Positions 1 through 54,784 of a DNA stretch of 54,784 nt are shown here, piece by piece (within the stretch, counting starts at the first letter, position 1; the number at the start of each line of letters is the position of its first letter). Position numbers and translations under genes: made by a program. The notes under the pieces were generated by a model. The model did no database searches and was not told where the DNA came from. It saw only the letters and a program-made list of their open reading frames with translations. Source of the stretch: Candidatus Poribacteria bacterium (lineage in GTDB: Bacteria; Poribacteria; WGA-4E; WGA-3G); the NCBI GenBank assembly GCA_022821965.1, contig JAJECN010000015.1, positions 1-54,784 on the forward strand, read 5' to 3'.

Positions 1-60
1 AAGTGCCTCAAGTACGACTTCTGCTTTAAACTCGGGGGTGAACTTTCTTCGTTTCGCCAT
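1..60 (-). CDS. IS3-family transposase OrfA, N-terminus (partial)
   Basis: Twenty codons are visible from the ATG at 58-60 down to the window edge. They read MAKRRKFTPEFKAEVV and on, the typical basic start of the HTH_Tnp_1 (OrfA) DNA-binding subunit of IS3-family transposases. A clear AAGGAG ribosome-binding site lies eight to thirteen bases upstream. The remainder, including the expected OrfB integrase by frameshift, is off the window. The family call rests on the N-terminus and on the IS150-like end at 139. Confidence 0.75.
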   Translation of the reverse strand, partial: MAKRRKFTPEFKAEVVLEAL

Positions 61-139
61 CGGAATTCTCCTTTCAGTAGATTGTTATTGTATCACAATC
101 TTGTTTTAGAGGGTGGCCCGAATTTCCGATGGCAGTACA
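1..139 (-). mobile_element. End of an IS3-family (IS150-like) insertion sequence
   Basis: Read on the minus strand, position 139 begins TGTACTGCC, closely resembling the terminal inverted repeat of IS150-group elements (TGTACTG...), and about 80 bases further in is the start of an IS3 OrfA-type reading frame. The rest of the element lies outside the window, so the second end and the target duplication cannot be seen. The boundary at 139/140 is inferred from the terminal motif and from the neighbouring interrupted frame. Confidence 0.65.
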
Positions 140-243
140 GATGTTACAACAACATCCAAGGATGTCTCAGTTAAGCATAGGGCTTCAGTGAGCCATTGAG
201 GTGTAATATCATTAAGTGTGTTGGGAATGCTTAAAGGAGCCAT
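140..243 (-). pseudogene. 5' fragment of a phosphotransferase-like gene interrupted by the IS element
   Basis: From an ATG at 241-243 the minus strand reads MAPLSIPNTLNDITPQWL, then about 16 more codons, until it meets the IS end at 139. The frame then stops inside the IS at 106. The segment 'IPxTLxDITPxWLTEAL' resembles the start of ecdysteroid-kinase-like / aminoglycoside-phosphotransferase-fold proteins. That is family recall from a short stretch, so it is tentative. It lies 65 bases downstream of the HAD gene on the same strand and would have been its operon partner. No strong ribosome-binding site is seen. Confidence 0.4.
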
Positions 244-308
244 CAGATTCTCATCGAAATTTTCTTCTTTCTTGTCGGGGATACTTTAACAACAATGTGA
301 TTCCTTTT

Positions 309-950
309 CTAAGCACATAGCATTTTCATGAACGTATTGTAACTCGAAAAGTCTTCGACCCAATATTCGCATTTTCCCTCTAATCGCGCGCCGACTCCTA
401 TGAAGTGCCATCCGAGTTCTTGGGTCGCCTGCATATCCCATTCAGCATCGCCTATGTATACGACACGCTGGAAGCAGTGCCCTAACTGCAATAGGCATTT
501 CTTCATAATCGTTACGCGTTCATCACCATCATCACTGGAAGTTAAAATCGCATTCTTCAAGTTAAATCCTGCGTGCCGAAGTTTCATTTTCGCGGTGTGT
601 CTCCAACCCCCTGTCGCGAATCCAACTGCGTAGTCCTCTGCAGCGAGAAGTTTATTAATCAAATGAATAGCACCTCCTTTTGGGAGGCATTTGCCACCGT
701 TTTGAAAATACTGCCGAATCAATTCGCCGAATTTCGTGCGAACTTCCTCAACTTGTCCCACTTCCTGAATCTTATTCTCTTCCATAATTTGTCGCAAACT
801 ACCTGTGTCGGTGACGTTTTTGTATTTGCTCCAATCATTATGGATATAAACTTCACCCAGAACTTCTCTTATCGCGGAAATGTAACAGGCATCATCGAAA
901 CCGAAACTGTCGACCAGTGTACCATCAATATCAAATATCGTAGCGATCAT
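309..950 (-). CDS. HAD-superfamily hydrolase (phosphatase-like)
   Basis: 213 aa, a normal length for a stand-alone phosphoglycolate-phosphatase-type HAD enzyme. Motif I is DIDGTLVDS at residues 7-15, with nucleophile Asp7 and acid/base Asp9. The motif II serine is in the ILTSSDD segment. Motif IV is GDAEWD, giving the metal-binding acidic pair. A helical cap lies between motifs I and II. No signal peptide, so cytoplasmic. The physiological substrate cannot be told from sequence; small phosphate esters are the family norm. The ATG at 950 directly precedes the motif I strand. The next gene downstream on this strand is the IS-interrupted fragment at 243, and the carbonic anhydrase ends 110 bases upstream. 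Confidence 0.85.
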   Translation of the reverse strand: MIATIFDIDGTLVDSFGFDDACYISAIREVLGEVYIHNDWSKYKNVTDTGSLRQIMEENKIQEVGQVEEVRTKFGELIRQYFQNGGKCLPKGGAIHLINKLLAAEDYAVGFATGGWRHTAKMKLRHAGFNLKNAILTSSDDGDERVTIMKKCLLQLGHCFQRVVYIGDAEWDMQATQELGWHFIGVGARLEGKCEYWVEDFSSYNTFMKMLCA

Positions 951-1059
951 TTGTTATTTTTCCCTATTTTTTCGGTTGTTATGTTCAGGAAGGGCACCCC
1001 TATGCCTGGATGCAGTTCACGGTAACATCACCGCGTTCAAATGCTCCGTTGGGGGTCAG

Positions 1060-1935
1060 TTACTCGTCCCCGGTGGAATTCATGAGCAGTTTTCGTCCAT
1101 TTAAGGGTTGTACCGGTCTGTTGTTATTATGCATAATCGCTTTGAACGCTGCGATTTGTGCTTCAGACATCTCGATCGGGGTTGTCAGCATAATCCATTT
1201 GACACCTTCTGAACAAGGCGGGGTCGTCAATGAACCGTCGTAACGATAGTAGTTCCAAAAACGCGACGGTGCTTCGTCGGTTATCTGGTCATTTGGTGAA
1301 AACATAAAGCGAGGATCGATTATCAAGCTGCCGTCCTCAGTAACATTCTCAATATGTTGCGTTTCACCTGGAACTGCGGGTAGATGGGACCAGATAGGGT
1401 CAAATGCGAAATTGTGACGACCGCGCTCAATTAGCAATCCAACGACTGCCAACGTGCCATCCTCGCTTTTATGAACGAAGTGCCCCTCTATATCAAAGGG
1501 TTTACCTGCCACCGTATGTTCGCTCGGTGCATGGAAATGGAATTGGAGCAGCTGATACCGCGTGCCATCAATCTCAATCCAGTTTCCTTCTGGACACGCA
1601 ACTTCAATTGTATGGCCAGTGTTGCGGATATCCATACTTGTTGGATGGTAGTTGTACGGAATAGGAGGAAGTTTTACTGGCGTGGGGTTCACAAGATCAA
1701 TTGGTGATTGGTGCTTCCCCTCAGCGCAGAGGATATATTCCGGACTGAGCTGCGCCCAAACGTCCGGTCCATTCTCCGCTTCGTAGCCCCAGGATACCGC
1801 CTCGGTATGCTGGGCAATCTGCTTTTCTTTTTTTTGATAGTTCATATTAATATGTGTACAAGAGATGAAACTATGCGTGATAAAGGTGAGTGCAAATAGC
1901 AGCTCAAGATTGAATGCTGTAAATTTATTCAACAT
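1060..1935 (-). CDS. Alpha-class carbonic anhydrase, exported
   Basis: 291 aa. Catalyses reversible CO2 hydration. The N-terminus has a hydrophobic stretch ending in a possible lipobox (F-I-S-C26), so it is periplasmic or lipid-anchored. The family opening W-x-Y around residue 49 and the KHQSPID block at 74-80 are present. Zinc ligands are His133 and His135 (FHFHAPSEH) and His152 (EGHFVH), with Glu150 in the expected place. C70 and the Cys in TTPPCSEG match the conserved disulfide of bacterial alpha-CAs. All catalytic features look intact. Its start overlaps the end of the 100-aa gene upstream by 11 bases, which suggests translational coupling. Confidence 0.93.
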   Translation of the reverse strand: MLNKFTAFNLELLFALTFITHSFISCTHINMNYQKKEKQIAQHTEAVSWGYEAENGPDVWAQLSPEYILCAEGKHQSPIDLVNPTPVKLPPIPYNYHPTSMDIRNTGHTIEVACPEGNWIEIDGTRYQLLQFHFHAPSEHTVAGKPFDIEGHFVHKSEDGTLAVVGLLIERGRHNFAFDPIWSHLPAVPGETQHIENVTEDGSLIIDPRFMFSPNDQITDEAPSRFWNYYRYDGSLTTPPCSEGVKWIMLTTPIEMSEAQIAAFKAIMHNNNRPVQPLNGRKLLMNSTGDE

Positions 1936-2227
1936 CGTTCCCGTCCAAAGACGTTTCTGACGACAGCCGGGGTGGAAAAATAAGTGTGTCAGTTACGGAT
2001 AATTGTTGATAGGTTTTCAATACCTCTTGCAATTGATTGTAGAATTGCTCACATTCTTCTTTCGTGCGGAGCAGCTCTATGCTGGGTGAATTTGACAGAT
2101 TAATATGCAACTCGTATGAACGATGTCTTCCTTTGATTATCTGAATCTGGTGTACATACTGAATATTCACCATCCCGCGATAGGAAGAATTATATCTCCC
2201 ATCTTGGTTGATGATTTCAATAAACAT
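1925..2227 (-). CDS. Small hypothetical protein, 100 aa
   Basis: Unrecognised. It begins MFIEIINQDGRYNSSYRG, contains a central strand-rich part that reads like a small beta domain, then an amphipathic helix (TKEECEQFYNQLQEVLKTYQQ) and a polar tail. No signal peptide or membrane segment. The minus strand has AAGGAGATT just before the ATG at 2227, an excellent ribosome-binding site that supports a real gene. It overlaps the carbonic anhydrase start by 11 bases. No function is proposed. Confidence 0.6.
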   Translation of the reverse strand: MFIEIINQDGRYNSSYRGMVNIQYVHQIQIIKGRHRSYELHINLSNSPSIELLRTKEECEQFYNQLQEVLKTYQQLSVTDTLIFPPRLSSETSLDGNDVE

Positions 2228-2373
2228 GATGAATCTCCTTTAGATTTTCATAATTTTCATAAAGAATAGATAACCTCCATCTATATGTTCCGTATATGTA
2301 CGAAATTGGGAAGGTTTTAATTGAGTCTATCAGATGTGTCGCTAAAATATCTGAATTCATTCGGTAGGGTATC

Positions 2374-3204
2374 TCAACCGTAAGCCGTTTCCGGGTGTTT
2401 CCCAAGAACGCGCAATAGACGTTCATCGGCACCCTCCAAGACGTAGTCGGGCATACGGTAGTTTAGATAGGGCCAAAACCGCTGCGCAACGAAGCGTTGT
2501 CCATAGACTTGATGGAACAGATAGCGAACGCGATCAGTTTGATTTGGTACGCCTCGATGCCATGTTTGTCCGTTGAGCAGATAAAGGTCCCCAGCTTTCA
2601 TGAGAAGTGAGACGGGTTCTTTGCCTTCAAAGGTTGGATGTTCTGGATCATCTGGCTGCCTTCCAGAGTAGTGGCTACCCGGAACAAATTGGGACGGTCC
2701 GTATTTAATATCAGCCTGATCGGTCAGGGCAATTTGCACGGACATACGGAACACAGGCATCCGTAGTCTCGGATCATGCCGTTCCATCTCAGGTGTAATC
2801 GGAAATTCCACGCCGTCGTCAACATGAAATCGGTTGATACCTAAATCTTTTCGGTTGAGGATGCACCCTTGGGCGATACAGTGGCAGTGCTCTCCTAATA
2901 CATTTTCGGCGATACTAATAATCGGTTCCCGCACGAGCAGGTCCCGGAACATGAGATCGCACTCAAAAAGGCGATGCACAACAATAGGGGCTTTTCCGTC
3001 TTGCCGAGAACCTTTAACGTTGCGCATCTCCATAAAGTAAGGTTCAGCGAAGATTTCATCAACGCGCGCAACGATACGTTCGCACTCTTCACGTGAGAGC
3101 ACATTGCGGATAATCGTCGCACCGTTTTGATAGAAATCCTTCAAGACAGCATTCAAGGTCTTTGAAGGTAAAGGTTCAGCGGGGAGTGGTTTTTCTGTTG
3201 TCAT
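2374..3204 (-). CDS. Phytanoyl-CoA dioxygenase (PhyH) family protein
   Basis: 276 aa, usual size. Fe(II)/2-oxoglutarate-dependent oxygenase fold. The iron facial triad is His127-x-Asp129 (FHVDDG) and distal His216 (WHRG); Arg225 in NQTDRVRY is the likely 2-oxoglutarate-binding residue. The substrate is unknown; bacterial PhyH proteins of this kind act on varied small metabolites. No signal peptide. It resembles the second PhyH protein at 38594-39403, most clearly in the C-terminus (NYRMPD and NYNMPD, both ending in AYG), so the two are paralogs. A 146-base gap with no good ORF follows before the 100-aa gene. Confidence 0.88.
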   Translation of the reverse strand: MTTEKPLPAEPLPSKTLNAVLKDFYQNGATIIRNVLSREECERIVARVDEIFAEPYFMEMRNVKGSRQDGKAPIVVHRLFECDLMFRDLLVREPIISIAENVLGEHCHCIAQGCILNRKDLGINRFHVDDGVEFPITPEMERHDPRLRMPVFRMSVQIALTDQADIKYGPSQFVPGSHYSGRQPDDPEHPTFEGKEPVSLLMKAGDLYLLNGQTWHRGVPNQTDRVRYLFHQVYGQRFVAQRFWPYLNYRMPDYVLEGADERLLRVLGKHPETAYG

Positions 3205-3240
3205 GATAATTGTAGGTTAGGTTGAATAACACCCTATATC

Positions 3241-4506
3241 CTATGCGTATTCGCGAACAATCAGCAGAAGTTTCTCACGTTCTTTACCCAACTCGGCGTG
3301 TACGCCGTTTGGATTCAACACTGTAAGTGTCCCTGTGATGTCGTGAAGTGGAAAATCGCTCTTTGGCTGAGTGAATTCGACAGCGGGGCGGGCGCGGTTG
3401 TCTTCAACGAAGCAGTTGATGAAGTCGATACCGCCCATCGTCTGAACGATGTCGGGCTGTGGTAAGGATAACGAAATCGGTGACCATTCGCCTCCGAACT
3501 GTTGGTCACTGGCAGCGTTGATGACACTACAATTCGTGAAAATCACCCGTGCGCCTTTCAAGGACTTTTCCTGAACCTTGATGCCGTAACCGACAGTGCT
3601 CTCAACTGTGCAGTTATCAAATTCGATGCTACCTCCCGGTCCATTGTCTCCAATTTTCGTTACACGGATGCCTGTTCCGTGCTTACTACTCACGTGACAG
3701 TTTTCAAAGCGGAGCGTCACATCTTCAGATTCCCCAGTGGTGTGTGCTAAAAACACTTCAATGCCGTCACCGACGTTATCAACAAACTTGCATCCAGAGA
3801 ACACGACGTTTTTTATCAGTTGATCGGTTTTGTCAGGTTCAATGTCTACACCCGAAGCCGGTGGCGTTCCCCATGTATTTGAAAACTCACAGTTCTCAAC
3901 CTTAAGATTTTCAGCACTAATAACGCTGATACCCTGTCGGTAGTGATTGTCGCAGATGATGTCACGGAGTACCACATCTTCAGAAGCACGTCGGTCCTTA
4001 CCGCCGTCAACATAAATACCGTCTCCACCACTATCTTTGAGCGTCAGACCTGATACATTTACATTTTTACTACCTCGGATTGATAGCGTCATCCGCCATT
4101 CTGCCTTTGGATACTGCCCATACCAGCGGTGCCAGCCGAATTGTTCAAGCACAAGCCCGTTGATATAGTCCTGTTTCCACATGCGGAAGGTCGCGCCGTA
4201 CCCACGGATCGTGAGATTCTCAACATCTTGTGCTGTGAACAGCGAGTCACCGCCACCACGATATTCACCCCGTTTTGCTGAGACGACGGTTCCACGCTCA
4301 AAAATCAATTCTTGATTTCCAGCAAGCCGAATCGGCTGAATTATCCAATCGGTGTGCATATTGGGAACAACAACCTTTTTCGCGCCCGAATCAATAGCTG
4401 CTTGCAGTGCTTCCGTCGCATCTTCTGGGTTGAATCCCCACCATGCGGCATTGGCAATTGGACTTTTTCCAGACTGAACATCCGCAATAGCGTCAAGGTT
4501 TTTCAT
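3241..4506 (-). CDS. Right-handed parallel beta-helix protein (pectate-lyase-like fold)
   Basis: About 421 aa from the ATG at 4504-4506. A longer frame to 4557 exists, but it would run into the terminator of the upstream gene, and GGAG sits nine bases before 4506. The sequence is a series of 20-25-residue coils with the pattern of NosD/pectate-lyase repeats, such as NLTIRGYGATF, NVNVSGLTLKDSGGDGIYV, NLKVENCEFSNTWG and SIEFDNCTVESTVG. The first 60 residues (WWGFNPEDATEALQAAI) match the usual pectate-lyase-3-like opening. No signal peptide is seen. Likely role is polysaccharide binding or cleavage; catalytic residues cannot be assigned. The gene ends 36 bases from the PhyH start and may be co-transcribed with it. 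Confidence 0.75.
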   Translation of the reverse strand: MKNLDAIADVQSGKSPIANAAWWGFNPEDATEALQAAIDSGAKKVVVPNMHTDWIIQPIRLAGNQELIFERGTVVSAKRGEYRGGGDSLFTAQDVENLTIRGYGATFRMWKQDYINGLVLEQFGWHRWYGQYPKAEWRMTLSIRGSKNVNVSGLTLKDSGGDGIYVDGGKDRRASEDVVLRDIICDNHYRQGISVISAENLKVENCEFSNTWGTPPASGVDIEPDKTDQLIKNVVFSGCKFVDNVGDGIEVFLAHTTGESEDVTLRFENCHVSSKHGTGIRVTKIGDNGPGGSIEFDNCTVESTVGYGIKVQEKSLKGARVIFTNCSVINAASDQQFGGEWSPISLSLPQPDIVQTMGGIDFINCFVEDNRARPAVEFTQPKSDFPLHDITGTLTVLNPNGVHAELGKEREKLLLIVREYA

Positions 4507-4530
4507 CGTTTCATGCTCCGAAACTGTGTA

Positions 4531-4580
4531 AAATAAAAGAAGCTGCCTGCCTGTCACAACTTAGACGTGCCGGCAGCTTT
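4531..4580 (-). terminator. Intrinsic terminator of the DUF5069 gene
   Basis: On the minus strand an inverted repeat AAGCTGCC (4572-4579) and GGCAGCTT (4540-4547) forms a stem followed by CTTTTATTTT. It sits 24-60 bases beyond the stop codon of the 4603-5886 gene and upstream of the beta-helix start, separating the two transcription units. Confidence 0.75.
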
Positions 4581-4602
4581 GTCTGCTCCTTGTTGCAATT
4601 TT

Positions 4603-5886
4603 TTACAACGCAAAGGTCTTCTCATCGTCAAGAGCCATCAACGCGAACCATGTATTAATGTCTGTACGCTCTGGCGCAATCTTTTTAATCATATTTGCCA
4701 TGAGTGCCTTATAGCGTTCATCTGTGGGACCCATCTGGGTCATTCGTTCATTATAGGTTTCGATATCTGCTTCGCTCTGTGCATGATTCGCTTTCAGCCA
4801 TGTCTCAACTTCAGCATCGGTTGGCAATGTCTTTAGTGCTTCAGCGAATTCTGCAGCAGAGAGACCGAGGAAAGCGAGTGTCGCCCGATCAATTCCAGAA
4901 TCCTCGCCGTAAAAATAGGCACCCAATGTGTTGCTGTTAAATGCTCTACCCTTGTCAATCAACCGTGCGAGTTGGACCATTCCGTAGACATCTGTGTTGT
5001 AGGGGCTGCGGGGCGCGCGGCGTTGGAGATCAACAATACCGAAACTTCGTTGATCGTCCACATCCTGAAGTTGGACCCATGTCGTTATGTCTGTTCGGGT
5101 GGGGTCTACTTCTTGACAGCGTGCTTGAAACCGTTCCCGTGTCGTTTCATTGGGTCCGTAGTTTACCAGCGTCTGGTTGAACGTCTCAATCTCGTCCTGT
5201 GATTTACCGCAGTTTTCCAGTACCCACGCACCGATTTCAAGGTCGTTTGGATTGTTGACCGCTGCTTCTTGGAAGTCTGCGGCTGAAATACCAAGAAAGG
5301 TTAAGATGCGGACATCTTGCCCTGAGTCATCACCGTATAGATATTCGCCTATTTTTCCTGCGCGTTCAGCACGTCCTTTATCAGCCATACGCGCAACACC
5401 ACAGATGCCAGCGATGTCTTTCGCACGTGCGCTGCGTGGTGGACCCGCAGTTAAGTCAACCTGCCAGAAACTTCCCCAATCGTCGAGTTCCATGGACTGT
5501 AGCACCGTCGTAATATCGGTTCTACCGGGCGCAAAGCGAGCGAGTCGATCCTTCAATCGTTGTTTGTGTGCCTCAGTGTCTGGTAGCTGGGTGAGTGCAG
5601 CGTCATTAAACTCGGCAATCTCTGCGGCTGTTTTTCCGCTGGTTTCAAGGATCCAGTGTCCGAGTGCAGAATCGTCATGTTCATCAACCACTTCTGCGAA
5701 AGCATCGGCGGAAATCCCTAAAAACGTTAAGACGCGCTGATCCAAACCTGAGCTTTCACCGTATATATAATCCGCAATGGTTTCGGCGTTATGTGCGCGT
5801 GCCTTGTCTGTCATCCGTGCTACACCGACAATTCCGGCAATACCCAAGTTTGAAGGGCGACGTGGTGGTTGGCGTGTCAAATCCAT
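4603..5886 (-). CDS. Triple DUF5069-domain protein
   Basis: 427 aa made of three tandem copies of about 140 aa, starting near residues 1, 143 and 286. Each copy repeats the same signposts: a DLTxxPPRxP-type opening, GVARMxDKxRA, a YxYGEDSGxD block, LTFLGISAxxFxEA, a W-L helix and a closing TDITTW-xx-xDD. These are the landmarks of DUF5069, which usually occurs as a single-domain protein of about 150 aa. Function unknown. Copies differ at many positions, so the triplication is old. No signal peptide. Transcribed divergently from the cupin gene and closed by its own terminator at 4531-4580. Confidence 0.85.
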   Translation of the reverse strand: MDLTRQPPRRPSNLGIAGIVGVARMTDKARAHNAETIADYIYGESSGLDQRVLTFLGISADAFAEVVDEHDDSALGHWILETSGKTAAEIAEFNDAALTQLPDTEAHKQRLKDRLARFAPGRTDITTVLQSMELDDWGSFWQVDLTAGPPRSARAKDIAGICGVARMADKGRAERAGKIGEYLYGDDSGQDVRILTFLGISAADFQEAAVNNPNDLEIGAWVLENCGKSQDEIETFNQTLVNYGPNETTRERFQARCQEVDPTRTDITTWVQLQDVDDQRSFGIVDLQRRAPRSPYNTDVYGMVQLARLIDKGRAFNSNTLGAYFYGEDSGIDRATLAFLGLSAAEFAEALKTLPTDAEVETWLKANHAQSEADIETYNERMTQMGPTDERYKALMANMIKKIAPERTDINTWFALMALDDEKTFAL

Positions 5887-5995
5887 AGTTTATGTCCTTC
5901 CAATTCAAGAAATAAAGTATTGTGTCTTTTGCCAATATTTTATCATATTTAAAGAGAGTGTCAAGCGAAAAAGTACACCGATCCCCTAATTTGCC

Positions 5996-6024
5996 TTGAC
6001 ATTTTTCACGGAAAATGCTATATT
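5996..6024 (+). promoter_or_regulatory. Sigma-70-type promoter for the cupin gene
   Basis: TTGACA at 5996-6001, a 17-base spacer and TATATT at 6019-6024: a perfect -35 and a five-of-six -10 at ideal spacing. Transcription would start near 6031, giving a leader of about 20 bases holding GGAGG at 6041-6045 before the ATG at 6052. Confidence 0.8.
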
Positions 6025-6051
6025 CATCTTAAAAGTGCATGGAGGAACGCC

Positions 6052-6684
6052 ATGGGATTTCCTGTTTACGATTACCGCACGGATATACGGAATGTGTTGG
6101 TAACGCCGCAAATTCGCTCACGCTTTTTAAAGATGGAGCCTGGGCAGAGTGCCCAACTTCATAGCCACGACTTGGGGCATGAAATTTTCCTGATTCTGGA
6201 AGGGCGCGTCGAATTTGAAATTGAGGGTGAAACTGAAGAGTTAGGACCGGGACAGATGTGCGTCGCTCTGGCAGATCAACCCCATACGGTGCGCGTTCTT
6301 GGTGATGAACCGATGACGATGTATCTCTCTGTTACCCCGCATATTCATCCCACGCACACGCCGCGTACAGAGGAAGGAGAACGGTTACCACACAATTTTT
6401 CGCCCCCTCGTGCTTACGATGTTGATCCAGATATGCAGGTATCGGTCGCGGAACTCGTTGCTCGGCAGATACATGCAGCACAATTGCTTGAAGAATTGAC
6501 ACAAACATGTGCAGCAGTCCAACAAGAGATGGGAAATCAACTCAAGACTGCCCTCGCCGAAGGGGATGAGGATGCTGCTACGGCAGCGCGCAAAGCCATG
6601 TGGGAGTCGATTTATCCGGTTTACAAGGCTGTTTCTGAATTAGCCGCTGTTTGGAATACGCTTGCGCCGCGTGCAAGTCAATAA
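6052..6684 (+). CDS. Cupin-domain protein
   Basis: 210 aa. Residues 25-95 form a cupin_2 barrel. Motif 1 is His37-x-His39 with Glu44 (LHSHDLGHE) and motif 2 His78 (QPHTV) completes the metal site. The C-terminal half (about 115-205) is helical and charged (VARQIHAAQLLEEL), possibly a dimerisation or fused helical domain not usual in minimal cupins. Cytoplasmic. Ligand unknown. It has a strong promoter, a GGAGG site and no close downstream partner, so it is probably monocistronic. Confidence 0.85.
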   Translation: MGFPVYDYRTDIRNVLVTPQIRSRFLKMEPGQSAQLHSHDLGHEIFLILEGRVEFEIEGETEELGPGQMCVALADQPHTVRVLGDEPMTMYLSVTPHIHPTHTPRTEEGERLPHNFSPPRAYDVDPDMQVSVAELVARQIHAAQLLEELTQTCAAVQQEMGNQLKTALAEGDEDAATAARKAMWESIYPVYKAVSELAAVWNTLAPRASQ

Positions 6685-6887
6685 TCTGTTTTAACCGGAT
6701 TTACGTGAACCTGTTAGGTGCGCTTTGCAAGCATATTTAACGACGAAAGTTTTACTGACGAGTCACGTAACGCCGATTCTCTATATTTAATTTGTTTTGT
6801 CTTCAGGTTTGTGATATACTTAAAAATTAACAAAGGGTAGTTTCTCCTGTATTTGCGAAAAAATTGTTAATTTAAACTGAATTTGAT

Positions 6888-6916
6888 TTGACAACGTTTT
6901 AACATTAGGATAAACT
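6888..6916 (+). promoter_or_regulatory. Promoter of the cohesin-protein gene
   Basis: TTGACA at 6888-6893, a 17-base spacer and TAAACT at 6911-6916. It leaves an untranslated leader of about 165 bases before the ATG at 7088. That leader contains the nested hairpins annotated at 6943-7038. The stretch 6685-6887 upstream is AT-rich and holds no gene or clear terminator. Confidence 0.65.
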
Positions 6917-6942
6917 TACTATTAAGAACCTCGTTTAAACGA

Positions 6943-7038
6943 ATCGCTTTTGCGTGTCTGACGGAAGCACACGGGTATCAAGGCGATCCGATATTTTGCG
7001 GTACGTCCGTTCTCAAACGAGAATCTACATCTGTACCG
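6943..7038 (+). promoter_or_regulatory. Structured 5' leader, class unknown
   Basis: Two nested stems can be drawn. Stem 1: ATCGC (6943-6947) with GCGAT (6983-6987), enclosing CGTGT (6953-6957) with ACACG (6969-6973). Stem 2: CGGTAC (6999-7004) with GTACCG (7033-7038), enclosing TTCTC (7010-7014) with GAGAA (7019-7023) around an AAAC loop. It does not fit the consensus of any riboswitch class I can recall. Candidate cis-acting RNA; the stems are seen, the function is not. Confidence 0.4.
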
Positions 7039-7087
7039 AAAGGTAGAGAAAACGTCACAATATCAATAGAATTATAAGGAGTGTCTT

Positions 7088-9592
7088 ATGAAAGACCAGC
7101 TTTTTAATAGGAAAATTCTTTTTTCTTTATTAGCTGTTGTAATGTGTTTGGGATTTACAGCCATGAGTTACGGCGCAGCCGTTGTCTCTGTAGAGCCTGC
7201 TGAAGTAGAATCTCCAGCGGTGGGGGAAGAACTCATGGTGAGTATTAATGTAACGGGTGGTGCAGGAGTCGTCGGCTACCAAGCAACCGTAAACTTCGAT
7301 GCAACTGCGCTCGAATATGTTTCTGCTGCAAACGCCGATTACCTGCCTGCAGGCGCATTTCCAGTGATAAGACCTGGTGATGGCAGTGTATTAGTTGGTG
7401 CTGGTGGCGCAACAGCAGCCGCAGCCGCCGATGGCACGCTCGCTACGGTAACGTTTAAAGTCATTGAAGCGAAAGCGTCCACTATTAGCTTAACAGGTGT
7501 TGTTCTCTCTGATGCCGCAGCCGCTGAATTAGAAGTCACGACTATGGATGGCATGGTAACTGCTCCCGCTGCCGATGACGCAGTCGCTGACGATGCAGCT
7601 GCCGACGATGCCGCCGCTGATGCCGCAGCCGCTGACGATACCGAGGCAGACGATGCCGCTGCCGACGATGCCGCTGCCGCAGATGACACCGAGGCAGACG
7701 ATGCCGCAGCTGATGACGCTGAAGCAGATGATGCCGAAGCACCTGCTGAAGCACCTGCCCCTGAACCTGTCAGCCAGATGTTTGAAATTACACTCACGAA
7801 TCTGACAGAGGGTGTACACGGTGAGAGTGGACAAACGCTATCACCCGCGATTTTCGCAGCACACCCTGCCGGCGTTAAACTCGCCGTAGTCGGTGAACCC
7901 GCGAATGAAGCGATTGTCATGCTTGCTGAAGGTGGAAGTACCTTAGGACTTGAAGCACTTGCAGCGGCTGCTGGCGCGAACGTCGAGATCGCTATGAATG
8001 CGGATATGACGCGTCGGTATACAATGCCGGGTCAATCTTCGACGGTCACCCTAACTGCTGATATGGTGAATTCTTCGCTCTCTGTTGGCTCCATGTTGGT
8101 CTCAACGAATGATGCGTTCATCGCCGTTATTGACGTACCCCTCTTTGATGAAGCCGGTATGCCTGTGTCTGCAACCATTGAATTGATGGCTTATGACGCG
8201 GGTAGTGAAGATAACACAGAGATGGCTTCCGATATTCCGGGTCCTCTGGGGTTAGATGAAGCTGCGGATCCTGCGGGAAGTAATGAACGTGTTCCGACGG
8301 AAGGTGGCGTGATTGCGCCGCATGAAGGTATTCAAGGTGTTGGTGATGTTGGTGAAGCGTTTGCGTGGGAAGAGCCGACAGCGATGTTGACGATTACCCC
8401 GGTTGAAGCCCCTGCGGAACCGGTTGTAGAAGAACCGGTGGAACCAGTCGTAGAAGAACCGATGCCTGAACCGGTAGTCTATGGTTTTGATGTCACACTT
8501 GGCCCCGGCTTGAACATGATTTCTATTCCATTGATGCCGGAAGAACCTTACACAGCGAAATCACTGGCAGAAATGCTCGGTGCGACAGTTGTGATCCAAT
8601 TTGATGCGGCAGCGCAGAGTTTCGTCGGTTACACGGTTGCTGATGAAGGTGATGGTTTCGGTATTGATGGTGGTCAAGGTTATATCGTGAATACGCCAGC
8701 AGGAGCAATGGTGAAGTTCACGGGTGGTGCGTGGGACAACCAACCCGAGCCTCCGCCCCCGCCCCCGGAAGAACCAGCTGCTGATGATGCAGTCGCAGAC
8801 GATGCCGCAGCCGACGATGCCGCCGCTGATGACGCAGCCGTAGCCGATGCCGCAGCCGATGCCGCAGCCGACGATGCCGCCGCTGATGACGCAGCCGCAG
8901 ACGATGCTGATGCAGGCGAAGGTGATGACGCAGCCGCTGATGCTGGTGATGCCGCACCTGCTGCTCCCGCACTTACCACATTTAAGAGCGCGTGGGCATT
9001 CATCGTCACGAGTGACATCGACGGTATGGAAACAGGCACGACGTACACCCTCGTCGCAGAGAACCTCCGCACCGGCACAATCGCTACGGAGAACGTCACC
9101 AGCGACGTGAGACGCTCCTCTGCTGTCTGGGCAGATCTGAACCGTAAGAGCGTTGTTGAAGCAGGTGATAAACTGAAAATCGCGCTTTACGATGAACGTG
9201 GCACGATCGTTTCGGGTCCGTTCGAGCGGACAGTTGCGACGACAGATATCCACGATGCGTTCCTGAGTCTGGAGTTGAGGGTCGGTGATGTGCGTCCAGA
9301 AGATACGATTCTCGCGCAGAATTTCCCGAATCCGTTCAATCCAGAGACATGGATCCCGTATCAGTTGAACAAAGCGACTGAAGTGTCGATCCAGATATAT
9401 AATGTGTCGGGTCATTTGGTTCGGACGTTAGATTTGGGTTGGCAGCCGACGGGTTCTTATATGACGGCATCGAGTGCTGCATATTGGGATGGTAGGAATG
9501 CTGTAGGAGAACGGGTAGCGAGTGGTATCTACTTCTACACGCTGCAGACGGCAGACTTTACTGCAACCCGACGGATGGTTATTCTCAAATAG
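7088..9592 (+). CDS. Cohesin/spondin_N surface protein with C-terminal sorting domain
   Basis: 834 aa. Signal peptide 1-30. Residues about 31-157 look like a type I cohesin domain, the receptor for dockerins. An Asp/Ala-rich linker follows (about 160-222), then a bacterial spondin_N domain (about 228-440, beginning FEITLTNLTEG), a Pro/Glu-rich hinge, a small beta domain (about 490-555), a second Asp/Ala linker (about 560-628), another beta domain, and from about 741 the NFPNPFNPETW block with GRNAVGERVASGIYFY. That last part is the FlgD-Ig/type A sorting domain used for secretion and surface attachment in FCB-like phyla. Start supported by AAGGAG before the ATG. Likely an extracellular scaffold; the next gene encodes a dockerin protein. 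Confidence 0.85.
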   Translation: MKDQLFNRKILFSLLAVVMCLGFTAMSYGAAVVSVEPAEVESPAVGEELMVSINVTGGAGVVGYQATVNFDATALEYVSAANADYLPAGAFPVIRPGDGSVLVGAGGATAAAAADGTLATVTFKVIEAKASTISLTGVVLSDAAAAELEVTTMDGMVTAPAADDAVADDAAADDAAADAAAADDTEADDAAADDAAAADDTEADDAAADDAEADDAEAPAEAPAPEPVSQMFEITLTNLTEGVHGESGQTLSPAIFAAHPAGVKLAVVGEPANEAIVMLAEGGSTLGLEALAAAAGANVEIAMNADMTRRYTMPGQSSTVTLTADMVNSSLSVGSMLVSTNDAFIAVIDVPLFDEAGMPVSATIELMAYDAGSEDNTEMASDIPGPLGLDEAADPAGSNERVPTEGGVIAPHEGIQGVGDVGEAFAWEEPTAMLTITPVEAPAEPVVEEPVEPVVEEPMPEPVVYGFDVTLGPGLNMISIPLMPEEPYTAKSLAEMLGATVVIQFDAAAQSFVGYTVADEGDGFGIDGGQGYIVNTPAGAMVKFTGGAWDNQPEPPPPPPEEPAADDAVADDAAADDAAADDAAVADAAADAAADDAAADDAAADDADAGEGDDAAADAGDAAPAAPALTTFKSAWAFIVTSDIDGMETGTTYTLVAENLRTGTIATENVTSDVRRSSAVWADLNRKSVVEAGDKLKIALYDERGTIVSGPFERTVATTDIHDAFLSLELRVGDVRPEDTILAQNFPNPFNPETWIPYQLNKATEVSIQIYNVSGHLVRTLDLGWQPTGSYMTASSAAYWDGRNAVGERVASGIYFYTLQTADFTATRRMVILK
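7568..7748 (+). repeat. Asp/Ala-coding low-complexity linker 1
   Basis: Imperfect repeats of the GCTGACGATGCC type, encoding runs such as ADDAAADDAAADAAAADD with occasional Thr-Glu. An almost identical tract recurs at 8776-8962. The strong codon bias produces long open but non-coding frames on the opposite strand. Confidence 0.8.
8776..8962 (+). repeat. Asp/Ala-coding low-complexity linker 2
   Basis: Second copy of the Asp/Ala tract in the same gene, following the Pro/Glu hinge and ending in a Gly-Glu-Gly-Asp variant. Its similarity to linker 1 at DNA level offers a substrate for intragenic recombination that would remove the spondin_N domain. Confidence 0.75.
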
Positions 9593-9664
9593 GTATAGCA
9601 GCGAAAGTGCTATAAAGTGCGTTTTGGCGAAGTTTGCGAGCCAAAACTAACGCTTCAAAAGTAA

Positions 9665-9736
9665 AACGCCCCAATCTGCCGGTTTAGCTAACTGCGAATC
9701 AACGCCGATTAGCAGTCGGCGTTGGGGCGTTTTTTG
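9665..9736 (+). terminator. Strong intrinsic terminator
   Basis: AACGCCCCAA (9665-9674) pairs with TTGGGGCGTT (9722-9731), followed by a T run. An inner hairpin CGCCGA/TCGGCG sits in the loop. It ends the cohesin-protein transcript 70-140 bases after its stop codon. Because it lies only about 25 bases before the next start, expression of the dockerin gene needs read-through or its own promoter. Confidence 0.85.
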
Positions 9737-9761
9737 GTGTATACGCAAAAGGAGAAGTTTT

Positions 9762-11204
9762 TTGATCTATCGAAAAAATGGCTTACCTATTTGGGGCGTG
9801 CTTGTGCTACTTTTCGTTGCAAGCACTGGGAGTGCATTTGCGTTCTCTTTTGGTCCACCAGAAGGACTAACGGGTGCTTTTGATGAAGCCAACTGTACAC
9901 AATGCCACGCTGGCAATGCATTGAATGACTCAGATGGTTCGTTGATGCTAACAATCCCTGAAACTTATGAGCCAAATGAAGTCTATACGATTGTCGTCAA
10001 TTTATCACGCGCTGGACAAAGCCGTTGGGGATTTGAAATGACTGCGTTGGATGGTAACGGCGCAGGTGCCGGATCCTTTGAAGTGTCAGATGCAGCGAAT
10101 ACGCAGTTAAAAGAAAAAGACAGTAAGCAATATATTATGCACACTTCTGCGGGAAGCGCACAAGGAACTAATGATAAGAACCAATGGACTGTTGAATGGA
10201 CTGCCCCTGATACTGATATTGGTCCCATTACCTTTTACGCTGCCGGAAACGCCGCCAATGGTGATTTTACTGCCTCAGGTGACTATATCTACACAACAAA
10301 TGCAGAGTCAACACCGCCAATCCCGATAGTTGCTGGTGTATCCTTAGAGATTGTTGGAGACACGGCACTCTCTACGACAGATGCTATTGCAGGCGTGAGT
10401 TACACTCTCAAAGTCACGAACACCGGTAACATGAAGGATACGATAACGCTTGAAGCCTCAGCAGAGGTGGGCATTGAAGGTAGTGTGCTTGGCGATCTTA
10501 GCAAACGTTCAATTGAACTTGAAGCCGGTGCAGCTACAGAAGTAACGTTGAAGGTCGCAGGGGATTTCTTCGCAAAACCTGGCGATTATCCGATTCGTGT
10601 AACAGCAACTTCCAAGACAGATGGCACGAAGACTGCTGAAGTCGCGACCATAACGACTATAGAGGTGCCGGTAATCGCGGGCGTGTCGTTGGAAATTGTT
10701 GGAGACACGGCACTCTCTACGATAGATGCTGTTGCAGGTGTGAGTTATACTCTCAAAGTCACGAATACTGGCAATATGAAGGATACGATAACGCTTGAAG
10801 TCTCAGCAGAGATTGGCATTGGAGGCAGTGTGCTTGGTGCCCTCAGCGACAGATCAGTTGCTCTTGAAGCCGGTGCAGCAGCAGAAGCAACGTTGAAGGT
10901 TGCTGGGGATCTCCTCACAGAACCCGGCGATTACCCGATTCGTGTAACGGCGACTTCCAAGACAGATGGCATGAAGACTGCTGAAGTCACAACCATAACG
11001 ACTATAGAAATGCCACCTCCGCCACCAACACCTTGGGATGTCAATGACGACGGAACCGTGAATGTTCAAGATTTAGTGCTCGTCGCTAACGAACTTGGCG
11101 AGTCTGGGGAATCCCTTAACGGAGATGTGAACGGTGATGGCACAGTAGATATTCGTGATTTAGTCCTTGTTGCTTCGCATTTTGGTGAAGATACAAGTAA
11201 TTAA
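9762..11204 (+). CDS. Secreted CxxCH protein with reeler-like domain and dockerin
   Basis: 480 aa from a TTG start at 9762. AAGGAG at 9749-9754 with a seven-base spacer decides this start. Signal peptide 1-28. Cys45-x-x-Cys48-His49 is a c-type haem site just after it. Residues about 50-180 resemble the choice-of-anchor/reeler-like domain found with this CxxCH motif. Two near-identical repeats of about 113 aa follow (about 188-300 and 301-413, each opening VSLEIVGDTALST), resembling NEW3 Ig-like domains. Residues about 420-478 form a type I dockerin with two calcium loops (DVNDDGTVNVQDL and DVNGDGTVDIRDL). The dockerin suggests docking to the cohesin of the preceding gene; this pairing is inferred. 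Confidence 0.85.
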   Translation: MIYRKNGLPIWGVLVLLFVASTGSAFAFSFGPPEGLTGAFDEANCTQCHAGNALNDSDGSLMLTIPETYEPNEVYTIVVNLSRAGQSRWGFEMTALDGNGAGAGSFEVSDAANTQLKEKDSKQYIMHTSAGSAQGTNDKNQWTVEWTAPDTDIGPITFYAAGNAANGDFTASGDYIYTTNAESTPPIPIVAGVSLEIVGDTALSTTDAIAGVSYTLKVTNTGNMKDTITLEASAEVGIEGSVLGDLSKRSIELEAGAATEVTLKVAGDFFAKPGDYPIRVTATSKTDGTKTAEVATITTIEVPVIAGVSLEIVGDTALSTIDAVAGVSYTLKVTNTGNMKDTITLEVSAEIGIGGSVLGALSDRSVALEAGAAAEATLKVAGDLLTEPGDYPIRVTATSKTDGMKTAEVTTITTIEMPPPPPTPWDVNDDGTVNVQDLVLVANELGESGESLNGDVNGDGTVDIRDLVLVASHFGEDTSN

Positions 11205-11205
11205 T

Positions 11206-11397
11206 AGTTATCGGTTGTCGGTTATCAGTTTTCAGTGAAGAGGTCTCCAGGGGACAATTTCCGTCGTTCTGGAGTATACCAAGAATGTAAAGCATTCTCA
11301 CTGCGAAGCAAAATTTGGTTTCCGCGTATGGGAAACCAAATTTGGGGAGATTGTTACAAGAGCGTCTCTTAACCGAAAACCGATAACTGACAACTAT
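11206..11397. repeat. Heptamer inverted-repeat element 1
   Basis: Left arm of RGTTRTC heptamers (11206-11235) and right arm of the reverse complement (11371-11397) enclose about 135 bases containing an AAATTTGGTTTCC / GGAAACCAAATTT hairpin. Fills the gap between the dockerin gene and the first oxidoreductase. Confidence 0.75.
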
Positions 11398-11407
11398 TAT
11401 AGGAAAT

Positions 11408-12484
11408 ATGAACATGGCATCTAAATATCGCGTTGGAATTATCGGATGTGGTGGTATTGCCAATGCCCACGCCCGTGGCTATGAGGGCGTTGAGCAAACA
11501 GAGATCGTTGCACTCGCCGACCCGATTCAAGCAGCCCTTGACAAGTTCGCAGACACTTATGGCGTATCCGCTGAACACTGTTATTTGGATGCGCGTGAAA
11601 TGTTAGATAACGAGGAGCTTGATATTATCAGTGTCGCGACGTGGCACAAACTCCACGCGCCCATGACAATCGCGGCGTGCGCACGGAGTCCAAAGGCAGT
11701 GCTCTGTGAAAAACCGATGGGAGTTAGTCTCGGTGAATGCGATGAGATGTTAATCGTCGCGAGCCGGAACGATGTCAAGGTCGTGATTGGGCATCAGCGC
11801 AGATTTAATTCCGCGTGGACGGATGCCCGAAACCTTATCGCTGAAGGGGCAATCGGTGAACCGCAGCAGGTTATCTGTCACGGTGGACAAGGGTTGTTGA
11901 ATGATTGTTCACACCTCTTTGATATGATGCGCTATGTCAATGGGGACCCAGATCCGGAGTGGGTGATCGGCAACGTTGAGCGGAAAACGGAACGTTACGA
12001 ACGCGATATCCAAATTGAGGACCGGAGTGTTGGAATCGTAGGCTTTTCAAACGGCTGCATCGGTATGCTCACGCAGGAGATCGGCAGACCAAACTATCAA
12101 GGTGGCATCGTCTACGGGACAGATGGTATTGCCGATGTAACAGAGGGGCGCGTCCGTCTCCTGAATAATAAGGCTACCGACTGGGAAGAACGTCCGTCTG
12201 ATGGCGCGAACCAGCACGTCGCGCAGGCAGCTGAACTCGTTGAATGGATTGAAGGCGGTCCCGAACACCGTGGTGAAGCAAAGCATGGACGCGCAGCTGT
12301 CGAAATTATCATGGCGATCTATGAATCCGCACGAATGCACGAAGTCGTCCAATTGCCACTGCGGACACATGCCAATCCACTGGATTTGATGATTGAGAAC
12401 GGGGATTTGCCCATCGAACGCCCGGGGCGTTATGATATCCGTGCGTTTTTGTTGCACGGCGAATCAATGAAACCAGGAGAGTAA
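11408..12484 (+). CDS. Gfo/Idh/MocA-family oxidoreductase
   Basis: 358 aa. NAD(P)-dependent dehydrogenase of sugars or cyclitols. The Rossmann motif VGIIGCGGIANAH is at residues 8-20 and the CEKPMG loop with the catalytic-lysine region is near 100. The C-terminal domain follows, with LLNDCSHLFDMMRY replacing the usual DxGxHxxD motif. A cysteine where glycine is typical may alter the substrate site. Substrate unknown. No signal peptide. A modest AGGA site precedes the ATG. The ABC permease starts 27 bases downstream, so the two may be co-transcribed. A second family member is at 16413. Confidence 0.88.
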   Translation: MNMASKYRVGIIGCGGIANAHARGYEGVEQTEIVALADPIQAALDKFADTYGVSAEHCYLDAREMLDNEELDIISVATWHKLHAPMTIAACARSPKAVLCEKPMGVSLGECDEMLIVASRNDVKVVIGHQRRFNSAWTDARNLIAEGAIGEPQQVICHGGQGLLNDCSHLFDMMRYVNGDPDPEWVIGNVERKTERYERDIQIEDRSVGIVGFSNGCIGMLTQEIGRPNYQGGIVYGTDGIADVTEGRVRLLNNKATDWEERPSDGANQHVAQAAELVEWIEGGPEHRGEAKHGRAAVEIIMAIYESARMHEVVQLPLRTHANPLDLMIENGDLPIERPGRYDIRAFLLHGESMKPGE

Positions 12485-12511
12485 GAAGTCTCCTAAAAAA
12501 TTTAAAGAACC

Positions 12512-13747
12512 ATGCAGATTACGCAAGGAGTTTCTGTTGGCTTGACGGCGCTGAAACGTAATAAGTTGCGCTCCGTGCTAACAACACTCGGAATTATCAT
12601 CGGTATTGCGGCTGTCGTGGCTGTTGTTTCAGTCGGCGGCGGTGCGGAACATCTTATGCTCGCTGAACTGGAGCGAATCGGCGGCGCAGGTATGATCGTC
12701 TGCTTTCGGAAAGAGGCGTTTCGTAGGGAAGATGGCTCGTATGTTGAGAATAAGCATCCGGAGTATATTGAATACGAAGACCTTGATTTCCTCCTTGAAA
12801 ATTGTCCTTCCCTGAAATCGGCGACAGCACTGTCAGAGATGAATTTTACTGTGTCTCACAAACACGTTAATCAATCGCTTTCGGTTATAGGTGCTACACC
12901 CTTCTATGAAGAGGTTAATAACTGGTACATTCAAGGCGGTAGATTTATTACCGAGAGCGATATGGAACGGAGAGAACCCATCTGTGTCATCGGGTCTGAG
13001 GTCCGAAAAGACTTATTTAAAATGGAGGATCCGATTGGGCTTGAACTCAAAATCAACACGGAACGGTTCACCGTCATTGGTGTCATGGAGGAGAAGGGCA
13101 ATAGTATGGCATCCGAAGGGTGGGATAATCGGGTAATTATTCCGCTCACCACAATGGGGATCCGTTTTATCGGGCAATGGAAGGGCTGGATCTATCTGTG
13201 GGCGCAAGCCGAGAGTTATGAAAAAGTCGAACAAGCCGTCGCTGAAATCAAGGTCGCGATGCGCCAGCAACACGGTGATGAAAAATACTTTGAATTTTTC
13301 ACGGCGAAAGAGATTATAAAACAGGTAGGCAATGTCAGTCGAATTGTTCAGATACTCTTGGGCGGTGTTGCGAGTGTGGCTTTGTTTGTCGGTGGCATCG
13401 GGATCATGAATATCATGTTAGTCTCCGTGACAGAGAGAACTCGTGAAATTGGTTTGCGTAAGGCTCTTGGCGCGAGACGCCGTGACATTCTAATTCAATT
13501 CCTTATTGAAGCCATCGTTTTAAGCATTTGTGGTGGGCTTATCGGTATCCTCATCGGAAGTAGCCTCGCTTCTATTTCCGGTTTAGTTATTTCAAAACTT
13601 ATGAAGGCGAGTTGGCCCGCTGTTGTCTCCGTTCAAGCCGCGTTAATCGCGTTTAGTGTTTCCGGATTAATCGGCATATTTTTTGGACTCTACCCAGCAA
13701 ACAAAGCTGCAGGTCTCACTCCCACAGAAGCTTTGCGCCATGAATAG
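12512..13747 (+). CDS. MacB/FtsX-type ABC transporter permease
   Basis: 411 aa with the classic layout: TM1 at about 22-46 after the LTALKRNKLRSVLTTLGI entry motif, a large periplasmic MacB_PCD domain (about 50-270), and an FtsX domain with three C-terminal helices containing TERTREIGLRKALGARRRDI. Such permeases work with a LolD/MacB ATPase to drive envelope processes by mechanical transmission. No ATPase gene is adjacent. The nearest fitting one in the window is at 24137-24943 on the other strand, which seems to belong to another cluster, so the partner is unresolved. Confidence 0.9.
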   Translation: MQITQGVSVGLTALKRNKLRSVLTTLGIIIGIAAVVAVVSVGGGAEHLMLAELERIGGAGMIVCFRKEAFRREDGSYVENKHPEYIEYEDLDFLLENCPSLKSATALSEMNFTVSHKHVNQSLSVIGATPFYEEVNNWYIQGGRFITESDMERREPICVIGSEVRKDLFKMEDPIGLELKINTERFTVIGVMEEKGNSMASEGWDNRVIIPLTTMGIRFIGQWKGWIYLWAQAESYEKVEQAVAEIKVAMRQQHGDEKYFEFFTAKEIIKQVGNVSRIVQILLGGVASVALFVGGIGIMNIMLVSVTERTREIGLRKALGARRRDILIQFLIEAIVLSICGGLIGILIGSSLASISGLVISKLMKASWPAVVSVQAALIAFSVSGLIGIFFGLYPANKAAGLTPTEALRHE

Positions 13748-13875
13748 ATTTGTACCTAATTGTAATAGATTTCACTATTAACAATGCACCGTTAATAGGC
13801 GCGTGGGCAAAGTACACCATAGGCATCAATTTAAAAAATATGGTAGATTTTACAATTACTTAGACATGCTGAAGA

Positions 13876-13896
13876 GGCAAGGTTAGGAACCTCGCC
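13876..13896. repeat. Palindromic intergenic hairpin
   Basis: GGCAAGGTT (13876-13884) and AACCTCGCC (13888-13896) pair with one mismatch around a three-base loop, in the 233-base gap before the peptidase gene. It lacks a T run, so it is more like a dispersed palindrome than a terminator. A TATAAT at 13943-13948 downstream may be the -10 of the peptidase promoter, without a convincing -35. Confidence 0.5.
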
Positions 13897-13980
13897 AGCG
13901 GCGGTGGAGGTTTTCGCTTCTATTGAAATGTCAACTTAATTCTATAATTCACCATAAATGATCCTATTGAGGGAGAGGAA

Positions 13981-16212
13981 ATGAATGCTTTAACGTTTGA
14001 AAATTTGCTTAAATTTAACACATTTGCTGTGAGAGTTCCTATTGATATTTCCTCTGACGGAAATTGGATTGCTTACAACACGCGGAACCGTGAAGCGTAT
14101 GAAGGTGGCATCGGAGACTCAGCATATTCTAAAACAGGTGTGATGTTTGAAATGGTGCATGCTACGGTTTGGGTGACAAACACGCGGACGGGTGAACATC
14201 GTAACCTAACCCCGAACTGGGGATCAAGTTGGGCACCAAGATGGTCTCCTGATGGAACGCGTCTTGCATTTTTCTCAGACCAAAAGGGTAAACCTCACCT
14301 ATTCATCTGGAATCGTGAGACTGACGATATACAGGAGTTTACATCGGCAACTGTTCGGACAAACTTAAGCTTTGAAGTGCCTAAATGGACACCAGATGGA
14401 CGTTTCGTTCTTGTCAAATCCGTTTCTTCAGCAGATGTCCAAATCTTCGATGAATCCGTGAAAGACGAACCTCAAATTTCACCTGAAACTTTACAAGAAA
14501 CATCCTTTGTGGAAGTCAATGAGTCGGAAAATGGACAACTTCAAGGAGAACGACAAGAAATAAAAGATATAGAACGTAGAGTAGACTTGATTATCCTTGA
14601 TACTAAAACTAACAAGACCCTCTCATTGATGAAGGGACATGAGATTGCGAGTATCGATATTGCTCCCAATGGTGAGCAAGTGGCTGTCATGGTTTGTCCG
14701 GGGTATGAAACACCAACATCTCTACAGCTAGTATATGATCTCTACGTTTTGCCTCTGCCAGTGGAGTTAAGTGATGCTTCAGCTATGGAAATTGAACCTC
14801 TTGTAAGAAAAATTCGACTTCAAGATGCTGGTATTACTGTCAGTTGGTCCTCGGATTCAAAGTACGTGGCATGGACAACAGCAGGAGATCTGGCATCAGG
14901 AGATGCTTTTATTATTGACGTAGAAACTAATATAGTTCGTAATCTCACAGAAAGTTTTAATGTCAACCTTGGACGAGATTATCAACCACCTCTCTGGATA
15001 GGAGAAAGCGAAGCGCTCCTCTGCCTTGCGGAAGGCGAAATATGGAAAGTTCCCCTAAACAGTGGTAAAATACAAAACTTGACAAAAAACTTTGAGTTTT
15101 CCGTTCACGATGTATTCTACCAAAGCGAGGGGTATACATCTTGGGCGGTTGACAACGCTATCACGATAAAAGTTTATGACGCGAAACGGAAGTGTCACAG
15201 TTTTTATCGTTTCAACCTCACAGATAACACAGCTACACTTTTGCGATCAGAGGACAAGCACCGGACCACTCATACAGGTCGCTTTTATAAAGATGTGGCA
15301 GAGAAAACCGGAGAATTTATTTATGTTGTTGAAAGCAATCAAGAACCACCAAATATTTGGATGAGTGATGCTAATTTTGAATCTCCGTGGCAAATTACAG
15401 ACATTAATCCACATTTACAAACTATTGATTTTGGCAGAAGCGAGCTTATTGAGTGGACACTTGAAGATGGAGAAACGGTTAAAGGGATCCTCGTGCTACC
15501 CTCTGAGGCATCAGAGAAAAATCCTGCCCCGATGATTGTAAATGTCTATCCAGGAATAACACCTTCGACAGAAATCAATAACACCTTTGCTCTCGGCAAG
15601 GACGTGGGGAGTGCCCATCCGGGTATGTTTGCCTCGCGAGGCTATGCGCTTTTATTCCCTGACTTCCCCATCCAGAAGGTCGAGCCATACAAACAGTTTT
15701 CAGATGTTATACTTCCAGGTGTTGACGCAGCTATCTTGACTAAGAAGGTAGATGCCGAACGAGTAGGGGTCATCGGTTATAGTCACGGTGGATATGCCGT
15801 GAATGTCCTTATCACACAAACAACGCGATTTAAAGCGGCAGTCGCTTTTGCCTCTATGAGTAACTTAATCAGTGAATACCTTGTTAATACAGGAATTGGT
15901 CCCGGTTGGTACGAGACTGGAAGGGGAGGGATGGGCGGTACCCTATGGGAATTTCCGCAACGTTATATTGATGGTTCGCCAGTTTTCCATCTGGATCAAG
16001 TTGAAACGCCGTTGCTGCTTATTCATGGAGATCAAGATTTCGTACCCTTTGAACAGGCGAGGGAAATGTTCAACGGACTCGCGCGTCTTGGAAAAAAGGT
16101 TGTGTTGTTGAAATACAAGGAGTCAGCCCATTTTCTTGGCTCTTGGTCGAACGAAAAGCTCGCTGATTATTGGGAACGCGTCCTAAACTGGTTTGACAAA
16201 TATCTGAAATAA
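13981..16212 (+). CDS. S9-family serine peptidase (acylaminoacyl/prolyl-oligopeptidase type)
   Basis: 743 aa. The N-terminal part is a WD40-like/TolB-type beta-propeller (repeats such as APRWSPDGTRLAFFSDQKG near residue 83), about 1-500. The C-terminal alpha/beta hydrolase domain holds the triad Ser601 (GYSHGG), Asp686 (HGDQDFVP) and His717 (SAHF). No signal peptide, so probably a cytoplasmic oligopeptidase. The start at 13981 follows GGGAGAGGAA, a fair ribosome-binding site. Its base composition looks somewhat more AT-rich than the neighbours. Monocistronic by position. Confidence 0.9.
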   Translation: MNALTFENLLKFNTFAVRVPIDISSDGNWIAYNTRNREAYEGGIGDSAYSKTGVMFEMVHATVWVTNTRTGEHRNLTPNWGSSWAPRWSPDGTRLAFFSDQKGKPHLFIWNRETDDIQEFTSATVRTNLSFEVPKWTPDGRFVLVKSVSSADVQIFDESVKDEPQISPETLQETSFVEVNESENGQLQGERQEIKDIERRVDLIILDTKTNKTLSLMKGHEIASIDIAPNGEQVAVMVCPGYETPTSLQLVYDLYVLPLPVELSDASAMEIEPLVRKIRLQDAGITVSWSSDSKYVAWTTAGDLASGDAFIIDVETNIVRNLTESFNVNLGRDYQPPLWIGESEALLCLAEGEIWKVPLNSGKIQNLTKNFEFSVHDVFYQSEGYTSWAVDNAITIKVYDAKRKCHSFYRFNLTDNTATLLRSEDKHRTTHTGRFYKDVAEKTGEFIYVVESNQEPPNIWMSDANFESPWQITDINPHLQTIDFGRSELIEWTLEDGETVKGILVLPSEASEKNPAPMIVNVYPGITPSTEINNTFALGKDVGSAHPGMFASRGYALLFPDFPIQKVEPYKQFSDVILPGVDAAILTKKVDAERVGVIGYSHGGYAVNVLITQTTRFKAAVAFASMSNLISEYLVNTGIGPGWYETGRGGMGGTLWEFPQRYIDGSPVFHLDQVETPLLLIHGDQDFVPFEQAREMFNGLARLGKKVVLLKYKESAHFLGSWSNEKLADYWERVLNWFDKYLK

Positions 16213-16412
16213 CGTGAGTTTGACGTTGACTTACTACGAGCTGCCTTTTTGTTGGGTTTGCTTGCGCTTGAACAAAGTTCACCTATCAGTAAATATTAAT
16301 AATATATCTTTATATTCCACCATAATTGGGTCATAAACCAGAGTGGTTTCCAAGGACCACCCCATGAAACCACAAATAGGAATCCACGCGAAAAAGTAAA
16401 GGAATACATACG

Positions 16413-17459
16413 ATGTCAAATCAAACAACAAAGGTCCGCGCTGCTGTTGTCGGGCTTGGTTGGCCCGGGATGCAACATCTCAAAGGCTATACAGTTGACC
16501 CGCGTTCAGAAGTTATCGCTGTCTGCGACTTGGATAAGGCGCGCGTCCAAGAGGTGGCGAAGCAACATAAAATACCGAATACGTATACCAACCACCTGGA
16601 GATGCTGAAAAATCAGGATATTGATGCCGTGAGTGTCTGTTTGCCCAACTTCCTCCACGCGCCTATTTCTATTGACGCATTGAACGCTGGCAAGCATGTG
16701 CTTTGTGAAAAGCCTCCGGCTCGGAGTGCTCAGGAGGCAAAGGCTATGGCGGATACAGCCGCCCAAAATGGAAAGACCTTAATGTACGCCCTCGTACAAC
16801 GGTTCGATGGAAGTTCCCAGCATCTCAAGCAGCTTGTTAAAGCGGGCGAACTCGGCGACGTTTATTTCGGTAAAGCCGCTTACGTCCGGCGGCGCGGCGT
16901 TCCTATCGGCAAAGAAGGCTGGTTTGTGGATAGAGAACGCTCCGGCGGTGGCGCGCTCATTGACATCGGTGTTCATGCTTTAGATTGTATCTGGTGGCTC
17001 ATGAACTCCCCCAGACCGGTTGAAGTCATGGGTGCGTCGTATTCCCACTTTGGACACCTCGTGCCAGACGATGTTAAATATGATGTTGACGATGGCACCT
17101 TCGCCCAAATCCGCTTTGAAAACGGCGCGACAATTATCCTTGAAACAACATGGGCACTGAACCTACCGGGCGACAATTACATTAAAATCGCTGGAACAAA
17201 AGCAGGCGTGACGCTCAACCCCTTCACCCTTTACACAGAAAAAGACGGTAAGGAAGTGGATAAACCCCTTAGTGCACCTTCTATTAACGGCTTTGACGAA
17301 GAGGTAAAGCACTTCGTGGAATGCATCGTTGACGGCAAGGAACCTATCTCTTCAGCAGAACAGGGTATCATGCTGATGCAGATGCTTGACGGTATTTACG
17401 AATCTGCGGAAAAGGGGCGATCTGTGCCTATCGTAGATTTAAGTGCCGTGAACGGATGA
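16413..17459 (+). CDS. Gfo/Idh/MocA-family oxidoreductase
   Basis: 348 aa. The Rossmann segment AAVVGLGWPGMQHLKGY is at 10-26 (G-x-G-x-x-G with Trp in place of the common second residue), CEKPP is near 98, and DIGVHALDCIWWLM near 188 is the canonical C-terminal motif with the conserved His. NAD(P)-dependent sugar dehydrogenase family; substrate unknown. The last four bases overlap the start codon of the ABC-2 permease (ATGA), so it is translationally coupled to an exporter operon. This suggests, without proof, that its product and the exporter serve one pathway. Confidence 0.92.
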   Translation: MSNQTTKVRAAVVGLGWPGMQHLKGYTVDPRSEVIAVCDLDKARVQEVAKQHKIPNTYTNHLEMLKNQDIDAVSVCLPNFLHAPISIDALNAGKHVLCEKPPARSAQEAKAMADTAAQNGKTLMYALVQRFDGSSQHLKQLVKAGELGDVYFGKAAYVRRRGVPIGKEGWFVDRERSGGGALIDIGVHALDCIWWLMNSPRPVEVMGASYSHFGHLVPDDVKYDVDDGTFAQIRFENGATIILETTWALNLPGDNYIKIAGTKAGVTLNPFTLYTEKDGKEVDKPLSAPSINGFDEEVKHFVECIVDGKEPISSAEQGIMLMQMLDGIYESAEKGRSVPIVDLSAVNG

Positions 17460-18271
17460 GATTCCTCTATCAGGCATCCCAGGTCTATTTGGCATTTGCA
17501 AGGAAATCGTTTCAGAAGCAGATGCAATATCGGGTTGCGAACCTCGCGGGGTTGATTACCAATTTCTTCTTTCTGTTGGTGTATGTTTTTGTCTATACTG
17601 CTTTCTATGCAGTGTATACCGGTCCACAGCCCCTCAATCTGGATGAGGTTATCACCTATTTTGTTCTTTGTCAGTCTTTTTTCATGCTTATGCCGTTTTG
17701 GGGTGCTCGCTCTGAAATTACGAGCGCGATTAAAGACGGCAGCGTCGCGCTCCAATTAACTAAACCGGTTGACTTCCAGACGTATTGGTTCACGGATGAA
17801 TTCGGTAAAGCCTGTTATTACCTGCTCATGCGGGGACTTCCAACTTTTCTTATCAGTATTTTCTTCTTCAAGGTTGCGATTCCGCAGCAACCCACCGTCC
17901 TAATAGCGTTCGCAGTTTCAATGGTGCTTTCTATTCTGATGAGTGCTGCGATCACGATAACAATTTTTAGCAGTGCGTTCTGGACGCTGGATACGACGGG
18001 AATTTCTGGAATCTCTTATTCCATAATTTTCTTATTTTCCGGTATGTTGGTTCCGATCGCGCTGTGGCCCGAATGGTTGGCACACATCGCAAGATGGTTA
18101 CCGTTTGAAGGCTTGATTGATGTCCCGTTTAGTATCTATTTGGGCAAGATTACAGGCATCAACATCTGGATTGCGATAAGCAAGCAGATGGCGTGGAACC
18201 TCTTTTTTGTAGGGCTGGGGCGATTCCTTTTAAACCGTGGATTTTCGAGGCTGGTTATACAAGGCGGTTAG
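17456..18271 (+). CDS. ABC-2 type transporter permease (first subunit)
   Basis: 271 aa, six predicted membrane helices, typical of the COG4587-like permease of the two-permease-plus-COG4586-ATPase exporters. Seen: a cytoplasmic amphipathic entry (KSFQKQMQYRVANLAGLI), a helix near 35-60 and a C-terminal helix. The DGSVALQLTKPVDFQTYW segment is the family's coupling region. It starts inside the stop of the preceding dehydrogenase (ATGA). Substrate unknown. It should assemble with the permease at 18289 and the ATPase at 19208. Confidence 0.88.
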   Translation: MRFLYQASQVYLAFARKSFQKQMQYRVANLAGLITNFFFLLVYVFVYTAFYAVYTGPQPLNLDEVITYFVLCQSFFMLMPFWGARSEITSAIKDGSVALQLTKPVDFQTYWFTDEFGKACYYLLMRGLPTFLISIFFFKVAIPQQPTVLIAFAVSMVLSILMSAAITITIFSSAFWTLDTTGISGISYSIIFLFSGMLVPIALWPEWLAHIARWLPFEGLIDVPFSIYLGKITGINIWIAISKQMAWNLFFVGLGRFLLNRGFSRLVIQGG

Positions 18272-18288
18272 TAGGTATCTCGAAAAAA

Positions 18289-19089
18289 ATGCACCATCTG
18301 TCACTCTACTTCCATTTCGTCAAACTTCGTATCCGATCGCAGATGGAATACCGACTCTCGTTTCTTTTTGAACTGTTTGCGCAAGCGAGTATCTCCGTCA
18401 TGGATTTTTTCATGATTGCGCTCCTCTTTAACCGTTTCAAACAGTTAGCGGGATGGAGTCTATGGGAAGTCGGGTTCCTCTACGGCATAGTTGGGATCTG
18501 CTTTGCTGTCGCCGAGATGGTTGGGAGGGGGTTTGATGTCTTTCAGAGAAATGTTGTACGTGGCGGCTTTGATACAATGCTGGTCCGACCCCTCGGCACT
18601 TTCTATCAAGTTTTCGCACATGAATTTCTGCTCCGTCGGGTAGGAAGAATAGCGCAAGCAGTTGTTGTGTTGCTTATTGCGAATTCGCAGCTAACTATCC
18701 CTTGGTCATTTGCTAAGGTAGGGTATCTGTTCGTTACACTGATGAGCGGCACCTGCTTTTTTATAGGTCTCTTCGTCATCGGTGCGACGAGTTGTTTTTG
18801 GACTGTCCAATCAATTGAGATCATTAATATTTTCACGAACGGTGGTGTGTTCATGGGAAGCTACCCGTTTTCTATCTATCGGTGGTGGTTTCGGCATTTT
18901 TTCACTTTTATTATTCCACTGGCGTGTGTTAACTATTTTCCATCCCTTTTTCTGCTGGGTAAGGTTGGATCGTCTGGGGTCTCACCGATTGGTGTGCAGT
19001 TAGCCCCGTTCGCGGGTTTCCTCTTTCTCGGTATCACCATGCTGTTCTGGAGATGGGGCGTTTTACGCTATCAAAGCACAGGACATTAG
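18289..19089 (+). CDS. ABC-2 type transporter permease (second subunit)
   Basis: 266 aa from the ATG at 18289, seventeen bases after the first permease. A longer frame back to 18193 overlaps that permease and adds residues with no membrane or family character, so the shorter start is preferred, although its ribosome-binding site is weak. Six predicted helices, COG3694-like. The GFDTMLVRPLGTFYQVF segment parallels the coupling region of its partner. Together they form the heterodimeric channel of the exporter powered by the ATPase at 19208. Confidence 0.85.
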   Translation: MHHLSLYFHFVKLRIRSQMEYRLSFLFELFAQASISVMDFFMIALLFNRFKQLAGWSLWEVGFLYGIVGICFAVAEMVGRGFDVFQRNVVRGGFDTMLVRPLGTFYQVFAHEFLLRRVGRIAQAVVVLLIANSQLTIPWSFAKVGYLFVTLMSGTCFFIGLFVIGATSCFWTVQSIEIINIFTNGGVFMGSYPFSIYRWWFRHFFTFIIPLACVNYFPSLFLLGKVGSSGVSPIGVQLAPFAGFLFLGITMLFWRWGVLRYQSTGH

Positions 19090-19090
19090 A

Positions 19091-19197
19091 TGGTTATCGG
19101 TTATCGGTGGTCGGTTAAGAGACCATTTGTGGAAGCACAAGAAAAGTAAATGACACAACAAAGGAACTGACAACTATTCCTCTGACGACTGACAATC
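19091..19197. repeat. Heptamer inverted-repeat element 2
   Basis: Left arm GGTTATCGGTTATCGGTGGTC (19092-19112) and right arm of reverse-complement heptamers (about 19166-19195), separating the second permease from its ATPase inside one apparent operon. Confidence 0.7.
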
Positions 19198-19207
19198 CTA
19201 AAAAAAT

Positions 19208-20233
19208 ATGATTGAAGTTGATAATCTGAGCAAGACCTTCAAAGTCTATCATCACCGCAAAGGCTTTTTCGGGAGTTTTGTGAATCTTTTTTCCCGTAGA
19301 CACCGTGTTATTCGAGCGGTGGACAGCGTTTCATTCACGGTCCAACGCGGCGAAATTGTGGGATATTTGGGACCAAACGGTGCGGGCAAGTCAACGACTA
19401 TTAAGATGTTAACCGGTATTTTGGTGCCTTCGTCAGGCAGTGTGACTGTGAACGGCTATGTTCCACATCGGCAGCGAAAGGAAAACGCCAAACACATTGG
19501 GGTTGTGTTTGGGCAGCGTTCACATTTGTGGTTTGATTTACCAGTCCAAGAGTCATTCGAGTTGCTACAGCGTATCTATCGGATTCCAGAGGTACAATAT
19601 CGTGACAATGTAGAAATGTTCGATGCCCTGCTCAACCTTGGTGATTTTTTCCAGACACCTGTCCGCCAGTTGAGCCTCGGTCAGCGAATGCGTGCAGACA
19701 TCGCCGCTGCGCTGCTCCATAATCCGGATGTCTTGTTCCTTGATGAACCAACGATTGGTTTAGATGTCGTCGCCAAGGCACGTATCCGCGAGTTTATCCA
19801 ACAAATCAACGCCGAGCGGGAGGTCACAGTTGTATTGACAACACACGATTTAGATGATGTCGAGAAATTATGTAAGCGTGTCATTCTCATAGACAACGCG
19901 CGCCTCTGTTTCGATGGGAAACTCGCCTCACTCCGGCGTTTGCTTTCGACAGAACGACTTTTAACTGTTGATTATGCTGAAATCTATCCAGACATCGGCA
20001 TCCCCAAGGCGCATGTTACCTTTCAAGAGGGTGCGCGCGTGCAATATCGATTCTCTCCAGAAGAAATTAGTACGGCAGACCTCATCGGGGCAATCCTCCA
20101 AAAGTTCAAGATTGTGGATATATCGGTCGAAGAGCCTGATATTGAGGAGTTAATCAAGACGGTCTACGAGGATAATCTCACGCTTGAACGTAAATTGGCG
20201 AAGTCGATACCACCGGACACACAGGCAAATTGA
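19208..20233 (+). CDS. ABC-2 exporter ATP-binding protein
   Basis: 341 aa, longer than a minimal ATPase, as in the COG4586 family. Walker A GPNGAGKST near 59-67, signature LSLGQRMRAD, Walker B VLFLDEPT, switch His in TTHDLDD. The first 45 residues contain the family's extra segment (HHRKGFFGSFVNLFSRRHRVIRAV), and about 100 C-terminal residues form an accessory domain. Forms a complete exporter with the two permeases upstream. Its ATG is preceded only by an A-rich stretch. A good promoter for the next gene starts right after its stop. Confidence 0.92.
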   Translation: MIEVDNLSKTFKVYHHRKGFFGSFVNLFSRRHRVIRAVDSVSFTVQRGEIVGYLGPNGAGKSTTIKMLTGILVPSSGSVTVNGYVPHRQRKENAKHIGVVFGQRSHLWFDLPVQESFELLQRIYRIPEVQYRDNVEMFDALLNLGDFFQTPVRQLSLGQRMRADIAAALLHNPDVLFLDEPTIGLDVVAKARIREFIQQINAEREVTVVLTTHDLDDVEKLCKRVILIDNARLCFDGKLASLRRLLSTERLLTVDYAEIYPDIGIPKAHVTFQEGARVQYRFSPEEISTADLIGAILQKFKIVDISVEEPDIEELIKTVYEDNLTLERKLAKSIPPDTQAN

Positions 20234-20234
20234 C

Positions 20235-20264
20235 TTGACAGACCGCGAATCTATCAGTTAGAAT
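20235..20264 (+). promoter_or_regulatory. Promoter of the LamG-protein gene
   Basis: TTGACA at 20235-20240, an 18-base spacer and TAGAAT at 20259-20264. It starts two bases after the ATPase stop codon and gives a leader of about 120 bases before the ATG at 20388, which is preceded by AAAGGAG. Confidence 0.7.
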
Positions 20265-20387
20265 GTATGGAAAGGTTTTAGCGAACCTGATTGTTGTAGA
20301 TGTGTCTTATTAATCAACGACTAAAGGTGGGGGGTAATTCTTGTATCCCTTTGCCTCTAATTTCTGAAACTAAAAGGAGCAATCTAA

Positions 20388-21158
20388 ATGCGTCTAAGAA
20401 ATATCAGAATAATCGGTGTACTCGCCGCACTCCTCACTGTGTTCTGCTATGTGACCGCGGTTGATGCACAAGATTTCGTAACGGATGGACTCGTTGCGAT
20501 GTATACGCTCAATGAAGCAGATTTGGATGGCAACACTGTTAAGGATGTCCTTGGTAAAAACGATGCAGAACTTGTTGGTAAACTCAAATTTGTCGAGGGT
20601 GCGACAGATGGCACCGGAGAAGCGATGGAATTTGAAGGGAAACCCGACAGCTACGTTCAGATCCCTGATATGGGTGATTTTGAATTTGTGTCTATTGAAT
20701 GCTACGCCTTGGAAGCTCAGTTTGGGGGCATTCAAGGCATCGTTTCAACGTGGATGTGGGAGGCAGGCAAGGTCCATTTCAAATTTGAGGGCAATCAGAT
20801 CCAGGTTCATAAAAACGATGGGGTCAAGATTCGCTTGAATGCTGAAACCGATACATGGTATCACATTATCTACACCAGCAATACCAAAGACAACGAACTT
20901 AAACTCTATGTTGATGGTGAGTTAGTTGATGAAGGGAATGCTGGCACAACCCCTGAAAACATGAAGGAACGGCGTATTGGTAGTGAGCACAATGGCAGAT
21001 TCCTCATCGGGATGATAGATAACGTCCGCATTTATGATCGGATTCTTGACGAAAAAGAGGTTGAACAGAATTTTGAATCTAAGAGCGATCAGTTACCTGT
21101 TGAACCTGCTGGAAAGCTCTCAGCCACTTGGGCATATCTCAAGGCAGTGAGAAATTAA
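20388..21158 (+). CDS. Secreted LamG/concanavalin-like domain protein
   Basis: 256 aa. Signal peptide 1-27 ending AVDA. One LamG-like jelly-roll domain (about 35-230), with the usual signposts YTLNEADLDGNTVKDVLGKN near the start, WYHIIYTSN, KLYVDGELVDEG and IGMIDNVRIYDRILDEKEV at the end. Likely binds carbohydrate or protein outside the cell. The tail GKLSATWAYLK is short and basic and may be a recognition tail. A strong AAGGAG precedes the start. Own promoter at 20235; a hairpin at 21196-21226 follows. Confidence 0.85.
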   Translation: MRLRNIRIIGVLAALLTVFCYVTAVDAQDFVTDGLVAMYTLNEADLDGNTVKDVLGKNDAELVGKLKFVEGATDGTGEAMEFEGKPDSYVQIPDMGDFEFVSIECYALEAQFGGIQGIVSTWMWEAGKVHFKFEGNQIQVHKNDGVKIRLNAETDTWYHIIYTSNTKDNELKLYVDGELVDEGNAGTTPENMKERRIGSEHNGRFLIGMIDNVRIYDRILDEKEVEQNFESKSDQLPVEPAGKLSATWAYLKAVRN

Positions 21159-21195
21159 ACGCAGGCACCTACAGAACATGAACACTGCTAAAGTT

Positions 21196-21226
21196 GTTGG
21201 GCGAGGTCTCCGCACCTTAGCCCAAC
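21196..21226 (+). terminator. Hairpin between LamG and nucleotidyltransferase genes
   Basis: GTTGGGC (21196-21202) pairs with GCCCAAC (21220-21226), with an inner partial GAGGT/ACCTT pairing. There is no T run after it, so it may be a factor-dependent terminator or an attenuator before the next gene, 25 bases downstream. Confidence 0.4.
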
Positions 21227-21250
21227 ACGATTAAAACGGAGTAGAACCCC

Positions 21251-22147
21251 ATCATTAGAAAAGCGATTATCCCCATTGCTGGATACGGGACACGTCTTTT
21301 CCCCGCAACGAAAGCCGTACCGAAAGCACTCTTTCCGATTATTGATCAGGATGGTATCGCAAAGCCGGTCATTCAGTTGATTATTGAGGAAGCGTTAACG
21401 GCGGGTGTAGAAGAGGTGTGTATTGTCGCGCAACCCCAACAGGTTGAGCCGATTACCACCTATTTTTCTGGTACGGTCGCCGATGCGATTCGTGAGAAAC
21501 CGGAATTAGCAGCGCAGGCAGACCGGTTGGAAGAGATAGGTAATCGACTGCATTTCGCAATTCAGGCGGAGCCGGAAGGATTCGGACACGCCATCTATTG
21601 TGCAAGGGATTTTGCGGGTGGTGAGTCGGTTATGATTCTGCTCGGGGATCATCTCTATATTCCAGAATCGGGTGTTTCTTGTGCCAAGCAACTCATGGAT
21701 GTTTACACAGAGGTTGGGCGGTCTGTCACAAGCCTTGATTTCTGTCATGAAAGTGAACTCTCGCTCAACGGCGTTGTTCACGGCAGCCCTTCTGTGGAAT
21801 CCGAGAGGCTTTTTACGTTATCACAAATTGCAGAAAAGCCGACGGTGGCGTTCGCACAGCAGCATCTCCGCGTGGAAGGTATCCCGGAACAGCAATACCT
21901 CTGCAACTTCGGCATCGACCTTCTGACTCCTCTCCTCTTTGATATTCTGGATTACAATTACAAAAACCGAATCGTGACGCATGGCGAGATTCAACTGCGG
22001 GATGCGATGACGGAAATCATAAAACGGGAAGGTATGCACGGTTATCGCGTCGCGGGTCAGCGTTACGATACGGGAAACCCACAGGAGCTGCTCAGGACTG
22101 TGAATGCCTTTGGATTACAAAGCCCCTATCGGAATTCTCTAATCTAA
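21251..22147 (+). CDS. GalU-like sugar-1-phosphate nucleotidyltransferase with a non-standard start
   Basis: About 298 aa. Transfers a nucleotidyl group from NTP to sugar-1-phosphate; the UTP-glucose-1-phosphate family is the best guess. The opening KAIIPIAGYGTRLFPATKAV is the nucleotide-binding loop, with G-x-G-T-R and the following Lys. DHLYIP holds the metal Asp. In this frame no ATG, GTG or TTG lies between an upstream TAG (21242-21244) and the signature. GGAG at 21238-21241 is nine bases before ATC at 21251, so translation seems to begin at ATC or the next codon, ATT. The first ATG, at 21377, would delete the active site. The end overlaps the convergent UPF0173 gene by nine bases. Confidence 0.82.
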   Translation: MIRKAIIPIAGYGTRLFPATKAVPKALFPIIDQDGIAKPVIQLIIEEALTAGVEEVCIVAQPQQVEPITTYFSGTVADAIREKPELAAQADRLEEIGNRLHFAIQAEPEGFGHAIYCARDFAGGESVMILLGDHLYIPESGVSCAKQLMDVYTEVGRSVTSLDFCHESELSLNGVVHGSPSVESERLFTLSQIAEKPTVAFAQQHLRVEGIPEQQYLCNFGIDLLTPLLFDILDYNYKNRIVTHGEIQLRDAMTEIIKREGMHGYRVAGQRYDTGNPQELLRTVNAFGLQSPYRNSLI

Positions 22148-22849
22148 CGTTTCCCCAACCGCTAACGAAATAATTTCCACATCCTGAGATGCTGTCAATT
22201 TACGGAGTTCTTCAGGGGTTCCTGTCAATAGTGGGAAAGTGCCGTAATGGATGGGTAGAATCGCTGGGACATTGAGCAGTTGTGCAGCGTAAGTGGCTTC
22301 ACGGGGTCCCATCGTAAAATGGTCACCGATGGGCAGTAGTGCCAAGTCAGGTTGATAAATCTCACCGATAATCCGCATATCACCGAAAACATTCGTATCT
22401 CCAGCGTGATAGATCTTATAGCCGTTTCCAAATTCAATAATGTAACCCGCTGGTTCGCCTAAATAAACTGTTGTGCCGTCTTCCTCTGTGAAGCTGCTGC
22501 TATGGTTGGCTGAGACCATCGTTGCCTTCACGTCCCCGACTGTGACAGTGCCACCTTTGTTCATCCCAATTGTGTTCTCAATTCCATGTTTGCCGAGCCA
22601 TCCTGCGATTTCGACGATGGATACAACTGTCGGTGTATGTTTTTTCGCAAGAGGCACCGCGTCGCCGATATGATCAGCGTGCCCGTGTGTTATGAGGATA
22701 ATATCAAGACTGTCGAAGGTCTTGAGCGCGTCAGGACACACAGGGTTATTGGTTACCCACGGATCTATGAGAAGTGTTTGTCCATCCGCTTCGATTTTGA
22801 AGGTGGAATGTCCGAGCCATGTCAGGCGAATACCGTTATTCAATTTCAT
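22139..22849 (-). CDS. UPF0173 metal-dependent hydrolase (beta-lactamase fold)
   Basis: 236 aa, usual length. The opening LTWLGHSTFKIE and the metal motif THGHADHIGD (H-x-H-x-D-H) near 54-63 are diagnostic of the UlaG-like/UPF0173 group. Further ligands are in SANHSS, HAGDTNVFGD and the closing PIHYGTFP. Hydrolytic substrate unknown. Cytoplasmic. Its ATG overlaps the stop of the upstream PLP enzyme (22846-22849), a coupled pair, and its 3' end overlaps the nucleotidyltransferase by nine bases on the opposite strand. Confidence 0.92.
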   Translation of the reverse strand: MKLNNGIRLTWLGHSTFKIEADGQTLLIDPWVTNNPVCPDALKTFDSLDIILITHGHADHIGDAVPLAKKHTPTVVSIVEIAGWLGKHGIENTIGMNKGGTVTVGDVKATMVSANHSSSFTEEDGTTVYLGEPAGYIIEFGNGYKIYHAGDTNVFGDMRIIGEIYQPDLALLPIGDHFTMGPREATYAAQLLNVPAILPIHYGTFPLLTGTPEELRKLTASQDVEIISLAVGETLD

Positions 22850-23967
22850 GCTGTCTTACCTAAGATTTCCTTTAATCTTTGAGCGATAATTTCTATTTCT
22901 CCGGGCATCAGGGTTTGTCCGTTGATGAGGACACCGTCTGCCCCCGCGCCTGCGATGTCAATGGAAGGTTCACCTGCTGCGAGTTGCTGGAGGATTTCGT
23001 CTCGTGTGATGCCGAGTTGTTCTGCGTCAAATCGGATTTCGGTGCGCGGCATCGGTTGTCCGGCTTCGGAGGGGAAGCTACGATGTACTGTAACACCTTG
23101 GATGTCCGAGAACACCTCGCCATAATAGGTAACCTGATCTTCGTAGGATTGCTGTAATGCTTCGTGGTCCTGATCCAGATACCATTTGACAGCGGCGAGC
23201 AAACCGACCATCTCCTCTTTACCGACTTTCATGCCCCTGCCGATAAACGGATGTGGTGGTCCGTTGAAGGCGATAGCCTCAATCAACGATTTTTTTCCGA
23301 CGATTAAGCCGCTACTTTGGGGACCACACAAACCTTTTCCACCGCTAAAGAGTGCTAAATCCGCCCCCATCTCCGTAAAACGCCATAGATTTTCTGGAGG
23401 TGGCAACTGTGCGGCAGCATCAACGATGAGTGGGACACCGTGCCTTTCGGCGATTGCGATGGCTTCTTCATAAGACACCCAGAGATGTTCTCTGCCCGGG
23501 TTCGCGAAGTAGAAGATCGCGGCGGTTTTCTCATTGATAGCGTTTTCTAACTCGTCAGCGGTCGTTCCGTTTTCATCGCCTATTTCTACGAACGTGACCC
23601 CGACTTGCCGAACAGCAAAGTCGTATCCGACACGACCGTGACGGTGCACGATAACTTCACTTTTCATCGATGCGTCGAGGTGGGGCAATTTTTCGCGTTT
23701 GGTGGTGTCGAGTCCGGTGATACACGCTGCAGTGCTGAGTGTTAGCGCAGCGGCGGCACCACAGGAGACATAAGCTGCTTCGTTATGTGTGAGTGTCGCA
23801 ATCTCTTCACCGACCCGTTTTTGGAGTTCAATAATATCGACAAAGTGCTTTGAGGCTTCAACCATCGCCTCAACAACTTCAGATGGCATAATTGAACCAC
23901 CGAGCCGTGTGAGCGTCGCGTTGCCGTTGATAACTGTGCGAATGCCCAAGCGTTTATAAATAGTCAT
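22846..23967 (-). CDS. SelA/DgaE-like PLP-dependent enzyme
   Basis: 373 aa. Fold-type I PLP enzyme of the group containing selenocysteine synthase-like proteins and D-glucosaminate-6-phosphate ammonia lyase. Seen: the opening RTVINGNATLTRLGGS typical of the SelA-like branch, DAAAQLPPPENL with the cofactor Asp, and SGGKGLCGPQSSG with the Schiff-base Lys. No selenocysteine tRNA context is present, so a lyase or transaminase role on a sugar or amino acid is more likely than SelA itself. Coupled by a four-base overlap to the UPF0173 hydrolase. Confidence 0.85.
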   Translation of the reverse strand: MTIYKRLGIRTVINGNATLTRLGGSIMPSEVVEAMVEASKHFVDIIELQKRVGEEIATLTHNEAAYVSCGAAAALTLSTAACITGLDTTKREKLPHLDASMKSEVIVHRHGRVGYDFAVRQVGVTFVEIGDENGTTADELENAINEKTAAIFYFANPGREHLWVSYEEAIAIAERHGVPLIVDAAAQLPPPENLWRFTEMGADLALFSGGKGLCGPQSSGLIVGKKSLIEAIAFNGPPHPFIGRGMKVGKEEMVGLLAAVKWYLDQDHEALQQSYEDQVTYYGEVFSDIQGVTVHRSFPSEAGQPMPRTEIRFDAEQLGITRDEILQQLAAGEPSIDIAGAGADGVLINGQTLMPGEIEIIAQRLKEILGKTA

Positions 23968-23971
23968 TTGA

Positions 23972-24136
23972 ATGGTTATCAGTGGTTATCAGTTATCGGT
24001 TTTCAGTTAAAGAAGTCTATAAAGTGTTCTAAAGTTAGGGAAGTCCGTAAAGTTCTCAACTTTGAAACTTTAGCACACTTCACAACTTTCTTACTGACAA
24101 CTGTTCTCACTGGGAAGCATGAAAACTGACAACTAT
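23972..24136. repeat. Heptamer inverted-repeat element 3
   Basis: Left arm of RGTTATC heptamers (23972-24008) and right arm AAAACTGACAACTAT (24122-24136), enclosing an interior rich in AAGTG / ACTTT palindromes. The same interior recurs, inverted, in element 9 at 49630-49780. Confidence 0.75.
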
Positions 24137-24943
24137 TTATCCCACTTCCTCACCGTCTAATTTACCGACGTGGAGATCAATCTCTTCGCGTGTCTCGATT
24201 TTGTCTACTTTGCCATCTGCCATGTGGAAGATACGGTCGGAGACATCCAACATCTTATGGTCGTGCGTCGCTGTGATAATGGTCACACCGTTTTCATCAT
24301 TAAGGCTACGGAGTAGTGCTATAATCTCTAACCCGGTTTTGGTATCAAGGTTTCCCGTCGGTTCATCAGCAAGGACGATCGCTGGGTCGTTGGCGAGCGA
24401 GCGTGCGATTGCAACACGTTGCTGCTGTCCACCGGAGAGTTCTAAGGGTTTGTGTTGCACGCGGTCACCGAGTCCAACGAGGCTAAGGAGTTCAATACCT
24501 TTCTCTCTGCTTTCATCAGCACTCATACCGGCGAAGATCATCGGAAGTGAGACGTTTTCGAGTGCTGTCATGACGGGGATGAGGTTGAACGATTGGAAAA
24601 TATAACCGATCTTTCGACAGCGGAGCCACGCGAGTTCATACGCATCAAGTTGTGCGATGTCCACTTCATCAATGTAGACTCGCCCCTCGGTCGGTTTGTC
24701 TAAGCCACCGATCATGTTAAAGAGCGTTGATTTCCCTGAGCCTGAGGGTCCCATGATTGAGATGTACTCACCGCGCTGGATTTGGAAATTGACACCGCGG
24801 AGGGCATCTACAGTCTGGGTACCCATCTCATACCGTTTGATAAGGTTTCGGACGCGAACTGTGTTCTCTTTGGGAATAAGACGCTCAAAGCGTTCTGGTG
24901 TTTCGGCGAAAGTTGCGCCAACATCACCTATTTGTTCGTTCAT
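24137..24943 (-). CDS. LolD/MacB-type ABC transporter ATPase
   Basis: 268 aa. Walker A GPSGSGKST, Q-loop FQSFNLIP, signature LSGGQQQRVAIARS, Walker B IVLADEPTGNLD, switch ATHDHKM. The motif set is that of the type VII (MacB/LolD/FtsE) ATPases. About 28 extra residues precede the first beta strand and a charged tail follows the last. It is the most downstream gene of the minus-strand cluster that begins with the giant FtsX protein at 36399. That protein is the likely partner permease, since no other FtsX gene lies on this strand. Partnering is inferred. Confidence 0.9.
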   Translation of the reverse strand: MNEQIGDVGATFAETPERFERLIPKENTVRVRNLIKRYEMGTQTVDALRGVNFQIQRGEYISIMGPSGSGKSTLFNMIGGLDKPTEGRVYIDEVDIAQLDAYELAWLRCRKIGYIFQSFNLIPVMTALENVSLPMIFAGMSADESREKGIELLSLVGLGDRVQHKPLELSGGQQQRVAIARSLANDPAIVLADEPTGNLDTKTGLEIIALLRSLNDENGVTIITATHDHKMLDVSDRIFHMADGKVDKIETREEIDLHVGKLDGEEVG

Positions 24944-24987
24944 TTCTCTCTCCTATTTTTGCCTAAATTTCCAATTAAAGGTTCTAT

Positions 24988-25455
24988 TTATCGTCTCAAT
25001 AAGGATCCAAAAAATCCGGGTTTAGGGGGTTCGGGCTCCGGCGTTGCTGGTGCATTCTGTTGACGGTTAGGAATAGCGAACCCTATAAAGTTCCGTTTGC
25101 CGAGTTGCTGCATGAACGTAAAGAGCGATGTTTCTGCCTCTTTACGAGTCAGTTGGTACTGTTTTTGGACCCCGTTTCTAATCTGCGAAATTGTATGCTT
25201 ACCATCGCACATCTGCCACACATAGGTCCCGATAGAATCCAACACAATCACCCTTTTATCAGGGAGCATAAAGAGTTTACCGGCGAGCCGAAGCCAGAGT
25301 TTGTCTTTCTGTGGAATGACGAGTGAGGCTTCGCCTTTATCGTCTACCTCCCAAGTTATGAGTTGGTTCCGCACAGGAAACGACTTCATCACCTGAGCCC
25401 GGTCCACATCGGGACGTTTCTTAAGTTTGAGTGCGTATAAGATTCTATTCAGCAT
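24988..25455 (-). CDS. PqqD-like protein (RiPP recognition element)
   Basis: 155 aa. Residues about 55-125 read as a PqqD domain: LPDKRVIVLDSIGTYVWQMCDGKHTISQI, then a helix GVQKQYQLTRKEAETSLFTFMQQL. PqqD folds bind leader peptides in RiPP pathways, but stand-alone PqqD proteins also occur outside them. The first 50 residues add a basic segment, and the tail is proline/glutamate rich with a final FFGSLLRR. No radical-SAM enzyme or obvious precursor peptide lies nearby. The ATPase starts 44 bases downstream. The N-terminal MLNRILYAL has no membrane helix. Confidence 0.75.
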   Translation of the reverse strand: MLNRILYALKLKKRPDVDRAQVMKSFPVRNQLITWEVDDKGEASLVIPQKDKLWLRLAGKLFMLPDKRVIVLDSIGTYVWQMCDGKHTISQIRNGVQKQYQLTRKEAETSLFTFMQQLGKRNFIGFAIPNRQQNAPATPEPEPPKPGFFGSLLRR

Positions 25456-25458
25456 CTG

Positions 25459-25580
25459 ATTGGTAGTCGGTAGTCAGTTGTCAGTTTTCGATATGTAGCG
25501 GTTGCATATTGCTTTCTGCCACAAGTTACTCTTTACTGACAACCGATGACTGAAAGCCTGCGCAGCAGGCGACTGATAAC
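25459..25580. repeat. Heptamer inverted-repeat element 4
   Basis: Left arm GGTAGTCGGTAGTCAGTTGTC (25462-25482), right arms about 25533-25580, with an extra CCTGCGCAGCAGG palindrome at 25558-25570. Lies between the 344-aa gene and the PqqD gene. Confidence 0.7.
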
Positions 25581-25582
25581 TT

Positions 25583-26617
25583 TTAATGACATTCAATGCT
25601 TTCAGCAACCTTCTTGACCGTCGGGGACGCATTGGTGCTGCCGATGGACTGAATGACATAGATACGGTTGGAATGATTACATCGCCAGAGATGAAACACG
25701 AGTGCTGTCCGCTTCGATAGTTTGTCGAGCATCAGCACGGGACTGAACGGTATACCGTCGTAAAGTCGGGTCTGTTCTCCAATAAGCGTTAGCCGTTCAT
25801 CCTCCGAATCTGTCTCAGGCTTTACTTCAAATCCGTAGCCACGGATTGCTTTTGCGTATTTGGCACGAAACCATGCTTCCAATGGATTCGGTGTATCTTT
25901 ATAGTCATTCAGCATGACTTCTGCCGGTCCGTACCGTTCAACGCTAAGACGCCCTCTGTCAGGCGGTGAAAAATCTAAATCTTCTACTGAACCATTATTC
26001 CGTAGACGACTGCTCGCCAGTTTAGCAAGTTTTACCACACTTTGAAAACGAACAGGCTTTGCAGCGAATGCAAACAACAAGTAGCCACTGAGCAGTTTCT
26101 GACGTTCCAATTTGTATGCTTTCGGAACACCGAGTTTGAGTCCGTAGGCACTCCACAGCGTCAGTGGTGCGTCGCCACGGTCTACAATTGATTGGAAAAT
26201 CCGCAACACTGTGGGTCGCCAGTTCTCTTTCAGCCGCCCCATCACCTGCACAATCGTGATCCGTTTTCCGGTGTGGAAAATCAACCCGTTGGCACGGATA
26301 CTCCCTTTCCAACTAAAGCCGAGAACGGTGCGCCCCTTAAAGAATTCATCTTCTTTAATGAAGTTAACGTTCCGACGGAAAGAGAGTTCGCCCCCTTTCT
26401 TATAAGTCTTGCGAATCAACTTGAAATATTCATCGAGTGTTGCGTGGAGGTCTGGCTTTTTGCGTCGAGTATGCGCCCATTTGAGTTCAAGACGAGGCAT
26501 CTCTCCGTCATCAAGACGAAGGTACCCCGTCTTTTGATCTCCACTGAGTCCGCTGAGTTCCCATGTTGTGGGTATTTCCAGCTCTATGCCTGCCCAACCA
26601 AAAGTAGTCCAGTTCAT
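25583..26617 (-). CDS. Hypothetical protein, 344 aa, with two related halves
   Basis: Not a family I recognise. It opens MNWTTFGWAGIELEIPTTWE, and near residue 155 a similar motif recurs (LWSAYGLKLGVPKAYKLE). Both are followed by a strand carrying a Leu-rich stretch, suggesting a duplicated beta domain of the kind seen in PsbP/DUF-type lipid or ligand-binding folds; that comparison is only a guess. No signal peptide or membrane helix. Very basic in the middle (RRKKPD, KTYKKGG). It lies between the OPT-like transporter and PqqD genes on the same strand, so it is probably part of the same system. Confidence 0.7.
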   Translation of the reverse strand: MNWTTFGWAGIELEIPTTWELSGLSGDQKTGYLRLDDGEMPRLELKWAHTRRKKPDLHATLDEYFKLIRKTYKKGGELSFRRNVNFIKEDEFFKGRTVLGFSWKGSIRANGLIFHTGKRITIVQVMGRLKENWRPTVLRIFQSIVDRGDAPLTLWSAYGLKLGVPKAYKLERQKLLSGYLLFAFAAKPVRFQSVVKLAKLASSRLRNNGSVEDLDFSPPDRGRLSVERYGPAEVMLNDYKDTPNPLEAWFRAKYAKAIRGYGFEVKPETDSEDERLTLIGEQTRLYDGIPFSPVLMLDKLSKRTALVFHLWRCNHSNRIYVIQSIGSTNASPTVKKVAESIECH

Positions 26618-26619
26618 TT

Positions 26620-26728
26620 TAATAGTTGTCAGATTATTGGCTGTCAGCCATCAGCCGTCGGCAATCAGTAGGACGTGTGGCAGGCGAGAACGTTTGCAAC
26701 CGCCACACCTACCGATGGCCGATAGCCA
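26620..26728. repeat. Heptamer inverted-repeat element 5
   Basis: Diverged member. Left arm TTGGCTGTCAGCCATCAGCC (26637-26656) and right arm CCGATGGCCGATAGCCA (about 26711-26727), with GTGTGG/CCACAC inside. It abuts the stop codon of the transporter gene. Confidence 0.65.
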
Positions 26729-28717
26729 TTAAAACGGTTTGACGATAACGGCTTTAGAGACAAGGGCGATCGCCACAGTCCCCATGCCGATGAGACCGAC
26801 ACCACACGCAAACCCTGCTGCAAGTACCGGGTTGAACATGTACCAGCGTTTCATACCGAATCGCTTAATCATGTAAAACCGTCCAATAATCGCACCAAGG
26901 AGTCGGGCAACCATACTTCCTGGGTCTGCCCCAATACCGCCTATAATACCGTAGAACCACATTGAAGGCATTTTGAAGACCCACAGCATCCCGTAGATTG
27001 CGATACTGCCGGTAAATCCAGCAGCGACGTAATCCCCGCGAAGTGCCTGAAGCATTTCGCTATTTCCATCCCGCAACGACGTTTTCATGAGACATTCGTT
27101 TGTGGCGTTAATGGGCCACATCATCTGTGCGTATGGATACTGTGCACTGGGGATAGGTGCAATCTTCCAAATAAAGTGGAGTACCACAATTCCACTGACG
27201 ATCAGGATTGGCATAATCAGGAGCGTGCCAGCAAGGTTTGAAGTGAAAGTTGTACCTGTCAATTCAAGGACTCGCCAACTCTGTGTACCACGTCCATAAT
27301 CTTCGTCCGGGAATGGTGCGAACCAGATATCTATCTCTTCATAGCGACTCAAAATAAAGGTAATTTCGTGTAGGTACGGTATTTCAAAGAGGTCGCGTCC
27401 CAACACCCCGAAGGTCCGTGCGGTGATATACGAGTTGAGCGGTGTATATAGGAATGCGAAGCCTAACAGGAAACTCAATGGGAAATTCGGCACCATCCAG
27501 TGAATGAGCCAGACAAATCCACCCATACCGATGAACCACATTAATCCCATCAACCATATTGGAAAATCGCCACGGTTCGGAGGCGGAGCGAAGGTGCCGC
27601 GTTCGCCAGCAGTTTTCTTGGTTCTCCGCATTTTAAAGATCATGGGAACCGAAGCCGCCATCCCGACGACTGCGAAACTGAATGATTTCCCCATGTTGCC
27701 GCTCATCCAGAAATCCAGCCCATTGTACAAACCAACACCCCGAACGTCTAATCCAGGTTTCCACTGGTGAAGTATCTCAAATCGGTACAGGATATGTGGG
27801 TTCAAGATAAATTGTGTTGCCATTGACGCAATAAATTCTGTCATCACCACCGGGAACGGCAGCACGAACCCAAAGAGCATCTGTCCGAAGTCAGTGTGGA
27901 GGGCGAAAACACCTGTTGGTGCGAAACCTTCGATACTCTGCGTGAAGTCTATCCACGGAATCTTCAGGATCTGAATCGGCTGGCTCATCATGACACCGGT
28001 GAGCGAAGGCACGCCGATATAGAGGAACCCCCAGATGAGTCCTGCCATTGAGCCGATAGAAAAAATTCGCCACCGCCAGGTCTCCTCTTTGCCAGTTGTT
28101 TCGGCGAGTGCTGTTGCTCCCTGAGCACTAATGGGTGCCATCGGATATGGCAGTCGTTCAAGGTCCGCCGTGAGCCGGAACAAGATATACTGCCCGCTGA
28201 CAAATCGCAACGTGCCGAGCAATTTTCCTGCGAGGTAGACACCGATGGGTAGGAGCCAGTCTGGATGCAGCAGACTTCGAGTGAGCACGCCGACGGAATC
28301 ACCTGCTGGCACAATCCAGTCAGGTATTTTGTCAGCGATTTCGTATGATGCCGCCTGCGGGGTATTGATGAAGTAGGCGTACCAGATAAAGTTCCGGTAT
28401 TGCAATCCACTTCCGACTGCTGCGCCTGTTAACCCGAGGAGCATATAAAGCTCCTGTCGCCGGGCAGTCGTGAAGGACCGCCGTGCGAGCTCGGTGAATA
28501 GAATAACGGCAACCCAAGGTGCTGCGCCAGCACCGGATTGGCCGGATACATAACTGAGATAGATGGAACCCGGCATCATCAGCAAGCCAACAAAAAGTGC
28601 TCCGATAAACACCTTAACCGTTAATCCCGACTCAAAGGTACGGATACCACCTTCCATGTCGTATCGCTGCGCCCAAGCTTGCCATTCATCTGCTTGTGTT
28701 ACTCGTTCTCTTGCCAA
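26729..28717 (-). CDS. OPT-like multi-pass membrane protein (DUF6785/DUF6784 type)
   Basis: 662 aa with roughly fourteen to sixteen hydrophobic helices. The N-terminal segment RTFESGLTVKVFIGALFVGL and the helix pair at PYPMAPISAQGATALAET recall oligopeptide-transporter (OPT) superfamily members, and large poribacterial/planctomycete proteins of this build are annotated DUF6785 plus DUF6784. Conserved-looking loops include DFGQMLFGFVLPFPVVMTEF and FGMKRWYMFNPVLAAGFACG. Substrate unknown. It lies in the middle of the cluster 36399 to 24137. The start ATG at 28717 follows a modest GGAGAA on the minus strand. Confidence 0.78.
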   Translation of the reverse strand: MARERVTQADEWQAWAQRYDMEGGIRTFESGLTVKVFIGALFVGLLMMPGSIYLSYVSGQSGAGAAPWVAVILFTELARRSFTTARRQELYMLLGLTGAAVGSGLQYRNFIWYAYFINTPQAASYEIADKIPDWIVPAGDSVGVLTRSLLHPDWLLPIGVYLAGKLLGTLRFVSGQYILFRLTADLERLPYPMAPISAQGATALAETTGKEETWRWRIFSIGSMAGLIWGFLYIGVPSLTGVMMSQPIQILKIPWIDFTQSIEGFAPTGVFALHTDFGQMLFGFVLPFPVVMTEFIASMATQFILNPHILYRFEILHQWKPGLDVRGVGLYNGLDFWMSGNMGKSFSFAVVGMAASVPMIFKMRRTKKTAGERGTFAPPPNRGDFPIWLMGLMWFIGMGGFVWLIHWMVPNFPLSFLLGFAFLYTPLNSYITARTFGVLGRDLFEIPYLHEITFILSRYEEIDIWFAPFPDEDYGRGTQSWRVLELTGTTFTSNLAGTLLIMPILIVSGIVVLHFIWKIAPIPSAQYPYAQMMWPINATNECLMKTSLRDGNSEMLQALRGDYVAAGFTGSIAIYGMLWVFKMPSMWFYGIIGGIGADPGSMVARLLGAIIGRFYMIKRFGMKRWYMFNPVLAAGFACGVGLIGMGTVAIALVSKAVIVKPF

Positions 28718-28735
28718 ATTGAGTGTTCTCCTTCT

Positions 28736-28817
28736 ATTAGTTATCGGTTATCGGTTATCAGTTATCGGTAAGAAGATTTTCTTTCTGACAACCGATAGCT
28801 GACGACTGACAACTAAT
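28736..28817. repeat. Heptamer inverted-repeat element 6
   Basis: The clearest member: ATTAGTTATCGGTTATCGG opens a left arm of four successive RGTTATC units (28739-28766), and the right arm ends in AACTAAT at 28817. Its right end supplies the TAG stop codon (28813-28815) of the small membrane protein. Confidence 0.85.
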
Positions 28818-28995
28818 CCTTTTCTTCGTCGCTGTCTGTGTCTCGCAATTCTTCCCAGAAATGTGCCGTGAAAATGCCAACGATCAACACAAGAGCTGAT
28901 AACATTTGCCATTGCCAACGCCCTCCAAGGGCGAGAATACTAAACAGCCATAAGAAGGTGCCAATAATGATAATAAGGCTTGCTATTTTCTCCAC
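28813..28995 (-). CDS. Small two-helix membrane protein, 60 aa
   Basis: Starts at GTG 28993-28995, preceded on the minus strand by ACAGGAAAC. Two hydrophobic helices (about 4-22 and 31-47) separated by GGRWQW, then a strongly acidic tail (EELRDTDSDEEKD). The pattern suggests a small accessory membrane subunit. It sits between the giant FtsX protein and the OPT-like transporter on the same strand, in an otherwise repeat-filled gap, and its stop codon lies within a heptamer repeat. Function unknown. Confidence 0.65.
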   Translation of the reverse strand: MEKIASLIIIIGTFLWLFSILALGGRWQWQMLSALVLIVGIFTAHFWEELRDTDSDEEKD

Positions 28996-29017
28996 GTTTC
29001 CTGTCCTTTTTTTGATT

Positions 29018-29066
29018 CGTGATCAGTGATCAGAAAGAGAATCTCTTTTCTGACCGCTGACTGCTT
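29018..29066. repeat. Heptamer inverted-repeat element 7 (diverged)
   Basis: CGTGATCAGTGATCAGAAAG and CTTTTCTGACCGCTGACTG form an imperfect inverted repeat with a GAGAATCTC core. It resembles the others in position and gross shape, but the heptamers are degraded. Confidence 0.45.
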
Positions 29067-29070
29067 CTGT

Positions 29071-32000
29071 TTAATCTGCTGGAGTTGGTGCTGGTTCCAT
29101 CTGTGCTGTTTCTTCCGCCGAACCATCTGTGCCTTCGGTTCTGCCGCGTTCGTGGAACTCTGATCGAACATCGACACTGAACGTCCGCCAAATCAGGAGT
29201 TGTTTCCGCAGTAGGTTGAGGAACCGTCGGTTCACTCGCTTCCAAGAGGCGATCTCACCACTCTCGCGATGTACATCCAATGTAATCTTGTAGAGGTCCT
29301 CCTCTTCACCACCGGCTGGGGATGTGACGAATTGAATAGACTGACTCACACCCAAATCATAAGGTGCTAACCATACCATCATCCCGATTTGATAGGAATC
29401 CTCTGCTTCCACTTGACTGAAAGCAACCTGATCCGTATAGAAGTCGCTGGCGGATTCGTCTGCGTGCGCCTCAAAGTAATCCCGCATAAAGACGTTCAAC
29501 CCAAGTGCTTCTTCTTCAAGAACAGTGAAAGGCAGATTGAAATGCCATACGTCGCCCTCAGGTTCCGGGAGTTTCCATTTACGTTCAATATCAGGAACAG
29601 CCATCCGTGAGGCTTTAATCGCTGGGTACATGGTACTCAGCAGCACCACAGCCATGACGATAATCGTTGCGACAACGGTTGACATTGATGAGTAATTGAG
29701 CGTCAATCCGGCAAGCCAACCGAAATGCACGAGAGTTGTCGCTATCGCTTGTCCCATGAGGTAGCCTAACACCGCGCCGACAATCGCATAGACGCATGCC
29801 TCAGCAAGGAAGAGGAAGGCGATATGCACAGGCGCGAGTCCGACAGAACTGTAAATACCAATTTCACGAACCCGTTCATAGACTGCACCAAGCATGGTGT
29901 TGAGCACGATAAGTGCTGCGATCAAGATTGGAACAAACAGGTTGCCCATCCCACTGAAACTCGTCATCCCGATACTGCTGTAGAGGTATGTGTCTTTATC
30001 ACGCCCGACAAAGAAATCAAGTGCGATGCGGTTCATAAGTGGTGCCATGATAAGGTCCAACTTATCTATTGCGCCAAGCAATTTCGGGTCGTCATCTCTC
30101 GGTTCCATATTAACAGCGACGCTTCGGAGTGTCCCGCCTTGGTTCATAACGACCTCATAAGGAAGAATGGCAATACTGTCTGGTGTGAGATGGAGATATT
30201 TCTGTAATTCACCTTCAAGGGTCTCATCACCAGTAGCACCGCGGCTCCGCTGCTGTTGCATCAATTGATAGTCAACAGGTGTGAGTTCTTCACCATCGTT
30301 ATCGGTTAGGTCTTTAAAACCGATACCGAGCACACCAACAACGGTGAAGTCAGCACCGTAAACAGAGACGGTCGCTTTCCCCATATCGCTTTCGGTGATT
30401 TTCAGCAATTCTGCCATTCCTTTGGGCAGCACAATGCAGTATGGCCACTCTGTGGGCCATTCATGGGCATCTGCCGGGTTGAACCATTTTCCGTATTGGA
30501 GGTACCTGTCAATACCGCTGACACCTGGTTCTGCTTCGTTCATACCCACGAGCATGTTTGCTGCGAACGTCAACGCTTCACCCGTGAGTTGATGTGTCGG
30601 TGGTGATGAATCTGCCGGATTTGGCGTACGTGTAAGTTGAACGAATGATTGATCTCCTGTGCCTGAAGACTGATACCACGCACGCGGGGCGACGACGTTC
30701 CGAACAGTCACAATGGATTCTTCGTCTCCCTGTTCAATGAAACCCCCTTGTTCTAAAGCGGCAACTGCTGCTGGAATGTCAATCGGTTGTTGTCCCTGCT
30801 TAATGAGCAGTTCGTTCTTACGCGCCAGAAGTCTTTCTAAAGCTGTGAGTGTGATCTGCGTTTTCTGCATGTCGTTTAGCACAGAGGTAAGCACTGGTTC
30901 TTCAAGTGGACGCCAGTATTGGTCACGGATAAGAAGTCCCGTATAGCGCGGTGTCACCTGCGGCAAACTCGTTCTATTCGGATGCATAAACGTCCGCACA
31001 GACGTAAACGAGATGACCGTAAAGGTAAGGATGACCAACGTGCAACAGGTCAGGATCGTACGTCCTTTCCGTTTCCGCATGTTGGAAATACCCAAACTAA
31101 ACGCTGCTGCACTCGCACTCAACCTGCCGACATCAGCTTTATAAACCTTGTTCCCTTCTTGGCGGATTTTTTCGAGTTGCTCCTCAAATTTCCGGACAAT
31201 AATACTGATAACAATAACGGTTAAGGCAAGTACAACGAACGCAATCAAGATAATCACAGGGGTTGTCGTAATCTGGAATGCGGGGTGAACTTGGCTCAAG
31301 AAGAAAAACACAAGTAGAAAGATGGCAAATGATCCGACAATCTGCTTGTGGATATTCGGGAAACCGAAGATGAGCCGTTCCATAAAGTAGGCAAACGGCA
31401 TCAGCAAGGCCAGGTAGAACATTACGCCGTTAACGACATCGTTCCCCGTCTGTTTGACATCTGGGTATGCGCGTGATTCGTAACCCCACGCGGCACGTGC
31501 GAGTTTAAGTGCTTGTTGGTAATCGCTTTGAAGCAGCTCGGTCTCCGCGCGTGCGAGGTATTCATTCGCGAATTGATGGAGTTTATCGAGGCGGTCGCTG
31601 GAGATACCGAACCGTTTATAGAGTCGCGATCGGTTCTCATCAAGCCACCACATATCACGAACAACGACGTAGGGTGTAAGACGGATCTGCCCATTTTCAC
31701 GGACGACAAACCCTTCGCCGGTGTAAAGCGTCGGGTTTTTCATACCGCTCTTTGTCGCCTTAATGAGTAAGAGACGTTTGCCGATCTGTCCGTAAGCCAT
31801 TCCGACTTTAATGCGAGTGTTCGGTTCGCTATAGACGAGGGCAATAGGTTCGGCTGCGGAGACCCCTTCTTGCTGCCACGGTTTGGACATTCCGAACTTC
31901 TCCGGCGCGCTATCGGTGAGTGCGTCGTAGACTTCAAGTTCTCGCAATGTCCGTAGATACCGTTGGTCCACCAAGTCGTAGATAGTTGTAGACACGCAGG

Positions 32001-35000
32001 GGAACGCAACGACACGACACCCACGTCTGCGGGTATTGATTGGGACTTTATTCGGGAGCAGTTTCGCACCGTAATTCCCCAAGTCTGGGGCATAGACGAT
32101 GTCGCCGGAATCCGGATCAAGAATGTATGCTTCGACCTCTTGGGCACCACCGAGACGACGTGTCGCTCTGCCTTCCATGGCTAATCCGGCAACCTCAAAG
32201 TTCCCCTTGTTATCGCCCATCACAAACAGATCACCACGCACACCCATCATGGATTTGTGCTTTCTACGGAGTGTCAGAATAGGATAAGGCACGGGTTTGT
32301 TCGGTAGTGCGGACTCGCGCGCATCGAATTCAACGACATCGCCGAAGAGGTTACAGTAGAAATTCCCGACGCGTGCTGCAGTGGGCATCTCTTCATCACG
32401 GAGGGCTTGGATAAGTAGTGATGCCAAGGTCTGCGCTTGTTGATGGAGGTTGCCACCTTCCTGTAAATCGACGCGTTCAATTGTATCGAGTGGGGTATCC
32501 GTTAAAACACGGGCATCTTCAATAGTTGCAAAAGCGATGCCAGTTTTTCCAACAAGTGTCGCTACCTCGCTGTCAAAGGCGATCTTACCGGGGATATAGG
32601 TTTTCCAAGTCTTTCCACCACTTGCGGAGATGGCGTTAACAAAGTTCGACTCGCCACCGAGACCCGCAATTGAGATGAGGGTTCTAATGTCCTCAATTTC
32701 GTCGTCGGAGAAGGTATCTGGGTCTTCATACCGAAGTCGGAGCATGGCATCTAACTGCTCACGCGTACGGATGTTGTTTTTCCGATTTTTCTTTGCTGTA
32801 CGGACATCGTTTCGGATGAAACGCTCTACCTCTTTACGGATATAATCCATGTCTTTGAGCATATCCTCAGAGGGTTCGCCTTGGTTGCGCCACTGCTCAA
32901 ACTGCATCTTCATGAGTCGACTCACACCGCTGAGTCCTGTGAGTTTGCTGAAGTGCGAACTCAGTAGTGTTTCAAGCGTTTTTCCTTCAAGGGCAGCTTT
33001 GTCAGAGATTCCGTTTGCGACCGTCCATTGACGGGTCATCACGGCTTGTCGGATTTGGTCGTCTGTCCACTGCCAAAGTTTACGAACACGGACACCAAAA
33101 TCGGCATCTTCAGCGTAAGAGGCAAGCTTATTGCCGATACTTGCAAACTCACGCCGCAGAACAAATTCGGGCTGTTGATCGTAGAACCATCCCTTGTTAA
33201 ACACGCCGAACTGATTCGACTGTGAAGAGAGATCAATGCTGATATAGAGGGAAGTGTAGTAGCGGTTAAACAGATCTTGGAGGGCAATAGCCGCCTCAAT
33301 CTGTCCGAGTTTCCGATTGTATTCACTGGTGTCAATGCGCAACATTTTTTCAACGCGGCTCTGAATGTTTCGGAAACGTGCGTTTCGTAAGGTTAACAGA
33401 TTATCGCGTAGGAGCACCTTGGTCTCATCATCCAAATCGGTATCTAATGTGGGTAACCGTTCAAAGAGATTTTCGAGTGCGATAATATCTGCGTCCGCTC
33501 GCTTTTTGATGATTGCTAATAGTGTTGTTTCGCTAATATGTGATGCGATGCGAGAGCGTAGCGAAAGTGCTTGTTCGACTTCTTCCTCTGAGAGGTAATT
33601 TTCCAAGATGAGGCGTTCTTCATCCAAATATTCCCGCCCTAATGTTCCCGCTGTTGCGATCAAGTACTGGATGCGTGTTTGTTCCAATCGGGCGTTCCGA
33701 AGTGCAATTTCAAAGATACCTTGTTTATCCTTGAGAATGTCTGCTATTAATATAGTGGTATCAGTGGCATCTTCAGATTCGTTTAACCGCTGGCGAAGTT
33801 GGGTATCAATAGTATTGAGTCGTTCGATTCCGGCTTTCGACAAAAACTTACCGCTATAAATCGGAGAATCACCGCTCAGTTTGTCCATCGGTGTGTCCTT
33901 GAGTTTCCGGATGCTTGTTTTGATCTCATCTTCAACCTGTTGGCTATCAGGTATTTGTGCGAGAACCTTTTCGAGTAATTGGACCTCTCGCTGGATTGCG
34001 ACTTCTTGGGAGTCGGTAGCATCGCGCAAAACACTGCGTGCGTCTTTCACTTTATTGAGTGAGTGTAGGTCAAGATGCCGGTCGAGTATTTTCTCGGGGG
34101 TCCACATTAAGGTAAATTTGCTCTTGTCGCTCAGCTCCCAGTTTGCAAGGGTTTTGTTAAGCATCTCAAGGTCAGGCATGAGTTCTTGCGGGAGGTCTTC
34201 CGGTACGGGAATTTGCCAATCTGAGCCTTGTTGTACGGGGAGAAGGTATGCATGATTTGGGTGTGTAGCATATTCATTGATGGTGCCGGTTTCTATGGCG
34301 CGAGTGAGTTTCTCTACCGCCCATATATCGAGGCGGGCTATCGGTAGTGCGAGCGTTTCAATCAATTCGCGCTGCGCGGATCGGCTTGTGTCAAGTGCAA
34401 CAGTGCGAACCTCAGTTAATCTTTCAACGATGTCTCGGAGGAAGTGGGTCGTTTGCAGTGCCTCTTTCTTTGAGCGTGCAAGATTTACCAACAAGCGACT
34501 CTTTTCTTCACCCGTGAAGCCTTGCTTCTCACGTTTTCGGTTTCTATCTGTTTGTTTCTTCTGGCGTTCTGAGAAGTCCCGCTGTTGCTCCGTGAGGTTT
34601 TCGATTTCGGAGCGAGTCTCTGCTAAACCGTCAAGCGTTGTTCCGAGCGATTCCAAATCAGCCTTTACCCTATGTATACCGTGGAAGAAATAGGCAGGGA
34701 GATCAACAAGGACGCTCCGGTCAATGGAGAGTAGGAGTCTTCTGCCTAATTCTTCAAATTCGATGATATCAGTAGAAAGCCCACGGCGGAGTCCATGCAT
34801 TGTTGGCGTACCGGGTGAGTCTGTGGCAGAACCCACAATATCTTGTCCGATACCTTCCATAAAAGCACGCATTCCAGCAAGCCCTTGAAAATGTCCGTCG
34901 ATTGCGACAAAGAGGACGGAGTAGCCCGGACGATACTGGGGTTGACTGAAGAGGCGAGCGAGTTCCATCAAGGTTGCGATACCACAGGTCGGATCTGCAC

Positions 35001-36399
35001 CGGGTGCCATTGCGGGCACAACAGACATAGAGTCATAATAAGCGGTGAGGATGATGAGTTCGTCACGTAGTGTCGGGTCTCCACCTTCTAAAAATCCGCG
35101 TATGTTCTGTCCAACACGGCGTTCCCACGTCATCTTACCTCTAACACGGACATTAACCTGATTCCCTTGCGCCTGTTCCTCTTGAAGTAGATTGGTGAGA
35201 ACATCCGCATCTTTTTTGGAAAGCCAAAATCGCGGTATGTTGGCGGGGACGGTACCGAACTTGTTTTCTGCTTCCCCTCGGATAGTGGTTTCGGGTTCAA
35301 TAAAGATGACAGCTGTGCCACCGAGCATCGCGGCGTTGATGTAACGGGTACTGGAGTTAAAGTCAAGGAGGACTATAGCCCCTTTGGGGATGAAGATGTG
35401 TGATTCGCTTGCGGCGACGAACTCGCCTGTTTCATCGACCTGTCCGTCGTTATTGTTATCGATCCCATCGGTAGCGTCGCCTGAGCTTTCATCCGTCCAA
35501 CCATCGGCATCGTTGTCAATGCCGTCTGTTGCCCATCCCAGAATTTCCGAGAGCAGCGGTATTTCGCCATATTCGTCAACGGTACCGTCTTCATCGTTGT
35601 CAATACCGTCAGATGCTTTTTGCAGGTGTTCGTTGAGTATGTCGTCAGTAATGCTGGCTTCGGTGATGCGGTAGCGACGTGCGAGAGCTGTGAGGGTGTC
35701 TCCATCTTGAAGTTTATACCAGAATCCACCGATGTTTGTGCCGTTGAAATCAGCGAGTTCGCCATCATCAGCGTAAAGGAGTGGACCGGACAAACCACCT
35801 GTTGGAACGAAAACTGTACTTCCTTCAACGATAGGGGTTGGCAAAAATTTGTTCCGTTCGTTTGCGAGAATAGTCGCTTCAGGGACTTGGTAACTTAAGG
35901 CTATATCTTCAAGTGTTTCGTCTGCTAAAACGGTATGTTTAATGCCATCTGCTAACAGGGAGGTACGAACGAGGTTGGGCCAGAGTGGTGTAAGTTTAAA
36001 GGTGTGCAGCACAGTGCCTTCAGGGGAGAGGACTTCAACAACACTGTCTCCGTGGTCGACCGGCACAGTCACAGAGAATTCTCGGCTTTCCACGTTTTGC
36101 AAACCGATCTCAGCGAACCGGTCAAAGATGTATTTACTACCACTCGCAGCTTGCGGATAGCCTGTTACGCGGCTATCAAGGCTTGAGAGGCGTGCAAGGT
36201 CCTTTCGAATGTTGCCGATAGAGAGGTCATCCCGAATCTGAATGGCTGCAGATTGCATGCCAGTACTGGAAATTGCTTGTGCGTATGCAGTATCCAACGG
36301 TTGCCCAGTCAAAAGCAAAACAGAAAGGAGAAGGGTTAATACATTTATTAGAGCACTGAAGTGTAGCGAGTATTGCTCGCGCCTACCACAAATTTTCAT
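29071..36399 (-). CDS. Giant FtsX/MacB permease fused to a degenerate M28 peptidase
   Basis: About 2442 aa from ATG 36399, which starts a good signal peptide ending AYAQA; an alternative TTG at 36477 would extend across a palindromic repeat. Segments in order: a peptidase-like N-terminus; LysM-like stretches near 35900 and 35700; three DGIDNDxDG calcium-loop repeats (about 35440-35615); an M28-like core (about 34840-35060); very long coiled coils (about 33000-34700); a beta-rich region; membrane helices (31020-31440); a large extracytoplasmic part; and an FtsX domain with YERVREIGIYSSVGLAP (about 29600-29960), then a C-terminal extension. The M28 metal residues look lost: AYYDS for AHYDS and GADPT for GADDN, and GHFQG stands where GEEQG is usual. 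Probably a non-catalytic sensor or binding head on an ABC permease whose ATPase is at 24137. Confidence 0.85.
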   Translation of the reverse strand: MKICGRREQYSLHFSALINVLTLLLSVLLLTGQPLDTAYAQAISSTGMQSAAIQIRDDLSIGNIRKDLARLSSLDSRVTGYPQAASGSKYIFDRFAEIGLQNVESREFSVTVPVDHGDSVVEVLSPEGTVLHTFKLTPLWPNLVRTSLLADGIKHTVLADETLEDIALSYQVPEATILANERNKFLPTPIVEGSTVFVPTGGLSGPLLYADDGELADFNGTNIGGFWYKLQDGDTLTALARRYRITEASITDDILNEHLQKASDGIDNDEDGTVDEYGEIPLLSEILGWATDGIDNDADGWTDESSGDATDGIDNNNDGQVDETGEFVAASESHIFIPKGAIVLLDFNSSTRYINAAMLGGTAVIFIEPETTIRGEAENKFGTVPANIPRFWLSKKDADVLTNLLQEEQAQGNQVNVRVRGKMTWERRVGQNIRGFLEGGDPTLRDELIILTAYYDSMSVVPAMAPGADPTCGIATLMELARLFSQPQYRPGYSVLFVAIDGHFQGLAGMRAFMEGIGQDIVGSATDSPGTPTMHGLRRGLSTDIIEFEELGRRLLLSIDRSVLVDLPAYFFHGIHRVKADLESLGTTLDGLAETRSEIENLTEQQRDFSERQKKQTDRNRKREKQGFTGEEKSRLLVNLARSKKEALQTTHFLRDIVERLTEVRTVALDTSRSAQRELIETLALPIARLDIWAVEKLTRAIETGTINEYATHPNHAYLLPVQQGSDWQIPVPEDLPQELMPDLEMLNKTLANWELSDKSKFTLMWTPEKILDRHLDLHSLNKVKDARSVLRDATDSQEVAIQREVQLLEKVLAQIPDSQQVEDEIKTSIRKLKDTPMDKLSGDSPIYSGKFLSKAGIERLNTIDTQLRQRLNESEDATDTTILIADILKDKQGIFEIALRNARLEQTRIQYLIATAGTLGREYLDEERLILENYLSEEEVEQALSLRSRIASHISETTLLAIIKKRADADIIALENLFERLPTLDTDLDDETKVLLRDNLLTLRNARFRNIQSRVEKMLRIDTSEYNRKLGQIEAAIALQDLFNRYYTSLYISIDLSSQSNQFGVFNKGWFYDQQPEFVLRREFASIGNKLASYAEDADFGVRVRKLWQWTDDQIRQAVMTRQWTVANGISDKAALEGKTLETLLSSHFSKLTGLSGVSRLMKMQFEQWRNQGEPSEDMLKDMDYIRKEVERFIRNDVRTAKKNRKNNIRTREQLDAMLRLRYEDPDTFSDDEIEDIRTLISIAGLGGESNFVNAISASGGKTWKTYIPGKIAFDSEVATLVGKTGIAFATIEDARVLTDTPLDTIERVDLQEGGNLHQQAQTLASLLIQALRDEEMPTAARVGNFYCNLFGDVVEFDARESALPNKPVPYPILTLRRKHKSMMGVRGDLFVMGDNKGNFEVAGLAMEGRATRRLGGAQEVEAYILDPDSGDIVYAPDLGNYGAKLLPNKVPINTRRRGCRVVAFPCVSTTIYDLVDQRYLRTLRELEVYDALTDSAPEKFGMSKPWQQEGVSAAEPIALVYSEPNTRIKVGMAYGQIGKRLLLIKATKSGMKNPTLYTGEGFVVRENGQIRLTPYVVVRDMWWLDENRSRLYKRFGISSDRLDKLHQFANEYLARAETELLQSDYQQALKLARAAWGYESRAYPDVKQTGNDVVNGVMFYLALLMPFAYFMERLIFGFPNIHKQIVGSFAIFLLVFFFLSQVHPAFQITTTPVIILIAFVVLALTVIVISIIVRKFEEQLEKIRQEGNKVYKADVGRLSASAAAFSLGISNMRKRKGRTILTCCTLVILTFTVISFTSVRTFMHPNRTSLPQVTPRYTGLLIRDQYWRPLEEPVLTSVLNDMQKTQITLTALERLLARKNELLIKQGQQPIDIPAAVAALEQGGFIEQGDEESIVTVRNVVAPRAWYQSSGTGDQSFVQLTRTPNPADSSPPTHQLTGEALTFAANMLVGMNEAEPGVSGIDRYLQYGKWFNPADAHEWPTEWPYCIVLPKGMAELLKITESDMGKATVSVYGADFTVVGVLGIGFKDLTDNDGEELTPVDYQLMQQQRSRGATGDETLEGELQKYLHLTPDSIAILPYEVVMNQGGTLRSVAVNMEPRDDDPKLLGAIDKLDLIMAPLMNRIALDFFVGRDKDTYLYSSIGMTSFSGMGNLFVPILIAALIVLNTMLGAVYERVREIGIYSSVGLAPVHIAFLFLAEACVYAIVGAVLGYLMGQAIATTLVHFGWLAGLTLNYSSMSTVVATIIVMAVVLLSTMYPAIKASRMAVPDIERKWKLPEPEGDVWHFNLPFTVLEEEALGLNVFMRDYFEAHADESASDFYTDQVAFSQVEAEDSYQIGMMVWLAPYDLGVSQSIQFVTSPAGGEEEDLYKITLDVHRESGEIASWKRVNRRFLNLLRKQLLIWRTFSVDVRSEFHERGRTEGTDGSAEETAQMEPAPTPAD

Positions 36400-36411
36400 C
36401 CGATTTGATTT

Positions 36412-36455
36412 ACGGACTGGAAACCCCTGAACACGTTCAGGAGACGCAAGTCCGT
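36412..36455. repeat. Nested palindrome at the 5' end of the giant gene
   Basis: ACGGACT (36412-36418) pairs with AGTCCGT (36449-36455) around CCTGAACACGTTCAGG (36426-36441), which is itself a hairpin. A second hairpin GCGAG-TATTG-CTCGC lies at 36366-36380. They overlap the region where the start codon must be chosen, so may form part of the leader mRNA and control translation. Confidence 0.6.
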
Positions 36456-36620
36456 CCTCCTTATGTATTTTTTTCAAAAAAGGATTAAACCTTTTTTAAC
36501 TTCGCACGCCTAATGTCTTGGAGAGCAGCGATTTTTCATATACCATACATCTCTTAGAAACTCGCCGATTTTTGTTTCCTCAAACAACGCCTCAAACGAA
36601 ATGCGCCTGAAGTCTATTCA

Positions 36621-36723
36621 GATACGCGCGTATCCGTAGAGAGGCTTCCCACCTGCAGTGGTGGCTGAGTAGGATTACGGGTTTCTGAGACCGCGAAAGT
36701 AGAACAGTCGAGAGGGAAGGTCT
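36621..36723. other. Cluster of hairpins in a 560-base gap; candidate structured RNA
   Basis: Three structures follow each other: a perfect 14-base palindrome GATACGCGCGTATC (36621-36634); CCGTA (36634-36638) with TACGG (36676-36680), enclosing CCACC (36649-36653) with GGTGG (36660-36664); and AGACC (36688-36692) with GGTCT (36719-36723). Downstream on the plus strand CTCCG-TTTTT-CGGAG (36803-36817) followed by CCTTTT could be a weak terminator. The gap 36478-37056 lies between divergent genes and holds no convincing ORF. No known RNA class is recognised. Confidence 0.35.
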
Positions 36724-36890
36724 TAATAGGTTCCTCTGCCTTGAGTCAGCGGGTAGTTAATGTTGTAAATTCTCCCACCTTTTTCTGGTTTTTCAAATTT
36801 CTCTCCGTTTTTCGGAGCCTTTTGGCGTAATTTTAAGAAGCGTAATACGTATATTCTATACTATTATTACAATTTTTGTCAAATTAAAAT

Positions 36891-36924
36891 TTGCATTTAA
36901 GGCTTTTTTAGATTAAAATATAAT
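36891..36924 (+). promoter_or_regulatory. Promoter of the XRE regulator
   Basis: TTGCAT at 36891-36896, 17 bases, TAAAAT at 36914-36919; an overlapping TATAAT lies at 36919-36924. The region is very AT-rich. About 130 bases separate it from the GTG start. Confidence 0.5.
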
Positions 36925-37056
36925 TCGCGCCTTGCCTCTCGTTGAAGTGCCATTCTCTTAAAACCATACTTTGCTGCAATGCCGTAGCGATGCTAAAATT
37001 GAAAAAAACTCAGCGGCGATATAATACCCCCCTGCTGTCTGATAAAGGAGCCAAAC

Positions 37057-37428
37057 GTGGCAAAAGAATCAAAGGATTCAAGTACTGACAAGGTTGTCTC
37101 ACGTATAAAACTGCGTCGTCGTGAATTGAAATTGACGCAAACAGAACTCGCAAAAGTGGCAAATCTAACGCCTGCTGCAATCTCGCAATTTGAATCGGGA
37201 GCCAGAAAACCCTCGTTTAAGACGCTTTCAAGTCTTTCTGATGCATTGAAGGTTACGACCGATTACCTCCTTGGAAAAACTGAAAAAAGCTACGGCGATC
37301 TCTTAGCCGATCCGAAGATTAGTGCTATGTTCAGGGGCATGATGGAATTTACGGAGAAGGATAAGGAAACACTCTACGAGTTCTACGAATTTCTCAAAAC
37401 CAAAGCAGAAGCCCAGAAGACAGAGTAG
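37057..37428 (+). CDS. XRE-family transcriptional regulator
   Basis: 123 aa from GTG 37057, with AAGGAG at 37045-37050. Residues about 15-72 form an HTH_3 domain: IKLRRRELKLTQTELAKVAN, recognition helix TPAAISQFESGARKPSFKTL, and the closing LSDALKVTTDYLLGK. The remaining 50 residues are a helical charged tail (DKETLYEFYEFLKTK), perhaps for dimerisation. Nothing else on this strand is nearby; a role in controlling the divergent giant-permease cluster is possible from position only. Confidence 0.92.
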   Translation: MAKESKDSSTDKVVSRIKLRRRELKLTQTELAKVANLTPAAISQFESGARKPSFKTLSSLSDALKVTTDYLLGKTEKSYGDLLADPKISAMFRGMMEFTEKDKETLYEFYEFLKTKAEAQKTE

Positions 37429-37457
37429 CGTGCTCCACACTAAAGAAGTCCTACCGG

Positions 37458-38507
37458 TTAGAGCGTAGGGCAGAGGCAAATTTTTCCAAAATTTTGGCGA
37501 TTTTCTAACAGCAGGTGTGCCTCACCCGCACGATGGAGTGGCAGCACCCGGTCAATAATAGGTTCGAGTTTCCCTTGTCCGGCGAGTTGGACAAGCGTTC
37601 GGAGTTCAGCCACCGTGCCGAGGGCAGATCCCATCACTGTGAGCTGCTTCTGATACAACTTTCGGATGTTAATCGTTCCGATATTGCCTGTTGTTACGCC
37701 ACACGAAACGAGCCTCCCGTTTTTAGCAAGGCTTGCGATACTCTGTTCCCATGTTGCAGCCCCAACGTGCTCAAGAACAATATCGACCCCTCGCCCATCT
37801 GTTACGTCAAGTACCACCTCCGAGAAGTCTATATCCTTATAGTTAATCGTAACGTCCGCGCCCATTTCCCGTGCGCGTGCAAGTTTTTCATCGCTGCTTG
37901 CTGTGGCAAAGACTCTGGCACCACACAACTTCGCGATCTGCAACCCCGCACTTCCGACACCACCGCCTACACCAAGAATTAAAACATCGTCTTCGGGACG
38001 CAGTTGGGCACGCGTCATCAGCATGTGCCATGCTGTAAGATAGGCGATCGGCATCGCAGCAGCATTAACGAAGGACAGCGCGTCCGGTATCTGAATAGCG
38101 TTTTGGGCGGGTGCTTTCACGTATTCTGCGTATCCGCCGTTCGTTTGGAAACCGATGAGTTCTTGCGTGTCACACAGGTTTTTCGCGCCGCTATGGCAGT
38201 CTCTACAGACATCGCACGGGATACATGGCGCGAGGACGACCCGATCCCCGACGGCTACACCGCGTGTCGCGTTCCCAATCTTAGCAATTGTCCCAGCGAT
38301 GTCGGATCCAAGTATATGCGGTGTCTCGCCCCGTTGAAACTTCTCCGCAATCTCTGGTCGGTTCCGTCGGGCGTGAAGATCCAGATAGTTCACTGCACAG
38401 GCTTCGACTTTAACCAGTACTTCGTTAGCGTCAAGTGTTGGCTTCGGTACATCTGTATACTGAAGTACCTCTGTGCTACCCTGTTCTGAGAAAACAATCG
38501 CTTTCAT
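37458..38507 (-). CDS. Zinc-type MDR alcohol dehydrogenase / quinone oxidoreductase
   Basis: 349 aa. Medium-chain dehydrogenase. The structural-zinc lobe is present with four cysteines (C-x2-C-x2-C-x7-C in CIPCDVCRDCHSGAKNLC), the nucleotide fold has VGGGVGSAGLQIAKLCGA, and the domain closes with the usual KLEPIIDRVLPL. Catalytic-zinc ligands are not obvious: the position usually holding Cys reads CAVNYLD and the following His region is HILGSD, so it may be either an alcohol dehydrogenase or a zinc-poor reductase. Substrate unknown. Convergent with the XRE gene, 29 bases apart. Confidence 0.88.
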   Translation of the reverse strand: MKAIVFSEQGSTEVLQYTDVPKPTLDANEVLVKVEACAVNYLDLHARRNRPEIAEKFQRGETPHILGSDIAGTIAKIGNATRGVAVGDRVVLAPCIPCDVCRDCHSGAKNLCDTQELIGFQTNGGYAEYVKAPAQNAIQIPDALSFVNAAAMPIAYLTAWHMLMTRAQLRPEDDVLILGVGGGVGSAGLQIAKLCGARVFATASSDEKLARAREMGADVTINYKDIDFSEVVLDVTDGRGVDIVLEHVGAATWEQSIASLAKNGRLVSCGVTTGNIGTINIRKLYQKQLTVMGSALGTVAELRTLVQLAGQGKLEPIIDRVLPLHRAGEAHLLLENRQNFGKICLCPTL

Positions 38508-38510
38508 GTT

Positions 38511-38540
38511 GGTTTTCGGTTGTCAGTTTTCGGTTGTCGG
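38511..38540. repeat. Heptamer element 8, single arm
   Basis: GGTTTTC GGTTGTC AGTTTTC GGTTGTC: four consecutive heptamers in one direction with no matching inverted arm. It may be a half element left after loss of the other side. Confidence 0.6.
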
Positions 38541-38593
38541 AAGAAAATTATGATGGACCTCATAGATAGGGCGTGGTCAGGCAACACAGAAAT

Positions 38594-39403
38594 TTAACCG
38601 TAGGCACCGTGATTGAGGAAACCGAGTAGACGACGTAAACGGGGACTTGCGTCTTTGTAGACAGAATCCGGCATATTATAGTTCATAAACGGATAATATT
38701 TATGTCCGACGAGGCGGCGACCGTATGTCACCTGTGTGATATATCGGATGCGTTGGGTCTGATTGGGACCACCGCGATGCCATACCTGATTGTTGAACAT
38801 GATGACACTTCCCGCTTTGCCGAGATTATACTGAATTTTTTCTTCCCACTCTGTTCCTTCTATTGGGTTCGGGGGTGACGCACCAAAAAGATGAGAGCCC
38901 GGAACGACTTCTGTACCACCGTGTTCAATCTCGGTGACATCGGTGAGATAGTAATTCGCTGTAAAGAGCAGCACCGGCAGCCGCACGTTCTTTGGCGGTT
39001 CACCCTCCGTTACGATGTAGTGCGGTGCATCGTCCTGATGCCAAGACGTAATCCCGCCGCCCGGAAACGTCTGGAACGAGTTGTTGTGTATGACATGGCA
39101 GTTTTCCGCGACAAGTGCTTCAGCGAAGGAGACAATCGGTTCGAGATCAAATAGGCGGCGATTCGCTTCGCTGTGTTCAAACATCCGATGGCTCAAGTGC
39201 ATGCGACCGCCCGGGCTTCCACCATTTAAGCCGTTCGGATCGTTTTTGAGTGCCCACTCTAAATCCTGTCGCAGTTGCGCGCAGTGATCAGGTGTCAAGA
39301 CATTTTGCAGAAACAGGCAGCCTCGTTGGTGGAAGGTTTCCACCCATTCCTGAATTTGTTCATCACTGACAACTTGATCTGCTAAGTAGGTTGTTTGTGC
39401 CAT
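38594..39403 (-). CDS. Phytanoyl-CoA dioxygenase (PhyH) family protein
   Basis: 269 aa. Iron site His122-x-Asp124 (WHQDD) and distal His209 (WHRGG); Arg218 in NQTQRIRY likely binds 2-oxoglutarate. Ends NYNMPD...GAYG, as in the paralog at 2374-3204. The extra aromatic YYLTDVTEIEHGGTEVVPGSH stretch is standard for the family. Substrate unknown. It lies five bases downstream of the restriction endonuclease stop on the same strand, but there is no functional link between them, and a weak ribosome-binding site (AGGAG) precedes the ATG. Confidence 0.9.
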   Translation of the reverse strand: MAQTTYLADQVVSDEQIQEWVETFHQRGCLFLQNVLTPDHCAQLRQDLEWALKNDPNGLNGGSPGGRMHLSHRMFEHSEANRRLFDLEPIVSFAEALVAENCHVIHNNSFQTFPGGGITSWHQDDAPHYIVTEGEPPKNVRLPVLLFTANYYLTDVTEIEHGGTEVVPGSHLFGASPPNPIEGTEWEEKIQYNLGKAGSVIMFNNQVWHRGGPNQTQRIRYITQVTYGRRLVGHKYYPFMNYNMPDSVYKDASPRLRRLLGFLNHGAYG

Positions 39404-39408
39404 TACTT

Positions 39409-40275
39409 CTACGCTCCTTTAGTTAAAGTCGGTAGATTCACCTGAAAAACAAGAAAATTTCCATTAAAATGGTGTTGGAGAACAAAAACTTCCATTTGAG
39501 GAAATAAATTCGCACATTCCATTTCCCCAAATGCAATTTTCATCTTATTTTCCTCTTGGCTTTGCTCTATATCACCATGACATGGAACAATCAAGTTCAA
39601 TGTATCATCTCGGATTTGTGGATACTGATTTGAATTCAAAATGTTCGCGCCAGCTTTAACTTCGGTCATAATACGAAAGCGTAGCCGGACTGAGGCATCG
39701 TCTATGTTTCTCGTTCTACTGAAGGTTTCCTGCTCACTGAATATATCTAACAACTTCTGTTTCAGGGATGACGACAAAGACTCCCCAAGTTCGTTTAGCC
39801 GCTCTTCTAAGGCTTGGCCAAAAGCCTCTGAAATCAGCCTTGAAACAGGCACGGTCTCAAAAAACTTTCCGTGAGTCAAGCAAACTTTCACATTTGGTTG
39901 TTTTCTACCACGAATCAGATAGAAAACCTGGCGAATAGGTAAGGAAAGTATATCATTACCCGCTTCTTCCATCTGTGTTCGGATAACGTTTTCCTGTCCG
40001 GCCGTTAATTTCTTAACATTCTTTTCACCTGTCGGAATTGTTGAATTAAAGGAAGCAACCGAATAGGTTTTGCTATCCTTGAGTTCAATCAATTCGCCAC
40101 CAGTAAACTGCGAATCAGTGTGATTGAGTTTAATGGCTAAGTCAGGAAATCGCCCTTTGTTGACACAGGAAAGCATTTGTCCATCAAATGGAAAACTCTC
40201 AAGTTTATTTCCTGAGAGCAGCTTCTCTTTTTTCCGGCACAAGTCAACAAAGAAATGATAAATTGAGTAAGCCAT
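39409..40275 (-). CDS. Type II restriction endonuclease (candidate)
   Basis: 288 aa. Its start codon follows the stop codon of the methyltransferase with no gap. A PD-(D/E)xK nuclease core is visible: Pro44-Asp45, then 18 residues, Glu64-Leu-Lys66 (IELKDSK). The rest is unlike any enzyme I can name, so the recognition site is unknown. A C-terminal part rich in Asn/Gln (about 200-288) may be the recognition domain. It looks more AT-rich than neighbouring genes, in keeping with mobility of RM systems. Confidence 0.75.
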   Translation of the reverse strand: MAYSIYHFFVDLCRKKEKLLSGNKLESFPFDGQMLSCVNKGRFPDLAIKLNHTDSQFTGGELIELKDSKTYSVASFNSTIPTGEKNVKKLTAGQENVIRTQMEEAGNDILSLPIRQVFYLIRGRKQPNVKVCLTHGKFFETVPVSRLISEAFGQALEERLNELGESLSSSLKQKLLDIFSEQETFSRTRNIDDASVRLRFRIMTEVKAGANILNSNQYPQIRDDTLNLIVPCHGDIEQSQEENKMKIAFGEMECANLFPQMEVFVLQHHFNGNFLVFQVNLPTLTKGA

Positions 40276-41193
40276 CTACTGTTTTGATTCAAAAAGTGCT
40301 GTCTGTTTGGAGACAGATAGCTCAGCGGATTTGGACTGTCTCGTTAGAGCGGTTTTACCCCAAATAGTTTCCAAGTCTGGGGTACAGGCGTAATCCTTGA
40401 AAAAGCGAGAAACATCATCTGACTTTCTTTGTTCGACAAGTCTGTTTTGAATGAGCGCGACATTATGTGAGTCAAGTTCAATTCCTATTGCGTGGCGCTC
40501 TAACTGTTCCGCGACAACGAGCGTCGTTCCGGAGCCTGCGAACGGGTCGAGGACAACATCACCAGGATTTGTAGACGAAAGAATAATCCGAAGGAGCAAT
40601 TGGATAGGGGCTTGTTGTTTGTGCAAGCGACTCCCCGCTGCATCACGCAACGCTTCATCGCCTGCAAAGTAGCCCGAGGTTAACTCACGGATATCATCCC
40701 ACACGTCAGTAACAAACATACCGTTCTCGCGGGCATGTTTATAGCCTACTGGCAGTGGGGGGTCAATGCGTAACCGGTGGAAAACACGCGGTGTTTTCCC
40801 TTTCGTAGCGAACGCAATGACTTGGTAGTGTTTGCCGAAACGTTTCAACCCTGGTACTGCTGAGGTTTTCTTTTTCCAAATAATCAGGTTTTGAAAAGTC
40901 CATCCGGTATCGCGCAAGCACTGTAACACAAATTCTGCGTTTTTTTCTCGTTGCATGAAGTAAATTGCACCGCCATCGGAAGTCAATGCATATACCTTTG
41001 CACAGACCTCGCGCATCCACGCCCAGTACTCCGCTGGAGGCAGATTGTCGTCCCATGCCTTGTATCCTTTATCTTGATTGAAAGGTGGATCAAGAAAAGC
41101 CAGGTCTATTGGCGGAACAATGCGTTCGCGCACTAATACAGTCGTGCAACTGTCATGGAGGACGATACAATTTTTTTTCAATGAATTGTCCAT
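40276..41193 (-). CDS. Site-specific DNA methyltransferase (Type II, N4/N6)
   Basis: 305 aa. Catalytic motif IV DPPF at 35-38, followed much later by the SAM motif FAGSGTT near residue 220, so beta-class order (N6-adenine or N4-cytosine). The domain after DPPF (YKAWDDNLPPAEYWAWM) is usual for the N6_N4_Mtase family. Protects the host from the nuclease encoded immediately downstream; the specificity is unknown. No good ribosome-binding site is seen before the ATG. DUF350 ends 20 bases upstream. Confidence 0.93.
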   Translation of the reverse strand: MDNSLKKNCIVLHDSCTTVLVRERIVPPIDLAFLDPPFNQDKGYKAWDDNLPPAEYWAWMREVCAKVYALTSDGGAIYFMQREKNAEFVLQCLRDTGWTFQNLIIWKKKTSAVPGLKRFGKHYQVIAFATKGKTPRVFHRLRIDPPLPVGYKHARENGMFVTDVWDDIRELTSGYFAGDEALRDAAGSRLHKQQAPIQLLLRIILSSTNPGDVVLDPFAGSGTTLVVAEQLERHAIGIELDSHNVALIQNRLVEQRKSDDVSRFFKDYACTPDLETIWGKTALTRQSKSAELSVSKQTALFESKQ

Positions 41194-41213
41194 AGTGTTT
41201 ACGCGTTTGTGAA

Positions 41214-41549
41214 CTAACCCATCGCGGCGGCGACGATGATGCCGAGTGAGACGAGGACCCCCGCAACAGCAATGCCAGCAGCGGTGTTGTTCTCTTCGGC
41301 AATCTGACGGTTTAGATCGTAGGGGGTCGCCATATCAAAGACTTTATAGCCTATCATCAGAACTATTAAACCGACGATACTAAAAACGATGCCTTCAATG
41401 ATAAAACCGCCTAAGACTTTGAAGTCTACCATCGCGACCTCTCCAGATGCCGCGTCGGATTGCGCAATAGCGTTGTGTGAAAACAGCGTGAAGGCAACAA
41501 TTGCCACCGCAACCAGAATGAATGTGGTGAAAACGATCTTTTTAGCCAT
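41214..41549 (-). CDS. DUF350 membrane protein
   Basis: 111 aa. The first helix (4-29, possibly a cleaved signal) is followed by a second (about 46-70) and a third (about 90-110). The DMATPYDLNRQIAEENNTAAGI loop is the DUF350 signature. Often two copies per protein; here one. Function unknown; family members are inner-membrane. On the minus strand AAGGAGACTCAACAA precedes the ATG at 41549, a good start. It lies between the 1334-aa gene and the RM operon. Confidence 0.85.
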   Translation of the reverse strand: MAKKIVFTTFILVAVAIVAFTLFSHNAIAQSDAASGEVAMVDFKVLGGFIIEGIVFSIVGLIVLMIGYKVFDMATPYDLNRQIAEENNTAAGIAVAGVLVSLGIIVAAAMG

Positions 41550-41634
41550 TTTGTTGAGTCTCCTTATTTGGGCGGGACTTATAAAAAATTTACCCCCGCG
41601 TATATCTGTGCGTAGCGGTTGGGTGATCCAACCC

Positions 41635-44600
41635 CTACTGTGTCAAAAGCTCGAACTGCACCTCCGTGGTGGTGTGCAGATATTTTATCAGTATAGCGTC
41701 CTTATCTTCAATATAAAGCCATCCGGATCCAACATCTTCAAGTGACTGCACAGCGGGAACCTCAATTTCTGCGTATTTATTTGATCCGTTGATGGGTTCA
41801 GCATCTTCAGAGGGCGTGTCCGTATCGGTAGGAGCCTCATCGGGAGGCGATGTGAGTTCATATCGCGCCCGGAGTGCTTGTGGCGTACGTCCGCAACCAA
41901 CAATAAGTGAATAGCTTGTTTCATTGTTAGCGTAACTGAGCTGCCAGTTCAACTGATCGGTGTCGGTTAAAGTAAGTTTCTCCACTCTGGCACCGGAACT
42001 GACGTGTATCTCACCGGCGATAAGGGTCTTTATACCCGGGTCGAGTCCTCGGAGTGTGTAAACATTAACCATAATATCTTCGGGGTTCAGATGCGGTCCT
42101 TTGCCTTCGGTGCAGAAACCGTAAAATCCATCAGGATAGGTGCCTTTGAGTTCACCCTCTTCCCACTGTTGATGCATCGCACTTACTGTAATACCTTCAG
42201 CAATCTGGAGCCATTTTTCATCTTCGGTGTGCTCGTTCAGTCGTTGTAAGTAGTAAGCGAGAACCAACCCATTCCATTGAACAGGGACACCGAACCAAGG
42301 GTGCGTATGGAAGCTCGTCCCGAAAACAGGGATTGAGGCGAACTGCATACCGGGTCGGTCAGACAAGTGCCAATGGTAGAGGAACGGGAGGGCTGTCTCT
42401 GCCCAATACGTTGCGCGCTTGAGATGTTCTTTTTCGCTTGTCAGTTCATAGGCTTCAACGTAGGCAGCGATAGCGTGAGCGGCTGCGAGAACGTCCGGTT
42501 GATACATTGGGCATTCCCACATTTGTGCGCCGCGCGGTACGGAGAATTGCTGAATGAATTTAAGTGCCTTCAAACCTGCCTCATGCGAGGTTTTATTTCC
42601 AGTAATGCGTGCGTGTTTGAGGAGTAAATGCGCCGACTCTGCACAGGTGCCGAGCACGGCTTCGCCCGGTTCTCCAAGGGAAGTGGTTCGTTCGCTTGTT
42701 GGCTGCCACCGCCAACTTCCATCAGACTCTTGTGTGGTGATGCGTTGCTGTGTCTCCTCTTCCATGTAAGTTAATGCGGCATCAATATTGCCGACGTAGA
42801 AGGGGAACTCCCATCTCAAAATGTGACACGAACCACGTGATGCCAAGCTCCCTGCTCCAGATTCGGCTACGGTGTTTTTAGCGATTTCTTGCACCCGTTC
42901 CTTCACCTGCTCATCTTTTGTCGCGAGGTAGTCGTACCAGAGCAAAGTGCCGAAACCGGGTTCATTTTGAGCAGCCCAGTCTACACAGTGACGAGATTTT
43001 CGGGTGTCTTCATCCCATGTCGTGTGCATAAACCCGTGCCGTGAAAGCAGAACCTGTTCTTCGTCGCTACGCGGCGATGGTAATGGCTTGGGTGTCCCGT
43101 AAGCATCATTCCAATGGGCTACGGCATCTAAAATAGAGGCGTTTCCATCCACAATGATTTCGCTTTTGATGGACAACGGACGCGATGCCATCAACGGATA
43201 CGGAATGGAAGCCTCGGTCTGATTTTCTTGGACCCACGTTGGGACGGTTGGTAGGAATAGACCGAGGACGTGATTTTTCTGGGATTGAGACCAATTCGGA
43301 GAGGCGAATATTGTAGAGAGCATCTGATTCTCGCCATCCCAAGTATCCAGGGGGTTCCAAACAATGCCGACTAACGATTTCTGCATTTCTACCGCCATGA
43401 CCGGCACTGTAATTTTATAGGGGTGCGGCACAAGCCGGTTGTCGAGTGGAGGTGATGCATCACGCGAACTTGAGGAGCGTTCGTCGTTCTCCAGGAATTC
43501 AAGTCCAGGGAAAAGTGCAGCCGTTTTCTTCTCACGGTTACGCCCTTGCCCCGCATAAAGCATCGGACCTCGGAAGCCGAGGAGTTCTCTGTTTCCGTCT
43601 GTTTGCAACTTATATTCTGTCTTCACTCGTGTTGCACGTTCAGCGAGCGTCCACTGCATCTCATAAGCCCATTCCACACCATCGGCATCTGTATCCGAAC
43701 CACTTAGACGGATAATTGACTCTCCCTTGTTGTTTCCTGAGAGCTGATAGATCGTAGGCGTGAGTTGCAAAGTTTGGCGATTTTGCGATGCGTCTAAGTA
43801 GGTTACCTCAGAGAGGAACGGGCTGGTTGCCACCTGTTGATAGTTCCTACCCTTTGCAACAAAAAGCACATAGTACGCAAAGCTGCCAGCCGCCTTTTTG
43901 TCGAAATTGTTTTCGTTTTCAGTCTCTGATGTTGCTTCAGTACCCCGGACAAAAATGATGCGGAGATGTTTGTTCCCGAACACTACGCTACCATCTTGTG
44001 TGTAGGTGTGCAGTTCTTTCACGGCTTTCGTCGCGAGTTTGGGAGGCGCGGGACGAATCGCAACGCTGCCTTGCGCTGTTTGGCGTTCTTCTCCGGCTGA
44101 CGTTTGGCATTTGAGCGAAACGGAAATAGGAATTACAGTGGGATTTGAAAGACGACGAGCTACCCAAAAAATAGAGGTTTCTTCATTTGGTTCAATTCCT
44201 TTGACCGTTTGTCTCGGACGTCCACGCCGTAGCTTCACACCGTTGATAGAGATCCAAGCAGTATCTGCCTTACCGAGTGGCGCACTGCCGACATTCCGAA
44301 GCGTGCATTGCACTTCAAAATCTTCACCCGCAGCGACAACTGCGGCTGTCGCACCTACGCTCACAATCTCTAATTTAGGCTGTGCTGCGTAAATGGATAT
44401 CTTGATAGGAGGTTTTTCCGATTCGTGTGATTCAAGCAGAATATCCCTTAGCGCGGAAACCGATGTTGACGTGGATTGACTGAATTCCTGTAGCTGCGTT
44501 GCATCATCACTGAAGTGTAGAATGGCAAGACCGCATTGGACTTCTGGCTCGGGATGTCTTTTCCGTTTCCGGAGCGATGTCTGCTTAAGTTTGCGTAACT

Positions 44601-45639
44601 GTGGTTTACCCCACAACGCCCACGCGTAGTTGCTGTTGCCTTCTACGCTGCATTCTGTCAAAAGTGAGACGACGATTTCTTTTCCAGCGTAGTGGGTCAG
44701 CTCTATGCTTTCTTCTCTCCAGTGACACTCCGTTGACACAGATTCAAAGCATCTTTCTGGTGTGGCTTCCAAACCTGTGCTCGGCAGATCGACAATTTCA
44801 ATGGAAAATTTTACACCCCCGGGTGTTCGCGCAGCATCGTCAAATACGACACCATCCCGCAAGCCGATCGAAAAGTGTAAGAAAAGTTTCTCTGTATCAT
44901 TTGCCTCCGGAAGTGAGAGTGTGTAGTCAATTCTCGCGGTTTCTGTTGGGGTTGGATGTTCAAAAATGGCAGGTTTTACCACACCACCTGAAGAATCTGT
45001 GCCGCTGGCAGATGCTTGCTCTGTTCCAGAAACAGTGCCTTGTTCAAACATCTCTACGAAGTCATAAATTTCCTCAGTGATCCCAAGCTCCAGCGGTGGA
45101 CTTTCAGGTTCAGGTTCCGCTTCTGTATCATCGCTTGGGACTATTTCGTCTGTTTCTTGTGTTTCAGTTTCTGGAACTTCGCTATCGGCAACCTGTGGAC
45201 TTTCCTCCACGGCATCCTCGGTTTCCGTCTCAGGCTGGACAATCTCCATCTCGTCCTCAGAAGCCGAATCGGCACCTTCTGATGATTGAGGTGCCTCTTC
45301 ACCTTCAGCGGAATCAAGGTTGGTAACCTCCGCAGGAATGTTATCTTCGCCTGCTTCAGGACTGTCGCCTATCGGGGTTGGATCACTGTCCTCATGCGTT
45401 TCGGTGCTCTCCTCTGTAGTGCCAGGCGGAGCATCGTCCATCGGTGCTTCCTCTGATGGAGCATCGTTTTCTTCGCTTTCCACGTGTTCGGAAACCGGGA
45501 CATCTACGGAATTATCGTCCGTTGCGAGTTCTACTTCCGTTTGAGGTTCGTCATCATGCTGTGCATCGTCGGGTTGATCGGTCTCTTCCTCTGTTTGTCC
45601 AATGCAGGCGGCTAAAAACTGTTGAAAACTGGTGAGCAT
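41635..45639 (-). CDS. Large acidic-headed protein with a helical glycosidase-like C-terminal domain
   Basis: 1334 aa. Residues 9-12 read LAAC, a lipobox-like motif, but the N-terminus is only 12 residues long and lacks basic charges, so lipoprotein export is doubtful. Residues about 14-185 are extremely rich in Glu/Asp/Ser/Thr/Pro. Next is a jelly-roll region (about 210-345), a CARDB-like Ig stretch (about 395-490, AGEDFEVQCTLRNVGSAPLG), a beta-rich central region (500-830), then an alpha/alpha-toroid-like part (about 880-1230, HGFMHTTWDEDTR, GFMHTT, VLAYYLQRL). That resembles six-hairpin glycosidase-fold proteins acting on polysaccharides. Catalytic residues not assigned. Neighbour of a GH172-like gene. 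Confidence 0.7.
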   Translation of the reverse strand: MLTSFQQFLAACIGQTEEETDQPDDAQHDDEPQTEVELATDDNSVDVPVSEHVESEENDAPSEEAPMDDAPPGTTEESTETHEDSDPTPIGDSPEAGEDNIPAEVTNLDSAEGEEAPQSSEGADSASEDEMEIVQPETETEDAVEESPQVADSEVPETETQETDEIVPSDDTEAEPEPESPPLELGITEEIYDFVEMFEQGTVSGTEQASASGTDSSGGVVKPAIFEHPTPTETARIDYTLSLPEANDTEKLFLHFSIGLRDGVVFDDAARTPGGVKFSIEIVDLPSTGLEATPERCFESVSTECHWREESIELTHYAGKEIVVSLLTECSVEGNSNYAWALWGKPQLRKLKQTSLRKRKRHPEPEVQCGLAILHFSDDATQLQEFSQSTSTSVSALRDILLESHESEKPPIKISIYAAQPKLEIVSVGATAAVVAAGEDFEVQCTLRNVGSAPLGKADTAWISINGVKLRRGRPRQTVKGIEPNEETSIFWVARRLSNPTVIPISVSLKCQTSAGEERQTAQGSVAIRPAPPKLATKAVKELHTYTQDGSVVFGNKHLRIIFVRGTEATSETENENNFDKKAAGSFAYYVLFVAKGRNYQQVATSPFLSEVTYLDASQNRQTLQLTPTIYQLSGNNKGESIIRLSGSDTDADGVEWAYEMQWTLAERATRVKTEYKLQTDGNRELLGFRGPMLYAGQGRNREKKTAALFPGLEFLENDERSSSSRDASPPLDNRLVPHPYKITVPVMAVEMQKSLVGIVWNPLDTWDGENQMLSTIFASPNWSQSQKNHVLGLFLPTVPTWVQENQTEASIPYPLMASRPLSIKSEIIVDGNASILDAVAHWNDAYGTPKPLPSPRSDEEQVLLSRHGFMHTTWDEDTRKSRHCVDWAAQNEPGFGTLLWYDYLATKDEQVKERVQEIAKNTVAESGAGSLASRGSCHILRWEFPFYVGNIDAALTYMEEETQQRITTQESDGSWRWQPTSERTTSLGEPGEAVLGTCAESAHLLLKHARITGNKTSHEAGLKALKFIQQFSVPRGAQMWECPMYQPDVLAAAHAIAAYVEAYELTSEKEHLKRATYWAETALPFLYHWHLSDRPGMQFASIPVFGTSFHTHPWFGVPVQWNGLVLAYYLQRLNEHTEDEKWLQIAEGITVSAMHQQWEEGELKGTYPDGFYGFCTEGKGPHLNPEDIMVNVYTLRGLDPGIKTLIAGEIHVSSGARVEKLTLTDTDQLNWQLSYANNETSYSLIVGCGRTPQALRARYELTSPPDEAPTDTDTPSEDAEPINGSNKYAEIEVPAVQSLEDVGSGWLYIEDKDAILIKYLHTTTEVQFELLTQ

Positions 45640-45698
45640 TTTTTAATTATTCCTTGCGGTTCGGTGAGGCGGGTTGTGGACAGGCTAAGTGCTTTGGC

Positions 45699-46844
45699 TT
45701 ACAACCGGCCCCATTTCTGTTTCATCTGCTTCATCTCATCGTTGAGTACGATCTCCGCTGAGGGCGTTTGGGCGAAAGACTCAATCTGCCATGCCCCAGA
45801 TCCATCCTTCAGTACCGGTTTGCGTTGCGCCACAGGCAATATACCAAACGGCGCATGCGGCTCGATTTGATACCAGTATGCGACGGAGGACGTTTCATTA
45901 CTGAGGTGATTGCCGTGTCCATGCTCTATCGTAACCCGAATCTCCTTCTCGAAGCGGATAGGATTTTCGATATGATAAACATAAGAGGTCTGGTAGCCGT
46001 CAGTGTTGTTTTCGTGAATAGCAGATCCGTTGTGTGCATAAGCGTTCTGTTGCATCCCCCACGCTTGGTTGAGGTAGTCCTCTGAACCTGTGCCGTGCAA
46101 ATCGGGGGGCCATTTGTAACCATCGACCCAGATCATATCATCACCTTCGCCCCACCATGTGCCTTGAAAGTTGGTCACCGATAGGTTACAACCGATATAG
46201 TGACCTCTACCTTCGGCGGACAGGATAAGGTAATTATTGTCCCACGCGAGCCGTTCGGCATTGATGATATTGGCTTCTGGGGTATTCACAGTAATTTCGT
46301 GTCCCCATCCGTCACACGGGTTTTCGCGATGGAATTGGGCATGGAAATAGGCGACATCATCACCGTGCGGTTCAGGGTATAGTTCATAGTCGATATAGAA
46401 GTATTGACGGTGGGTTGTATCGCCTTCGTTGACGAGTTCTATCCTTGCACTGCGATTAAAGGGCATCTGCAAGTAGCAGTTAAGCGCACAACCTGTATTG
46501 AATGTGTTGTTTTGGTGTGTGGAGGCAGAGAAGGGGATGGAATCATACGAATTAACGATTTCGTTGCCGAGTCCAAAGAAGTCGCCTAATGGGCATAGTA
46601 CACTTGGATGTTCCTCATCGTCCCAGAACATTCGGATCAAAACGTTTCGATACCCGTTTGGCTGTGTCATCCAGATATGGTTGATACATCCGGGTCCTTG
46701 AAGGTCCGCAATAACACGGGTTTCACCTGGTTCAACATTCCATGCATCGTTATTTCTCCCTGTCGTATCCCACGAGGAGGCGCGTAATGAGCGTGCTTTC
46801 TTGACACGCGTCAATGACGACAATAATCCGTCAACATAAGTCAT
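45699..46844 (-). CDS. DUF2961 / GH172-family protein
   Basis: 381 aa. The family signposts are clear: SSWDTTGRNNDAW near residue 23, GPGCINHIWMT, IRMFWDDEEHPSV, CPLGDFFGLG, then WWGEGDDMIWVDG and GTGSEDYLNQAWGM. DUF2961 proteins are now grouped as glycoside hydrolase family 172, acting on alpha-linked fructofuranose or arabinofuranose; the two glutamates in GEGDD and GSEDY are the candidate catalysts. No signal peptide, so probably intracellular or exported in an unusual way. Transcribed with the 1334-aa gene, 59 bases apart. Confidence 0.92.
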   Translation of the reverse strand: MTYVDGLLSSLTRVKKARSLRASSWDTTGRNNDAWNVEPGETRVIADLQGPGCINHIWMTQPNGYRNVLIRMFWDDEEHPSVLCPLGDFFGLGNEIVNSYDSIPFSASTHQNNTFNTGCALNCYLQMPFNRSARIELVNEGDTTHRQYFYIDYELYPEPHGDDVAYFHAQFHRENPCDGWGHEITVNTPEANIINAERLAWDNNYLILSAEGRGHYIGCNLSVTNFQGTWWGEGDDMIWVDGYKWPPDLHGTGSEDYLNQAWGMQQNAYAHNGSAIHENNTDGYQTSYVYHIENPIRFEKEIRVTIEHGHGNHLSNETSSVAYWYQIEPHAPFGILPVAQRKPVLKDGSGAWQIESFAQTPSAEIVLNDEMKQMKQKWGRL

Positions 46845-47179
46845 AGTTTAATTTCCTAATATACTTCACGCTGCAGCAGAGGACAGCGTCCAAAGAGGTG
46901 ATTTTCCACCACCAATTATAGCACATAAATGCAAAAAAGCAACGGAAATATGCTTTTGTCAAGATATTCAGTTATCGTTAGACGGACTTTATTCACGCTT
47001 TTTGAGCCACCAGGCTTGAAAGGATACCGAGAATTTTATCGCTTTGGGTGATTTGGTAGTCCGCCTTTTCTAATTAGAATTCTGTCACTACCGATTCTAA
47101 AGGTGAAATTACTATATGCTATCTTTTATGCTTCCAAGACAGCCTGCCTCTTTTCCAATTTGAATCAAACCTTAATTGC
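46845..47179. other. Intergenic stretch of 335 bases
   Basis: AT-rich gap between the GH172-like gene start and the retropepsin stop. It contains the left 22-bp repeat at 47138-47159 and no convincing ORF. No heptamer element and no clear terminator. Confidence 0.5.
47138..47159. repeat. 22-bp direct repeat, left copy
   Basis: Matches 48016-48037 at 21 of 22 positions (GACAGCCTGCCTCTTTTCCA and on, versus an A at the one differing base). The right copy is the 3' end of the TIM-barrel gene at 48004, so this looks like a duplicated gene end or attachment-site-like sequence. Together they bracket the retropepsin pair (about 880 bp). Confidence 0.75.
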
Positions 47180-47623
47180 CTATGGTGTAAAACTAAAAAT
47201 GGTAGATGGAATTGGTTCAGTATTAATGATACGTTTAGAATAGCTAATACCTATATCGAAGCAAGATAAGAAATTTGCGCCTAATAATCCATGTGCATAA
47301 GTCTCAACAGGTAAATAGTTAGCTGCAACTTCCATTCCTTCAAAAGTATGACCGATTACCGATAATTTGCTCACTGCGATAATTGCAGCCTTGGTAGTCC
47401 CACTGGCGGTGATAAAATCAATTTTATGCAAATTTGGACCTGAAAGATCATATCCTAAATCAGATAAAATATCTGGATTAATAGTCGTAAACGAGGCACC
47501 AGTATCCAATATTAAATCTACAGTAACATGCTTGCTATCATCCAATGCATGTATTGTAGCTTGAACCATAATTAATCTGTCAGGGCTTAATTCAAAACGT
47601 GTCTGACGCATTATAACAGGCAC
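47180..47623 (-). CDS. Retropepsin-like aspartic protease
   Basis: 147 aa. The single-chain half-pepsin fold of clan AA: catalytic LDTGASFTT near 38-46 and, toward the end, the flap-distal HGLLGANFLSCFDI motif. Such proteins act as homodimers with one Asp each. No signal peptide or membrane anchor; the substrate is unknown. Its start overlaps the small gene upstream by 13 bases, so the two are translated together. Bracketed by 22-bp repeats, which suggests a mobile origin. Confidence 0.88.
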   Translation of the reverse strand: MPVIMRQTRFELSPDRLIMVQATIHALDDSKHVTVDLILDTGASFTTINPDILSDLGYDLSGPNLHKIDFITASGTTKAAIIAVSKLSVIGHTFEGMEVAANYLPVETYAHGLLGANFLSCFDIGISYSKRIINTEPIPSTIFSFTP

Positions 47624-47850
47624 AATCTCCCTTCTGGAATTTCGCCCGTATAACGTATAACGGCACCGCCTTTAAGGGTACTTAGTTCACTATAAACGTC
47701 ATCCCTTAAATCGCTGTGGGCAGTAACTATACCTGATATAAGTTCTGAAGTTTCATTATTGATTTCGGGATCAACAATAAACAGCCACTGGTCGGGATAC
47801 TTTTCTACCATTTCATCGCGTGTCAGACGTTCGCTTGTCTTTATAGTCAT
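47611..47850 (-). CDS. Small protein partner of the retropepsin, 79 aa
   Basis: MTIKTSERLTRDEMVEKYPD and on: a short helix, a central WLFIVDPEIN strand, a helix and a basic beta end. Proteins with the KYPDxWLxI opening often lie just upstream of retropepsin-like genes, from recall rather than a search. GGGAAGTG precedes the ATG. Candidate inhibitor, substrate or partner; the toxin-antitoxin-like size and coupling are suggestive only. Confidence 0.7.
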   Translation of the reverse strand: MTIKTSERLTRDEMVEKYPDQWLFIVDPEINNETSELISGIVTAHSDLRDDVYSELSTLKGGAVIRYTGEIPEGRLCLL

Positions 47851-47905
47851 TTCACTTCCCCCTTAATCATTACAAGTGTTGAAAGTAGCTTCAGCTGCAA
47901 ATCAG

Positions 47906-48014
47906 AAAAATGGTGTTTAAACCAAAACTATATCAGAACTACTGTATCACAAATTAAAGCAGAAGTGCTACAAAAACAAATGGTGATTAAACCAAAAACT
48001 GTATCAGGACTGTA
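47906..48014. repeat. Two imperfect direct repeats upstream of the retropepsin pair
   Basis: AATGGTGTTTAAACCAAAAC (from about 47908) and AATGGTGATTAAACCAAAAA (from about 47978) each continue into CTRTATCAGRACT and are about 70 bases apart. They lie in the region where the minus-strand promoter of the pair must be, so they may be operator sites. Confidence 0.65.
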
Positions 48015-48816
48015 GGACAGCCTGCATCTTTTCCAATCCAATCCGTGCGACTTCTGCCGGATCTTGTTCCCAATAACTTGGGTTGAACAGCTCCAGCGAG
48101 ATGACACCTGCATAGCCTGCATCTTCCAGAATAGAGATCATCTGTCCGAGGTCGAGAATGCCGTCGCCCGGATACACCCTATCAGCATCCGATTGCTCCG
48201 CACGTGCAGGTTCGGCAGGTGCGTCGTTGAAGTGGAATACAGCGATCTTTTCGCCGGGGATACCTTTCATATCTTCTATCTCCCCACCGCCGCGATAGAT
48301 ATGGAACGGATCAAGGACAATCGTGCTGTCTGGGTGATCTGCCACTTCCATCACTTCCCACGCATGCTTGACTTGGTTAACACCATCGACGAAACCGAGG
48401 AACTCCATGGCAGGTTTAACGCCGAATTCACATCCGAGTTCGAGCAATTCGCGGTAGTTCTCGCCGCCTAATTGGAGATCGGCGACCTCACGCGGCGGAC
48501 TGGAGATGATATAAATTGACCCGACAGCAGCGGCTTGTGCCATGCGCCGTTTTGCTTCTTCAATCGCTTCCTGATGTTCAGGACCTGTTGTGTTGAGCCA
48601 ACCGTGTAAAGCGATAACGGTAGGCACCGAAAGCCCGTAATCATCGAGTGCTTTTTTGACATCCGAGAGCGAACCGCCCTGCTCCTCGTAAGCCGTTAAG
48701 TCGTCGTTCCATAACTCGATCGCTGAATAGCCAGTTTCGGAAGCAATCCGAATCTTATCCATTAATCCAGCAGGACGGATTGTGCTTGTATTTAAACCTA
48801 ATTGAAATTGTGCCAT
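48004..48816 (-). CDS. Sugar phosphate isomerase/epimerase (TIM barrel)
   Basis: 270 aa from the ATG at 48816: the ribosome-binding site GGGGAAA (48824-48830) and the four-base distance to the stop of the upstream gene favour it over the longer frame to 48855. Xylose-isomerase-like (AP_endonuc_2) fold. Metal-binding residues are likely in MEFLGFVDG (Glu), VLDPFHIYRGGG (Asp, His), HFNDAPAEP (His, Asp) and the closing ISLELFNPSYW (Glu). Substrate unknown; the GYAGVISLEL end is typical of sugar or inositol epimerases. Probably cotranscribed with the next two genes. Confidence 0.88.
   Translation of the reverse strand: MAQFQLGLNTSTIRPAGLMDKIRIASETGYSAIELWNDDLTAYEEQGGSLSDVKKALDDYGLSVPTVIALHGWLNTTGPEHQEAIEEAKRRMAQAAAVGSIYIISSPPREVADLQLGGENYRELLELGCEFGVKPAMEFLGFVDGVNQVKHAWEVMEVADHPDSTIVLDPFHIYRGGGEIEDMKGIPGEKIAVFHFNDAPAEPARAEQSDADRVYPGDGILDLGQMISILEDAGYAGVISLELFNPSYWEQDPAEVARIGLEKMQAVLQS
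48016..48037. repeat. 22-bp direct repeat, right copy (gene 3' end)
   Basis: Lies within the last codons (about residues 260-268) of the TIM-barrel gene at 48004. See 47138-47159 for the partner copy. Confidence 0.75.
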
Positions 48817-48820
48817 TCTA

Positions 48821-49621
48821 TTATTTCCCCAATAAACCGTTAATGAAGCGGACATCTATACGAGCGAGATCGATGACAGAGTCCACAGGTTCTCCGCTGT
48901 ATTCGCTATGGAAGCTCACAGGACCCGAAAATCCGATGCTTTGTAGCGTATCTACTGCCGTTTCCCAATCAACGAAACCTTTTCCCATTCGGACAACGCT
49001 GCCACCACGCGCACCCGGGGAACGCGCTAAGTCCTTGAACGCCATAACTGCGAGGTGTGATTTGACGATATCGAGTGCCATGTTGATGGGTTCACCAACG
49101 ATTGACAGGTGCCCTGTGTCCGCAAAAACGCCGACGTGTTGCGGATCGAAACCCTTTACAAGGTTCATCACTGCACATGAGTTCAACCCCATAGAAGTTC
49201 CAGAATGGTTGTGGATACATGTCCGGGGTCCGTAGTGATCGGAAAGTTTTGCAAATCCATCCAATTGCTTTCGGATGAAATCGACCTGTGTCCAGTAACC
49301 GCCGTCTTCTGCGTGCCAGTGCCAGTATCCCAGTTTGATGTTTTCAACACCTGCTTCACCAGCGGCAGCATAGACACGGCGCGTCTCTTCTTGTGCTGGA
49401 TCGAGAAAATCTCCCGGTGTTGTGACGAGTGGGATGGACAAACCGGCATCGGCGAACTGCTTTGCGGCAGCAGGTAGTGCGTCCGTGGCGTTTTCTGGGT
49501 TCACCGGATAGCCCGGACGAACACACAGGTCTGCACCACTGACCCCTACCGATTGTAAGGCAGTGATAATCTCTGGAATTTCTAAACCTTCCAGATGTTT
49601 TGTGAACATGATAAATTTCAT
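48821..49621 (-). CDS. Sugar phosphate isomerase/epimerase (TIM barrel)
   Basis: 266 aa, same fold as the gene downstream but clearly diverged. Metal and substrate residues likely lie in the HNHSGTSMG, FADTGHLSI and FKDLARSPG strands and the closing FHSEYSG (Glu). The SGADLCVRPGYPVNPE entry loop replaces the common glycine-rich one. Substrate unknown. It runs four bases into the next gene on the same strand and is separated from the dehydratase gene upstream by heptamer element 9. Confidence 0.88.
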   Translation of the reverse strand: MKFIMFTKHLEGLEIPEIITALQSVGVSGADLCVRPGYPVNPENATDALPAAAKQFADAGLSIPLVTTPGDFLDPAQEETRRVYAAAGEAGVENIKLGYWHWHAEDGGYWTQVDFIRKQLDGFAKLSDHYGPRTCIHNHSGTSMGLNSCAVMNLVKGFDPQHVGVFADTGHLSIVGEPINMALDIVKSHLAVMAFKDLARSPGARGGSVVRMGKGFVDWETAVDTLQSIGFSGPVSFHSEYSGEPVDSVIDLARIDVRFINGLLGK

Positions 49622-49629
49622 AGTTTTTA

Positions 49630-49780
49630 TGAGTTGTCAGTTATCAATGTTAGCAAGTGAAGTAAGGTTTCAAAGTGTGCTAAAGTTGCGAAGTTGATAA
49701 CTTTACTGGGGGAAACACCCAAGCAAAAACACTTTAGAAACACTTCACGGATTTTACGGACTTCTTTGACTGATGACTAT
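49630..49780. repeat. Heptamer inverted-repeat element 9
   Basis: Left arm GAGTTGTCAGTTATC (49631-49645), right arm ACTGATGACTAT. Its interior, read on the other strand, matches element 3 at 23972 (GAAGTCCGTAAA, then AACTTTAGCACACTT), so both derive from one ancestral cargo. Confidence 0.7.
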
Positions 49781-49783
49781 TCC

Positions 49784-50887
49784 TTACCAATCAACAACGG
49801 AGCCGTCGTCGGGGTGATATGACGTTGGATTCTGCCAATCGTGGTCGATCTTATCTTCGAGTGCGTCTTCGTCCAGTTCGATGCCAAGCCCAGGACCGGT
49901 TGGGAGTTCAACGAACCCATCTTTAAAGACGAAGGGGTTCTTGAGATACCCTTCACCGAGTGTTGTATGCTCCTGCATCACGAAGTTTGGAATTGACGCA
50001 TCTAACTGGATACACGCCGCTAAAGAGATGGGACCGAGGGGATTATGGGGCGCGATACCGCCGTAGTAGGCTTCTGCCATACCGGCAATGATACGCACTT
50101 CATTGATGCCTCCGGCGTGACAGAGGTCAGGCTGGAGGATAGATGCCGCCTGTTTTTCTAAGATTTCACGGAAACCCCATTTTGTAAAGACCCGTTCACC
50201 GGTTGCAATTGGGAGGTGGGTACTCCGTGCGATTTCGGCGAGTGTGTCCACATTTTGGCACTGAATCGGCTCTTCGATGAACATCGGTTGATAGGGTTCC
50301 AATGCCTTGATGAGGACCTTCGCGGTTTGAGGGCTAACTGCGCCGTGAAAATCGATTGCGAGATCGACTTCCGTACCTGCGGCTTCGCGCAGTGCTGCGA
50401 AGTGATCCACGGCTCTGTCGATGAAGGCTTTGTTCTCGATGATGCGTGCGGGTCGTCCACCTGCGGGACCTGTTTTGAATGCGGTGAACCCTTTATCGAT
50501 CCACTCTTTGATCCCGTCTGGGTCGCCGCCGCCTTTGTAGAGTCTGATGCGGTCGCGCGTCGGTCCGCCGAAGAGTTGATAGACAGGCACGCCGAGCGAT
50601 TTCCCTGCGAGGTCCCAGAGTGCTTGCTCCACACCGCTCAATGCGCTTGTCAGAATCGGACCACCGCGATAGAATGCATGGCGATACATCGCCTGCCAGT
50701 GGTGGACAACGCGTCTTGGGTCTTCACCGATAAGGTAAGGCGCGAGTTCGTCAACGGCTTGTGCGCACGTTTTCGCGCGTCCCTCTAAGATTGGTTCACC
50801 GAGACCGACTAACCCTTCATCCGTGTGGATTTTAAGGAAAAGCCAACGTGGTTGGACCAGAAAAGTTTCCAGTTTTGTTATCTTCAT
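49784..50887 (-). CDS. dgoD: D-galactonate dehydratase-like enolase-superfamily protein
   Basis: 367 aa, mandelate racemase/enolase group. Strong resemblance to E. coli DgoD as recalled. The opening MKITKLETFLVQPRW-LFLKI, the catalytic region IDFHGAVS (Asp179, His181), FIEEP (Glu205), GERVF (Glu231) and PHNPLGP (His281) match the metal ligands and acid/base pair of DgoD with a constant four-residue shift, and the C-terminus ends in SVVDW. Dehydrates D-galactonate (or a close sugar acid) to the 2-keto-3-deoxy acid. No aldolase or kinase for the product is in the window. Own promoter at 50966-50994. Confidence 0.88.
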   Translation of the reverse strand: MKITKLETFLVQPRWLFLKIHTDEGLVGLGEPILEGRAKTCAQAVDELAPYLIGEDPRRVVHHWQAMYRHAFYRGGPILTSALSGVEQALWDLAGKSLGVPVYQLFGGPTRDRIRLYKGGGDPDGIKEWIDKGFTAFKTGPAGGRPARIIENKAFIDRAVDHFAALREAAGTEVDLAIDFHGAVSPQTAKVLIKALEPYQPMFIEEPIQCQNVDTLAEIARSTHLPIATGERVFTKWGFREILEKQAASILQPDLCHAGGINEVRIIAGMAEAYYGGIAPHNPLGPISLAACIQLDASIPNFVMQEHTTLGEGYLKNPFVFKDGFVELPTGPGLGIELDEDALEDKIDHDWQNPTSYHPDDGSVVDW

Positions 50888-50965
50888 CGAGACTCCTCAC
50901 ATTGATAGGGGCTTGCAAGCAGCATCCAACTGCTTGAAACGGATTGTTTTGTGGACTTTAATGTT

Positions 50966-50994
50966 ATGTTATCACTTCCCTTGAATTCTGTCAA
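50966..50994 (-). promoter_or_regulatory. Promoter for the dehydratase gene
   Basis: On the minus strand TTGACA (50989-50994), 17 bases, TAACAT (50966-50971); transcription would start about 70 bases before the ATG at 50887. Confidence 0.55.
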
Positions 50995-51230
50995 CAATTA
51001 ATATCGTGGCGTATGGGTATTCCGTTTTCTTGTAGGAGCGACCTACTTGTCGCAATACGCACGCATTATGTTCGATTTTATGCACCATTTCTGCTCCAAA
51101 ATTGCGTCTTGAAATAATATGGTAAGGCGATGGTTTAAATTTAATCCCAGACTCACATTGTGGTAAACAAGTTCTTTTAAGACTACGTTACGTGTCGTAT
51201 AATTCTCGGACCTAAAGAATACCCCTAAAA
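50995..51230. other. Intergenic stretch
   Basis: Between the divergent dehydratase and secreted-protein promoters. Contains a short GTAGG-AGCGA-CCTAC hairpin (51032-51046) and AT-rich sequence. No gene or known RNA seen. Confidence 0.4.
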
Positions 51231-51259
51231 TTGACGTAAACCCCCAAACGTGTTATTAT
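51231..51259 (+). promoter_or_regulatory. Promoter of the secreted-protein trio
   Basis: TTGACG at 51231-51236, 17 bases, TATTAT at 51254-51259. About 35 bases remain to the start codon, including AAAAAAGGAGG before the ATG at 51300. Confidence 0.75.
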
Positions 51260-51299
51260 CTTTCACGACTAACAAATTTCAAAAAAGGAGGACCTCACA

Positions 51300-52592
51300 A
51301 TGAACCGTTCTTATTTTACCTTCCTTGCGGTTTTTGTTGCGAGTATTGCCCTTCTGTTTGCAACATCCCGCCAGAGTATCGCGGCAACATTTTCAGGCAA
51401 GGTTGTAGACGAAGCCGGGAAGCCTGTCTCTGGCATCAAGTTAGCCCTTCCCGCATTCAAAGCCACTACGCTCCAAGACCAAGAGGAGCCTGTGTTTATC
51501 CTTTCTCAACAGGATGAAACGAATGAGGCAGGTGAGTTCCTGATTGGCGATATTAATTCCCCTTCGGTTCAATTGACACTGCTTCCTGTACGTACTTCGG
51601 CGTATGAAATTCGCGTTGTCGAAATTGAGGGTATATCTTTCTATCCCGGTGAACGCCACCGCCGTTTTGCCGGACTCACGTTTGCTATTGCATCGGGAGC
51701 GGATGTTAAAGACGTAGAGGTAACCGTTCGTACTCGGATGCGTATTCGGGGACGTGTTCTCTCCGCTGATGGCACCCCGCTTCGCAATATGCGGATTGGC
51801 ATCAGGATAGAGAGTCGCGACATAGATGGCAGCGGTAGCGGTGGGAGCGCAGGCACAAGAGACCTTGACCCGGATGGTTACTTTGTGGAATATCTGGACG
51901 AACCTGCCTACTATACTGTCTCCGTGGGATATGAGGGGCAGTCCGCAGAATCTGAGGAGATATTTCTTAAAGATGGCGAGCGGCACGATGACCTCGTCTT
52001 GACCCTCGACGGTGCACCACTTCCAAAGCCTGAGCAGGCAGTGGCTCGCATCCCTGACCCTGTGAGAGAACGCTTTAAGGATGACGAGAAGATTGCAAGG
52101 GAACGCTTTAAAGCCGCAGAGGCGCGTGAACGCCAAGGCGTGTGGGCAATCAATCCTGAAAACCTGCATGCCTACAAAAGGATTCATTGTGAAACCCGTG
52201 AAGAGGCACGCGCCCAAGCTGCTGCCGAAGGAGCGCATCTGGTTGCTATCAACGATGAAGCAGAACAAGAATGGCTTCTTGAGGTTTTTGGGAAAGAATA
52301 CTTTTGGATTGGACTTGTTGACGCTTCAAAAGAGGATAATCCGCACTGGGATAACGGCGAACCAGTTGCCTACACCAATTGGGCTTTTCCAGAGAAGATT
52401 GCTGGCGGTGAAAAGTCCGGTCAAGATGACGATGCACATCAGAATTATACCGTCCTCGTTGGATTGACGGGAAAGTGGCAGGAGACCCGTCAGGATAGTT
52501 CTCTCGCAGGTATAACTGAGCGCGCCATTCTGGAAAAAGAACGTTTCACCGTTGGATTACCGGAGTTAGGCGAGGGCGTTGAAAAGCGTTGA
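51300..52592 (+). CDS. Secreted carboxypeptidase-regulatory-like / C-type-lectin-like protein (paralog 1)
   Basis: 430 aa with a signal peptide (1-29, ending SIAA). FSGKVVDEAGKPVSGIKLAL begins a first CarboxypepD_reg-like beta domain; a second one starts near residue 149 (IRGRVLSADGTPLRN). Residues about 278-425 form a C-type-lectin-like domain: GVWAINPENLHAYKRI, GAHLVAINDEAEQEWL, FWIGLVDASKED and EPVAYTNWAF are its signposts. Likely binds carbohydrate outside the cell. Followed 28 bases after its stop by its paralog, so one operon. Strong AAGGAGG before the start. Confidence 0.82.
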   Translation: MNRSYFTFLAVFVASIALLFATSRQSIAATFSGKVVDEAGKPVSGIKLALPAFKATTLQDQEEPVFILSQQDETNEAGEFLIGDINSPSVQLTLLPVRTSAYEIRVVEIEGISFYPGERHRRFAGLTFAIASGADVKDVEVTVRTRMRIRGRVLSADGTPLRNMRIGIRIESRDIDGSGSGGSAGTRDLDPDGYFVEYLDEPAYYTVSVGYEGQSAESEEIFLKDGERHDDLVLTLDGAPLPKPEQAVARIPDPVRERFKDDEKIARERFKAAEARERQGVWAINPENLHAYKRIHCETREEARAQAAAEGAHLVAINDEAEQEWLLEVFGKEYFWIGLVDASKEDNPHWDNGEPVAYTNWAFPEKIAGGEKSGQDDDAHQNYTVLVGLTGKWQETRQDSSLAGITERAILEKERFTVGLPELGEGVEKR

Positions 52593-52620
52593 GTGCTCCC
52601 AAACGGAAGGAGATATTGAC

Positions 52621-53904
52621 ATGAACCAGACCTATACTACATCAAAGTTAATAGGAATTACACTGATACTTTTGTCTGTCGTAACAGGTATTGAAGCAGT
52701 GGAAGAGCCACTTAGTGGATTTTCGGGGGAAGTTGTTGATCTGAAGGGAAAGGGTGTTGCTAACTTTACATTCGCTATTCAACCTATGCGATTATACAAT
52801 GGCTCTCTGGTGCCAGATGATGAATTTTTGCCGTGGCGAGCTGATGCAACCGGTGCCTTCACTGTCAGTGATCTCCAGTTCAGTCTAATTCAATTAAGCG
52901 CGCTTCCCGACATCCCCTTGGATGTGTTCGATCCAGAGAAAGGGAAGATTCCGTTGGAATTTAGGCATCGCAGAATTGAGTCGGATAAGAAAGTCATCTC
53001 TATTCAAATAGGGGCGGTCACCCTCTTTAATATGGGTAATCCGGACTTTTATGAGGGACTTACGTTCGCTCTCAAACCCGGTGAGAATATTGAAAACGTT
53101 AGGGTTATTGTCAAACCGAGGCTTCGGATTCGTGGACGAGTTGTTTATGCCGACGGAGTGCCCCTTGCTAACGCCGAGTTAGATTTTGACATGGGATGGC
53201 GGCATGAGACCCGTCTGAATTATACAGGGAACAGCGGAGCACACCCTTCTACGGATGCCGACGGATACTTTGTCCAATATGTAGATAAACCAGGGTTTTA
53301 CACACTGTCTGTGGAACATAATGATCTTTCTGCGGGTGCAGGTCCCTTTCTGATCAAAGATGATGTGCAACCTGAGAAGATTATCTTTACACTTGAGGGT
53401 AAAGTGGATGTTATCAAACTACCTCCCAAGAAAATTAAAACTGCCGGTGAAATAAAATTAGGCGAACCCTCCACGCCACCAGCGGAAGGTGTGTGGGTAA
53501 TTAATCCCGCGAATGGACACGCTTACAAAAGGATTCAGTGTGAGGATTGGCACGATGCCCAGCGCAAGGCAGTTGAAGAAGGGGCTCACCTTGTCTCAAT
53601 CAACGACGAATCGGAACAACACTGGGTTCAGGTGATTTTCGGGGGACAACCTTTTTGGATTGGGCTTACCGATGCTGAGGAAGAGGGAGAATGGCAATGG
53701 GATAGTGGTGAACCCGTCACCTACACCAACTGGGTCATCCACCCGATCGCCCGTGATAAATCTCCAGACACCGAGAAAGACTATGTTGTGTTCACTTTTA
53801 TCAGGGGAGAGTGGCAAGCTATCAGTCCGGAAAGTCTGTTATGGCAAGTAGCGAAACAGGCGGTCATCGAAAAAGATGGGTTGGTTTCCACTATTGGTAG
53901 GTAA
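52621..53904 (+). CDS. Secreted carboxypeptidase-regulatory-like / C-type-lectin-like protein (paralog 2)
   Basis: 427 aa from ATG 52621, chosen over an earlier in-frame ATG at 52579 because AAGGAG lies just before it and the signal peptide (1-27) begins here. Same architecture as the preceding gene: FSGEVVDLKGKGVANFTF opens the first regulatory-like domain, IRGRVVYADGVPLAN the second, and residues about 292-420 form the lectin-like domain with GVWVINPANGHAYKRI, GAHLVSINDESEQHW, FWIGLTDAEEEGEW and EPVTYTNWVI. Roughly one third identical to paralog 1 outside the best-matching lectin part, by eye. Confidence 0.82.
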   Translation: MNQTYTTSKLIGITLILLSVVTGIEAVEEPLSGFSGEVVDLKGKGVANFTFAIQPMRLYNGSLVPDDEFLPWRADATGAFTVSDLQFSLIQLSALPDIPLDVFDPEKGKIPLEFRHRRIESDKKVISIQIGAVTLFNMGNPDFYEGLTFALKPGENIENVRVIVKPRLRIRGRVVYADGVPLANAELDFDMGWRHETRLNYTGNSGAHPSTDADGYFVQYVDKPGFYTLSVEHNDLSAGAGPFLIKDDVQPEKIIFTLEGKVDVIKLPPKKIKTAGEIKLGEPSTPPAEGVWVINPANGHAYKRIQCEDWHDAQRKAVEEGAHLVSINDESEQHWVQVIFGGQPFWIGLTDAEEEGEWQWDSGEPVTYTNWVIHPIARDKSPDTEKDYVVFTFIRGEWQAISPESLLWQVAKQAVIEKDGLVSTIGR

Positions 53905-53984
53905 TAAAAGTAGTAGGCACACGCCATGTGCCGAAACAATATCCAAAACACGCATGTCTGCCCCTAATAGAAGGAGATAAAGGG

Positions 53985-54784
53985 ATGACACATCTGTATT
54001 TCGGAAAGAAAATCCTCACATTTTTTATCGGAATTGTCGCACTTTTCCTTTTAAGTGCGTCGGAGAGCGGCGCACAGAACGATGCGTTGACCACACTCTC
54101 CGGTCGCGTTATTGATGGCACAGGACAGCCAATTGCCGGGCTTACGGTGGTCCTCGTTCCTGTCCAAGACGGTAATGGCGCATGGTTCCCAATTGAGGTG
54201 GAGGGACATGATTGGCCAGACGATCCGATGGCGTTCCAAGGGGAAACCGATGCGAAAGGACGTTTCGTTATTACGGATGCCATTGTTGGTCCCGTGTTGT
54301 TGGGGTTATTTCCCTATTATAAGCCGGAGGCGCAGATTTTAAAGGTCCAAATCGGCGACATGTTTCTCTATCCGGGTGGGGGCGCAGTCGGCGGTGGAAC
54401 CGTGTTCACACTGGAACCGGGTGAATACATTGAAAACGTTGAAATTACGGTACGGCAGTTTCTACAACTTCGAGCGAGAGTTCTGAAGATGGACGGGAAT
54501 CCACTCGCCAATGCAAAACGTATCGATTTCACGGTAAAACAACTCAGTTTAGATGGCGAACTTGATGGTAGTAGGTCATGGACTACAGAGACGGATACCG
54601 CGGGGAACTTTGTGCAATATGTCCCTTGTTATGCGGATGGACCTATATTTTTCTTCATGTCTGTGACATATCAGGAGCATCAAGTGCAATTGGATCCAAT
54701 TGTGGTTAAACCTGAAGATCTAATGCATGAGACGGTCTTCACATTTAAAGACCCGATAATCCCCGATGCACTCGGAAACGCTCC
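53985..54784 (+). CDS. Secreted carboxypeptidase-regulatory-like protein (paralog 3, partial)
   Basis: Starts at ATG 53985 behind AAGGAG and runs uninterrupted to the window edge (266 codons seen). It has a signal peptide (about 1-31, ending SGAQN), then LSGRVIDGTGQPIAGLTVVL and, near residue 160, LRARVLKMDGNPLANAK. These are the same pair of regulatory-like domains in the same order as the two upstream genes, including the DTAGNFVQYV block. The lectin-like domain would lie beyond the window. The third copy is clearly diverged. Confidence 0.8.
   Translation, partial: MTHLYFGKKILTFFIGIVALFLLSASESGAQNDALTTLSGRVIDGTGQPIAGLTVVLVPVQDGNGAWFPIEVEGHDWPDDPMAFQGETDAKGRFVITDAIVGPVLLGLFPYYKPEAQILKVQIGDMFLYPGGGAVGGGTVFTLEPGEYIENVEITVRQFLQLRARVLKMDGNPLANAKRIDFTVKQLSLDGELDGSRSWTTETDTAGNFVQYVPCYADGPIFFFMSVTYQEHQVQLDPIVVKPEDLMHETVFTFKDPIIPDALGNA

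Follow-up and report, generated by a model that had tools for sequence, protein, structure and literature searches.

The window, a 54,784-nucleotide stretch of a Candidatus Poribacteria contig, encodes a giant ABC permease whose N-terminal part has an M28-peptidase fold and has lost most of the metal site. The loss is conserved in every readable homologue, and the sequences indicate that the pseudo-enzyme is old and maintained, not decaying. Our preferred reading, to which we assign a probability of roughly 55%, is that the protein belongs to a type VII mechanotransmission complex with an ancient M28 pseudopeptidase built in as its extracytoplasmic head, comparable to FtsEX-EnvC. Both components, the type VII ABC system and the M28 pseudopeptidase, are of known kinds. 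They are fused here, and the system is a candidate for a core function. The literature that we searched, which included few subscription journals, describes neither this M28-permease nor its operon.

An M28 fold with most of its metal site lost

The open reading frame occupies 29071-36477 on the reverse strand, as do all of its parts described below, and spans 2468 aa counted from a TTG. The true start is likely the ATG at 36399 (aa 27), and many homologues begin to align at about aa 24-28. Behind this ATG lies a signal peptide (aa 38-66) with a hydrophobic stretch at aa 38-56 in hydropathy plots. Next come the M28/PA ectodomain, then a conserved domain with no recognized fold (31438-32340, aa 1380-1680; identity 64-100% inside the phylum and 34-47% outside it), three additional transmembrane helices seen by hydropathy (31198-31437, aa 1681-1760) and a type VII permease core. 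Hydropathy and the cleaved signal peptide together would place the M28 part outside the membrane. Named records from Poribacteria reach 92% identity to the protein across nearly its full length.

The ectodomain opens with a segment that aligns to PA+M28 aminopeptidases (35956-36246, aa 78-174). After a region of inserts comes the remainder of the PA-like domain (35158-35385, aa 365-440), which has a weak Pfam PA match and resembles the PA part of 2ek8 and YwaD. The first half of the M28 catalytic domain, identified by Pfam and by PDB profile, lies at 34849-35106 (aa 458-543). An insert splits the domain at this point, and its second half (aa about 1030-1375) is itself divided into a piece with Asp1082 (33103-33390) and the domain end with Asp1327 and the motif TDTPLD (32353-32664). 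The initial annotation, which placed the M28 region at 34840-35060, had therefore located the first half and missed the second, which lies beyond the large insert.

That annotation had called the M28 core recognizable, and profile comparisons bear this out. As a single sequence, the protein scores 31.8 bits against Pfam M28 (cut-off 21.3, E 1.4e-7). In a PDB search, the family profile matches the Vibrio aminopeptidase (E 2.7e-10) and, more strongly, 2ek8, an aminopeptidase with PA and M28 domains (E 4.7e-18). Profile-profile alignment with hhalign against 10 other M28 domains covers the whole catalytic domain at E 8e-20. With significant profile matches over the domain, we assign the M28 fold by homology. 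In hhalign, small alignments misplaced the strand carrying D179, and the final register comes from larger ones. Misalignment as the source of the unusual residues was rejected because M28 relatives in the same genome, with intact-looking motifs (HYD, GADDNASG and EELG), align in register.

Nicalin is the best PDB match of the single sequence. It is also the top Foldseek match of the modeled head, followed by the Streptomyces griseus aminopeptidase, in a search where E-values are poor (all at least 0.05). A special kinship with nicalin is not supported, because the family profiles lie closer to bacterial PA+M28 aminopeptidases. The AlphaFold models are weak, with a mean pLDDT of 68.7 for the head and 53.7 for the C-terminal part, the latter too poor for use. 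The head model is partly useful in that it shows long helices, and its active-site region is too weak for geometry to be judged.

Position names below follow the established Vibrio aminopeptidase numbering of M28 enzymes. The three motifs picked out initially (AYYDS, GADPT and GHFQG) are present exactly as described. In the first, T478-A-Y480-Y-D482-S, Tyr480 stands at the zinc-ligand position H97 and Asp482 retains the equivalent of Asp99 (Tyr480-Tyr-Asp482, 35032-35040). In the third, D527-G-H529-F530-Q-G-L, His529 replaces the catalytic E151 and Phe530 replaces the zinc ligand E152 (34888-34893). The second motif, A491-P-G-A-D495-P496-T, is less simple. GADPT (34987-35001) does occur where GADDN had been expected, but it is not a plain substitution: compared with GADDNxSG, the D117 loop lacks one residue. 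Which residue faces D117 is therefore ambiguous, and we rejected a direct change of D117 to Pro on the same grounds. Among homologues, this position varies between D, E, Q, S, T, N and G, leaving no conserved acidic ligand there.

The profile alignment, which stands in for a solved structure, extends the comparison to the second half of the domain. There, the equivalent of D179 is retained as Asp1082 (codon 33232-33234) and that of H256 has become Asp1327 (codon 32497-32499), which is as far as the five ligands are recovered elsewhere in the protein. From the residue set of active M28 enzymes (E151, H97, D117, E152, D179 and H256), D179 alone is kept. The original proposal that all main zinc ligands and the catalytic Glu are missing thus holds for the base and for four of the five ligands, but not for D179, and one of the four lost ligands, H256, was exchanged for Asp.

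An old and conserved loss

We collected 132 distinct readable sequences, 82 from Poribacteria and 50 from outside the phylum. The position of E151 is His in all of them and that of E152 is Phe in 125, while H97 occurs in none. Tyr480, His529 and Phe530 are invariant among the 82 Poribacterial sequences. In the 50 outside sequences, E151 is always replaced by His, E152 by Phe (43), Tyr (5) or His (2), and H97 by Phe or Tyr; H256 is Asp in 48/48 of those readable there. The substitutions are therefore conserved in homologues. Intact relatives, named in the initial annotation as evidence that would count against the loss, did not appear in the genomes searched, whether Poribacterial or from outside phyla: the catalytic Glu, the E152 ligand and H97 are absent from every one of the 132 sequences.

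Within the genus, both M28 halves have an omega of 0.01-0.02, similar to the low value of the FtsX core, whereas that of the coiled coil is 0.07-0.18. Strong purifying selection thus acts on each half of the M28 domain. Sequencing error and local decay were rejected on the strength of these omega values and of the same residues recurring in the 82 Poribacterial sequences.

The family is present in 81/84 searched genomes of the source phylum. Outside it, we found homologues in 16/16 genomes of one phylum, 2/2 of another, 31/35 of a third (including all 16 that are near-complete) and 5/5 of a fourth. Some scattered further genomes also carry one, and most other sampled genomes gave no match. Most genomes of the 16/16 phylum give at least three matches each. 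For genome G195 and its phylum, matches to the giant permease mostly number at least three per genome and reach up to nine stretches, some of them fragments, in one genome, which points to multiplication of paralogues there. Two genomes hold a second full-length paralogue (L090 and L091, second copies in bins that also contain L086 and L063), with no operon neighbours in the flanks that were fetched. Because the same residues recur across phyla and omega is so low in the M28 halves, the loss appears ancient and maintained. The best reading dates it before the split of these phyla, or no later than the spread of the family among them.

His529, Asp482, Asp1082 and Asp1327 are essentially invariant, and the other ligand positions are non-acidic or not conserved. 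For Asp482, which the search pattern behind the 132-sequence count demanded, invariance rests on separate alignments. Such a pattern raises the possibility that these four polar residues form a different catalytic or metal-binding site, perhaps a single-metal or metal-free one. A solved variant, 2anp, likewise has His at the E151 position (AAHE, against AAEE in 1amp), and this E151H mutant is reported to keep some activity. However, the Tyr or Phe at H97 and the Phe (rarely Tyr or His) at E152 are not normal zinc ligands, and the equivalents of Asp99 and D179 may be retained for structure. We consider a rewired site of this kind quite improbable. The pseudo-M28 domain is instead probably a head for binding or signalling, not an enzyme.

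The inserts that make the Poribacterial protein a giant lie in and around this domain. Most outside homologues measure 1460-1640 aa and have a contiguous M28 domain free of them. The PA-region inserts (35386-35955, aa 175-223 and 250-364), absent from outside homologues, contain two LysM motifs (E 2.7e-6) and three acidic repeats of the DGIDNDxDG type. The insert that splits the M28 domain (33391-34848, aa 544-1029) is a predicted coiled coil of about 490 aa. It is modeled as long helices with a pLDDT of about 90, and few outside homologues have it. A second helical insert (32665-33102, aa 1126-1271) is of a sort that most outside homologues also lack.

The loop that leads from His-Phe to the D179 strand is a hot spot of insertion. 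It holds long helices in Poribacteria and apparently also in a second copy in genome G415 (L214). In another homologue, L129 (a 1642-aa ORF), the same loop carries an F5/8 type C domain (aa 368-485, E 2.4e-19), and in L207 (1734 aa) it carries a hydrophobic hairpin at about aa 390-455 that is probably transmembrane. That inserts of several kinds occupy a loop beside the cleft could mean that the M28 fold is a structural relic, a mere rigid spacer or dimerisation domain whose old cleft is free of ligand. The transferrin receptor and nicalin, both M28-fold proteins with no enzyme activity, are among its PDB relatives. The residues that replace the catalytic pair, however, rank with the best conserved in the domain, which a spacer would not need, and we regard this explanation as very unlikely.

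The type VII permease and its operon

The permease core (29602-31059) consists of TM1 (aa 1807-1825), a MacB-like periplasmic domain and an FtsX domain with TM2-4 (aa 2182-2292). It matches Pfam FtsX at E 2.2e-12 and MacB_PCD weakly, as well as the structures of LolC, MacB and LolF. We assign it to the type VII permeases on its FtsX domain, four core TMs, MacB-like domain and the sizeable extracytoplasmic portion that separates TM1 from TM2, with the topology taken from hydropathy only, and on the LolD/FtsE/MacB-type ATPase in its operon, whose pairing with it is predicted. It falls outside the named families. The LolC/E and LolD NCBIfam scores are under their curated cut-offs, which places it outside LolCDE, and FtsE at 212 bits against 264.85 and FtsX at 13.9-21 bits against 250-255 place it outside FtsEX; scores are under the MacB cut-off as well. 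The sequences favor the earlier suggestion of a putative pseudo-enzyme on an ABC permease.

The giant permease heads an operon read in one direction (permease, OPT-like protein, 344-aa protein, PqqD-like protein, ATPase), with order and strand kept in 49/49 loci that hold all four downstream genes. The same neighbours are present in several other phyla. All four genes lie on the reverse strand of the window and are placed in the operon by synteny. The first encodes a polytopic membrane protein of 662 aa (26729-28717). Pfam OPT does not match this protein itself and a PDB search with its family found no match, while its homologue in locus L134 aligns to OPT over a long stretch at E 3.8e-4 (19.7 bits against a cut-off of 25.8). 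The 344-aa protein (25583-26617) could be assigned to no family and has homologues outside the phylum. The 155-aa PqqD-like protein (24988-25455) matches Pfam PqqD at E 1.2e-10, with 42 bits against 23.4, and does not reach the NCBIfam equivalogs. By its profiles, the last gene (24137-24943) encodes an ABC ATPase of the LolD/YbbA/MacB type, the predicted partner of the permease, and it shares 71-75% identity with its counterparts in the operons of other phyla.

An HTH_3 gene recognized by Pfam (37057-37428, forward strand) is transcribed divergently from the giant permease, an arrangement found in 45/45 loci where the gene occurs, and possibly regulates this operon. Two further genes on the reverse strand lie nearby. 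A SelA-like, DgaE-family PLP enzyme (22846-23967) lies behind the operon in many Poribacterial loci, though not in every one. An N6/N4 DNA methyltransferase (39409-41193) adjoins a 288-aa ORF of no clear family, possibly forming a restriction-modification pair with it.

In the other phyla, a mini FtsX permease precedes the ATPase; it measures about 220 aa and lacks a large periplasmic domain. The source genome has an orthologue of 229 aa (E 1.6e-71) on a different contig (C62:49086-49754), unlinked from the operon and followed by a LolD-like ATPase gene of its own; the two genes together occupy L203:6069-7532. Because the mini-permease sits in the operons of other phyla and has this orthologue in the source genome, the permease is likely heteromeric, made of giant and mini-permease. 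We infer the pairing from the operons of those phyla; in the source genome, the unlinked mini-permease has an ATPase to itself.

Both the mini-permease and the permease core match LolC/LolE/MacB, and the ATPase is LolD/YbbA-like, which would also suit a LolCDE- or MacB-like exporter or extractor. The pseudo-M28 head would then be a substrate-binding cap for a peptide, lipoprotein or hydrophobic molecule, receiving it from either the permease or the OPT-like channel before passing it along. The OPT-like and PqqD-like genes hint at peptides, and YbbAP-TesA offers a precedent for coupling a type VII ABC system with a hydrolase (PMC12646458). Against transport stand the LolC/E and LolD scores below their cut-offs, the absence of a LolA-like or outer-membrane partner beside the operon, and the LysM inserts in Poribacteria, which point to the cell wall. 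We view transport as an appreciable possibility, on balance unlikely.

A predicted mechanotransmission head

Type VII ABC proteins use ATP for moving periplasmic domains. In the mechanotransmission complex that we prefer, the giant permease, mini-permease and ATPases would assemble as a hetero-oligomer, and ATP binding and hydrolysis would move its periplasmic parts. A partner or ligand, most likely a peptide, a protein or a lipoprotein, could sit in or beside the inactive substrate cleft of the pseudo-M28 head, and the head would relay the movement in the way that EnvC does for FtsEX. Because the OPT-like and PqqD-like genes share the operon, a ligand of peptide or protein nature is plausible, and the role of ligand sensor or peptide-binding head offered in the initial annotation would be of this kind. 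In Poribacteria, the LysM motifs may tether the head to peptidoglycan or the cell wall, and the long helical arms inserted beside the old active site could extend its reach across the periplasm.

The closest parallel is FtsEX, which drives EnvC; the LytM (M23) domain of EnvC lacks catalytic residues and is coupled through a coiled coil to FtsEX (PMC7668044). In both systems, a coiled coil would connect a type VII permease and its ATPase with a pseudopeptidase outside the cytoplasm, with a link to the cell wall that is suggested here by LysM in the Poribacterial head. The pseudopeptidase differs in being M28 instead of M23 and in being fused to the permease. The OPT-like and PqqD-like subunits are extra here, and this system has no known amidase partner. 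LolCDE, MacAB and YbbAP-TesA share the FtsX and MacB-like domains, the LolD/YbbA-type ATPase and, likely, two different permease subunits, but none has a PA+M28 head. YbbAP additionally works with a hydrolase and is proposed to present hydrophobic molecules to TesA (PMC12646458).

Other relatives resemble the head alone. Nicalin, nicastrin and transferrin receptor 1 have the M28 fold, a lost metal site and a role at membranes, but unlike the Poribacterial head they are eukaryotic. The aminopeptidases 2ek8 and YwaD share the PA+M28 order, with homology detectable over both domains, whereas they keep the usual HxD, GAxD and EE motifs and have no ABC permease fusion.

A bolder extension of these ideas, which we find doubtful and offer as speculation, is a further undescribed type VII ABC machine that almost all genomes of five or more phyla retain. 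In it, the permease-fused M28 pseudo-aminopeptidase, the OPT-like protein and a PqqD-like adaptor would act at the cell wall, where they would sense or handle peptides or lipoproteins, perhaps by means of a rewired His/Asp pocket.

The phyla concerned are poorly studied; the source phylum is represented by metagenome assemblies, and many Poribacteria come from sponges. The protein described here would add a pseudo-enzyme subunit to type VII ABC systems, one built into the permease rather than docked onto it, and would give nicalin, nicastrin and the transferrin receptor a counterpart in bacteria. Its near-universal retention and strong conservation suggest a core function in the envelope.
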